Origin: Apostichopus japonicus
Lineage: Eukaryota; Echinodermata; Holothuroidea; Aspidochirotida; Stichopodidae
Length of the DNA stretch: 64,000 nucleotides
NCBI RefSeq assembly: GCF_037975245.1
Contig: NC_092570.1
Coordinates: 5,273,001 to 5,337,000 of the forward strand
Direction of reading: 5' to 3'
The first letter of the stretch is position 1. Every line of letters starts with the position of its first letter. Position numbers and translations under genes: made by a program. Below are positions 1-64,000 of the stretch, one piece after another. The notes below the pieces were generated by a model. That model was not told where the DNA came from. It saw only the letters and a list, made by a program, of their open reading frames with translations, and did not search any database.

Positions 1-444
1 GGCGTAGGTCCCGTAGGAGGCGGGGGCTGCACCCCCCCCCCCCCCGCAACCATTTTTTTCGGGCACCTACTGAAAGAAAAATAAATAGCAATGAATAGCT
101 TAAAAATGATCTCCTTGGTAATTAAAATAAAGTTGTAAGCTTGGCCGACATTACTACTGTAAAAGAGAGTTTTGACATAAATGGATCTGTATGGTTTTTC
201 TCCATCTACATAAGACATTTGGTTGTTTACATTAGCATCCGGCGGTATACTGTGCAACTGTGCAACTTTGACAAATCCAATTGGGCTCCTACGCCTTTGA
301 CTACACACAAAGACAGTTTTTGAGGCTGTTCATCGTGGAACATGCATTCAATGCTCACTGATATGATGTTATATCTGCTCTTTGCTTTACAAATTCGAAC
401 AGGCGTGTAGCGAGTAATTGCCAAGAGAGGGGCGAAGCCTGTAG

Positions 445-640
445 GCAAACTATCTAAGCGAAGCGCCACCATGTGTTGGCGCGAAGCATTCAATACAAAT
501 TTTGGCCGAAAATGCCTCCCAGATCGCTGGAAATGACACTTCCCAGGCCTTGTAAGTTGCATCTAAGCATTGTCTATTTTGAAATTACTAGCGAAGTCAT
601 AAAGAAAATTTGCTCGGGGGGGGGGCGGTCGCCCCCTTCC
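445..640 (+). mobile_element. hAT-type element fragment (core copy 1)
   Basis: Contains the core seen again near 3410, 11533, 12061 and 12971: a CTAAGCG-AGCGCCACC block, then a TTGGCGCGAAGC block, then CTCCCAGATCGC and GGAAATGACACTTCCCAGGC. The block around GCGCCACC...GGTTGGCGC is an imperfect palindrome. Related copies in this window have terminal inverted repeats and 8-bp target duplications, which is the basis for the hAT assignment. This copy shows neither end clearly; its left end may lie outside the window. Confidence 0.6.
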
Positions 641-798
641 CGAAATGCGTCATGTTCCCCGACGACTCGGTCGAGTTCAAGACCAGCCACAGTTGGTTCC
701 ATATAGCACAATTGTACAATTGTTTAAGGCGTCCATACACACACACGCGTTATGATAGACCATATATAGTATTTATATAGATACATTAGTGAGAGAAG

Positions 799-1135
799 AA
801 AAATGGAAACGTCAAAAATGGAGTTGTCGGTGTAAGGGGTAGGGTGAGGCGCAAACCCCCTCCGTAATCCTCGATCTGTCACTGGCTACCATGTGTATAT
901 AATAGGGATCAGCGCTTTAACTATGACTGTTCCTCTTTCTCTTCCCGAAGTCTTGACTATCTTCTACTCCCTCCTTTTCTCCTTTTTCTCTCTTTTTTCT
1001 TTTTCTTTTCCCTTCCTTCCTCTCCTCCTTTTCTTTTCCCCCCCTCCTTTTCCCTTTTTTCTTCTCTTTTTTCTCTCCTCTTTTCCTTACCCGGGGGGCG
1101 CGCGCCCCCAACGCCCCCCCCTGGATACGCACCTG
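799..1135 (+). mobile_element. hAT-type element, right half (copy A)
   Basis: Near-identical in order and content to 12476-12806: a shared block containing AATGGAAACGTCAAAAA and GGAGTTGTCGGTGTAAGGGG, then a long C/T-rich tract (about 925-1085), then a GC-rich terminus ending CTGGATACGCACCTG. The terminus is the reverse complement of the CAGGGGCGTATCC end at 11492, so it reads as the right inverted terminus. Long open frames on both strands of the C/T tract are compositional and not genes. Confidence 0.65.
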
Positions 1136-1504
1136 TATATACTCCCGATCGCGTTATAGATATACCATTGGTGCATGCTTTCATATACAAGCCTTTCTAA
1201 ACTATCCTGTTTTTGATGATTTGTTCATTATCTTGTTTGAATCACATATTTTTCCAGCAACGTTATTATCTGATGGTGTGAAATATGATGAATATATAAT
1301 AGCTGTTAATTGATTTTTATTGCTAATCACACTTTATAGGGAATGTCGGAGGCCTTCATATATATATCGATGAATGGCATCAATTCATTTATATACAACA
1401 ATTACGTTGTGATTCTGTTTTGATACTCACTGCACAATAGTGTTTACATTATACGTGTTGATGAATAGGCTATACGTGAATGAATTACATATTGAAATAT
1501 TAAC

Positions 1505-4500
1505 ATGGGTTATCGAGATGTTCTTAGATCATGGAAGGATACTTTTCAGGATCGTCTGTTAACGTTTACACTGAAACCAAAGCAAACCAGACGGGGTTTG
1601 GTAAGTAAAGTTATCTATACTGATGTAGACAGTAATTATATGCCAGCCTAACGTACAAATTTCCTGGATAGGTGGTATGTTGAAACATCTCCTACAGTCG
1701 CTAACACAGGTTAGTACAGTGATCTCACGAGTTAATCAAATAAAGTAAAATCATTTTTAACTTCTCTTTTTTCGTCAAGCTGAAAGAATTTAAAATTGTG
1801 AGTGATGTCATAGCCAAATTTTGAAGTGTACACTTTTAATTCCAAAAAGTAAGAATTCATTCTTTGAGAATGTCCAGAATAATCACTCATCTTGAGAAGT
1901 GAGAATTTCACTCTAACAACAACTGTTAATTGACTGTTAATTTATCTCTAAAACAAGGTGAGTGTTCTATGCTATAAGACCTATGTATTTGCTCATATTC
2001 CTTCTGAGAAGAAATATCATGAATTCGCCCTTCGAAAGAGTGACCATTCAGTGGACACTCTCAGAAAGTGAATTCTTACTTTTCGGAATTTGATTTCTTC
2101 TGATGTGATGTTATATAAGTATGAAAGGTTTCTTTTACAAAAATCTCAGCACGTAAAAGAAAGAAGAAAAACAAATGTTTGCAGTTTTCTTTATTTCTAG
2201 CAGATAAATCAATTTTGAATGCAAGAATAAATTAATGAGGTTATATAGATGCCACTCCCAATTAATATACCTTCTTTACACAGGTGAGAGGAAAAAGTCT
2301 AGTTATGTTATTATTTGTAGTTGTTATCTGTTCAGCAATTATAAACGTCTACCTCTTGACAAACTTTGGTAAGAAAAGAATTCTTTCGGACAAGGAATTG
2401 AACTCAAAAGAAATGCCATTGTTGTTAAAGAACCAAGAATTACCAGAGAAGGTGAAGTTTGTTGCTCTTGACGAAAACGAGGAACTACGTAGGATACGCC
2501 GATTGGCAAGGGAAATTCCCGGAAGGTTAGACGATGCTGGGAAAAGGGATATCGAAAAAGTTTACAAACCTGAACACATTCAACCAATTGCTAGTTCAAA
2601 TGCAGTAGATTGGAAGAGGTACGATGAAAAACGTCGAAACAAACAGCCGGAAGATAAAAAAGCGCGTGATGACGTCATTGGTGAAAAGAAAAAAACAGTT
2701 GAAGGGACGGGAAAGAAATGGAGACTCTCTGTCGGAGAAGATGACGCCTCGAATAAGAAAATAAGGAAAACCAAACGAAAACCCGTTCCTGATGACTTGT
2801 ATAAGTTAGCGCCAGATGTAAGTATATACATCAATAGCGAAATTGTGTAACTATACAATACACACACACACCGTACCCATAACAATAGAATTCTTTTGAG
2901 GACGTGGTGATTCTTTAGAAATCACATCCGAGGACATTCTTTTGTTAAAGTCCTCGGTCAGAAAACAAAACAAGTGCACGCACCCACCCACACAAGCACC
3001 CATCACCCACAAACGCACACACGCACGCACACACGCCTTTGAAAGCCTGTGGAAGGGGTCACTGGTTTCAGACCGTCATGGAAGAAAACTTTTACAACTA
3101 TGATCTAAGTCTGCAGTGGTTATTGCTTAATTTTTTGCCTCAAAAGTTTGATTTAAGTATTCATTCGGTGAGTGATAATGCTATATAAAATAAGTACGGT
3201 AATAGCTCATCAAAATGGCTAAACGATGTGGTCATGAGGGTACTGTCGTAGTTACGAGAGGAGAAGGGGAGGGGAAGGGGGAAGGGTAATCACCAGTCCG
3301 CACCCCCTAAAGCGTTCAGTGGATATGCAGAGAAAATGACGTAGGCCTATATACATGTACACATGGGCGGCGATCCGTACTTCCGAGTGGGGGGATATGA
3401 CCTTGTTGACTATCTAAGCGTAGCGCCACCATGGGTTGGCGCGAAGCGTACACGAAAATTTTGGGATTTACAAACCCTCTAGACGGCCGGAAACGGCACT
3501 TCCCGAGGTTTCCAAGCGGCATATACCCAACTTTAAAATAGGGATATCATGTCCGAAATATCTCATAATCAGGATCCAAAATACTTTTTTATTTTTTATT
3601 TCGGGTGTTATTTTGGGAAAATTGCCCCTGTCAATCTTGTTTCAGGCGCTACGTTAGAATGTTCGAGAGCTCTTTTATATTATTCGATGAAGAAAATGGC
3701 CTCATGCAGGCTATTATTTATTTGAAAAGATCGCACTGCGTTTATGGTAGGCGAGAAATGAAGCGAAAAAAGAGCCGTACATTCACGATGATGCATATAA
3801 AGGCATGAAAATATTCTTATCCCTGGCATTTGGTGGGGGGTATGGTGTATTACATCCCCTCCACCCATTTTCATGGGGGGATATATCCCCCTTCCCCCCC
3901 AGGATCGCCGCCCATGCATGTACACTCAACATACCATCCTTCCTACCCTCACCAACCCCAACCTCCACCCCCCCCCCCCTCCCACCCCACCGAACAAAGT
4001 AGACCACTCAATCCCAACCACCCCACCGTCGGAAATGCTATTTGCTTTCAAGCTTTACTATAAAAACGTGATTTTTTCGTTTGTTTAATTCAGATTTTTG
4101 ACTCCGTTCCGATGAAGTTTGATGAAGGTCTGCGGAATCCATGTTGGAAGAATGATTCGAAGGACTTTCCTCTTCGTTGTTTACCATATTTCTTTGTTCT
4201 GGGAATGCCAAAATGTGGTACGTCCGATTTATGGAATAAGCTTATTCAGCATCCCCAAATAGTACCAGTGTTAAAGGAGCCACACTGGTGGACTAGGAGA
4301 CGATTATGTAAGTATATCAAAGTATTATTATAGTCATTAAAGAACAAAGCAAAAACTGAAATCTTTATCATTTAAATATAAGTTTAAAATTTGAAAAGTT
4401 TGAAAACAAAATAAAGCTTTCAAATATTTTAAATTTCTAAATAAAATATATATATGAACTATTAAAAGAATTGTGGAACTAAGAAAAGTCATTTTGATTA

Positions 4501-4949
4501 ATTTCAAAATTTAATTTTGAATCGATTTGGTGGAACGTCAGACTTCATTTGGGAAGCTTTAAGCAACAAAATGAGGATAGAAATTGGAGAGGTAGAGGAG
4601 GGTGAGAAGGGAGGGGACGGGAAGGAGGTAAGGGAGGGACTCGGGGGCCGGGAAGACATGTATACGAAGTAGTACTTTTGGATACGAATTTCTTTGATCT
4701 GAAGCAGTGAGATCATAATAACTTCTATTCTTCAAAGACGTTGATAAGTTATATAGAGTGGCATGCCTGATGAAGAACTAATAGCTGAAGGGCAAATTTA
4801 TAGCCTTATAAGGTCAAGAGAGAGAGACATATCTGGGAGCTAATGTATGGAATATGTTTGATAAATAACTTTAAATTGACCTGATGGTGGCCATGCTTAA
4901 TTATGTGAGCTGGATGAAGATATCTTCTTTTTGAATGTTGTTATATATG

Positions 4950-5005
<56 letters not shown>

Positions 5006-8000
5006 AAATATTGCCGCAGTCGAAAAGTCATTAATATTTTAAGGTAGGGTGGGGCGTGAGTAAGCAAACAAATGATGGAAAAATACATTATGATATTATT
5101 TGATTATTTGCTGCAGTATAGCTTTATAAATATCGTTTCTTTTCCTTGTTGAAATAGGTCTTCCTGCACAAGGAGCATTTTCTGACTATATGAGTTGGGC
5201 GCAACCATTTTTAGACGAGGTACAGCAAGGGCATCAGAATATCGTTTACGGTAATAAAGATATATTTACATCACACTTATTCCAAATATTGGTTATCAAC
5301 TTATCATGTTACAAAACTAAATTTATCAACAAATTTTGAGTCTCGATATAAGCCACTAGAAATTTTCCGTCCCGTTAAACTGATTTGTATTTCAACTGGA
5401 TATAACATATGACAATTAATGATATTACAAATCATCCATTCTATTCTCATATGCAGGCAACATAGACCAGTGGCTCCTTTTATCCCTTAAAAAAATATTC
5501 CGGTAGCTGAAGTGGCCGATTGCTTCATAAAAATACTGGAATTTGTCCACATCTTTAGACCCAAACAACATCCTAATAGCATTTTGTATGGCGAAGATAA
5601 AGATCATTTGAATTTGATTTTGTGAATAATGCATTTGGCAACACTGCAAAGTGAATGATACCACCACGGCAATTTCGGCTGCAACTATTTTTTCCCTTTC
5701 AAAATAGTTATAGTATAATCCAGAGTAAGCCAGCCAAAATTCAATCAACCATATATTCAGATGGATACAAGATTCCGTGTACTGTGATGCAGTTTTCAAC
5801 TAACAATGTGCAATATTGTCTTCTCTACATAAGTGTCACATTGTCTGACATTGGAATACCCCTTGAAATATTTTATAAAAGTATGGAAGCTTCGAGACAC
5901 GCTGCAGACTCCCTTTGGATATTTTTTCCATTTTTAATCACCACGTGTTATAATTGGCAACAGAGCAGATGGACATACAACCCATTACTTGATTAAATGA
6001 TTTTTACTTCATAGGAGATGCGTCCGCGTCTACACTTTGGGATAACAACTTTTGGCGGAATTTTTTCCCATCCAATACTTCAGAGCCACCGTATGTTCTT
6101 GCTGATATAATCAGAGAGTTGTTGCCAGATGCTAAACTTATCGTTATGCTACGTGATCCAGTATCAAGGTACTGCGTTCTCTTTTAATTGGATTCAGTTG
6201 TGAGGGGGTCTACATCCCCATCTCACCCTCCCCCACCCCCTCCTTTCCAACTGCGAACAAACAAACCAAAATTAAAAAGAATAGTTATAAGAACAACCTT
6301 TGGGTTTCTACCTGGGAGAGAATGGGAAAGAAATACGTTATTAAAGAGATAACCGCCAACTAAAATGGATGAACAAAAAAGAACTTGTAGAGCTCGATGG
6401 AGATTCTCTTCATATAAATTGCTTACATTTTTATTCTCATTATGTTGGCAAAAATAGACTTTTTTCCCCCCATTATTAGTCCTTTTCTTGCACCCACTAT
6501 AGATTGTACTCTGATTATTTGTACTTGAGTAACCGAAGCATAGTCTCAGCGACTGATTTCCACCAGAAGGTCCTACAATCTATTAAATCATTCGAAGATT
6601 GCCAACGGATCAAACCTTTCCGAGCCTGCATCTATGAACAACAATCTCTAGATGAATACGTGGTAAATCATATTTTATCTGTACTTTTTTTAATGATGTA
6701 TACAGCTTTACTATTCTTTAATAACACTGTTATTTAATATACACTATTAAACGTTGGGTTAAAGGTTTTTACTCAACACTATAGGTACGTATGTATTCAC
6801 ACACATGTCGGTAAATGTTACCCCAAAACAAATAAAATGCAAACAGGTTTAATGTTAACGTATCACTTTTTGCCAATTAACTATGACGGAATCAGAAGTT
6901 GGGAAAATAGAAGGCGTCTGACATTAATTGCTTGGCTGGATTCGTTGTTTAGCACCTTTAAGCTGTCGTAATCTAACCAGTTTGGGGCAAACCTTTTTCT
7001 GCTTGATTAAGTGACAAAAACCACTTCATGACTTGCTAAAGTGCTGAGATATGGTGTAAATGTTATACGTGTATATATCTAGAAGCTTCATGAGGGGGGG
7101 GGGGGGTATACTTATTATAGTCAGACGGAAATTATACGAACCAAAACTAACCAATTTTATTATCCATCTTTTTGCAATCTGCATTTCAGAGATTGTTAAT
7201 TGGCCTATATTCTCCATTTATTCGAGAGTGGGTGAGACTTTATCCGATAGATCAATTTGCATTTATTGAACTGACAGAATGGAATAATAATTGCAAGGAT
7301 ATACTTCCTATACTGTTTGCCTTCCTACAATTGGGTAAGTATAGTACATAGTGTATATATAGATGTAACAGATATTATTAACGTCAAAAATACACACGTC
7401 GAACAACTAACCAGAAAATTTTATAAATGAGAACTTTGGTCAATTTCACTTCACCCATCACGGTCATTATGGTGTGATACCATTTTGTGTATATTGCTTC
7501 ATAGTCTAACATTTCTAATTCGATCGTCGCTTCTAAAAAGGAGCTAGAGCATATATAGATATAGAGAAGTTTTCAACTGACATTTCTAAACGTATACCAT
7601 GACAGCTGATGGCTGGAGGTATCTATCATAGCACATTCAATGTTACGCATTATGACCGTTCAGAGTTTCGATTAGAAGATGGAAAGTTAAAATCATGGTA
7701 CTTTCCTATACCATTGTGCACCACTCCTCTAAATTTCTGAATATCTAAATCAATCATGCAATCTTGATTTTTGTTTATAGTTTTTACACAATCAGTATAT
7801 ATTATATTTCATATTCTTCAATATCCACTCAGCATCATAAAATATAGTATCGATTGAACTTTATTAACAATTTCACTTTAAAAGTCGAAATTTTGAGATT
7901 CAATTTTGGAAATTCGTTGTAAAAAGGTCCATTATAGCTTTTATATCAAATCTCTTACTTCGAATTGATTGTATTTCATATTCTCTACCGTCCACTTCTC

Positions 8001-8889
8001 CCCCCCCCTTCCCCAAATTTTCTAGGTTTCATAAACAACTGATCAGTATAGATCAGGGTTGTCCAACCTTTTGCAGAGGAGGGCCACATGGAATGATTAT
8101 GATGAAGGAGGGGGGCGCATGAACCCTACGCTCGATTTTTCGATTTTTTGCGCGAAGCCCAAGGCAACAAAATGTGAGCACTGCGCGCGGAGCACACTGA
8201 TTTATTTTCCTTCCTGATAAAACAGATGAATAAAGTCCAGCCGGCACCCCTCCCCTCCCCTCCGCTGAGAGAGTGTCACACAAACTGACCTGTATGCAGT
8301 TTTTTGGACCCAGAAGGTTCGAATGATTGATTATATAACTTCAAATTGTTATCAATAAATCTGCTCACTAAATTTCACACCGTAGAGCATCTCTGGCGGG
8401 CCGGACGCAACCCTGCGGCGGGCCGGACTGTGGCCCGCGGGCCGTAGGTTGGACAACCCTGGTATAGATGCTCCGAACGTTGTTATTTTTTGTCAATGTG
8501 TGCTCTATCTATCGTGGAAGGAATATAGTGTATATATAAGAATCTATAAGAATCCAGATACTGTACTAAACACGCGTTTGTCATGACCACTGTCCCCTTA
8601 GATGACAACGAAATAAGTATACGTTTAATATTATAAGAGCTTTTTGATATGAATCAAGTTTCTTAATCTTGAGTGAATTTTGCGCTGTACTTATCTTTTC
8701 TTTTCAGATTCACTGGCAGCAGAGAAAATAGAAGAAATTTGCTCACTACCTCATGTAAATAACAACATTTCCTTTAGAAACAAAATTGGAGATATGTTAC
8801 CGGAAACTCGACAAGTTTTATGGAAATTTTACAAACCATTTAACGAAGACTTGTTTAAGATCTTAGGGGCCGAAAGCTTCAGTTGGTGA
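1505..8889 (+). CDS. CHST15-like: Carbohydrate sulfotransferase 15-like, 8 exons, complete
   Basis: Exons: 1505-1600, 2284-2817, 4094-4307, 5158-5250, 6015-6168, 6503-6662, 7190-7334, 8708-8889 (TGA). All join in phase across GT-AG introns to give 525 residues. Family members (GalNAc4S-6ST) transfer sulfate from PAPS to the 6-position of GalNAc-4-sulfate in chondroitin/dermatan chains in the Golgi. Seen here: a short basic cytoplasmic tail encoded by exon 1; a signal-anchor helix (about residues 38-58, LVMLLFVVVICSAIINVYLL); a lysine/arginine-rich stem to about 210; the 5'-phosphosulfate-binding loop GMPKCGTSDLW (247-257) with its lysine; and the 3'-phosphate-binding motif LRDPVSRLYSDY (358-369). 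The start is the first ATG in frame with the anchor. Length is close to vertebrate CHST15. It could instead be a lineage paralog, so exact substrate is inferred. Introns 2 and 7 carry hAT-type insertions. Confidence 0.92.
3362..3916 (+). mobile_element. Nonautonomous hAT-type transposon with 8-bp TSD
   Basis: Sits in intron 2 of the sulfotransferase gene. The ends are perfect 15-bp inverted repeats, CATGGGCGGCGATCC at 3362 and its complement ending at 3916. The 8-bp direct repeat CATGTACA flanks the element at 3354-3361 and 3917-3924, which is the hAT-type target duplication length. Inside are core copy 2 (CTAAGCGTAGCGCCACC near 3414) and C/G runs. No transposase frame is visible, so mobility would need a transposase in trans. 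Confidence 0.88.
4600..4660 (+). repeat. G/A-rich low-complexity tract
   Basis: Purine-rich simple sequence (GGAGGGTGAGAAGGGAGGGG type) in intron 3 of the sulfotransferase gene. Confidence 0.6.
4950..5003. repeat. (TA)n microsatellite
   Basis: About 25 uninterrupted TA units in intron 3 of the sulfotransferase gene. The poly-YI frame across it is an artefact. Confidence 0.95.
8054..8461 (+). mobile_element. Nonautonomous hAT transposon, 408 bp, intact TIR and TSD
   Basis: Lies in intron 7 of the sulfotransferase gene. Left end CAGGGTTGTCCAACCT, right end AGGTTGGACAACCCTG: a 16-bp perfect terminal inverted repeat. It is flanked by the 8-bp direct repeat GTATAGAT at 8046-8053 and 8462-8469. 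Both features fit the hAT superfamily. The interior is GC-rich (GCGGGCCGGAC blocks) with no transposase frame. It lacks the CTAAGCG core of the other hAT-type copies here, so it is a separate family. Confidence 0.92.
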
Positions 8890-9199
8890 CCCATCAATGG
8901 TTTTAAATTAGAAATAAGTTGGTTAAGGTAATGTACATATGGACGAACATGAAGAAAACGTGAAGAAATGATAATGCATTTTACACGTATATAATCCGAT
9001 CGAGTTCATTGTAATTCTTTGTATTAAAGTCAACAACCAGGGAATGTTGCAGAGGAGTAAATCGGGAGGCCTACAAACATCGAGGGACGGTGGGAGACAT
9101 ACTTCGAATGCAGGGTGGGGGGGGGGGCAAACCACAAATTTACCTCAAACATTTCCCAGCAAACTAGATTCTCTTTGCAGTCCGTATATAACAAAAGGG

Positions 9200-9325
<126 letters not shown>

Positions 9326-9395
9326 TATATTTATGAAAAGGGTTCTTTTTACATTGATCTGTGTGTGGGGGGACCTTCTCCTGGTTCCCCCGGGC

Positions 9396-10400
9396 TGCGA
9401 ATATTTTTTCCCAAACTGAACTGACACTGATATTATATCCTCGATTCTGATTGGCTCTCAGCGAGCACGTGATATACTTTAATATTCAACATGGATCCCT
9501 CGATAATCTGTCGATATCAGTATGATATTTACATTAGCAACTTTCCAGAACTTTTGGTAGGTATATATGAACGAAAGTATATAGTGTTCTTAATACAATG
9601 AAGCAACTATTCCCAACTACTGCGCCCATTAAAGGCAGTCCTCGATCGTTTGTTTACTCGCTTGACTCCGCTCTACACAACACATGTGATGTAGCCTATT
9701 GTACTGTGTATAGTATACAAAACAATAAAACACAGTGCATTTCTAATTGTATACATGTAGCCGATGTACATATGTACGAGGTGTTTGTGTACATTCGAAG
9801 TTGCGATACTTTTAGTTTTATCATCATAAATTCAAAATGTATTCAGTCAATGCATCATGGTAGGCCTAGTCGAATATGCAGTGGCCATGAAGACGGCGAG
9901 CGAGTGTGTGCCAGCCAGTGAGTGTATACAAAAAAGGCATTTGACGATATGGCTGTCTTTTGACTTGTTAACTAGTTGTATATAGCCTTATAACCTATAC
10001 GTACGGAAACACAGATGTTTACCGGCACCATTAGACGTTCTTGTACACGGTGACCTAGTAGGCCTGCATTAACCGTATATACGTATTCGTATTAGTTCGA
10101 GATCTCAAATTCACTAATATAGGCCCTACCGCCTTTACAGTAGCTCTCGATAACTGGAAAGCCTCACATTTTATCTACATGTATTGGCACACTTAGGCCT
10201 ACAGACTTTAACTTAGCCTGTATAAGGCATAAACACGTATTTTTGGCATGATGCGGCCCATGAGGATTGGTATGATCAACACTAACAGTGTCACATACAT
10301 TCATTGATAAACGCAGACTACCATTCCGGTTTTGATCAGCCAATCAGAATCGAGGAAATAATTTCAGTGTCAGTTCAGTTTGGGAAAAAAATATTCGCCC
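9396..10400. mobile_element. MITE-like element with about 60-bp inverted arms
   Basis: The left arm (9396 to about 9457) contains CCCAAACTGAACTGACACTG and CTCGATTCTGATTGGCT. The right arm (about 10337-10400) carries the reverse complement with few changes (AGCCAATCAGAATCGAG, CAGTGTCAGTTCAGTTTGGG). About 880 bp separate the arms. No transposase frame is seen and I could not define a target-site duplication, so the superfamily is open. Confidence 0.7.
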
Positions 10401-11491
10401 CGGGCTAATATATCCCGCATACTGGTTTAGAACCATGTTTCAATATTTGGTTGCAAACTCTATATTCTCGAAGGTGACCCTTTTCTGCCAGATAAACCCT
10501 CCATTAACCCCAAAACGGATTATATTAGATGCTCTGTAAATGTCCTCGTGGCACAAGTTCTCCAAAGGTTTACATTCCTGTTCAGATAATTATTATCGAC
10601 TTTTAGTACATTTTGAGAATGTTCACTTTAGCTGACATTTTTAAAGTAATTTTTTTTGTAAGAATGATTTGTATATTTTACAGGAATACAGCTAAAATTT
10701 CAGGCCAATTTATACGTTGATGATGTCGTTCTCTGTGTCGTTTGCCAGATGCTTAAATTCAAACAACTTCATGAAACGTTATAAAAATCATAATTATAAG
10801 TAAACGTGATCGTTTCATCTAGTTCAAAATATTTAAAGTTAGCTTTTACAATCCTGACCTGTAATCAACTTCAACCATTCACTGTCGCATAACTGCTCAC
10901 CTTGCATTTTACAACATTTCAAGTCAGTACTATTTTATTTGAAGTACAGATGTTTCTTCAGCGAAATTGTTGGCTGAATCACTTTCTGCATGTTACGAAA
11001 AGCTTTAGACAGTGCTTTGATTGCAGTTGTAACATCAGCTCTTGTAGTTTGAGTTCCATGTTTATTGTTTGCTTTTTGTTTTATTTAGCATATGACAATG
11101 TTAACTAATAGTCAGCATTTGCAGGTGAATTGTAAATAATGTTTTTCGATCAGGAGTTTTACACCCATGCATTTTTTAAAAGTTGTAAGGTTAAATGTAT
11201 TTGATGATGAGGAACCACTCCTTTAGACTAATGAAGGAAAATTGGAAATATATAGATAGGGTGATTCTGTGGCTTACTCCTCTAAATGGCAACGTTATAT
11301 ACGTTAAATCATTTCATCGTCTTTCAACAGCGCATGTGTAGTAGTTTCTGGTCATGTCACGTGACAAAAACCGATGCATCTATCCCATTTATATAATTCT
11401 GTCTAACGCAGGAAAATAATACAAAATATTTCCTCTCATGTTTTTTTGTTTAACATTAAATCGTATCATATATTCAGGCTTGCAGTATATT

Positions 11492-12806
11492 CAGGGGCGT
11501 ATCCAAGATTTTCTAACCCGGGGGGCGCGAATTACTATCTAAGCGGAGCGCCACCATCGGTTGGCGCGCAGCGTACCAGAAAATTTCTGGTTTTGATACC
11601 CCCCCCCCCCCCCCCCAGATCACCGGAAATGGCACATCTCGGGCTTGACAATGACCAACCAGATGTACACTTTTGCCTGAGAACCAAGTATTTTCCAATA
11701 GTTTTTTTTTCATCCATAATCTTTTTGAAGATTTGTCAACAGTCACACATCATGTTCGACCTCATCGCATCTCCTGTGGGTCATCATTTATTTGTTCAGA
11801 ATTTGAAAATTCACATTTCTCGTGAAATAAATTCACTTTAAAACATACACAAAAAGTTGCACAAATTTTCATCTATGGACAACCAATATAAAAAACCTCC
11901 TTCAACCCCTAACAGGGTCAAAATTGCACGAGTGGAGGGAAGTATGTTTAAAAATGATAGTCAGGGAATTTTCGAAAATTCAGACACAGTTAAGTTGTTG
12001 GTGCATAGGCGCTGATCAGTCTTGGATAATGGTGGGGGCGCGTGTCTGTTCTCTGATACATATCTAAGCGGAGCGCGACCACGGGTTCGCGCGTAGCGTG
12101 CAAGATTTTTTTTGGGCAAATATACCTCCCAGATCGCCGGAAATAACACTTCCCAGACCCAATGATGCTCCCAAACCTCCTTAAGTTTTAAATCTCATGG
12201 GTTAGAAATTTAGTTTGGGGAAATACATGGGCGTCTGCAGAAAAAAAATCAGGGGACAGATAATCCAAGTAGACTTTTGTATACGATGGGTCTGGGGTCC
12301 TCTCCCAGAAAACAATTATACACTGCCGCAAATGCGATAACCGTCCTATATTTAACAACTGTGGATAAATATAATAAAATGAGAACTGGACGTGAAGCTA
12401 GCTCAAATTGGCAACACATAGTGTGAGTTGTTAACGATTGTTTTGTTCGCACTCAGTCCGTTTGCTGACCACAAAGGAAAAATGGAAACGTCAAAAAATG
12501 GAGTTGTCGGTGTAAGGGGTAGGCTGAGGCGCACGACCCTTCCGAAATCCGAAATCTGCCACTGGCTACCCTGTGTATATAATAGGAATCAGCGCTGTAA
12601 TAATTTCACTGTTCCTCTCTTCCCGGTGTCTTGGCGTTTTTTCTTCTGCTCCCTCCTTTTCTCCTTTTCTCTCTTTCTTCTTTTTCTTTTCCCTTCCTTT
12701 CTCCTCTTCCCCCCCTCTTTTTCCCCTTTTTTCTTCTCTCTTTTTTTCTCCTCTTTTTCTTACCCGGGGGGCGAGCGCCCCCAACGCCCCCCTGGATACG
12801 CGCCTG
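11492..12806 (+). mobile_element. Nested hAT-type cluster
   Basis: Left terminus CAGGGGCGTATCC at 11492 and right terminus GGATACGCGCCTG ending at 12806 are inverted copies of each other. Inside are two core copies, near 11533 (CTAAGCGGAGCGCCACC) and 12061 (CTAAGCGGAGCGCGACC), and at 12476-12806 a close copy of the block at 799-1135. The 8-bp flanks of the two outer ends do not match, so this is probably several nested or abutting insertions and not one element. Confidence 0.6.
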
Positions 12807-12906
12807 ATATTCACCCAGATAGCCTGATATTCTCATCTACGGTTTGCGCATGTGCAGTCCATGCATGGAACGACATGAATTATATTCCGTTTAAGTCATA
12901 GCTACA

Positions 12907-13692
12907 CAGTGGCGGAGCTAGGGGTATTGGTCAGGGGGCGAGAATGGTCTGTAGGGCGCTTTCGACACAATCTAAGCGGAGCGCCACCGCGGGTTGGCGC
13001 GGAGCGTACAAAAAAAATTGAGTAAAGATACTCCCTAGATCGCCGGAAATGACCCTTTCCGGGCCTTGCTAATTTGCAGATAAACGAAGAATAAATATTT
13101 GCACATCCAGATGGTTTATATTAAGGCATTTTGTGATATCAGAGATGAAACAAGTATAGGCCTATGGTGCTTTTTACGTGACCCGCCCTGGTGCCATATA
13201 GGCCTATGGTATCCCGTTACACACGTTCTGAACAACCTACTGAACAGTCAACACACTGATCATGGAGCGGCGTGTAACCAGGGATTTGTTATGTAACAAC
13301 TCCCTGGTGTAACCAGGGAGCTGCTAGAGTAGCAGCTCCCAGGTATAGCGTACACTGCATGCCGACTTAGTTTGGTGTTACTAATATTTCAGCCACAGCG
13401 CGTGGTGTATCGTCTAACAATAGATCGAAACCCCCGTACATTTCTTGGAAATAGTTTCGTACAATGGAAGTGCCGATAAATTAAAGACCGCCGTTAGAGC
13501 ATTTTGTCAGAAAATTACACCAACAAAATGTGACAAATGTCAATAGGTAGATGAGAGCGCAATAAAAAAGTCAATAATAGCGAATACGTAAAAAGTGGTA
13601 AAAAGCTGAAAAGGGCGCCAGCAGTCCATTTGAGTCCGTCAGGGGGGGGGGGCATTCGCCCCCCCCCTGACTATATGGACGCTCCGCCACTG
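12907..13692 (+). mobile_element. Nonautonomous hAT-type transposon, 786 bp, intact TSD
   Basis: Left end CAGTGGCGGAGC and right end GCTCCGCCACTG are perfect 12-bp inverted repeats. The 8-bp direct repeat TAGCTACA flanks them at 12899-12906 and 13693-13700. The interior carries core copy 5 (CTAAGCGGAGCGCCACC near 12971), a pair of short hairpins at about 13276-13342, and G/C runs near the right end. No transposase frame is present. Confidence 0.9.
13276..13342. repeat. Two adjacent short hairpins inside the hAT-type element
   Basis: First hairpin: ACCAGGGA...GTTATGTAAC...TCCCTGGT. Second hairpin: CCAGGGAGCTGCTA...TAGCAGCTCCCAGG with a very short loop. The stems share the CCAGGGA sequence, which suggests duplication of one unit. 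Role unknown. Confidence 0.7.
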
Positions 13693-14879
13693 TAGCTACA
13701 TACGTAATGGAAAACGCTTCCATGATATTCTAGCTGTTTTCTTGAAATTGTGCATTCGTGCACTACAAATGAAATTGTGTATTGTGAATGACATGTAAAC
13801 CTAAACCGGTACATCTCATTAAGATGAACCAATCCAACTAAACCCTTCGCATTTTAAGTAAGCTTTCTCACATACGCGTCTAATTGTGTCATCTCAATTC
13901 GTGAATTGTTTATCCAAGATATTGAACAAATTCATCTTGGATCCCCGTTAAACAATCAGTTCAAGTGCTGCAAGATTGATCAATATAGCAGGTATAAAAT
14001 AACACATCGGGAAAATAACCAAAGTATAGGACAATATAGGCACCATACCCTCACCCCACATTTCTTCCTTCCTCCATAGCATAAAGAATTCGGGGACCTC
14101 CAGATACCGTTTCCTTTTGACAAGATGAACGACTACGTATATACGTCATATGCAATTCTGAAAGTTGAAAATTCAGTATTTTATGATATGAGAGTGTTTA
14201 ATACAGGACGTGAAATCTGTCGAGTTTTAATGTTGTCTATTTATACTAATTGTACTAATTATTTCAAATTTAGTTGCAAAAATCACGTTTTGAATGTGTG
14301 TGCAAGTGTGTCTGTGTGTTTTGTCGAAGCAGCTTCATGAAATTCAGTGTTTTAATGTTAATACTATAACATAGCGCCATGCCAATCTGTTTTATACTAA
14401 ATACAAAGCAAACAAGTTTAGTTATTTCTATTTCCGCTTGTTGGTGACTTTCTGCGTCAAAAGAAATAATTAATCTTCAACACTGGATCCGGATAGGTTG
14501 TTTTACGCCCTATACGCCTGCATCATGATATTGTGCTAATATTTATACAATCGGAAGCAGCCCTGTCACCTGTTATGTTATATTTCTCATGATATTTATA
14601 CAAAAGTGCCTGTCTCAAATCCACCTGCTGATAATTGTAGTCCGTGGGGTTACAGGAAAAACGCCAACGTTATAAGGTTCCGTGATAAACATGTTAAGAT
14701 TTGGCTCGATTTCATTGGATAAACTATTAATTACGTCATCATCGAGTGTGTTGCTTGCTTTGTGATGGTGCAATCATTTTTACTCTGTCACTACATTGTC
14801 ACGTCATAACAACTTTGGAACTGCACAACGCAAGTGCCAACTAAGATTATTCTAAACTGACCGTTGGCCTTCCATACGA

Positions 14880-17727
14880 TTGAATATGTCGGGACGATTT
14901 GCTGTGACTATCTTACTGGTATTCGCAACGGTTGCTTATTGTGAAGTCAAGGGACAACAATCATTTAGGTCAGTATGTACTTTAACATCTCAAGCAGGTT
15001 ATAACATTATATCTCAAGCACAAGAGTTTAACATTGTCGATGAATTTGAAAAATTACCAAAAGTATAACATGTCGAGAAGAAAATAAAAAATATCGAAAG
15101 TTTGCAGTGTTTCGTCAAAACTTGTAACTGATATTAACCGGGGAAAAAAAACGGGGCCTGTTTTTGTTCTTTTGTCAAATGAAATACTATTTCCCTTATA
15201 CAGCCTTATAGTCACAATTTATTTTCAAAAATATCGAAAGGTTGCAGTTTTTGTCAAAACTAGTATAATATTAACCGAAAAAAAGCGGTGCCTGTTTTTG
15301 GCTTTCTTGTTTGTCAAATTAAATATTATTTCCCTTATAGAGTTTTAAAGTCACAATTTATTTTCAAAAATATCGAAAGGTTGCCGTTTTTGTCAAAACT
15401 TGTATAGTATTAACCGATAAAAGCGGGGTCTGTATAAAGTTATTGGCACCAATCTTGCGTGCACCTACTGCACCTAATATTATACCTAACCTTTAGCCTA
15501 AATATGCTTCAGAATGCAGTATTTCACGTCTAATTTTTTTTGTAGAGGGAGAGAACCCCTAGTGTAACCACCACCTGACCCTTACCACAATAGGAACCGT
15601 CTACCACGAACACAGTATCACTCCCCCTCCATTTTAAATCCTGGATCCGCCACTGTATAGTACTAAATTACAAACAAACAAATAAAACCTTAACTTGAAA
15701 TCGGCCTCGAATTTGATTAGTTTGACTCAAATTGCATGCAGTTCAGTTCGGCTATATACTTAAAATCAAGTGCTATCGTTAGTTAGCCACGTCATTTACT
15801 TAGTGTGAGATTAGATTCCCGTACTTCAATGAAGATAACATGTGTTGCTTCAATCTGCTCAGATTTTAATAATCTGGTTCCATTTTGGTCACTTTTTTGG
15901 TATTATTAGGGATTATTTTTCCTAATTTTTGATAGTTTGTATCCGCATATTTTATATAAATTTACTAATAAAACTACGTACGGGGTACCAAATGCAGAAA
16001 CAGCTACACTGTACCACTTCGTTGTAAAAAATAAATCAAACAATATATTTTGCGGAGTAATTTCTCATAGCTTACTTCAGTTACAATTCCATAGTTGTAA
16101 AGTGAGAAGTGTTAATAGATCAGAACTTATAGAAACCCATTTTCATAGTAGGCTAGAAATACTGGTATCAAAAGCATGCTTGCTACAATGTACTAATCTG
16201 GTTACATATGGCAGAGGAAAAATATCGGTTGAAAAACTCAAAATCATGAACGATTAAATTTTTAAAAAGTTACACTTTCGAATGGGCGTTTATTTTGGAA
16301 GCAATTGATGCAGTACGTCGTCAGTAGATACGCGGCACTGGACTATGTTTCATACGCAGTGACACATACGTCTGTGCATCAAACCCGCACTTGGATATGT
16401 TTATAACATACACAGGAACGGAATATATAGTGGCATATGCATCCCGGTACAAACAGACCAACATATACGGTGACACACCCGTCTATATATGCATGTTTCA
16501 AAATCTGTAGAGGGGTTGCGACATTTGGTGGAGAGAGATTGATGTTTTGAGCAAAAGACCATTTCCAATGTAAGACAAACTATTCATTCGATGTTAGTTT
16601 AGTTTAGTTTAGTAAATTAAACTAATCTTGAAAATCAGTCCTTAGGAACATAACCTTCAATCATCGTCAAATTTACTCAAAAACCAATGACAGTGGAACG
16701 CAGAAATAGTGTGTAAAAGTCTACGGATGGATTGAATCCGGTCCAGAAGTATTAGAAACATTTAGACGACGCAGCTCCTTTAAGACAACCTCATCCGAAA
16801 ATAAGACCGTATCCAGTGTAGGCCTATCACCCCCCCCCCCCCTGAAAATCTGGAATACTACTCATATCTTCCCTTGTAAAAACCGACACAAAATAGTTGT
16901 TCAAAAGATCTGAAAGATCCTGACTATCATTAACTATATTATCAGCCCGTGGAGCCCTAAGAGAAACAATTGTATCTTTTACTTTCTACTTTGACCTGAC
17001 ATAAGAAAAGAAGGCCTTTGGGTTATCCTTAATTTTTCGGGCAATGCTATTTTCGAAATTCAAGTAATATGCAAAATGCATTCTACCTTCAGCTGATGAA
17101 TTTTAAACTTGGCCAAAAGAGATTCAGATTTAGTCCTCCTAAACAACTTCCACATTCTACGTTTTTGCCTAATTGCACATCTAACTTTCTTATTCATCCA
17201 GTGAGGCATACTGCTTTTACGACGACGATTCTTCCACGGAACATGATTTTCCATGTTATCAACTTACATATTTTTTTTCTCCGTTTAGATGTTGGTGTGA
17301 GGTGTTCGATGCGAGAAAGACACCGATCCCGACAACAGTCACTCACAGAATGGTCTTGTACGAGATTGAAGATGATAGCCTAACATCAACAGATTGTCAG
17401 CAATTCTCGATCGAGTGTATGGATAAATGCACCAATAAATTGCAAGAGACATTCCACGCAACACAACTCGGAACCAGGCACGATCCTCGATTTCAGTTGG
17501 GTATATATCTCTGTAATCTCGCAGGAGTAGGAATTCCGGCCACCTCTCCCAGGCAAACCTTTCTACAGACCAAGGTTCCCGAATGTGAAGACGCGGGCAT
17601 TTTTAACTTCATTAAGTTGGGCGATCTATGTTGTTTCAAATGTATTAACGAGCAGAACGTGCTGGAGATTACATACAACCCGGATTGTGACCCGTATAAG
17701 TACCCAAAGGGTCGGTGTGACATATAA
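14880..17727 (+). CDS. Secreted cysteine-rich protein, unrecognised, 2 exons
   Basis: Exon 1 is 14880-14968 and exon 2 is 17289-17727 (TAA). The split AGA codon joins in frame to give 175 residues. The N-terminus is a clear signal peptide (MSGRFAVTILLVFATVAYC, cleavage probably near residues 21-26). The mature part has 12 cysteines at about 31, 33, 66, 73, 77, 105, 129, 144, 145, 148, 163 and 173, including a CWC start and a CCFKC motif; an even count suits six disulfides. The start could be codon 1 or the ATG two codons later. A polyadenylation signal AATAAA lies at 17829-17834. I do not recognise the family; an extracellular or secretory role is inferred from the signal peptide alone. The cysteine conservation, donor/acceptor fit and stop followed by AATAAA make it look like a real gene. 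Confidence 0.78.
15085..15432. repeat. Tandem repeat, period about 140 bp, 2.5 copies
   Basis: In the intron of the secreted-protein gene. AATATCGAAAG, TTTTGTCAAAACT, TATTAACCG and TATTTCCCTTATA recur in that order, with ATATCG at 15091, 15231 and 15370. Confidence 0.85.
15540..15655 (-). mobile_element. hAT-type terminal fragment
   Basis: Ends with CCTGGATCCGCCACTG near 15640-15655, which resembles the right terminus of the element ending at 13692 and follows a pyrimidine/C-rich stretch as in those elements. No matching left end was found, so it is called as a fragment only. Confidence 0.4.
16740..17262 (-). pseudogene. Decayed non-LTR retrotransposon (LINE) fragment
   Basis: On the minus strand, 17060-17254 encodes a basic stretch (HWMNKKVRCAIRQKRRMWKL) typical of the linker between the endonuclease and reverse transcriptase of CR1/Jockey-like LINEs. 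Further similarity continues in shifted frames to about 16740 (including a PSFLMSGQSRK segment), broken by stops and a C run near 16827. It ends about 30 bp before the acceptor of exon 2 of the secreted-protein gene. It cannot make a working protein. Confidence 0.65.
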
Positions 17728-18527
17728 ACCCTTCTCTGTGACGTCATCCTGTGGTCGTAGTTTCCTGATTTCCATGTTATCGTAAACAAATTTGTTTTCT
17801 CTACTTCTTCAATGCCTTTTATCCATAAAATAAAAAAATCAATTAATTTCATAACCCCCAACAAAATGTAAAGAACGTCAAGGTTGCTTTTAAAGGTGGA
17901 GTATAGCTTATCTTACCTCATTTATATCTCTGAATCTAGTAAAAAAAAAAGTAATAATAATATATAGCAACAGAATTTTTCATTTCGTATATTCCTTAAA
18001 TTAAACTTAAATTATTTTGTTAGCGTACAATAAAACAGACAATAGTTTTAAAGTTAATCAGTATCGGCCCCGATATATTTCTAATTTGATGAAGTTGGCA
18101 GGCATTTCTGACCATCCAGATTATATGTAGACATTAATGAGTGTTTGTGTTACACAAATGTTTACCTCAGTGAGGTGAATTGCTTGCAAGTTGGTATTCA
18201 AAAGTTTACTAAAAGCTCGACGGCATGAGCAGTTATTATTTGACTATCTTGCATATCTGAAGGCAACGCTGGTGACCTTGTTGAATTTTCATATTACAGG
18301 TACCGGGATGTGGGGGTGGGGGAGACGGACGGGACATAGCCACCAAAACTTTTTGACAGAAATTATTTTCACTCTTGTGTGGTGTCGTCAAAGTTGGCAA
18401 TTACAACACCAGTGAACATATTTCTGACTTCCCCCCCACCCGCCCCCCCCCCACAATTCCAATCTCAAAATGATCTCCTGCACGGTCAGTTACTTGTATA
18501 ACCCCTTTAATCCTTTACTTGTCAGAG

Positions 18528-18588
18528 ATCTTTTCTTCAGTGAAACGATAAGTGATAATATCACTTATCGTTTCACTGAAGAAAAGAT
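18528..18588. repeat. Perfect 30-bp palindrome with 1-nt centre
   Basis: The left arm (18528-18557, containing CTTCAGTGAAACGATAAGTG) is followed by one A and then its exact reverse complement (18559-18588). All 30 positions pair. A 1-nt loop cannot be a normal pre-miRNA, so this is more like a foldback from a replication template switch or a very short inverted repeat. Confidence 0.95.
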
Positions 18589-18817
18589 GTCACTGATATA
18601 TTCTCACTTTATATCTAGTATTGGCTTCGTGGATAAAGTATCAAAAGGAGTATATACGGTTGGAAATTGTCAACAAATTTGACTACACTAAAATATTTTT
18701 TTCATTTCATTTGGGGGGGGGGGGTTATGAAAGGTTGCGGTATAACTGATGAATACATCATGCTACGTTACAGCTGCGGGGTAGTCAATTCAGTAGGCTA
18801 TTATAGATCGGTACGGG

Positions 18818-18863
18818 CCAAATTGGATTTACAGATGATACGTCATCTATAAATCCAATTTGG
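18818..18863. repeat. 21-bp palindrome with 4-nt centre
   Basis: Arm CCAAATTGGATTTACAGATG plus A (18818-18838), a TACG centre, then the reverse complement at 18843-18863 with one mismatch. It lies 230 bp from the first palindrome and is unrelated in sequence. Confidence 0.92.
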
Positions 18864-21520
18864 TAACAAAATGCAGGATGGGATTGGGGGCGAGGCGGGG
18901 GGAGGGGGGATAGGGTGTTTGTCTATTCACCCTCCGTAATAAATAGTTGAACCGTTATGATTAAACATCGCGAGTAGTTCATTTCTTCCTTCAGTGGTCA
19001 GTGAGTATATGAGGGACCAAATTTATAAAAAACAACCAAATCTTAAAGAAGTCGCTTTCCTTTTTTGGTGGAAAATCAATTGAATTTTAACAAAAATTAA
19101 GTAAATTAAAAAGTGTTGAAGGTTGATCCATTTAGAATAATAAAACGTTTAACACGCTGAAAGTCTGGTTGACGCTTTTTTTTACAGAAGCATATATAAA
19201 CATCTCATTAGTATATACCCAAAAATGGGTATTGTGATATTTCACGATGCGTTATCCCGTGTAGCCAAGGAAGTCATGTGATACATTAGTATCTCTTTTA
19301 ATAGGGACGTCATGAGATTTCACAATATTCGATTAGTTCCATGGTATATTTCATGGTACATGTAATCAAGTTTTTAGTGTAAAAACGACATTCAATGGAT
19401 TTTGTCGAAAACATGTTAAAAAGATCTTTACCTTCTATGTATTAACATTAATAAATTAACATCCGTGTAGTTTTATTTTATTTTATTTTATTTTTTTATT
19501 TATTTATTTTTTTGAGGGGAAGGGGGTAGAGGGTTACAATCATTCTTCTTAATTCTTGGCAATGATTTCAAACAATTCAGAATCAGGTAAAACGTGAATG
19601 CGTCACTTATACTTTACCAAAAAGTAAAATATATTTTAAACAATTACAACTGGATAAAGTTTAATTCTATATGCTGAAGTATACTATTATAAAGTGATTT
19701 TATCATGTTAATAATTGTTAAACTGTAGTCTATACTTACTAAAATTATTTTGCGTAAATAAAAACAAGAAGTTATTTTCTGTAAACGTGTAAATGTAAAA
19801 TAACAAATTTGTGTAATTAATCAATCACATTCTGTTTTTATTCTGTTGTTCATCTGTATAGCAGAAAGAGACGCGGACAATATCATATGGACTTACTATT
19901 ACGGTTTGATACGCGCGGTTACGAGGAAAATTGGGTTAACCCAATCTCAACCCCAAAATAAGCTCCTGAATGTTTCGCTTAAATGATGTGCAATGAATTG
20001 CGCAATTTCGTCCCTTTAAGAGGGTTACGAACAGACTTTCGGGTAGAATGTTTTCCGTTGTACCCCTTCTAAACCCTATAAGCAAAAACATTCTCCTGCT
20101 ATACCAAGGACCCCTGACACAGAGAAGTCGGGGGGGGGGGTTCAAGCCAATGTTCAGTGGTGTTAATTGCTATATGTGATGGTATATACCACTCTTGCGC
20201 GTGAAATTTATTGTTGTGACAATCATCATTAGCAGGGGACATTCCCTAGCAACCGTCCCCGGGTGTCGGGTTACAGGTATAGCCAATCTATGCTCCAATG
20301 AATGATCCATGGAAGTCATTTGCCATTCAAATAACTTGACGGCGAAACGTTTACAAGGCCGCAAGTAGACGAGGGACACCCCCCCCCCCCACACACCAAC
20401 CCATACATCTCCACAAAATAAAAAGAGGCCGAATATGATTATTAAGAGTATAGTTTTGAAATAAAATCTTGTGCCCACTGTGTTTGCGGTTTTAAATTAA
20501 AATGATTCATTGATGGCATGACGTACCCGTACTCAATTGATCTTCAACTTGTGGAAACATATTTTATAACGTGGCTCAAAATTTAGAGAAACTGTTTTTT
20601 TTCCAAGTCTGCCGTTAACTAACGTAAACATTGTAACATTAGGAGGTATATCCATAAATCGTATAGATGTACACAGCTGGTAGATTGATTTTTGTTTATC
20701 TATTGATCTTTATTGACAAATGTCAACCGTATGATGATTCAGTGCTTATGATGGCCATTATTAATGGATATATACAGGGTGTGTTCAGCAGGTGTATTTA
20801 CATAATTACGTCTGGATTTGGCTTTCTACTGCAAGAGTTTCGAAAATTCAAGCCGTTTGCTATACTTTATGTATATATTACGTTCTCCTTCCAATGTATA
20901 CGCTACTATATATATAGGCTATACAGTACATGTTCTATATGCCTAGTATAAACACGTAGGCCCATATGAAAATATTGGATTCGCAGGCATTATTTGACAG
21001 TGATATTGATACAAAACTTGTCCATTGTGTGACTCTCTGCCAAGAGTACTAATGTCATTTTCTGCGCGAAACAATAATTACAAAAGACCCGTCTGATATC
21101 AACGTAGCCATTTCAAACCAGTCGACTCCTGCCCCTCCCTCTCCCCTACCATCCCCTCCCCTTCCCTTCCCTCCCCTCGCTTGCCCGTGTATTTGGAAAA
21201 TTAATTCTCGAGTTATTTCTTTCAGACATCATTTAAAATGCCTACTTCAAAAGTGTCTATCAAGACGTGTAACCAGTTTACCTTTTCCAATTATCGGAGT
21301 GGAGGGACTGGAATGGGAGGGGAAGAGGCTGGGTTATTATTGTTACTGTCTCTACTCTCCCTTTGACACTTCTTGCTTTTACTTCATTGTGTTTGTTATG
21401 AAGTATGTGATAAAGAACAACAAATAAAATGGACTGAACGTATGCTTGCTTCTGTGGTGGCTTCCCGCTGAGGATTTGATACAGAACGTGATGGCGCTAT
21501 AGCTTGTACATGTATTCAAA

Positions 21521-24500
21521 ATGGCTGCGCACTTGGTTTGCTTGACAAACGAAGGAGGTGTGCCACTTTTTTCGCGTTCATCAGGATCTGCCAAACCGGT
21601 AAGAGTTGTGCGTATACAAAATGAATGTTCGAAAACTGCTGGGACTTGGTAGTAATTTAAGAACATAAAAAATATGTGTAATCTATAAATTATTCTGGCT
21701 AACGTGAAGGGAGTTGTGGACTGTGTATAGGCCTAACGCCAGCTAAGCACAGAACTACACTACAGAAGGCCTGGTAGTACTACTACTAGCGGTATGGATT
21801 TAGCGAATCAAATATAAACATCGCATAACAATTAGGTGAAATAACGCCAAATAAGAAATTATTGCTACTTTATGACAATCGACCCTGTATAAGGATAGTT
21901 ATTATGTGGGTTCGCAATTCCTTGCAATTATGGTCTCGTAGATGAACATAAGGAAGTGAAACTTGTTTTAAAAAAATCCAATGTTTTCACCAACGCTTTA
22001 CTCAACTAGTATAGTCAGTATTGTCCTACTAGTAGCATGGTGACTTCGAAGTTCGGACACTTAAGACTTAAAACACCCCAAAACTAAATCTTCTAGTATA
22101 AATCATTTGAAAATATACTTCATAAGGTGGGAGAATTTTGTTATAGTACGATACACGGCCAAACTTTCTTTCCTGCAAACTGTTTTCACGTTGTTTTCCA
22201 AGAAGATTCTTCGTGATTGTGGAACTAGTATTTCTTTGCTAGAGTATTGCGAAGTTCGGACACGCAACCCACAGTGTGGCGCTGGTGATAAAATTGGTGG
22301 CGCAGTTGCTCTTTCAGTAATTATAGCAGACTTCATAGATCTTCGTCATTTTATTGACAAATATGTAAGTAATTTCTTGCACGCGGGTCATTTTGGACAG
22401 AAAATAACTGTAGCTTCGTACTTTTTGGTGAAATTTGACTCTTCCTGTAGATTTTCATGGTGAAATCGTGTATTTCTTAGGGTGTCCGAACCTCGCAGTA
22501 TGCCGAACTTCGCAATACTGACTATACTGTACTACTACGCCTAGGTCCTGAGACCTGACATGAGTCGGACTTGAACAACATGAAAGAGTTGAAATCAATG
22601 TTCTTCAGAGGAATTTTCAGCTACTATTTCTTTTAAATTGGTAGGCCGTTAAAGGAATGCCAAAAAAATACACCAAAATGCTCTTTGGCAGGACGTTTTA
22701 TGTTCCTCCTGCCAATGAAACTTGAAAAAAAATTGACATTATTGGCCTGTAAACCTGCCAAAATGGCAATGCTGCTAAAAGCTATCCCTTTTCCCTTCAG
22801 CTAGCGTTTGCTGAACAAGGGATGCTCTATGGAGTACAGATGTTTGCACAAAACCATGGAGTAACCTTACAGACCACTGATACAGAAGAATCAAAAGTTG
22901 TTTGGAGAGTGTTTCATGACAGGTACCATTTCCTCACTTTAATTTAGACCTATATCAAAAGATCTACTTGCAGTATGCTAGGATGGCTCTAGGCTATATC
23001 ATTTACCTAATGTAAAAAACATGTTGAATAATAAATCACTTCAAGTAGACATTCCACATCTAGTTTTCAGTAAGAGTTGGCACCAAGTATTGCATGTATA
23101 TAACTAATATTTACAAAATTTAAACACCATCCAAGCCTAGCTTTTCTTTAACTGAAAGATAATTTATCATTCCATGGAGGTATTACTGTTATCATTGCCA
23201 TGAAACCACCACCTTGTAAAAATTTGACCCTCAGTCTGTAGAGAAATAATTTTTTCAACAAGGTCAAATATATATCTTATGGTGCCAAGACACTGTAGGA
23301 CCGAGGGATTGGGAGGGGGACCTATCATGGAATCCCTGACAATATTCACAGCTATGATTTTCACATCGGTGTGTCAGCACTAATGGGGGAAAGGGAGGGG
23401 GGGGGTTGGCAAGTAGAATACAAAAATATGTTTATAACTGCTGAGTCAGTCATATTTTTCTTATCTTATCATTTGTAGCATTGTCCTGGTATTAGTGCAA
23501 GGTGATGATGGCAGTAGTCATGTGCATGCTAACACACTCTTAGAGCATGTTTTCCAGACTATGGTAAGTAAAGACTTTAATCTCTACTCTAGTCCTGCAT
23601 GAAACACCCAAATTTTAACCCCTTGAAAGTCATTTTAGTTTCTTTGATTTGAACCTCCCAAGTTAAATTAGCTATCTCAGAGGTACACGCATGTACAATA
23701 ACGGAGCATATCGAGAACTTTCAAATGGATGGAACATAGCCCTGGCTTCATTGAAGTTAAGTTTCATGTACAGGAGGGGGGGGCGGGAATGGTCTGGGGA
23801 TCAACACCTCCCCCACCAAAGATTATTTACATTCTGAGGCATATTTAGTCTATAAATTAATTCTTAAATCTTCTCAGACACTAAACATTATATCTGATAC
23901 AGAAGTCAATCGGTTTGTCAGAAATGGCATCGAGCTGAACTCTGAATAAGTGGTTAAGTTTCAATCCTTTTAAGCTGTTTGGCAGCTATGGTTGAGTTAT
24001 GTGTTCCTTATCTGAAATCTCACATTTTGTGTTTGAATTTGCTGTTATCGGGTCTTTGCTGTTATCTTTTATATATACTTGTATCCTTTCATATTCTCAT
24101 AGGTGATGTATCTTGGACTGGATACCATTTCTAGATTAAGAAACATTGAAAGGCTTCGAAGGGATTTAAGGGTGAGGAGAGCTCTGTGAAGTGTCTTCAT
24201 GAAGACGTTTGTAGTTTCTCTACTAATTTTGTACCTTTTTAGTAAGTTTTCAGTGTGGAAATCTCGAATGGAGTCTATTTAGCTACCAGGATATAAAAAA
24301 GACCTGGTACTTGTTTTGTACTATCAAATTTGACCATCTTTATCTGGCGGTAAAATTCTTGAAGGAGAACAGAAAACAGAGGACACGCTATAAATAAGAA
24401 CAAAATGCTGTGGATAGGGAAGCGCAATGTATGAAACAAAAGTCACGGTCGAAGTCGTGCAAGGATAAAGGCTGAAGTTAAAGTTAAAGCAGTTGATTGC

Positions 24501-27500
24501 ATTTACAGCACAACTTCTCCTCGCTATCAAATAGTGTACAGTAATGTCAGTCTGTGACATTAATGTTATGACAGATGTTTTAAACATCTTGGTACTTACC
24601 ACAAACAGAAGCACTGCCACACTTTGAAAGCAGATATATGTAGTGCTGTCTACTTTTCACTTAAGATAACCAATAATGATAATTATTCAAAAATGAGAAG
24701 GAAGGGGAAATAAATCTAAAAATGCTCTTGCAAGAACATAATTGTATTCAATCGTATATCCTTTTTTTTTCTTAAAAAAGCTCATGTTTGGAAGTGGACT
24801 GTTTTCTTCTTCATAAATCTGCCCTGAATTATTTTCTCATTTTCATGTGTATTCACGTTTCAGGTTTGTTATCCTGTGATAGACTCTCTGCTGGAAGATG
24901 TTCATGTATTTGACAGTATCTGTGAGACTGTTGAGGTTGTGTCCACCACGGAAGTAGCTTCATTGCAGGTAATACACTGATACGCAGGTTCTTCACCATC
25001 ATCCTTCCCCCTCCGCCTCCCCCCCCCCATCCAATCCTCTTTGTACATCCCCATCTGTTACCATCTCCCTTTCCCCAATTTTATCCTACCATTTTCCCTC
25101 CTCCCTTCTCTCACCTCCTCTGCCAAATCAAAGTATTAAAGACAAGACAAGGAAAACCAGGTGTTTGCTGAAAACCTTGCCTCCTTTTATAATAAGAAAC
25201 TACTCAGTGATCATCTACTGTGGAAGGAAAGTTGTTTTTTCATATGCTGAGCATTTTTTTACTTTTTTATTATAAATAGCATAGTCTAACATGGCATTAA
25301 AGTTTACCTTCCTTTAACCAAGTTTGGCATTTTAACTGTCCACATATATTTCTTGCCTTGAAAGAGATTTCGCTTCAATCTCATCTCCACCTGTGTAATA
25401 ATAATAAGTAATATTTATATAGCGCATAATCAGCAAAGCTGCTCAAAGCGCTTTACAAATGTAAAACCTAAAAACAAATAGTAACAAAAACCTAAATATT
25501 AAATATATAGAACCAATAAGGCATAAAATGTAAAAGCCTAGAGGAACAACATATAGTCCCAATAAATTCAGTAGTATGTAAATAGTTAAATAGCTTTAAA
25601 AAAAAAAAAAAAATGATTAAATCATAGTCAATGTTTAAATATAAATAAGTATGAGAAACTATAGTACAGTAAGACAATTGTTGTAAAAGCCTAACACAGA
25701 TAGTAATAAACACCCAATACTAAACGATAATAAATAGAACCCTAAACGCAGTAAAAAATAAAAAATGTTAAGAAGTAAGTAAATAGTTCCAAACGTAGGA
25801 TCTATGCCTGTGTAGATGATCTGTTTTTTCTCCATTCATTGACATCGTTTCAGGAACCTCTAGAAAGCTTTGTGATGGAGTGCGACAGCACCTTCGGTTG
25901 CGTCCACTGTAACGGTCGGCTGCTGGTCGCAACCCCTAAATGGTGGAGCCTCAGCGGCCAGGAGATGATGCTGTTATGCAGGTTTATACGCTCCTTACCG
26001 AAGAACTCGGCCAGCGACATTCCAGTGTATTTGCCGCACGCGAGCCCAAAGGTAACGATGAAACCTTTTGCACTCTGAAAACCTCTTCCCTGGAACAATG
26101 GCTATATGACAAAGGTGATCGGGCTGGAGGGTAGAGAATTTCATATGTATTTCACTCTTATTGAAACTCGGGCCAAAACTTACAGCATAGATGAGAGAGA
26201 CATAAGTGATACACATGAAGGATAATCGCAACAACAAAACAGTTTGTAAAACAAAACTGGTGAATCGTGTACCGTAAGTCCAAAATACACAATATTCGTA
26301 TGGGAAATCTCCATATCAGAATATTTTGTCCAAATTTGCGATATGGTTGTTTGAAGCTCAACTATTGTTGCTAGATGTTGCTGCAGCCATTCCAGAATGA
26401 AGTGTGCAGGAAATGACCTTTGACATTATATAGGATACATTTTCTACAAAAATGTTAGATGTTATATTTATTTTTTTTATGATTTTTTTTTTAATGTGTT
26501 TATCGTTTGGAATGCTCAGTGTCATGTGGTGAACTGACAATGGTATGGAAATTTCTCCTTCAATTGTTTAACAGATATCTTCATGTTATTTATAAATGCA
26601 AAACTTTCTTTTTAATGCTGACTTTAACAGTAATTCCTTCAGTTGAAGTATGGAGTTTTTACTATTTATTAATGTACTGTAGCGAAGCTAGTGAACAATT
26701 TCAATTTTCTTGCTGGATAGTCCCTCGTACAGTAATTGCATGTCAGATGCAATTTTAGTTAGACGAACCTTTTTTTTCCTTCGTAGTTGTTACTCATTAA
26801 GGATTACAGCAAAAATGTTGTTGCAGTTGTTAATGCAAGAATCTGAAAATTGGTTGAGATTTCCAATGTACATACAGTAATCTTTGATCAGTTGTCACTC
26901 AGCAGGGACATTTTCTAAAGAAGAAAAAAGAAGAAAAAGAAAAAAATGGTGGATATGACAAAATGGAAGGGACATGATGACATGAATATTCATGAAAATC
27001 AAACAGAATTACCCACCCACTTGGGACAATATTTATGTACTGTACTTTCATATCCTGCTTGAAAGCACTTGTACTGACAGTATGAGCAGTATGATTATTC
27101 TGTTTCTGTGGGATAAAGGTTAGGAACTGTTCATACTGCCAGTACAAGTGAATTTAAACATGATATGGGAGGACAGTATAGAGTGATATTAGTATTAGGA
27201 AATTGGCCCCAAGTGGTTGTAAAATTATCATTGAACAAATTTTCTTATTTAATTTCTTCTCTAGGTCCCTCACAGATTGATCAGTGTCCACTTACTGTCC
27301 GGTCTGGTGGTCAGCGTTCTATGCCTGGACGTTCCAACTCTTTCAACAGTGCAATCGAAGCTAATTGAAACCCATTGGTTACCCCACTTTGAAACTCTGA
27401 AGGGTTGCCTGCGTGCATCGGTCACTAACATTCCAAAGACCATTCCTATCGATCCTGGCATACTCGGGTAAGTTTATAACACTTTTTAAAATCATCTAAA

Positions 27501-30402
27501 TGAAGATATAATTGGTTAGAGAGAAAATAAATCTTAAATGTACTCATGTTCCATCTCCAGATATGATGTATCTGAATTTTAGCAATGTGAGATTCCTATT
27601 AAAAGCATTATTATCTAAGACGGATAGTTAATTAGAAGATGTAGTTTGCTTTCCACATTAAGTCAGCTTATATAAACTGGTTCAGCAGACCACCAGTGAA
27701 AGTAAACAAAATGTATGAGCAGCATCCTCTCCAATTCCCTCTCTAGCTCATCCATCACCCCCCCCCCCCCACCCCCACCAAAATACCTGCACATCTATAT
27801 TTATGGAAATGAAGTAGATCACCTTAACAGGAAAAAAACAGTAAGCAACCTTGCAAACAACCCCTATAGGTATTACTCTACAAAAACCTCCAGGAGTGTA
27901 CTTTTGAAAATGTCTACTAGTAATTTTCTTAGCATTCTACAGTTTTAAGGCAATACCTTTGAACTTGAAGGTATTATCTATCTCTCTCAGTTTCTTTCTC
28001 TTTTTATTGTACTAGTTTCCTTGTGATAAATACAGAACAACATAAGTGCATTTCATCGTGTGAACTACCGATCGTCGAAGGCAGTATGGCCGAAAGGAGG
28101 CCACTGACCGTTCAGAAGAGGAGACGTATCTTGACTTCATTCTACAGGAATACCGTGGGATCCATCTTCTCTGTAATTCACAGTCCTGAAAGAAAAGGTA
28201 CTTCACTAGATGATAAGTCATTTTTCACTATGTGGGGTTTTTATTCTGTTTTGTGAATCTTTGTTGAAAGAGGGACTCATTTGGTTTTATGTTAGAATTA
28301 TACAATTTCAGCTAAGATAATTTTTGCACCTAATTAAATAAAGCATTCTACCATGTTTTAAGGTGCATATGTGTGCCGATACAATGTGTACCTGGTGGCT
28401 TTAATGTATGCAAACAATATGCAAGAGTAGGCCACGCCTGTCATCTCTACATTTACTCTGCTCTGCAAGGCTAAGCTTTGTATAAATTTCTGTTCATGCA
28501 TAACATTCTCCTAAAGGAAGTGGAATTTCTCTCCTAGTTTTGAACGTGCGAGTTGCAACTGCAGTTGAAGGTGGCATAGCTTCCTTGATAATGTCCAGTT
28601 CAGTCATATCTGCTAGTAGCCACAATAAGTGAAACTAAAAAGGATTGAAAGCTAAGCATAAAAAATAAATGTTTTAAATTTCAGAGGTTAATTGACTGAA
28701 AAACATGTGTAATCTACTCCTTCCCCTGCAAGGAGAGGAGGGGGTGGAGGGAGGGGGGGTGAGGGGAGATTGGGCCTCTACAAATCTGTGCTAAGTTTAA
28801 TCTGATAATTTTTGTCCATGGTGAATGACTGCAGTCTGCTCTGAATTGTTGACTGGTGTCATCAGTTGGATCACCGAGCCATATCGACTATATGCCCCAG
28901 TCTGCTCCTTTCGTATGGCTCAATGCTGTTGTTAAAAGTCCAGTCTGAAAAAATCCATGATTTAACAAGTCGAATGTAACCTAAAATTACCTTGTTTATT
29001 TGTTGCTATGTATAAATGGAATATTTGTCAGATGGAATGGCAGTATTAGACTAAACTTGGATATCATGCATGAGATTGTTCTTCCTATTTCAACGATTAC
29101 CTAATCATCTTTCTGGTCCCGATAACTCTGCATCTCGTCGTTTCTTCTTAACCAGACCCGTCGGGGGATCGACCGTCGACATTTCTCCACGTTGCAGAGG
29201 AAACGTACATGAACGCTCTGGATCATAAGTGCTTTGCAATCAACTCTAAGGATTTCAGATTATTTGCCATCTTCTCATCTGCTGTCCCCCATCATGCAGT
29301 CAGGTTAGAATTAAAAAATAACCTCACCTCACCCTACCAAGCCAACCCCTACCCTGACCCCCAACATACCCTACCCCTACCATTCCCTTCCACAACATAG
29401 TAACCCCTTTGCTTCTTTACATCTATTCGGTGGTCTTTTGAATAATTAAATTATTTACGATCGACTGAAAGTTTTATATACAGCATTATGTCATATGTAA
29501 AAAATATTGATTTGTGATTGCTGAATACTTCCAACTTCTGATGATGTATATAATGTGACATGCATTGGAAAGCAAAGAACCACCCCCCTCCCCCCTCTCC
29601 CCTGTCCTGCTCTTACTAATCTTAAAACCCTTGAAAAAGGAAGGGTTAAGGACACACAATGTTTTGTTATGCTATTGTAAACTTGATTTATATTTACCTT
29701 TTCCTTATAATAATAAAATAAATACCATATATTAAAGTGGTGTTATCATGAAATAAAACATGCTCAAGAGCACTGTACAAAAGAACCAATACCTGGAATA
29801 TAAAATTACCAAACTTAAGAAAACCTAAAAGTAATAACAACAGCAGTAAAAGTAAAACATGCTCAAGAGCACTGTACAAAAGAACCAAAACCTGGAATAT
29901 AAAAATACCAAACTTAAGAAAACCTAAAAGTAATAACAACAGCAGTAAAAGTAAAAACATGATATAAGACAGGGTTATAAACCACAATAAAGAACATAAA
30001 AATATAAATATACATAAAAATGGGCACAGTAATGTGAATAAAACAATTTTATTGTGAATAAGATTAATGCCCATACTCAAGCCTATAAAGATAAGTTTTC
30101 AAATGCTTCTTCCAGAGTTTAGGACCTGCTGCACTGAAAGAACAATCTCCATATGTGACTTTGTTAGTATGAGGAATGACTAGAGAAAGATGACTTTGGG
30201 ACCGTAATGCCCTAGCTGGCGTGTAGTGTTTCACCCTAGAATATGTAGCGTTTTATCCTTGATTATGTGATTGACTTACTGCCAGGAAATTTTGGGTTAT
30301 AAATTATTTTCCTGTTTGCTTTCCAGGTATGTCAGCCTTCAATTCTTGGAGAATTTAAAGAAGGATAAGGCCTTCACAGATCTTAGAGAGAAGAAGAGTT
30401 AG
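21521..30402 (+). CDS. FUZ: Fuzzy planar cell polarity protein homolog, 10 exons, complete
   Basis: Exons: 21521-21598, 22801-22922, 23479-23563, 24103-24171, 24864-24968, 25854-26051, 27265-27467, 28016-28197, 29156-29303, 30327-30402 (TAG). All are GT-AG and phase-consistent, giving 421 residues against about 418 in human. Landmarks: HLVCLTNEGGVPLFSRSS at the N-terminus, GVQMFAQN, VVWRVFHDS, RNIERLRRDLR, GRLLVATPKWW, DIPVYLPHASP and LTVQKRRRILTSFY, in the same order as vertebrate FUZ. The family has longin-like folds and acts with Inturned and Wdpcp in the CPLANE complex at the ciliary base, recruiting intraflagellar transport proteins; Intu-Fuz has been described as an exchange factor for Rab23. 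The start is the first ATG and aligns with the family N-terminus. A possible ATTAAA signal lies near 30880. Intron 1 holds a MITE-like element. Confidence 0.94.
22008..22528. mobile_element. MITE-like element, 521 bp, in FUZ intron 1
   Basis: Perfect 16-bp terminal inverted repeats AGTATAGTCAGTATTG (22008-22023 and complement at 22513-22528). The motif CGAAGTTCGGACAC recurs near 22048 and 22250, with inverted forms GTGTCCGAACCTCGC near 22482 and GCCGAACTTCGC near 22502. A 118-codon frame at 22107-22463 lies inside but resembles nothing I know. The target duplication is not clear, so the superfamily is unassigned. Confidence 0.75.
25393..25770. repeat. SINE-like tail and A-rich repeat in FUZ intron 5
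   Basis: Begins with AATATTTATATAGCGCATAA and GCTCAAAGCGCTTTACAAAT, a motif pair common at ends of invertebrate SINE-type repeats, followed by A-rich sequence with repeated CCTAAA-type blocks (AACCTAAA, AAACACCCAATAC). No Pol III boxes are visible, so only a fragment is called. Confidence 0.5.
29755..29952. repeat. Two-copy 99-bp tandem duplication in FUZ intron 9
   Basis: The block starting AAAACATGCTCAAGAGCACT at 29755 is repeated at 29854 with few differences and ends in AACAGCAGTAAAAGT each time. It gives a fake leucine-rich frame on the minus strand. A further repeat-like stretch runs to about 30250. Confidence 0.9.
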
Positions 30403-31779
30403 TCCGTTTCATTGGGATCCTCCTCTGCAATTGGACAGGTTGTTTAGTCTTGCGGTCTGATATATCCTTTCTTTCTCGACCGTCGTCATGGCAACTTTCG
30501 TTGCCCGATTTCCGAAGCATGTTCTGATTGTGGGCACTTCACAAGGAAAGATATGTTCCCGCTTCTACGTAAGGATATCGGCGATAAAAATTAAACAGAT
30601 TAATTACGGCACATCAGAGCCGTGTCCGAGGGAGGACAGTTTGTCACAGTAGTTTTGAAACGTACAAAAACGTTCATTCATCTTTGAAAGGATTCACACG
30701 TTTACGGATTCATCACACACTGCCAAAGCTCATTCAACGCATTGAAATTTTCATGTCAGCATTGAAGACTTATTTGGAAAGTGAAATGAGGAGAAACCAT
30801 CTCGAGTGGGCCGTCGGCCCGAATAATTCTACGAACCAGTCTGAAAAATGTAGACGTGATTTCAGCCAGGTTATCTATAATTAAAAATCTTTAATTTATG
30901 AATAGTTGTCTGACATTATTTGGGATTATGGAGATAATTGTTAGTGCTAATTCAAGTGAACTAAAAATGCCAGTGAAATCAACAGTAACATCATACACAA
31001 ATTGGAAGTACCATGTTTTCATCTTGAAACTCTTATATTAACTGTAAATGGAGGCTTCCAGCTGCCATTTGATATGTTATCAAATCCCATGATTCAGTAG
31101 AGGTTCCAAGGGCAAGTATGAAAAACATGGCACAAATATTTATGTAAAATATTTTAAGCAAGTATTTAAAGGGTGCAGTAGTGTACACTGGAATCTTCAA
31201 AACACAGCAGATATGTTGTCTGCCTTTCCTTTGTTTTGCAAGGATTGGGGAGAGGGGGTGGGTGGGGGTGGCATGGCCACTGTTGTCCTTTGGTTTTGTC
31301 TGTTCTTCCTTCACACCAGTTTATTTCCTTGTTAAAAGCTTTGCTAAATTTGTTTAGCTACCTGTTTCATAGTTGGTTAAGGTACTTGATTTCTTTTCAC
31401 ACAATATTCTCAAGTTGGAAAATATTCAACTGTCATTACATTGCTTATTTCCTTTTAAGATATATGTAATGAATGGATTTCTTTGATTACAAGAAGTCAG
31501 GAGAGGAGGGGTGGGGGGGGGGGAACAGTTGTCTGAGCAATTCTGTAATTATCGGCACCAGAGCAGTAGAAATAACACTAGTCTTTCACTTCCTCAACTT
31601 GTATTCAGTAAAAACAAAAACCAAAATTATACTTATTCATGAATATATATTTCAGTTATATAATTTTGTTGAAATAATACTCTTCATATTCAATGATTGA
31701 CAATCAGATATTATTTATATGACAAGTTATTGTAAAGAGATGTACTTTTAAGAGATGTATTTTCTTGAAATTTCCAGCA

Positions 31780-32020
31780 GTCTTTAGGAGGGGATCCAGG
31801 GGTGTGTGAGGGTGTACACCTCCCCCCCCCCCTTCCCTCCCTTTTAACCCACACCAAAGAAAATATGAAAGTAGTTATTAGCACAACTGTGTGGGTTGAA
31901 TATGAATCAGAATGCACAAATTCACATCCCCCCCCCCAACAGTACAACCCTACAACAGTCTACTTCAAGGTACCCAGGACCACACACACCCTCCTTTCTA
32001 AAGTCCTGGATCTGCCCGTT
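31780..32020. mobile_element. Possible degraded hAT-type element
   Basis: The left side has GGAGGGGATCCAGGGGTGTG. The right side has CACACACACCCTCC followed by AGTCCTGGATCTGCCC, a loose inverted match, with C runs inside. No target duplication found. Confidence 0.3.
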
Positions 32021-33054
32021 ATTCCAAGTATTCTATGTACTTCAAATTTAATTTTCTGGATTTAAAAAACAACTAGAGCTCTTTATTTACTTGTCTCAGA
32101 AAAGTAAGATTGTTTGGTGTTTACTTCCTGTTTTGGGGGTTTTATTTCCTGGGTCAGTGCAATATTTTATTGAAGAAATAATAACAATCTCAATAAATTA
32201 TAGAACAAACGTTTTTTTTGTTAGTTTCTCTTTCAACTAGTCGCAATTTCATACTGTTAGCTCAGTTAATGCCCATCTTTACTGATGCAACGCATTGTAG
32301 AAACACCTTTAATTTTTAACTACCTGCATCAGAGCGTCTTACATAACTGTGACATCTTTATCATTAAGTTTAACAGCTGTTAGGTTCTGAGAAAAGCTTG
32401 GAGACTTTTATAAAAACTGTTTGGCAAACTTCTACTCTTAGCATTATTTTATTTCTATTCATGTAAATTCTTTTCTAAGTCATGCAAAGCTTTAGCGGGA
32501 CAAAACTTGGGGCAACACTGATGACCCTAGTAACAAGTTGAGAGGCAGGATGGTTACCAGGCCTTTCATTTTTTTGATCAAAACCAAATTGAAATTGATT
32601 GAATCCAAAGAAAACAATAAAAAATTAATATAAAAATGGAATGTGCTTAATCAATGAGTTACAAATACTTGGGTAAAAATAGAATTACAAGAGAGGAATG
32701 TAAAATAGATTTGAAATGATGAGTTTTAAGAAACACAAGATGAATACTAGAAATTTAGATTCACTGGTGAAGGCTCTCAAACCCAAAGCTATTGCTAATC
32801 TCATTTCACATAATCATTAACAGGAAGGTAAAGAGGTGTTCTGGCCTCTTATTTAGATAATAAAAGACCAATCATACATCGGTGCCAGTAAACACAAATC
32901 TAATCATGTGGCTTTTCCCCTCAAAAGTTCCTTATTGATGTATACTATTACCCAAAGGTCAAACTTGCTTTAAAGATGTAAAAATTATCTCTTCCAAGGT
33001 TTTGACTCTCCAAACTTATGCACAGATATTCAGTGGTGTTGAAAAAAGTTAAAG

Positions 33055-33432
33055 TTGAAGGTTTACAGTCTTGTATGAGGCTAAAGCCTCCTCACACGAC
33101 TTTACAACTTAACCCCTAGTCATTGGTAACTTGTCACACCCACACACCAAAGTGTGCACAATTCAATCAATCTCTCCTGGGGCACACAGTGCACCACAAC
33201 CATGTGTCCCCTGGGGGACTTCCCATAGGGTGCAGCCACAAACCGGCGCACGCAACTATATTTACAAGTTACCTCGCAGGTCCCCATTTATACACCTGGG
33301 TGAAGAGAGGCAATGGAGATAAAGCGCCTTGCCCAAGGACACAACGTAATGATCTGGCCAGGGCTCGAACCTGTAATCCTTAGATCACAAGTCCACTGCC
33401 TTAACCACTTGACCACAACGCCCCCACGAAGA
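33055..33432 (-). mobile_element. tRNA-derived SINE copy 1
   Basis: Read on the minus strand, the head near 33432-33340 shows an A box (TGGTCAAGTGGTTAAGGC) and a B box (GGTTCGAGCCC), followed by the shared body CCTTGGGCAAGGCGC and CCATTGCCTCTCTTCACCC. Two other copies are at 36068-36395 and 46905-47280. The 3' part here differs from the other two. Confidence 0.8.
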
Positions 33433-34837
33433 TGTGAAGAGAGGAGGGTGGTGGGCAGAGGGTTCTCTGAGCAATTCTTTAATTATCGGCAACAAAGTAG
33501 TAGAAATTAAAACTAGTCTTCCAGTTCATCAATTTGTATTCAGTAATAGGTTTGTATTCTTTTCAAGGTTTTGACTCCCTAAAATTATACACAGATATTC
33601 AATAGTGTCAAACAATTAGACATCTTAATGAGGCAATATGTTTAAAAGGATGGCAGTGAAATGGAATGGAAGTTTGGATGGTATGAGTGACCATTATTTG
33701 AATTTCTAGCATATTTGGGGGCAGTTATGATGACTGTTTAACTGTCCATGATATACAACATTTCTAAAGATGGAATGTACTACCGAGGTGAGTAATACTT
33801 CAATGTCCTTACAGCCTAAACAATACACCTCCAAAGAGAAATATATACCAGAGAAGAAAATTGTCCACACCAGTCTAACGGCTGACTGTTTAGTGGTTTT
33901 CACTTTTTTTTTTTATCCAATTAGATCTTGTAGTACGTATTACAAGGAACTAAATACCTTTAAGTACATACCATACAGCAAGACTTTTCTTGACTGTTGT
34001 TTCACAGTGTGTATCACCTTATTATCAATGGGTATGTACCCAGACTGTGTTAGTTAGCATGACCTAGCCTGACACGATCCTACAAATTCATTATTCTTCC
34101 CTTTAATACTCTCTCAATTTATCTGCCAAAAAAACCTTTTACTGACTGTTTACCAGTGAGGAGGTGCAAAGTTGCCTGACCGTGGACGTATTTCCCGTTA
34201 GAAAATTCACGAGGTGTCAGAGCATAATATGGAAGACTATAACATGGACCATCTGTTAAACCAAGTATTTAACAATTATAATTAATAAATCTTAAATTAA
34301 GATAAAATATCTTCTTCCCATACATTGCTCATATTTCTGCATGCATTAGTACTTTTTTACTTCAAATAGAAACAAAAGCGTGATATATTTTGGCTATCCC
34401 CCTCGGACTAAAGGAGTTAAAAAATCGCCCCATACAGGACATCTTTACCGTGACATGGAAGCAGCCAGTTTTAAATTATCACATCATTATTTAAATACAC
34501 AAATAAACATCATTTGTGCAAGAAAACTTATATGCATAATTGTAGAAAATGAAAAAAGTTATCGTAAAAAGGCAAAAAATTCAACAACTTCAGGAAGAAG
34601 ATGATGCATCGAAAGACCTGAGAATATGTTTGGAAGTTAAGCATAGTTCAAAAATGAATAAAAGCATGACTTTAACACAGAAAAAAAATTAAAAAATGTG
34701 AATTTTCAAAATGATATAATTTGAGCATCTGAAAAGCACACGACTTTAGTTCACTTTATAGACGCTGATTCCTGTGCCTTGTATTGAAAATGGAACTCTG
34801 CCTTTGAACCTTAATTCTCTGAATATAAATGCGGTAC

Positions 34838-34843
34838 TTTATT
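34838..34843 (-). terminator. Polyadenylation signal for GK5
   Basis: AATAAA on the minus strand, about 120 nt past the GK5 stop codon. Placement is typical; use is inferred. Confidence 0.55.
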
Positions 34844-34964
34844 TTGAATGAAATTAATAACTCAACAAAACTTGATTTGTGCTCGTTTTGTCCATTATTT
34901 CATATTTGTTTTTATAAAATCTATTTGGGCAAATTGACGGGATACCCGAGAGTTATGGTAGGCA

Positions 34965-37900
34965 TCAGGAACTCTCCGAGTACCAGTCCAACGATCGATC
35001 TACTGCTTTCTCCCAAGCTTTGATCGTTACCCTGTAGTCTTCTTTCAAAGATTCCGAGTGGAAAGTTGTATCGATTGTTCTCAAGTTCTTTATCTCTTCT
35101 CTGTCTTTCCAAATCCCTTTAAAAAAAATATTTAAAAAAAAGTAGACATGATAGGAATGTGAGTTGAGTATATCTGTCTAACTTTTCATCTATTGATTTG
35201 ATATGTGCAATATATAAACTGTGATACCATGACAACAGGTTTGGATTTGCAGACAACAAGACTTTGATGGATCTAACTCCTGTTCTTGTTCTCTGATATC
35301 TGTGGTGCAAGTGAAGGGCTTATTGTCTGGACCATATTATAACAATTTGCATATCAATAAGTAACAATGTTGCTCATTTGTTTCGAAGGTTTCTTTCTCT
35401 CTCTCTCTGTTCTCATGATCATTCAACTTGTTTGAAGTTAGCAGACAATTACATACCAACTGTTAATCCGGCCATGAATGCTGCCCCCAGACAGGACATT
35501 TGAAGATTTCTTGGTCTCTCGACTGGACATTCCAACAAACCTGATATGAGATTGCAGATGAAGCTATTTCTGCTCACTCCTCCATCAATGCTGTCAAGAA
35601 CAATAACGATAAAATCTGTGCTATCACCTGTAATGTAATTTGTTGTAAGTAGGTTGTAAAGTGTGGTTTTGCTTTTCACTCTTTGCTTCTACCAGTTCTA
35701 TGGTGCAGTGGATATTAAAGGGAGGTCCTGGTTCGATTCCCTGGTCGGAAAAAGTAACGTGGGTCTTTCATCCACAAGAATTTGGTGCTTTTTTTTACCA
35801 TCTTAAATGGTATTCAAAATTTTCAAAATCCAAAATGAGCTAAAGAACCTGTCAATTTAGATAGCCACCTGACATCAACTATTGTGACAAGCCATTCCAC
35901 TTCTCTCATGTGCACGAGTGGCTTCTTAGCTTATCAAACTATCTACCTTCGAGGCTGATTATTATTCTCAATATTGTTTAAACAGTGTTGTTGTTAAACA
36001 GATAACCAGTTGTAGATGGGTTAGACAGCATTTTTGTAGTTTTTTCAATGTTATTTTATGTGGTTCATGTATAATGATAATAATAATATTGAGGATTTAT
36101 AAAGCGCAGACATATCCACCTATAACGGTGCTCAAGGCCCATCACTACAATAATACCATGGTAACGATAACCTGTCAAACATAGAGCCAAATCCTCCTCT
36201 TGGCAGCAGCTAAACAGCGCCCAACTGACAGTTTTAACTCACAGGTCCCCATTTATACACCTGGGTGAAGAGAGGCAATGGAGATAAAGTGCCTTGCTCA
36301 AGGACACAACTTAATGATCTGGCCAGGAATCGAACCTGCAAGCTTTAGATCACATGTCCACCGACTGCCTTAACCACATGATGACAATGCACTAAACATA
36401 TATAACCCTACACTGTACTAACAGCTTGTTAGGATTCTCAGTGATAGTCAAAGTATACACTTCACTGCTGTGGCTAACTATAGAGGACATTTCTAAGAGG
36501 ACACAGCTTAAAGAGACATAACAAGGGGACATTTCTGATGTATTTTACTGCTGGTTTACTTCACTCACAGCTTCTATACATACTACACAGTAGCAGACTA
36601 ACCAGTACATTCTACTTTTGTGGTTTATCCTAATTGCTGAACTACGGTCCATGTGTATATACTACACTGTACCTATCGATCTACACGTAATTTTGTAAAT
36701 TAATCATAATCATAATCATAATAACTGTGGCTCGCACATCATAGATTTCTCAACGACAGTCAAAGCATACAATTTTTCTGTAATTATTTCTAACCACCTA
36801 AACTTTCATTTCCATCTCAACATTTAACCAGCTGCCGTAAATCACCAGACAGAACAAATATAAAAACTGATTGATAACCAAATCTGTCCTCTTGAACAGA
36901 AATGGCTCAGTAGGTGACGAACCAGAATAGCATGAGTGAGAGAGAGCACTGCAGGAGAAAAATTGTGCTCGGATACTTGAGACTACAGGTGCGAGTCCTT
37001 TATTTACTTCCTGAAGAGAATTAACCTGGGTTTGCTCGATGGATCTCAAGCAGGAACGGTAGCAGAAGGCTGCGATTACCTCCTCGGCTCTTCAAGGGGG
37101 CCACTCGGGAATACATGGTAGAATTGCAACATACCTAGCAACTATTAAAATGTGATGCTTCCATAAAGCCACATAATTCTAAATTCCACAATAGTTTCCT
37201 AAGAGTTTACCTTTTCATTTCTTTATTTAACGTTTACCATGTGACTCACCATATGATCTGTTTTACGACTGTGCGACACTTATCCAATCCAAGCTTGTGC
37301 AACTGAACGACCCTGCAAAGACATAATGACCAAATCTGACTAGTAGAGAGTTTATAATAACACACAGAAATGTCAAAACTGACTTAGAAATTATAAACAA
37401 GCTTGAAAAGAGCAATGAGATTTATGGCTAGAACAGGACACAAAACAAGTGACCTCATAGTTACAAGCCCTGCATTCTACCAAACTGAGCTATTCTCTGC
37501 TTGGAGCAGCAGCTAGGAGCAGAAACCACAGTACCTTGCGTTTCAAACTCAGTAAACCCACAAAAGAAGCAGGCATGGGATTTCATGAGAAAGTTCAAAC
37601 TTTTTATGTAATACATACATATAATTAAATGAACCACCTTACCCCTGACTGGGCAATTACAAACTTAAAAACAGCAAAAAGAAATTACAAGCTTGAACAA
37701 TTAAGCGACTTCCATATGCTTTATTTGTGCAAAGAAATTTTCATCCTTTAATATCATCCAAATAAAGAGGCATCATTAATAGCATCCAAATAAAGAGGCA
37801 TCTTTAATGACATCCAAATAAAGAGGCATCTTTAATAGCATCAAAAAGGGACATCTTAAATAGCATCCAAAAAAGAGGCGTCTTTAATAGCATCCAAATA

Positions 37901-40900
37901 AGAGGCATCTTTAATAGCATCCAAAAAAAGAGGCATGTCACCCATATAACACTGAAGCTATTATAGCTTATTACTAATCTGACCTGACAATTTCATTTTG
38001 CGCATGTGTGTGGTAGATAAATCACGGAATGGGTTATTAGCTCGACTCACCTAAAGGCAAGAGATTCTAACATACTTCTAACAATGTGACCTGGTTTTGT
38101 ATCCACTGTAACACCCAGAAGGGAGGCACAGGCCCCACCATTATTAATAGGACCCTGCGACAAAAAAAAAAGAAAACGAATGTTGGTATGCATAATTCAA
38201 ATCTGGATTTAAGATTTGACTATGTAAAATATTGCAAGAATCGAATAAAGTTGAAGTAGCAACTTTAGTGCAAAATTTTACAAGCCATCAGCAAATCTAC
38301 CAGTGTCATTGAAAATGAAAATTGAAAATGAAAAGAAAATCTGATAAAATCTGATCTTTAGGCTTATTAAACTATGGAAACATAACACACATATGTATTC
38401 CTTTACACAGAGCTGCAATATTTATATTCAAAGTGTTGACGTGCACCATGTTTGTAGAAAAACATTTGTATTCACCATTTTATTGACCATTGTTTTCTAT
38501 TATTGTATCACATCTATATGTTACAATTGGTTCAAGTTGAAGAAAAATAATATGTCATGACTATACTGGAATGAAAACAGTGATAATTCTGACTGTACAT
38601 CAATATCATGAAAATAGTCTAAGATGTTTCAGTGTTTGACGAATCAACAATGAACACCCTGATTCCCCCCTCTACCCCCACTATGAAGGTGGGGGTGATC
38701 ATGTGCAAGGATTCTCGAATATAAATTTAAACTTGATCTTTTAACGATGCCAGTTTTCTGTTTGCTACAAACATTCTCCTCCTTCGTGCCAAACCTCTCC
38801 TTCAAAACGAACCGGCTGATATAGCAGTAACTTCACAGAAAGCTGTGTCCACAAATTATGTCAAATATTTCACAACATGGTAATCAAATTCAAAGTGACA
38901 GAAGGCTATATGGAATTCCCTAAACTGATATGAAAATTTCACAGAGAACAAAGTCAAATCTTCTCACTTGAAGTCCTTGGAATGCAGGAACGAAACATAC
39001 ACCTCCACTGTTGGCTACTGATTCAGCTACGGGAGCACTCTGACTAGGATCATCGTAGAACCCTGAGGGATGAGAGGAATCAATAAATCAGGTCTTGTTT
39101 CCATCTTAATCAAAAAGATATTCTTCTTGGGGGGAGGGAAAGGGGGGTGGGAAAAGTGGGTGGCTTCACTTCTAATGATTGTTGTTGCAACCTCTTTACC
39201 AATATTCCCTCCAATCACAGCTTTATAATTTACCCATTTTCACTCCATTCAACCAGTGCTTATAGTTGCATTGCTACAATTCATGAGGTATGTAACCGCA
39301 CTGCCAATATTCACTCCAATCAAACCTCCATACTTACCCATTTCACTCCCCATTCAACCACAGTGCTTATATTTGCATTGCTACCTTACATGAGGTATGT
39401 AACCGCACTGCCAATATTCACTCCAATCAAATCTCCATACTCACCCCTTTTTCACTCCCCATTCAACCACAGTGCTTATATTTGCAATGCTACATTTCAT
39501 GAGGTATATAACCGCACTGCCAATATTCACTCCAATCAAACCTCCATACTTACCCATTTTCACTCCCCATTCGACCACAGTGCTTATATTCGCATTGCTA
39601 CATTACATGAGGTATATAACCGCACTGCCAATATTAACTCCAATCAAACCTCCATACTTACCCATTTTAACTCCCCATTCGACCACAGTGCTTATATTCG
39701 CATTGCTACATTACATGAGGTATATAACCGCACTGCCAATATTAACTCCAATCAAACCTCCATACTCACCCATTTTCACTCCCCATTCAACCACAGTGCC
39801 CGTATCTGCATCATTGCATTCCATGATATAGGTCATCTCATTACCAATTTGCCAGCCGACCAAAGGATATGCACCTTGACAGGAAGAGACGAATTCTTAC
39901 ATAATAGCTGGATCTTACATTCTTTGCTTCTGAAGTCGATCACAACAAAGATTGTTACATCTTTTGTGAATATGGTTGCCCGATCATGCAGTAATTATAG
40001 GTAACAGAGAGTAGCTGTAATCTAACTGTAACACAAAACTATTTGGAATAGCTAACACAACAATAGCTAACACGACAATAGCTAACATGACAATAGCTAA
40101 CATGACAAAAGCTAACACAACAATAGCTAACACAACAAAAGCTAACACAACAATAGCTAACACAACAATAGCAAACACAACAATAGCTAACATGACAAAC
40201 TAACAACATACATTGTTGCTGACATATCGAAAGTAGCTTAATATATATTGCAATGACATCACCAGCAACTTGGCACTTGAAATAAAGCTATTTCTTGATT
40301 TAACATAACTAAAGATGTTTATTTTCTGGGATAAACAGGAACAGTTTTCTTTGCAAACGGCATATGATTGTATTCATGAAAGACGTTCTCACATGAAATT
40401 AATAGAATGCCACCAGTCACTTTAAGTAGAGGCTTACAATAAATAAAACACAGTCACATCTTTGTACATTCTTTGGAATGGTCTACCTCAAAGTTTACTA
40501 ATGTAATTGCATATCCAAGAGATACTTCAAGCTCCTTAATACGGCTGCAAGCCATGCGAAAAGTCAGATGTCAACTAGTGCCAGGTATACAAAACTATAT
40601 AGATCCGTACAAGTACTTAAATAGTAGATCTCAGTCTGTTTATTCAGTCACGTTCTATTTATTGTACTAGGCGTATCATCCATGGGAAGCCAAACAGACA
40701 AATAATGTAGCACCTTGCTCATGCGATGACTTACCATCATACGGCACAGTTGGTCTTGGCCCTGTGTTTATTACTAGAAATGATCCAGTCCCCATGGTAA
40801 GCTTGATGTCACCCTCATTGAAACAGCATTGACCAAACATGGCAGCTTGTTGGTCAGCAATCTAGATATAAAAATGGAAAAAAAATGAAAATTGTCTTTA

Positions 40901-43900
40901 ACATTGTTACACTATCCATAAAAACCATTTTTTTTGTGACTTAAAAACATGCTATGGAAAAAAAGATATTTTTTTCACATGAAATAATTCAATTTCCAAA
41001 GCAGGGTTCATTTACTCTCCATGCCTTTCAGTTAAATCTCTGCTGGGTGGCAATCCATCATTGCTGTGATATGCAAAATATAAAAAACAATAATGACAAT
41101 AGAACTATCAGTTCTCTATAAATTGTTAATAAACCTTTCAAATAGATCATTTTTAATATTTCATATAAACCCGGTTCCAAATACCTCCTAATATGTTTTA
41201 AGTATGTGAACTGGGCTCCATCATCAGGACAAATGTCTACAGGCTTATAATGGAATAATTAAATACTCACCACAGCCCTGATGGGTATGGAGGCACCGAA
41301 TAATTCTGGATCTACTATTCCATAGTCACCGCTGTGAGAGGAGAAGAGAAATAAATCAACAGTTTTTGTTCATTTTCAACTGTTATCTATGGGGATCTGT
41401 GAGATAAAAGTTGACTATAATCACTCTTTATAGGTAATATGATTGGGATGAAATCTTTTAAAATTGAATACTTTAAAAAAATATATATATAAATAAACAG
41501 CATACAAAAAATAAAAATAAATTAAAAAATATAATAAAAAATATATATAAAAAAATTAATTAATAAATAATAAAAAATAAATAAATAAGTTTTAAAAAAT
41601 ATATAAAATAAATTTAAAAAAATAATAAATTAAAAAATAAATTAAAATAATATAAAAACAAACAAATAAAAATAAATAAAAATAAAAACTTAATACTTAT
41701 TGTTCATCCGTGTGAGGAAGTAGTCGATATCTGAGAGGTCCTTGCTGTCCCTCCCCTTCACCTCCCTCCACCCCACCTCTTTTACAAACACATGCACCAC
41801 CATGGAGTTTTGACCAATGCTTTTGTAAAACTTTTGGGAAAGGTCAGCTGAACTCTAGAATAATATATCTCTCTAACGATAATACATATTTCATTTGGTT
41901 TTACACTTCCTTAGTAAAAGGTAGCGTATCATTATAATAAAGGACTTTCATAGCTTAAAATGCAAACAAAGCACTGGTCACAAAATGTGGAGGCCTAATT
42001 TATAAAAGTTATCCGGGCAACATTGTATTTTTATGAGGAAACAAGATACAAGCAAAGCCTCTCTTCAACATTTGTAGATATGCAGCTCATAGTATATTGG
42101 AATGTGAAACATTCTTTTGTTTTGATTGCTTGAACTTTGACCTTTCATTAATACAAAGCCCCCACGTCAAATTTGAACCACGCAAACAGCTTGTACATGA
42201 AATTGGCATGAGAGAAATGTCCACCCAATTGAACCAAATAGTCATGAAAAAGAGGGGGAAAAAGCTGACTCACTTTGTGTCTTTAATTTCTGGAAGGATG
42301 TTAGTGGGAAGACCTAAATAGGCCATGTGAATGTTATTGTAACCTTTCTGGAAGAAAAAGAAGGAACAAATCAAAGGGGTTTACTCATTTATGATCAGAA
42401 AACATCTTATAACAGGGAGGCAGACCATTCCACTAAAATGAAAACTCTTAGCATGACAACTGTATAAAGAGGTATTTCCCTTTTGTATATCTGAAAATTA
42501 CTACGAAAGATTTCTTTTTTTCTGATTTTTTTTTAACGTCTGAATTTTATTCATCAATGATTGTCACATTGACTGAGTTTATGATGAGCTCTATACTTCC
42601 TAAACCTACGGATTCACTTAACTAATAAAATATCTGGTGAATTTTTTGGATAATCCACATGTTTACTGTATGTCACTTTTCCCTACAGATGAGATAGCCT
42701 AGAGCCGACACGTCCATGTAGTTTTCTTTCCAAGCTCTATATAAATCAAACATGATTTCACCCCAAAATGCAAACATCTTATCAAATTACCTTAAAAACG
42801 TCATACATCCCCGTGGTACTGAAATTTGAAAGATCTGTGGCATGGACCTTCCCTACAACAAAAGGAAAAGAAAATATGATAAGACAGAATTTATGAGAGA
42901 TTGCAACATCTGACGACTCAAGAAAAAATGGGGAAAAAAAAACCCTTCCTGCAATTAGAGGTAAAAACTGGCAAAGATGACACCATTCTCCATTTCTATG
43001 CTAGATGTTCAGTCATCATCTGTCGACAATAACTGCAGAATAAACTCATCCACTTTAGGAGTTAGCTCAGTGGTTAACGCCGGTGCCTTTCAATCATAAG
43101 GTCCCCGGTTTGAGTCACTCTCAGATTAATGTATGTCGTTGAGTTGTTGACAATTAACAATTCATAATCATGGACGTTAAATATGAATGTAAGAGACTGA
43201 CTTTGGTCAGCTTGCGGCTTTGATAAGCCAATGAGGTTTCTTCGCGAGTTCCTGCTTTTAGGAGGATGTAAAATACTTACATACATACACTTGCGTGAGA
43301 GGCATCACCATGATACTAACTTCAACAACAATGTTGCTGCAAAAGTAAGTCCAGATATTTCATAAATTACAGCATTGTTATTTCAAGTGAATTCATTTCC
43401 TGCATTTTTTTATCTGTTTCTAACATGGGAGTTGTCTATTCTTTTTTTAAATCTAGAGGTTAAAATGAATGTACCTTTTGTGAGCTTCCATACCAGCCAG
43501 GTATCGACAGCACCGTAGTGAACAAGATCCTTTGCGATATCTTTTTTTAACTGTCACGAGACGAAGAAAATGTCAAAAGAATTAATCATGCCAGAGGATG
43601 CAAACAAAGTGTAGAGAGTGAGGAAATATAACTGGTAAATAATGCATGGACTTACAATTTTACGACCATATTGTAAAATTGAAAAAAAAAACTTACTTGC
43701 CGTGTATGCCAAAAAAAATATGAAAATGGCTTGTTTGTCTCTTATTACTGTATTCAACATTCAAGTGTATCAATGAATACTGTGGGTACACAATCTGAAC
43801 ATGGACTTGTTATTTCAGAGAAAATATGAACCACAGTACAGTAATGGAGACTCTTTCATCCCTCCCTAACAAAGTTAATACAACAGAGAGACAATATGGC

Positions 43901-44686
43901 TTTGCATAAATATAAAAAGTTACAAGAAAACATGAAGGACAAAGAATACGATTACAGTTACGTAATATGACACTGTGGAAATTAAAGTAACCTTTGACCT
44001 CAACAAATAGCAATACAGCTTTTCACTCATTACAACAAAGGTCAACAAATCCGGATGAAATATCTAAGAAATCTGTTGAAGTGTTTTAACTTCAAGATAC
44101 CATGTTCCCCAGTTAGGAAATCATACACAGGACATACGTGTAAATAATTGTTCGACTGCAAAAGGATGCAGTCCTAAAATTAATAATGAAAATTTGAACT
44201 TACCTCGGGTATATTATCTATAACCCAGCCTAACCTCATTGTTACCTGTACAACATGAGAACGGAAAACATCATAAGGATATACCAGAAATTTTTCTCTT
44301 TCTTAGCTTCTTCCATTGTTATCAATTTTTTTTTTTTAGCAAAGCTACTGGATAAAGTAAGATTGGCTAATTGTTCAATTTCTTTCCAATTTTATTGAAT
44401 AATAATTAATGAACATAAAACATGGAGGAGCCCAACTGTCTCCCAACTGTCTCACCACCCTCTTTAATTTATTTGATACAACAGGACAGAAGGTATTTGT
44501 TCAGTTATCCTACTCCACCTGTTTCTTCTCACAATATCTCTTAATTTTCCAGATGTTTCCTATTAAAATTGGTCTCTACTTGTCTGTTTTTTGCCCTCCT
44601 CATAGCAAGCATATCTGTTATTCTTTAAGTTAGACCATATGTTTTCTTTTTAAATTCATTTCTACTTGTTCACATCATGATACAAT

Positions 44687-44730
<44 letters not shown>

Positions 44731-47700
44731 TATACATATATGTCAGTACAGCTAAATACAAATCTTGTGACTTACTAATTAACCTTTACCCAATTAATTA
44801 CAAAGATAACTACCAAGATAGAGGCAATTAATTCACATCTCTGTGATAAAGTGCTTTATGGTAAAGAAGGTTAAAGGAGTGATCTTTGAACCTTGAGGAA
44901 TAACAATGCAAAAACAAACGACTTTGTTTACGAAAGCCTGGTTCTCTACAATTGAATAGTCCAAGAGACTTTTAAATAAATACTCACAGAGTATGTGTGC
45001 TGTCAATACATGATTTTATTATATTTGACGTTTTTGTATACATGTCTATGTAACTGAACAACTCCCTCCCCTCCCATCACCCTTACCCCTTCAGGCAGGT
45101 GAAGCAGATCCAATGACCATCATTGGTCCATGTAATGGAGGTATTTGTGGTGAAAACCTCACATTCTACCCTTCCTCCCCCATCAGAGACAAACCAAACC
45201 AACATCATTGGTCCTTTGATGAACAACTGCTCCTCCCCCCTCAGCCAACCACACCCCCCCCCTCCTCACCTCGACAGAAAAAGCAAATGTTACCAGCAAA
45301 ATCAGTCTATGTGACAGAGATTCTAACTTACGTTAAAATTCTTCAGCCTATAAAATTGAAATAAGTTGAGCTACTTAACTCAAGTAAATGAGTCTTTCCT
45401 TCATAATTACATCATATCTTTGTAAGCATGGGTTTTGATGTTTTATTGTTATGTCAATGACAAGTTTTCAATCAATGGCCATGCCCATATTGAAACAGAT
45501 AGCTGACAAATGGCTCTCTCTTAGGTGGAGGAGAGGTGCCTGGAGTGAATATATTCAACAGCACATGGATGTGAAATGGTAGGATCAACCACAACTAAAA
45601 ATACCTACATGCTGACTTGTAAACTTGAAGAAATGGTAGGGTCAACCATGACTAAAAATACTTACATGCTGACTTGTGAACTTGAAGACACTGGCCGTCT
45701 CCCACCTCCTGCTTCCACAACTTAATCCGTAGAGAAGTGTGGCCCCCGTTCGAAGACCCTGATAGAGGGGGATAGACCAGATCATTAAATATCCCCTGTT
45801 TATGATGCAACTGCTTCAATACCTTACAATTACAAATTTTCAGAGCAATGAATAACATGTATGGCAGATCACTTTCAAACCACAGAGTATTACACCCAAT
45901 GCTGCCAATTTTCCCCCTCCCATTGGTCATCTCAATATGTCTCCAGGTCATTGTACATCTAAAAATTAACCATTAAAGTAGCATTTTGAATCCCCTATAA
46001 ACTCCTTACCATAAATGACCAAGAGTTGTTAATGCTGTCTGCTCTTTTCACTGATCGGGTATCGTTCCAGCAGATGAAATTGTGATAAGATTTACCAGTT
46101 TTTCTGTGGTAGAGACATATGGTTGATATATTTTAAATACTAAAAAATGTTCTCCTTTCTCCAACAAAGAGATCATTTACATCCTGTTTTCTTCCACCCC
46201 ATTAAGCACATATGGATTTTAATATTAAACCTGTACGAGGAGTCCTTCAAAGACTGAGTGCAAAATAAACCACACCAAAAATGACTCATATTGTCAGTAT
46301 AAAATTCATGACAACACACCTATTTTGCTTCAAGTTGATTTACGAACATTTTCTGCTATTAATATCTATGTAAGAATTGAATACAAATTGTTCTTGGGAT
46401 GTCAATTTAGGTAAGGATGATAGAATTTGTCCTTCATGTGTCTTCTTCAAAGCTTGAGCCCTTCCCTATTGCTTAACACACTAAGAGACGTACTTTGAGC
46501 AATGGATTTTTTTTCCATTTTATCGTTAATTGACATCTTTAACTACTGCTGAAATAGTATCAAATGGGGGAAGTAACATATAAATAAACAGACAAATTAA
46601 TAGGAAATATAATTTACAAAGTAAGTTTGCAAGCGGGAAGAAGTAATTGCCTAGTTATAATGCAAAATGCACAATATCTATGAATGCAAACTTACTTGTT
46701 CCAAGTAGTAAAAGTAGCTCTTTGTGTTGAGAGACCTAGGGCAGTGATATCAGAGGGTGCTACACCTGAATCTAAATGCCAAACATGAGATAGAAACATG
46801 AGATTCATAGTAGATAGAGCCAGAGAAAGCTATAAGGTATTGAATCTTCACGATAACAAATCAACAGTTAACACATGATATACCAAGGTCTCTTACACTG
46901 AGAGAGCATTGTGGTCAAGTGGTTAAGCCAGTGGACTTGTGATCTAAGGCTTACAGGTTCGAGTCCTGGCCTGATTTGTTGTGGTCAAGTGGTTAAGGCA
47001 GTTGGTGGACTTGTGATGCTTGCAGGTTCCAGTCCTGGCCAGATCATTGTGTTGTATCCTTGGGCAAGGCACTTTATCTCCATTGCCTCTCTTCACCCCA
47101 GGTGTATAAATGGAGACCTGTGAGATAAAACTGTCAGCTGGGCACTGTTTCACTGCTACCATGTGGAGGGATTGTCTCTATGTTTGACAGGTTATCGTGG
47201 ACCAGGGTAATATTGTGATGCGCCTTGAGCACCGTTATAGGTGGATATGTCTGCGCTTTTGTAATCCTCATTATTACTTTTACACTGAGGAGGAAGTCAA
47301 TGGGGTCATAGTCCCCAACAATTTTTAACAGCAATGATTTTCATGTTGGCATGGTGGTGCACTGGTGGCATTTATACCACCAATTTAAATTAGTCTGAAT
47401 ACTGCCCCCCCCCCGGCCCCAGCTCACCTTCCCTTGCAATCCCCTATCTCTAATCTGTGTAGTGTTCCATGTGTATAACACTGGAAAAAGTCATGAAGTA
47501 GCTACTTAGATTCCCTTTTTTTTGTCCCTTACAGCATCAAAAGGAAAAACAAAATGGATAAAGAAACTTTGTCTTGCGGTATAAATTAACAATCTGTGTT
47601 AGGTTTCATAAATGAATCATACCAGACGTATCCTTAAGGTACTACTGTTCAATTTATCTACTTAAAAAACACAAAATCACCACATAACAGATTAATAACA

Positions 47701-50700
47701 TTATGTGTAGATATGCTGTATAGCTAAACCAAGCAGAGATAAATATCATTTTATTCATGAGACTGGGCATGATAATAAAGTTCTAACTAGTGGACAGGAC
47801 ATTACAAGGCAAGTTATTATCATAAAAACTCCACTAATAAACATTGATTCATAGTCACTGTTATTGCTTTTCACCTAGTTCAAACAATTGTGGAGTTTCA
47901 TTAATCTGAGAGTGGTGTAATTGTCAATGAAAGAAAAACTGCTGTAACCTAGTTTGTCCTGTCCTCACCCTGAATGGCTTCTTTGATAGTGGTAACAAAC
48001 TGATTCCAGAGTACCTCTGGGATAATCTCAATAATCCCTTGTGATGGACAGTGAAGTTCTAGCTACAAGGAAAAGAGAAATAAAAGAAGGATCAAGCCTT
48101 TAAAGCGAAGAAGAAAATTACAATCCCAAATTGTGCAAATTTAATGAATATTTTCTACCCAAATTTTCTCTGTAAGTTGCTGTTGTTTTTTTTGTTTTTT
48201 TTTGGTTAGCATTTTAACCATCAATTTCAGAAAGATTTCTATATCAAGTTTTTAACTATTCAAAATTTAATGATGAATAACTGTAAAATGAATATGCAGT
48301 CAACTTAGTTACCATAGATTTTCAGTATTTAAGATATGCTGTGACCAGATTGAGGTCACTGCAGTTGTCTAAAAACTATTCATGACATAATGTTCAATGA
48401 AAGGACTAAGAAAAGTTAGCATCAATATTCTACATGCAGCCTGGGGTAATTTAGTGTTCATTCATACTTAGTAAAGATTCCTAAATCCTATTGGTCCATT
48501 CAGGTCAGCTGACCGTGGTTAATCCTGTGAGTAACGCATGGTAAAATTACGGCACATCACTTTAATAAATCTTTGGTTATATGTAACCAACAAGAGCATC
48601 AATGATGCAGTATCTCAATACTGGAAGTTTTAATTTTGATTCCTAATTTCAAATCTTTGCTCTGTCTCTACAATTATCAATATCAATCACGGTACAACAA
48701 ATACATAACTTGCATTTTTGCTACTTTGCCACGAATAGTCTCTGCAGGTTACACTTTATCCTGCTAGTCTTGCCTTTAGCGCTCATTGCCTGTTAGTCGA
48801 AACAACGACGTTGCAAGGTTTAGTAATGTCATAGAATACCTAAGAACTTGTTTTTTATGTGGTATCCTTCATCTTAGGTCAGTCTCTGTTGGACTTTTTG
48901 GTCATATAGTTTGACGTCAATGACAACAGCCAAATTAGAAGAGGCGAACAACTCGACCATATTCTTGATGCCTGCCCTTGAGAGCTAGGCCTATTGACCT
49001 ACTGTATGTTACTGTAGTGGTGACTACCATCAAAACTGTGTCCACTTCTAGATATCAAAACAACCCACGTTTTTCCATCTCAATTTTTTGGACATGAAGA
49101 TTTCATGGATTTATGACTTGGAAACAAATAATGTAAAGGAAGATTACAAGTTTTTATATGCAAGTGATGGGTGGCCTCCTCTTCCCCTAATAGCCACCTC
49201 AGTTCCTCTCCATTTTGTTATTTTATTTTAATTCTTTGTACATTTGATGTCAAACATTACAGGTTCAAAAGAAAGCTAAACATACTTCATATAACCTTAT
49301 ACATCTTATATCCTTATAAATAAAACATAACCTTATACAATTTTTATAGTCTTATAAAAGTTGTGATGCTATGGCCGGCTCCTCTTTTATACGTACCCAT
49401 CAAACAAACTTACCCTGGTCCTTCCTAGGAAAAGCTGTCTGAACACCAGTACAATGCTAATGTGGCTATCACTGAAAGCCTAATAGGACTAGGCCTAGGG
49501 GCCTAGGCCTATATATATATTTTTTTTAAATGCACTAGGCCTACAGTAAGTAGCCTTCAGAAATACAAGAATGTGTATACGTATATAATTATACAAAATA
49601 CATGAAGGGCAATCAAACAAACTTATCATGGCCCTTGCTCTGAAAAGCTACCTGAACACCAGTACTATCCTTAAATGGATCTTAAAAAACGAAGGCCTAA
49701 TATAAATTAAATGCACTACGTAGAATTCAGCAGTACAGAATGTAATTAGCATGCAATACACTAACACCTCGCGTACCTAACTACACTACAGAAATTGGTC
49801 GCGAGCGTAGCCATTTTCGTATATCTAACATGTAGCTGTTATGAGTCATAGCCAATCTGCTACAAAACAGACTTGGGGCGGGGCTTAATCATCAAAAACG
49901 GACCTTTTTACTAATAGTAGGGGCGGCAGCTCAGTGTTGTTTTAAGAAAGAAAAATCATTTAAACATCAAATAAAGCAAATAAAAGCCATAAAATGTCAT
50001 ATACAGCTAGTAAAATTCTTATTAATACCTACCTGTAAACAACAAATGAAAGTTTAAAATGTTAATAAAATATATAATACATAGGACCCTATCTTAGACG
50101 ATACCACTGTTGAAAGACAGTTCTATTCTATTCTCTTTCATAAAACATAAGTTTTGGAGCGTGTGCAAAACAGGTCTGCCAAAGTGTGTTTTCAGTCCAA
50201 ATTGGCCCGATTTGGACATAAATCGGTGAAAAAATCACAGAATGAGATACAATTCTGGAATAAAAAACAGTAACTTTTGTTGGTCTATATGATATATTCT
50301 TGCTCTGGAAATTCCAGAGAAAAAGAACTTTGTTTGAAGACGCTGAAAATTTTTTAAGAGAAGAGAGAGTCCCACTTACTGTTACAATATCTCTATACAT
50401 GTAATGTATTGAGATAAAAATGTTTTGTTTTATGATTTTTCCCCCACACAAATGGTAGTAATGCTATCGCTGGATGCACTCGGGCTCCGCCCTCGTGCAT
50501 CGCTTGCATTATCCCCTGATAGTGCATTAATCCTGTGAGTAACGCACGCTAGACCGTTGATTAACCCCTTATTCAAATTTTTGTGAAGGCTATGACTTTT
50601 TTCTCTCAATCGGTGCTATAGTGTAGAAAATTGCTATCTTTGCACTTGTATAGCAAATTGACCTTTTTCTATTTCATTATGCGATACGATACTGGATAAA

Positions 50701-51153
50701 TTATTCCCTGAGATGTATGTAAGAAAGCAGAGAGCTTCCCAACAAATATAATGTACAATTCATAATTTGCCAATTTACCAACAAACTTTCAAAGGAATAA
50801 ATCCAAGCGATTATTAACACCTGTTTTAAAGTCAGTTGCATTGAGAGCCATTTCCTACCTGGGCAAATATAACATCACCGGTCCTCCTTTTTGCACTGTT
50901 CATACATCCCACCTTCCTCCTGGCCTCCTCCATTTTTTTTTCCCAGGCCTTAAAATTGACCCAGGACTGTACCACCCCCCCCCCCCCCCGCCCCACCCTA
51001 AGCCAACCCATTCTCTTCAGATCTGTTTTAAGTACTTACTGCTTGGTCACTTTGACCAACCACTTCTGCCTTTGTGTTGTAAACATGAGCCCTGATGGTT
51101 GTTGTACCGACATCAATGGACAGAATGTATTTCTCTTGTTCAGTGGCAGTCAT
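34965..51153 (-). CDS. GK5: GK5-type FGGY carbohydrate kinase, 17 exons, complete
   Basis: Exons in gene order (plus-strand coordinates): 51040-51153, 47969-48062, 46696-46771, 46010-46103, 45666-45758, 44204-44245, 43475-43550, 42791-42852, 42274-42347, 41271-41331, 40735-40861, 39770-39874, 38968-39062, 38051-38154, 36977-37044, 35457-35627, 34965-35116 (TGA). About 535 residues; human GK5 is about 529. FGGY landmarks: [15 protein letters not shown] near the N-terminus, [45 protein letters not shown] carrying the catalytic Asp (about 265), LTMGTGSF of the ATP site, [28 protein letters not shown]. The bacterial glycerol-kinase loop QRET is QRAT here, as in vertebrate GK5, so the glycerol-contacting Glu is absent; true substrate is uncertain. 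Two points are soft: the exon 15/16 junction, and the array of diverged copies of exon 12 in the following intron. Confidence 0.93.
35690..35770 (+). mobile_element. tRNA-like SINE head fragment
   Basis: In GK5 intron 15. An A-box-like TGGTGCAGTGGAT and a B-box-like GGTTCGATTCC lie about 25 bp apart, followed by CCTGGTCGG. The spacing and the lack of acceptor-stem pairing argue against a working tRNA gene. Confidence 0.5.
36068..36395 (-). mobile_element. tRNA-derived SINE copy 2
   Basis: Inside GK5 intron 15, on the coding strand of GK5. It has the head near 36395, body CACCTGGGTGAAGAGAGGCA (plus-strand view) and the tail GCGCAGACATATCCACCTA near 36100 that matches the end of the copy at 46905-47280. 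Confidence 0.82.
37755..37936. repeat. 28-bp tandem repeat, about 7 units
   Basis: In GK5 intron 14. Unit of the form CATCCAAATAAAGAGGCATC plus TTTAATAG, at 37755, 37783, 37811 and onward, with small indels. Head-to-tail with no unique spacers, so it is a minisatellite and not a CRISPR array. Confidence 0.9.
39183..39769 (-). repeat. GK5: 108-bp tandem array of diverged GK5 exon-12 copies
   Basis: On the minus strand the array starts exactly at the 3' edge of exon 12 and runs into intron 12. CAGTG marks recur on the plus strand at 39254, 39361, 39470, 39578, 39686 and, in exon 12 itself, 39794: five full copies and a partial sixth. Each unit aligns end to end with the 105-nt exon plus 3 nt. 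In the exon frame, copies read [13 protein letters not shown], stop, [16 protein letters not shown]; exon 12 reads [30 protein letters not shown]. Most unit junctions carry GT(A/G)AGTATGG, a good 5' splice site. The 285-codon plus-strand frame over this region is an antisense shadow kept open because 108 is a multiple of 3. Confidence 0.9.
39770..39874 (-). CDS. GK5: GK5 exon 12, founder of the exon array
   Basis: Encodes [20 protein letters not shown] and then [15 protein letters not shown], aligning with the YPLIGWKIG-type segment of vertebrate GK5. The acceptor is AAG at 39875-39877 and the donor GTGAGTATGG begins at 39769. The donor bases correspond by alignment to the first bases of the next exon copy (GTGCATATCC in exon 12), so the splice site was made or exposed at a copy junction. 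Phase 1 at both ends. Confidence 0.9.
40050..40198. repeat. 15-bp tandem repeat, about 10 units
   Basis: In GK5 intron 11. Unit AATAGCTAACACAAC with small variants. The minus-strand poly-LAIVV frame is an artefact of the 15-bp period. Confidence 0.93.
41465..41700. repeat. A/T-only low-complexity tract
   Basis: Over 200 bp of AAATAAA-, AAAATATA- and TAAATAAA-type sequence in GK5 intron 9. Confidence 0.9.
43058..43287 (+). mobile_element. tRNA-derived SINE, second family
   Basis: In GK5 intron 7. The head has an A box (TTAGCTCAGTGGTTAACGCC) and a B box (GGTTTGAGTC), then a non-tRNA body with CTTGCGGCTTTGATAAGCC and GTTCCTGCTTTTAGGAGGAT. Different head and body from the SINE at 33055, 36068 and 46905. 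Confidence 0.8.
44690..44728. repeat. (CA)n(TA)n microsatellite
   Basis: A CA run followed by TA repeats in GK5 intron 5. Confidence 0.9.
46905..47280 (+). mobile_element. tRNA-derived SINE copy 3 with duplicated head
   Basis: In GK5 intron 2. Two tRNA-like heads stand in tandem: the first near 46908-46975 (TGGTCAAGTGGTTAAGCC, GGTTCGAGTCC), the second near 46978-47045 (TGGTCAAGTGGTTAAGGC, GGTTCCAGTCC). The common body follows (CCTTGGGCAAGGCACT, CACCCCAGGTGTATAAATGG) and the tail GGTGGATATGTCTGCGCTTT near 47240. Confidence 0.85.
48100..51030. other. GK5 intron 1, repeat fragments only
   Basis: No exon is supported. The string TTAATCCTGTGAGTAACGCA occurs near 48520 and again near 50526, so two copies of one repeat are present. 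An imperfect palindrome (GATGCACTCGGGC / GCCCTCGTGCATC) lies near 50470-50500. A GC box GGGGCGGGGC at 49875-49884 and a nearby CCAAT motif give a promoter-like look. C runs occur near 50978. Confidence 0.55.
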
Positions 51154-53309
51154 GATTGCTTCAATTATTATACGTCCCTCATATAGTTGGTATCATTGTT
51201 GCATGTCTTATCATCAATTATACATAATTCTGCAGAGTATGGGAGGAAAACATAATGTACTGTTTATGTTCAGCGTGGCCAGATTGACTTATAAGAAGTA
51301 GTAGCCATATCTATGTGGCAGATATTGCAGTAGCATGCAGTCTTTGGTACACATGAAATGAAATTAAGCTCAGTAATAACACCTGATGTAACCAGTGCAT
51401 TTCATTTTCCAACTTGATGACGTCAGGGAGGAACAACTCAATCGAGCAGTAGCGCTCTCCGTACAAATGCTGTGCTAAAGCACAGTCAGTAAACAGCAAT
51501 TTCATTCGAAAAACAAAAACGACATAAATCAAAAATACATGTTCAATGGTAGGGCCGCAGCCTTATGATTATGATCTGATATAATCACAGCAGAGGAATT
51601 ACAGGCAAGGGAAAACATAGAGTAAACAGGGAAGAAGATGATCTACGGAGACCTACGGAGGTGGAGTGTGTTTGTAGCCACAATGAGTGGATAACTTGGC
51701 GAAGCTACTTTCATCCCCAGAAGCCTGTTTAACATCCTAAAACAGACTTTGAAACCATTTGCCAAAATAGAGCACTACTAAGAGCTACCTAAGTGATGAT
51801 GAACGACATCCGTGGCCACGCAAGGAACATTCAATTTTAATTGGATATGAAGTAAGCCTAATTCTGGGAAGGCATGTTGCATGCTTTTAAGGTAACAGTC
51901 AGCCTACATTGTTACTGTTACTTTAGCGTACACTAGGCTTAGCGTCAGTGTGCTCGTTGAGCATAGCCTTTTAACAGAAAATTAAAGAAAAGAGAAGTCT
52001 TGATTTTTCGTAACTATGACCTTCAGGTGCCTCGTTAATATTTTAAACTGCGTTGGGCTTATAGGAAATTGCGAGGCCTTCTAAAGTTCTAGCCCTAGCA
52101 ACAACAGCTGAATATTTTCCACGGGGAGTGAAAAAGACTTGTTACAAGAGTTGTTCCTCTCTGACGTCATCAAGATGGAATTTCAGGCATATTGCATAAC
52201 TAATGGCAGCTTACTGTGCATTTTGGTCAGGCCTTAGGAGCCAATTTTCAAAGCGAGCTTATTCAGTCCAACAGGAAGCTGTTAACTTAAAAATCTAATA
52301 TTAGATAGTTTTGAGGTTACTGAATAATATAAATGTCTTTGATCCCTGCATTCATTATTCCTTTATGCCTCCCAAGTCCCAGTTTCCAGTTCACACCCCT
52401 TAGAACACAGGTTGGATAGCTGATGCTAGCCTTGGGCATTTGCTTAACTCAATCAAGTTTGTCCTTTGAATGCTACATGATCTAGCCTACTCCCTAGTTC
52501 TGGTAACTTCTGGGGCTGGATAACTTTTTGATAAAAGTCACCCAGGAAAGAACTGATCTGCTCTCAACTCCAGTCCCCTTGCATCGAGACTGTGTGATCA
52601 TCGTCAGGTGTGTAACAGGATTCCCCTAGAAGGAGAATATAGTGCTACACATGATCATGACCAAAACGCCGAGAAGTGATACAGCATGTAGCGTTTGAAA
52701 CCTAAGTTAGATTTAACTGAGGCAGCCTAGACTGAGGTTAATGTTGTAGTGTTGACTTACGACACGAAGGCTAGGCCTATTGTCTGCTAGGCCTAAAGCC
52801 TATTGTCAAGGATATTCTAGCTTCGGAGGTGAATTATCTTTGCTATTGTCAACTCAAAGACTGCTGATAACCAAATGCTTTCGACCACAGAAGTCAGATG
52901 ACTTTTGTATTGAATCTTCTATTGTTTTAAGCCTCTAATACCTATTGTCTTCTATTCTAATGGCTCTTGTTTTCGGCATTCGTAACGTAAATGGCTAATT
53001 TTTGATAAATCTTTGGTAAACTAAAACTTACAAAAGTATGTCCGTCTGTAAATGTGTTGACCAAAACTACCGAAGTAGGGTGCCAGGTAGTACAGTACGT
53101 CGGATGACTTGGTGGTGCGACTGTTGTGGAGTAGTGGCGCACTTCCATTTTATAAATGATTGAAATACACATATATTCGCATGTGAGTCTTCTGTTCGTT
53201 CGAGACTAAAAAAAGAAACTCGTTGTAGACAACAAAACAGTTCTATGAAACAAGACCGGCGAATTACTCTATCAATCATTTAAATATAGTGTAATAGATC
53301 TTAAAGAAA
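51154..53309. promoter_or_regulatory. Divergent GK5/PSMD1 intergenic region
   Basis: 2.2 kb between the GK5 start (minus) and PSMD1 start (plus). It should hold both promoters. It carries a CRE-like TGACGTCA at 51418-51425 and another at 52162-52169, which lie in the two arms of a 31-bp inverted repeat. No coding exon is supported; open frames near 51311-51532 and 52957-53279 have no recognisable similarity. TAGGCCTA-type motifs recur here. Confidence 0.5.
51409..52178. repeat. Inverted repeat, 31-bp arms, spanning 770 bp
   Basis: The left arm (51409-51439) contains CTTGATGACGTCAGGGAGGA. The right arm (52148-52178) is its reverse complement with two mismatches (TTCCTCTCTGACGTCATCAA). This may be the two termini of a MITE-like insertion, or a foldback. 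No flanking duplication was identified. Confidence 0.8.
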
Positions 53310-56300
53310 ATGAAGATCACCTCAGCTGGTAAGATTTCCCTATTATCATCAAATATCATGATAATTACCCTGTTTAACGTTAATCCAATGTTATTTCGCG
53401 TAACTTGTGAACCTTGTACTGTCTGCACTTCACCTTTCGCTGAATCACTGTGATAGCCTAACGTTTACTTCGTATGTTGTATTCATACCTAATGTTATAA
53501 CGTTTCATACCTTTCTCTGTAATGTTGAAAAAGTGTTTATCAAGTTCAGCCTCTTCCTTAAGTTAGAATCTAGGCATATAGCCTAATTCCCCTTTGTAAA
53601 GGACTTTTCTATGTAGGCCTATGAAAGGTAAAAGAAGTGGAAGGGACCTGGCATATCGCAGACCTAAACCCATATCATCTTCACATGAACACAAACACTA
53701 GGCCTACAGAAACCATCTGAATCTGAATTGGTTAAGTCTGCAAAAATCCTACTAGAGGACATAAATGCCAACAGAGGCATAACATGGCATAACATATCAC
53801 TACGCCAGAGTTAGATTTGGTCTAAAATAACGGCTATGGGCTCAAATTTAGGCGGTATGAGTGAATTTTAGAGGCCTAGACTATTGTTTCTCTAGAGTAA
53901 GTGGTTATGATTAGCTAATTATATTAATCCTATTTATTATTAAACCGGTCTCTTTAACCAATATCGCTAAGCCCTCTCATCCCCATGCAGTGTGTAATGT
54001 TTTCCTTGACCTAGGAATAGTATAGTCAAGGGCCTATTATGACGGGGTAAGAATTATAACACGCTCTCGGAAATTCCACGATTTTGCCATAGCAATGAAA
54101 AGTGAGCCAAACTTGAAGTGTGCTGACAAGTCTCCCAATATGATTTTGTGTTCAAAGTCAAATAATGAAAGAAAAGCTATGTTTAAATCCTCACTTTCAA
54201 GTTGCTTATGTTGTGTTAGATAAGTTATATCAGCTAAATTGTTATTTGTTTGTGTTGAATGCAAAGAATGCAAACTATATCTCCAATTATTCTTCTTAGA
54301 ACCTGCTTATTGTAATTGTTGCATTAAAACAAAGGATATTATTTTAACTTGACACAAGTTTGAAGTTATCAAAATTGATATCAGATGCATACAATGGGCA
54401 CATTGTTAACATGTATTGCAAAAGCTAGATATGTCTAAATTAAAAGAAATTTCTTAATTGCATCATTACTTGGACCCATCATGCTTCAGTTGAGATAGAG
54501 ACTTCTGGTTAACTGATTCAAACTTAGACCTGAGTATTAAATATTTATATGGCTTTTATCCATATCAGTGTTTCCTTTAATTTTGGTACATTTCTGTCTT
54601 TTTCCTTCTTTTGTCAGGTGGTGTTATCTCTATGCTGGATGAGCCAGACATCCAGTTGAAGGTAAGTTGTTCATCTCAGTTGCAACACCAATTTCATAAG
54701 AGAAGCAGGGATTTTGTGTAAAGTTTCAGATTAAATTTCAAGTTAAATGTTACATCTCAAAAGAACCTTCTAAGAAGTAAATAACCATGAACTTTGAATA
54801 ACTTGTACACAATAGAGCTTGATTTTTGGCTCAGTACATTTTTCTAGGTTCATCCATTGTCCAGACAACTATGTAGACTAATTAGGACCCTTTATTATAG
54901 ACTAAGCTGACAAAGCTACTCTCATGTTGGAGCCCAAGTTATAACAAAGAGTTCGCATTCTTGCATTTAAGTGTTACTTTCAACATAATAAGCTGTATTT
55001 CATTGACTTGAATGCCTCTGGAAGAGGGAAAATATTTTAGCTTTGGTCTCCTGAAGTATCCTACATGAACTGCAAAGCAGTGTGCCTAAGTCTATGTTTC
55101 AGTCATGAGCTTTTGCCTGCGAAACACAGATTTCCTTTGTTCTTTTTATTTCTTTTTTGTCCGCATTTTTTTCTTACATATGTGTTTGTGTTTCCAGACT
55201 TTTGCAAATTTTCACACATCTGTGTAAAAGAATAACATGAAACATCATTTCACCTACTTGAGAAAATAATTTCATCAGTGAGAATATCGTTAGTGTCGGT
55301 ATATGGATGTACTGAGAATTTTATAACATATCAATATATATATATCTTCATGCATATTAAAATATTGCAGCCAACTCCCAAAACGAACATTCGCGCAGCT
55401 AGTACAAGCCTGCACAAAAGATGAAATTTGTTGGCACAGCCCTTAGTATGTAATGCATTGTCCATCATGTGTATGGTCTTGTCGATATTTGCACGTAGCG
55501 GCCTAGACAGCTCATTGTGCCATCACTAACCCTGCAATACATTTTCAGAGTATTTTCGTAGAAGTCAGGCTCATGGCTGATGTTATATACGATTATATGT
55601 CAGGTGTTTTAGAGTACCTTGCTCAAGAGGTAATCATGAAGTAGTATTATCTTGCCTATTGCACATCGTGGATGTATTCTATGCATGCTTGTTCCTCCCT
55701 CAGCTGTTTTTTTTATTTTATTTCTTATAATTCATCAAATATGTGTAATGTACCAATGTTCTCTCATTTTCTTCTCCCTACCATCAGGCGTATGCCTTGG
55801 AGAAACTTAATGTTCTGGTCGATGACTTTTGGGCAGAGATTGCAGACACTGTGGAAAAAATGTATGAAAATTTTCTCCATTGACAGTGTGATCCTAGGAA
55901 TTACTTCACAGTTACTGTAAACATTATTTGCTAGACCTCCAATAAAGCACCTCCATCTGTCATTGTGAAATTTAGTTTATATCAAACTGTACTTGACTTG
56001 AGCAATCAGCAGAGTGGTTTTGTGTGAATTATAATAGTTATAATAATTATAGTTGTCATCATCATTATTATTACTTTCAAGTTAATTTAGGCAGCAAGTG
56101 TTGTACCCGTAGACTGTGTATTTTACTTTGCACGTTGCAAATTCAGCAAGTCCTTCTTACCACACCGTAGGGTAATATGCGGTCTGGTAACTTTGTACAG
56201 TAATGCAAGTTAACATTAGATAACAGTACATAGTATAATGTAGTTTAATACAATGTATTGTTAGGATTTGTAATGAAATGTAATGTCACATAATGACAAT

Positions 56301-59300
56301 GCGAAATTTCAAGCAAATAGGGAAGATGACCTAAGAAGAAAGAAAAAAATCATTTCTGAAGTTCCTCTTCACTAATACATTATTGCTACTATATGCAGGG
56401 ACAAATATATATAACAAAAAAATATTTTTGCCAATACTCTACCTCTCATTGCTATCATGTTCTAATTAGTAATTATCAGACATTTGCATGTCTTAGTACA
56501 TTAGTCTCAAGTCTAAGGTATACCCATGTGGAAAATGAACTTATTATTAAAGTATAAAAAGTGTAGCACAGAGATTGTAGAAAAGTGGTGTTGGGGGGGG
56601 GGGGGGGGAGGGGGTGGAGCCTGTAAAATCAAGGACCTTGAATTTACCACAATATAACATACTGTACTTTAAATTGTAATGTACATACTACTACTTACTG
56701 TTGCTTTTCTTAATCCTACAGTGAAATGATGTATGAAGATGAAAAGTTTGAACAGAGAGAAATAGCTGCCTTGGTCGCCTCTAAGGTGTACTATCACTTG
56801 GGAGCCTTTGAAGAGTCTGTAGCGTATGCTCTAGGTGCAGGGAGTCTATTCGACGTCAACAGTAAATCGGAATACGTCTCAACTATTATAGGTAAGTCTG
56901 CATGGTAGCAAAGTGTCGGACGTCCCATCATCACGACTGTTGGTTTCATATCTTGCGTAATATATCTCTTTATCAATGCCCCCGAAATTCAGGCTATTTG
57001 CTGGCTTAAATGTAAATGGAATTAACCGTTTGCTATTGAAGGGGGGGGGAGGCACTTGTGTTTCTCGGCCAGCAAACATTAAATAATTACAGCAGTTAAA
57101 TAATTACATGATTTCCATATCAAACAAAAGCCCAGTATTACAACTTATTTATCAGTAATATTACTGGGTTGCTCCCATAAGAAAATGGAACAACTGATGT
57201 GTGCAGGAAAATGAAAAAGGTGGGAATTTATTTTGAGATTTTAGCTAAATTTTTGAAATTCTGGGCCTGTTGGTCTTTAAGATTCCTCTCCTTAGAGGTT
57301 AACATGAACACTAATGATTGGTTCGTCTTTTCCTTCGTATCCAGCCAAATGTATCGACCAATACACGAAACTCAAGGTGCACAACTACGAGCACCAAGAT
57401 GAACCCAAAGAGATTGACCCAAGGTTAGAGGCTGTTGTGAATAGGATGTTCAAGAGATGCTTTGACGACAAGAAATTCAAGCAAGCCGTCGGTATCGCCT
57501 TGGAAACCAGACGCCTGGATGTTTTCAAGGAAGCTATCCTCAAGTCTGCTGATATTCCTACTATGCTTTCATACAGTGTGAAAGTTGTGATGTCACTTCT
57601 ACAGGAGAGACAGTTTGGGAATACGGTAAGTCAAACAACCAACTATCTGTTTTGTTTCATACCTGTTATTGCTAGTTATAAACAAGCCGCTTGGTTGCGG
57701 GCAATAATTTTAGTGTTGACGTTTTGTGTGGCAGTTTTCAGGCGTATGAATAATATTTCTCATAAAATAAACTACTGAACTTTAACAGTATACTTCAGTG
57801 TACAAAAAGTGCTACATGTATATATTTTCATTGGTGTAGTATTACGCTAATAGCATTTTTGCTTGATGCAAATACCCTTTTTACAATGACATAGCATCCA
57901 GCAGTAAAATTATGATGCTATGATGTCATGACCATAAGGCCCAGTCACATCTCACCGGATTGCACGAACGGACAAGAGTACGCACGAAAAACAGTTATCC
58001 GGTTATTTCCGTTGGCAAAATTTGTCGCGCATGCATCTGGGGGTTGCAACGTACCGGACGTTCAACGGTGAAAACGGATTACAAACGTACAAGGGACGGA
58101 CAGCAACGGACGAACAACGGATGAACAACGGAATAACAACGAACGAACTAACGAACACCAACGGATAGTAACGAATTTACAACGGACAATTAACGGATAA
58201 AGAACATACAAAACGTAGGAGTACCGGAAAAGTAACGGACATACCGGACTAGCAACGGAGAAGTAACGGTCTAAAACCTTGGCCTCCGGAGTGCCTCAAA
58301 ATCAGGGGGCATCCTCATGAAATTGATGAAAGATTTTGGTCTTCCATTCGCAGCTCCTGCATTAGTTTATCATAAAGACCACCCTGCCGTCTTCTCTGTG
58401 AACCTAACAAGGCCCTAGACCAGCATTTAAGCCGAGCACGTCTCTTCCTTCTCTTCTTGACTTGTTCATTGGTCTTGATGTTGGCTTCAATGATAAGCAT
58501 CTGTGCTTGTAGCTGACACTGTGGTCTAAAGCTTGAAACTTTCTGAAGGGTCCATGCATGATGTAGGTGTTGACGGTAGAGGTAATGGGAGCAGAATGAG
58601 GCGTGGGACGCTTGGAGTGGACAAGGTGGAGGAGGTACGCTGCATCTCCGTTCTATGTCCGTCTGTTATACTTTCCTAGCCTGAGTTCTTCCGTTTCTTC
58701 CGTGTAACGTCCGTTACCTATTCGTTCATTGTCAGTTCTATTCCTTTACACTTCCGTTATTTCTACGTTAGCGTCCGTCGAATATACGGTATAGGTACTG
58801 TACTTCTACGTTTCATCCGTTCTTTGTCCGTTCATGATCCGGTGAGCAATAGCAATAACCAGAGACGAACGGAGAAATACAGTATGCCAAACGCATACAG
58901 AACGAACAAAACGCATGAGAAACTGATAAAACGGAAGCTTAACGGATTAGTAACGAATAAATAACGGAGACATTTTTCGGTGGATGTCCGTTCCAAGTTT
59001 TATGCATGTTCAAAATCGACACCGGACAAACCGGACCCTCCCGGTAATGAAACGTAGATGGACGGAGGAGAACCGCATACTAAACGGATACTAACGTACA
59101 TCAACGGAGAGCCATTTTTTGTCTTCGTTCCCTCTCCGTTATTGCAATCCGGTGAAATGTGACTGGGCTTTTACTTTGGTAGTGTGGCATTTCTCTATCA
59201 TGGTATTGTATGCAGTGTTTTACCATAGTGACGTTACAAACCTACTTTGGTAGTTTTTGAATTTCTCAATCAAGGTATCATATGCAGAAGCCTGAGACAT

Positions 59301-62300
59301 TTCTCATTATCTATTTTCAAAACGATTCCATTTTCTTGTTCATACCAGGTGTTGGGCGTACTGGTGGACTTGTACATGAACCTGGCTGTCCCTGACTACA
59401 TTAACATTTGTCAGTGTCTGATATTCAGAGATGACCCTCAAGCTGTGGCTGATATTCTAGATAAACTCATTAAGGAAGGAGGGGTAAGACTCTTACTTGT
59501 GTTTCCAAGGAAAGCAATAATCCACTCATCGTTATCAGCCAGTGTGATACTAGTGACGAACAAACTTTTTGAACAGCTAACAAAAAGACTGATTTGATTT
59601 GAGCAATATCTCAGTTTCAATGTTCCTTTCACCTCCTTGTTGCACTAATGATATCATAGATTGACAAAAAGGAACCTCCTGACACAACTTGAGAACCAAC
59701 GGCATGTCCCAACTGGAAGAAGATTTTGCTTGGATATTTGGGTTCCAGTTGTTTTTCACCAAATTCTTAATTATATTAGCTACCTGTGATAATTGGGTTT
59801 GCTTCACCTTAGACATGTGACTCATATTCATGAGATAAATAATTTCTCAGATATGATTATAACTTTCTTTTTTTTTTCTTGAAAACTTAACTTTTATACT
59901 TTGTCCTTAAGTTAACTGTTTGATCAACCAATCCACTCCACAGATTCTGTAGATTAAATTTTGTTTAATTCTCAGTCAACATTTAGGTTTCCTTCTTCAG
60001 ATTTGGTCTGAACAAAGTTCTACTTATTGTTTTAAACCAAATTGAAAGGGAAATAAGGCAAGATGTATCACATGTATCTTGTAATGACAAATTATGGATG
60101 ATTCTCTTTCCCAGCATGATATTATATATGTTGAGTAATGAAACGTTAAAATTGATGAGGAATAAAAAATGGAGATAAATATTTTATAAAATATTGGTGG
60201 AAGTGATATAAATAAAAAATAAAAATATTCCTCTGAAAAGGATAGAAATACCATAAAATTGTGACAGCTATTTTCTCAAAATCTGTGTTAGGAAGGGAAA
60301 GCAACATCATTTTTTCTTTCTTCTTCAGGAGCCAGCCCTGATGGCCTTTCAGATTGGTTTTGATCTCTACGAGTCAGCGACACAGAAGTTTTTGGCCAGG
60401 ATTCAAGGCTCTCTGAAACCAGTTGGAGCCGAAGCAGAGACGCCCACAGAAACAAAAACTGAGTAAGAGATATGTCAGCTTAGATTAGATTCGTGGAATG
60501 GCGTCCAGGCATTTCATTATCAGTGTAGCGTAGATTGTGGAAATTAAATTAAAATGTGAATTATATTATGTAGTAAGAAAAGAATAATGGTTCTGCCTCC
60601 TCTTACTCCATGAGCATTCCTTTAGGAGAATGATTTGAGATTTAAGTCATATGCCATCCATTAAATTGACCTTCAAGAAGTCTTGCTTATTAATCTTATT
60701 TTGTTTATATTTTCTCCTTTATCTTCCTTTTATTTCAACTATACTATGTATTTCTAGGGTTCCATAATACATGGAAACAGTATTGTATTATTGTCTGTCT
60801 ATACAGTCCAATTACAATGCAGAAACAGTAATGTATTCTTTCCTGTATTTTGGGAACTTAATGACCAAAGGAACAGTTCACCATTCATAGTTCTTTATCT
60901 CCGGGGTTACATAAGACTCGTAAACAATGTTGTTCCTCTCTCTCTATCTTTCCCGTCAGACTCAGAAAGCAATAAGAGAAACAATTCATATTCTTTTTCT
61001 CTCTCGCTCCTGGAACCCAGAAAACGTTTAAACAATCAAATCTTTTTCTTTATCTTTAGGGACAGCATTAGTATAGGGAGTAATGTATTTTCTTTCACTA
61101 ACTCTAATTAATATGTATCAACAAAGCTGTATTCTTGCTCTCTCTTTCTTTAGGGATCAAGAAGAGTCAGAATCGAAAGCAGAGACTCCATCAGAAGATA
61201 AAGACGGAGAAGAAACCAAACCAGAACCTAGTACAGTTGTAGAGGTCGCTTCAACTGCACAAAAATAAAATATAAAAATAAAAAATTTATATATATAATA
61301 AAAAATATAAAAAAAAACGATTCAGGAATATTTTGAGTTAGAGATGGAGGGTAGGATACAAAGAGTTTGTTGTTGTTATATGTTCTATAGCAGTTTTGTT
61401 GCTATAGTTAAATTTAAACATATTCGTTTACTTAAGTCAATTGTTGACACGGAATTGATTTGACGGGTACCCAGTGCCCAAGCCATGTGGTGCAATACTA
61501 AAGAAGATGACCCTATTCCTGTGACAAAAACGATAAAGTGAAAGAATAATGCTCAGACAGTGATACATGCTCATTTTCCATCTGTTATGTACAAATATCC
61601 TTTGCCTAAGTATGGGCCCTAGATACAGACTACCCATTGTGTAGTTATTTCCTGCCCCCCCCCCCCATCCTATAAGATGTAATTTGCTACCACATTTATA
61701 GGGTTTTGAAATCCTCTACGAGGCTCTACGAAGAGTCAGAAACGAAAGCAGAGACTCCATCAGAAGATAAAGACGGAGAAGAAACCAAACCAGAACCTAG
61801 TACAGTTGTAGAGGTCACTTCAACTGCACAAAAATAAATACAAAAATAAAATATAAAAATAAAAAATTTATATATATAATAAAAAATATAAAAAAAAACG
61901 ATTCAGGAGTATAATATTTTGAGTTAGAGATGGAGGGTAGGATACAAAGAGTTTGTTGTTGTTATATGTTCTATAGCAGTTTTGTTGCTATAGTTAAATT
62001 TAAACATATTCGTTTACTTAAGTCAATTGTTGACACGGAATTGATTTGACGGGTACCCAGTGCCCAAGCCATGTGCTGCAATACTAATTAAGATGACCCT
62101 ATTCCTGTGACAAAAACAATAAAGTGAAAGAGATAATGCTCAGACAGTAATACATGCTCATTTTCCATCTGTTATGTACAAATATCCTTTGCCCAAGTAT
62201 AGGCCCTAGATACAAACTACCCATTGTATAGTTATTTCCTTCCCCCCCCCCCCCCCATTCTAAAAGATGCCATTTGCAACCACGTTTAAAAGGGTTTTGA

Positions 62301-63755
62301 AATCTTCTACGAGGCTCACACAAGGCACTTTTGCACTGATATGACTTTAAATTCAAATTTCCTAACATATCTTTGACTCTCCATTCCTATCAGCTGAAGC
62401 CAGAAGAGAAGGAGTACAACGCAAGGCTTGAGAAACTGAATCAAATTTTGAGCGGCAATTCAACAATATCCTTACATCTGCAATTCTTAATTAGAAGTAA
62501 CAAAGCAGACATGCTTATATTAAAGAATACTAAGGTAAGTGTGAAATTTTAAAATAGAATTGAGATGGATGTGTGTGTGTATATCTTTGTTTATAAGGAG
62601 TATTGTTTTAGAGAACATATTGGCATGTTCGGTCCCCCTGGGACCTTCATCAGCAATACTTTGCATTGGAGTGGAAAGTACTGAATGTAACACAATGAAG
62701 GTATGATGCCAGATAAGTGTAAGTGGCATTGATGAAATTAGACCCAAATAAAGCATGACTATATACAGGTAGCGGATTAAGGAGCAAAGAACGGATTACA
62801 TATATGTTTGTTGTTGAAAATTCCAATATATTCTCTAAAACAATACTCCTTATTTGTCAATTATGAGTCTTATCTTATTTCTCTGCTTTCTTCTAATGAT
62901 ATTTTCTTTTGGAGTATACATGGATTTTCTTTATTATATATGTATACATAAGTATATATATTTCTGTTCACCATTATGTTTATTTATCTGCTTTGCCAAA
63001 ACTTCTCTTTCATTACTTCCATATTATTTTATGATAATTGTATCTTTCATTAAATTTTCATTGAGTCAAGTTTTCTTACTGCTAGAATCCAACTGCCTTA
63101 TAATTTGTCACAATTTCCAGAAAAATTCTTAAATGCCTTGTGCTTTTTCAGGCATCTGTTTGTCCATGTGCTTCAGTTATCTGTGTGGACAGAAATATGA
63201 ACCTTCTACAAGGCTTACGAAGATTTATTTTTATATTCCTATATGAGAAATTTGTTCAAGTTTGTAAAGTTCATATTCTTCGATAATTTTATTGACGTTA
63301 TCAGGAATACAAGAAATGGATGTTTTACATTTTGCTTGCTTATATAATTGGAAAATTGATGCAACTGTTATGCATACACCAGAGTGTTGATAAATATCTC
63401 TTTCAAACAGGAAACTGTTAGCAAAACTGCTTATCTACTGCAAAAAAACCTGTGTAGGGAAATATGTAAAAGTTAGACGGCTTGACATTTCCATCCCAGC
63501 ATTAGAAGCTAACTGAATGGAAAAAATTTTTTTTTTAAATACTTTAAGAGAGACAGATGGAAAGACAGTTAATGATCTTGCTATGATCGAACCGTCAGGT
63601 CCTCTAACTTTTACATAATATCTCTTTCCTAAGATCTAGACTGTCTCATTATTCTTTGTATTACAGGAAGCAGTAAGGAATTCAGTATGTCATAACGCAA
63701 CAGTAATTGCCAACTCTTTCATGCACTGCGGGACAACGTGCGACTCCTTCTTGAG
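53310..63755 (+). CDS. PSMD1: 26S proteasome non-ATPase regulatory subunit 1, N-terminal part
   Basis: Coding exons: 53310-53328, 54618-54661, 55788-55861, 56722-56891, 57345-57625, 59349-59483, 60329-60462, 61154 to about 61244, 62394-62534, 63667-63755; the gene continues beyond the window. About 392 residues are present of roughly 950 expected. PSMD1/Rpn2 is the largest base subunit of the 19S regulator and a scaffold for ubiquitin-handling partners. Landmarks matching the family: [106 protein letters not shown]. The acidic linker (exons 7-8, rich in E, K, T and P) fits the variable acidic segment of the family. Exon 8 lacks a strong donor: GAG/GTCGCT at 61245 or GTT/GTAGAG at 61239 would keep the frame. 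The PC repeats lie past the right edge. Confidence 0.94.
56594..56620 (+). repeat. Poly-G run
   Basis: About 20 G broken by an A in PSMD1 intron 3, one of many G/C homopolymers in this window. Confidence 0.85.
57939..59168. mobile_element. PIF/Harbinger-like element in PSMD1 intron 5
   Basis: The left end GCCCAGTCACATCTCACCGG and the right end, whose complement reads GCCCAGTCACATTTCACCGG, match over about 25 bp with one change. Subterminal zones (about 58060-58270 and 58660-59110) are dense in AACGGA/TCCGTT-type blocks. Between them, minus strand 58315-58500 encodes [20 protein letters not shown] and [13 protein letters not shown], resembling the N-terminus of Harbinger/HARBI1-type transposases (W-x-R, Y-x-x-L-M-x-E-L-R-x-E-D). 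The rest of the transposase, including the DDE part, is missing. The expected 3-bp target duplication is not clear. Confidence 0.75.
61161..61729. repeat. 569-bp tandem duplication, unit 1 (contains PSMD1 exon 8)
   Basis: Runs from 7 nt inside exon 8 (GAAGAGTCAGAATCG) to CCTCTACGAGGCTCTAC. Includes most of exon 8, the TAA that follows it, an AATAAA-rich stretch and a C run. It keeps the true acceptor just to its left. Confidence 0.93.
61730..62317. repeat. 569-bp tandem duplication, unit 2 (partial exon-8 copy)
   Basis: Near-identical second copy with offset 569. It re-encodes [17 protein letters not shown]... and ends STAQK, stop. The copy lacks the acceptor of unit 1 because the duplication starts inside the exon; the sequence before it is CTCTACGAGGCTCTAC. 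It is probably intronic now. Ends near GAGGCTC at 62311-62317. Confidence 0.93.
62535..63666. other. PSMD1 intron 9, nothing notable
   Basis: AT-rich intron sequence with no recognisable repeat or exon. A CATTGGCATG-type and T-rich stretch only. Confidence 0.5.
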
Positions 63756-64000
63756 GTTCGTTTTATTCTCCTTTTTACACATCTCGTTTCAGTCACGATT
63801 GTTTTTTCGTAGTATATCTTAGTAGTGGAGTATTTCGTGGTTGAAATGGTGACAAAATGCTGAATGTGTCAAAGTGTCATAATGTGAACTACATTCTGAA
63901 ACATTGTGTTAATGTCACATCATAGTTCTGCCATTAAAGGTTTTTTGTTTTGCTATATGGATTATTTGGTTTAATAATTGTGAAAAGAAAAAACAATGGA

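Follow-up and report, generated by a model that had tools for sequence, protein, structure and literature searches.

Most of intron 12 of the GK5 gene of the sea cucumber Apostichopus japonicus is made up of tandem units that resemble the preceding exon and repeat its splice donor at their junctions. In our judgement the array is, with a probability of about 0.8, a tolerated minisatellite lying across the exon 12-intron 12 boundary, of the kind called a 'mirage' in lancelet genes, for which no function needs to be invoked. This reading draws together the register of the units, their lengths, the homology of their 5' part to the exon, the mosaic of sequence distances, the decay at the edge of the array and the occurrence of the same structure elsewhere in the genome.

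Position, register and homology of the array

The window, a stretch of 64,000 nt (C10:5273001-5337000) of a 671.6-Mb genome in 35 contigs, carries on its minus strand, from about 51.15 to 34.97 kb, the gene which we take to be GK5. Both this name and the placement of the exons rest on comparison with the human GK5 sequence, and all exons sought in this way were placed except exon 9. The joined gene prediction matches Pfam FGGY_N (1.7e-31) and FGGY_C (3e-20). The features at issue are the following:

39770..39874, minus strand: exon 12 of GK5, 105 nt long and in phase 1-1; the 5' edge of the array is made up of its final 30 nt (39770-39799)
39662..39769, minus strand: unit u1; 108 nt; opens with the exon 12 donor GTGAGTATGG; in-frame TAA
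39554..39661, minus strand: unit u2; 108 nt; 98% identity with u1; donor GTAAGT; TAA
39445..39553, minus strand: unit u3; 109 nt; donor GTAAGT; AAA where TAA stands elsewhere
39338..39444, minus strand: unit u4; 107 nt; donor GTGAGT; TAA
39234..39337, minus strand: unit u5; 104 nt; donor GTAAGT; AAT where TAA stands elsewhere; two 2-nt deletions
39166..39233, minus strand: decayed edge unit; weak donor GTAAAT
39063..39769, minus strand: intron 12; 707 nt; 3' end ...catccctcag

Exon 12 is entered at ...cctgtcaag|GTGCATAT and left at AAAATGG|GTGAGTATGG. It passes without a gap into the five full units (39769-39234; 104-109 nt) and from these into the decayed edge unit, the first unit beginning exactly at the exon 12 donor and the partial one starting at 39233. 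TRF finds a tandem repeat at 39199-39799 with a period of 108, 5.6 copies and 92% matches, and units and edge unit together (39769-39166, 604 nt) account for about 85% of the intron. The first-pass annotation of this DNA had described exon 12 as followed head to tail by five full copies and one partial copy of about 108 bp, with its 5' splice site aligned to the start of the next copy, and both statements are borne out by the unit coordinates and the TRF period. The first 35 nt of the edge unit are clearly similar to u5 (none of 5000 shuffles reaches the score) and the remainder only weakly so (309/5000).

The resemblance between units and exon extends well beyond the shared exon end. Whole exon 12 aligns with the units at z scores of 8.0-10.4 (1000 dinucleotide shuffles per unit), and its first 67 nt alone give scores against u1-u5 that are reached by 0, 1, 0, 0 and 0 of 2000 shuffles; none of the 126,138 places in the window outside 39100-39960, on both strands, attains the unit scores (best 8; units 9-13). 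At the protein level, where the first-pass annotation had claimed a clear alignment, the alignment of the first 26 translated residues scores 42-52, where shuffles average -0.3 to 1.5, and 0/5000 shuffles reach the score for each of the four units tested (u1, u3, u4 and u5). The units align to exon 12 far better than shuffled sequence does, and the array is real; the comparisons support an origin of the units in exon 12, whose splice donor recurs where one unit meets the next.

The source appears to lie at this locus. A six-frame protein search of the whole genome with GK5 exons 11-14 matched the window locus only, which argues against a GK5 paralogue as the source of the units, and recovered three of the units as diverged exon 12 copies (E 1.6e-4, 1.8e-4 and 0.008); a DNA search of the genome found the array DNA at one place only. 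A genome search with Pfam FGGY_N gave four matches, on C2, C12 and C15, and missed the short exons of GK5 itself, so that it is less than a full test for paralogues. One of its matches, 600 nt at C15:26230772-26231371 (L018), lies in a single frame with one TAA and may be either a processed pseudogene of a kinase or a gene without introns.

The array is also crossed on the plus strand by open frames, one a 305-aa antisense stop-to-stop frame at 39087-40004 and a second open over 39403-39831, which most likely arise because the period is close to a multiple of three. Two further minisatellites lie in GK5 introns: that at 40047-40192, before exon 12, holds 9.7 copies of 15 bp, and that at 37746-37936, downstream of exon 14, holds 7.0 copies of 28 bp.

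A mosaic exon and the order of events

Exon 12 is a mosaic in its relation to the units. Its last 30 nt are identical to the unit consensus at 30/30 positions, as against 45/75 (60%) for the first 75 nt, and the break at exon nucleotide 75 is sharp (changepoint reached in 0/5000 permutations). Expressed as K2P distance, exon and unit consensus differ by 0.60 over the 75 nt and show no differences in the last 30 nt; among the units the mean distance is 0.063, with 0.019 between u1 and u2. Because of this mosaic and the gap between the K2P values, we infer that an old whole-exon copy came first and that amplification followed much later, of a segment that comprised this copy together with the donor and the exon end. 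The earlier suggestion that the whole exon had been amplified thus holds in that the units stem from exon 12, and fails in that a single event does not suffice: at least two steps would be needed to explain a distance of 0.60 over 75 nt beside a mean of 0.063.

The order of events, read from one sequence, may have been as follows. Long ago a head-to-tail duplication of exon 12 would have occurred, with slippage or unequal exchange as its probable cause, and the exon start (GTGCATAT), which is similar to the donor (GTGAGTAT), may have favoured it. The old copy, lying downstream of the first donor, would have become intron and lost its constraint; much later, in-register unequal exchange would have amplified a 108-bp segment that included the exon end, giving the five units now present. 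Trees group u1 with u2 (support 88 and 0.954) and place the exon and the edge unit on long branches. Alignment columns 25, 70 and 88 split u1-u2 from u3-u5, and since exon 12 sides with u3-u5 at all three, the youngest duplication seems to be the one that adjoins the exon, its changes not having been passed on to the exon. The array, beside its source exon, presents exon sequence on its way to becoming intron in a gene that presumably keeps working.

A coding past or present of the copies would account for some of these features. The copies would then be, or once have been, alternative exons or a translated in-frame lengthening of exon 12, as might be suggested by the phase 1-1 exon, the unit length near 108, the single 3-nt indel relative to the exon, and a protein likeness that exceeds a neutral simulation at the nominal 5% level in three of five sequences. 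In this simulation the BLOSUM score gives P values of 0.008 for u5, 0.023 for u1, 0.037 for u3, 0.069 for the consensus and 0.127 for u4, the sequences not being independent of each other, and identical residues alone give P values of 0.09-0.36, none of them past the nominal 5%; the excess could reflect constraint on the exon's own lineage as well as a coding past of the copy. We nevertheless regard a coding role as improbable. An in-frame TAA, which the first-pass annotation had ascribed to the copies at large, is found in three of the five (u1, u2 and u4) and is replaced by AAA in u3 and AAT in u5; the far units are 109, 107 and 104 nt long; the unit starts have no acceptor-like site; and differences are spread evenly over the codon positions (8/6/9 of 20/20/19; P 0.54).

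Splice signals within the array

The sequence GT(A/G)AGTATGG, described earlier as present at most junctions, recurs at five of the six, the sixth reading GTAAATTATA. In predicted pairing with the 5' end of U1, the exon 12 donor reaches -12.3 kcal/mol, the donors at the u1/u2, u2/u3, u3/u4 and u4/u5 junctions -12.2 to -12.3 and the last donor, that of the edge unit, -6.5. The five strong donors all surpass the 12 other donors of GK5 for which a value was obtained (-4.6 to -11.1 kcal/mol; the search pattern did not pick up the exon 15 donor). Counting matches to the consensus, however, does not set the five apart, at 7/9 compared with 6 to 8 for the other donors of the gene.

The acceptor side is different. 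The first-pass annotation had placed an AG before GTTTGATTGG in each copy and had offered poison exons, donor decoys and neutral leftovers as possible roles. Such an AG stands in four of the five full units, u4 having GAGATTTGATTGG, and at these four sites AG|GTTTGATTGG is preceded by 4-5 pyrimidines in 19 bases, compared with 12 at the exon 12 acceptor and 15 at that of exon 13. Cassette poison exons entered at AG|GTTTGATTGG were accordingly rejected for want of a pyrimidine tract, and poison exons of the kind first proposed are unlikely. Two other AGs per unit (ttggcag|TGCG; tgtag|CAAT or tag|CATT) are preceded, at the sites listed, by 9-10 pyrimidines in 19 bases, and the pieces bounded by them, in u1 of 71 and 44 nt, would disturb the frame; a weak frame-shifting cassette may arise through these. 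Judged by such signals, the array donors are credible and the acceptors first proposed are not, and an accident in which exon 12 is extended to a later donor is more plausible than a cassette poison exon. Intron 12 also contains, at 39123-39160 on the minus strand, a C/T-rich tract ending in AAG|AAG, a possible decoy acceptor with 18/19 pyrimidines, compared with 15/19 at the exon 13 acceptor.

Exon definition and the order of transcription lead one to expect that the first donor is preferred; classic tests with duplicated donors reportedly show that position effects can also go the opposite way. In the tolerated array that we favour, the spliceosome would use the first donor and remove the remainder as intron, while splicing from a later donor would bring a stop codon into the mRNA and lead to its decay, as any extension of exon 12 to a later donor reads the in-frame TAA of unit 1 first. 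These splicing effects, the sole use of the first donor among them, are predictions. That the same arrangement has been put to regulatory use, with some transcripts taking a downstream donor, gaining the TAA of unit 1 and being degraded, so that copy number tunes GK5 output, strikes us as quite unlikely. The five near-equal donors pair well with U1, every lengthening crosses that TAA, and downstream repeat units act as donors in human IFI6 (PMC4526556). Chance alone, however, gives stops in intron sequence, and lancelet mirages with splice signals are described as harmless to splicing (PMC3087553; PMC3902484). Of the roles first offered, the neutral leftover is the likeliest.

Boundary arrays in other genes and other animals

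Tandem repeats over exon-intron boundaries are known from lancelet genes, where they are called 'mirages', in Adh3, troponin C, the globins BflGb6 and BflGb9, and PGBD5 (PMC3087553; PMC3902484). The globin repeats measure 150-160 and 157 bp (PMC3087553), and PGBD5 holds arrays of 60 and 108 bp in one gene (PMC3902484). The GK5 array shares with these its minisatellite-like repeats across a boundary, the TRF repeat including the last 30 nt of exon 12 and the donor; splice signals within the units, with five donors at -12.2/-12.3 kcal/mol and one at -6.5; and concerted turnover that leaves out the edge unit, which has decayed while the full units stay close (u1-u2 0.019, mean 0.063), homogenisation that skips edge units having been reported for lancelets as well (PMC3087553). 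It differs in belonging to an echinoderm, in a unit that has whole-exon length and register with an old 5' part, and in its side, the lancelet arrays lying at both exon ends and the five seen in the sea cucumber at donors only. Splicing and length variation were studied in lancelets, where the authors suggest regular splicing for the globin and Adh3 mirages (PMC3087553; PMC3902484), whereas the GK5 array is known from the sequence of one assembly. Tandem or mutually exclusive exons fit less well: instead of an acceptor and an intron of its own for each copy, the units abut, with 4-5/19 pyrimidines before AG|GTTTGATTGG, and the frame is broken by TAA in three of five units and by lengths of 109, 107 and 104.

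Turri et al. reportedly described in 1995 a minisatellite with multiple splice donors in human IFI6 (6-16). As in GK5, several donors there stem from a tandem repeat at an exon end; in IFI6, however, the downstream repeats are used and give isoforms (PMC4526556), while in GK5 downstream use would meet a stop. Human internal tandem repeats at exon-intron boundaries likewise show minisatellite expansion altering exon or intron, and their authors propose novel introns through cryptic splice sites; these repeats differ in lying in recent paralogues within segmental duplications, many of which keep the repeat in an alternative transcript (PMC2812944). The 31-bp VNTR of human CBS (c.1444_1467+7) has unit coordinates that span the end of a coding exon and the first intron bases, as does the GK5 unit, but the unit is short, present in 16-21 copies and variable among people (PMC2630376). 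In a potato RdRp gene, a tandem duplication over an exon-intron boundary has turned exon sequence into intron, as in GK5; there, as in Rogers-type intron gain, a new intron arises (PMC4974935), whereas in GK5 an existing intron, the one that separates exons 12 and 13 and has its position outside the copies, grew and the exon ends were kept. The earlier remark that such a case is rarely seen was too strong in the face of the lancelet mirages (PMC3087553; PMC3902484) and the human examples (PMC2812944). No echinoderm mirage appeared in the titles and abstract starts of the open-licence papers searched. As far as literature searches tell, this kind of boundary minisatellite is known, and GK5 provides a case in another phylum that is peculiar in its whole-exon register.

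GK5 itself holds a second, smaller structure of this sort at exon 5, where a stop codon precedes the second donor (45573-45688):

45630..45686, minus strand: 57-bp duplication, copy 1; last 21 nt of GK5 exon 5 and donor GTAAGT (donor at 45665)
45573..45629, minus strand: 57-bp duplication, copy 2; 52/57 identical; donor GTAGGT

Two donor-crossing arrays in one gene are no commoner than random placement would give (P 0.21 with 6 arrays, 0.30 with 8), and a special attraction of arrays to GK5 donors was discarded on these values.

A survey of the genome took the exon matches of three Pfam families and covered 79 of their 80 (57 TCP1, one of them not covered, 4 FGGY_N and 19 ABC, the last being 19 scored of 195 first-look candidates), with ends taken from the domain matches and not from annotated exons, and with TRF arrays of period >=10 counted within 20 nt of a match end. 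An array lies near the match end in 4/79, in all four at the 3' end, and in 0/79 at the 5' end. Exon end and donor are inside the array in three of the four, the fourth (C1:11008611) merely abutting; all three are among the 56 TCP1 matches, with 0/23 in FGGY_N and ABC. A smaller set of 34 of the loci, examined first, had yielded two. Of 21,348 points in introns or flanks, 2881 (13.5%) fall within an array or close to one, compared with 4/79 here, so that exon ends are poorer in arrays than introns. The three arrays are:

C21:16416611: TCP1-family array; 121 bp, 7.1 copies; 58-nt exon end at 55-56/58 in six further copies; native donor GTATCA repeated
C21:16417768: TCP1-family array; 46 bp, 11.8 copies; 11 identical donors including the native one
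C17:161699: TCP1-family array; 31 bp, 38.5 copies; native donor GTAAGT (-10.7) stronger than GTAGTA (-6.0) in the 13 copies printed

The two on C21 belong to one TCP1-family gene (C21:16416268-16419513, L024), at successive exon matches, and at the third locus (C17:160199-163432, L028) a TCP1-family exon is followed by the 31-bp x 38.5 array with exon end and weakened donor.

These arrays, like the exon 5 duplication, copy no more of the exon than its end, which, together with the sharp break at exon nucleotide 75 and the 60% identity of the first 75 nt, might suggest that at exon 12 too only exon end and donor were duplicated and that the rest of the unit resembles exon 12 by chance. This account is very unlikely. 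With the five units taken together, the 5' part of the exon beats 9,999/10,000 shuffles, and it also beats each of the 126,138 window positions tested elsewhere; 0/5000 shuffles reach the protein score for each of four units; and a resemblance to human GK5 is seen in the units as well, its score being reached by 3 to 24 of 5000 shuffles.

With GK5 exons 12 and 5 included, 5/5 boundary arrays, in three genes, are on the donor side, for which equal and independent odds give 1 in 16 two-sided; a donor-side bias is therefore only suggestive. Such a bias may arise because an additional acceptor ahead of an exon is more disruptive than an additional donor behind it. A wider proposition, which we consider possible but doubtful, is that boundary minisatellites, far from being peculiar to lancelets, are recurrent in the genes of echinoderms (sea cucumbers) and polar, the exon end and donor being copied downstream and the intron end and exon start almost never, so that exons would steadily feed their own introns and identical donors compete serially, with the first winning. 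Were this true genome-wide in a sea cucumber, mirages would extend beyond chordates, to which the lancelet and comparable human cases in the papers found belong, and the one-sidedness would tell which boundary duplications selection tolerates. Genes with near-identical donors in series are natural experiments on the choice of the spliceosome among equal sites. Boundary arrays also matter for annotation: the one in lancelet PGBD5 gave rise to an exon prediction that lacks support from transcripts (PMC3902484).

Elsewhere in the window, open frames at 2266-2850 and 17185-17727 are without a Pfam match, and a neighbouring gene encodes the proteasome subunit RPN2/PSMD1 (57308-57778; RPN2_N, 2.9e-23). 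On the mitochondrial contig C35 (16,099 bases, 9,900 of them covered), COX1 translates well with the echinoderm mitochondrial code, and table 14 gives the same reading apart from TAA. On another contig, C29:14745-31219 contains COX1 in pieces of shifting frame with a second partial copy 15 kb off, representing either mitochondrial DNA copied into the nucleus or a mitochondrial contig with faults.
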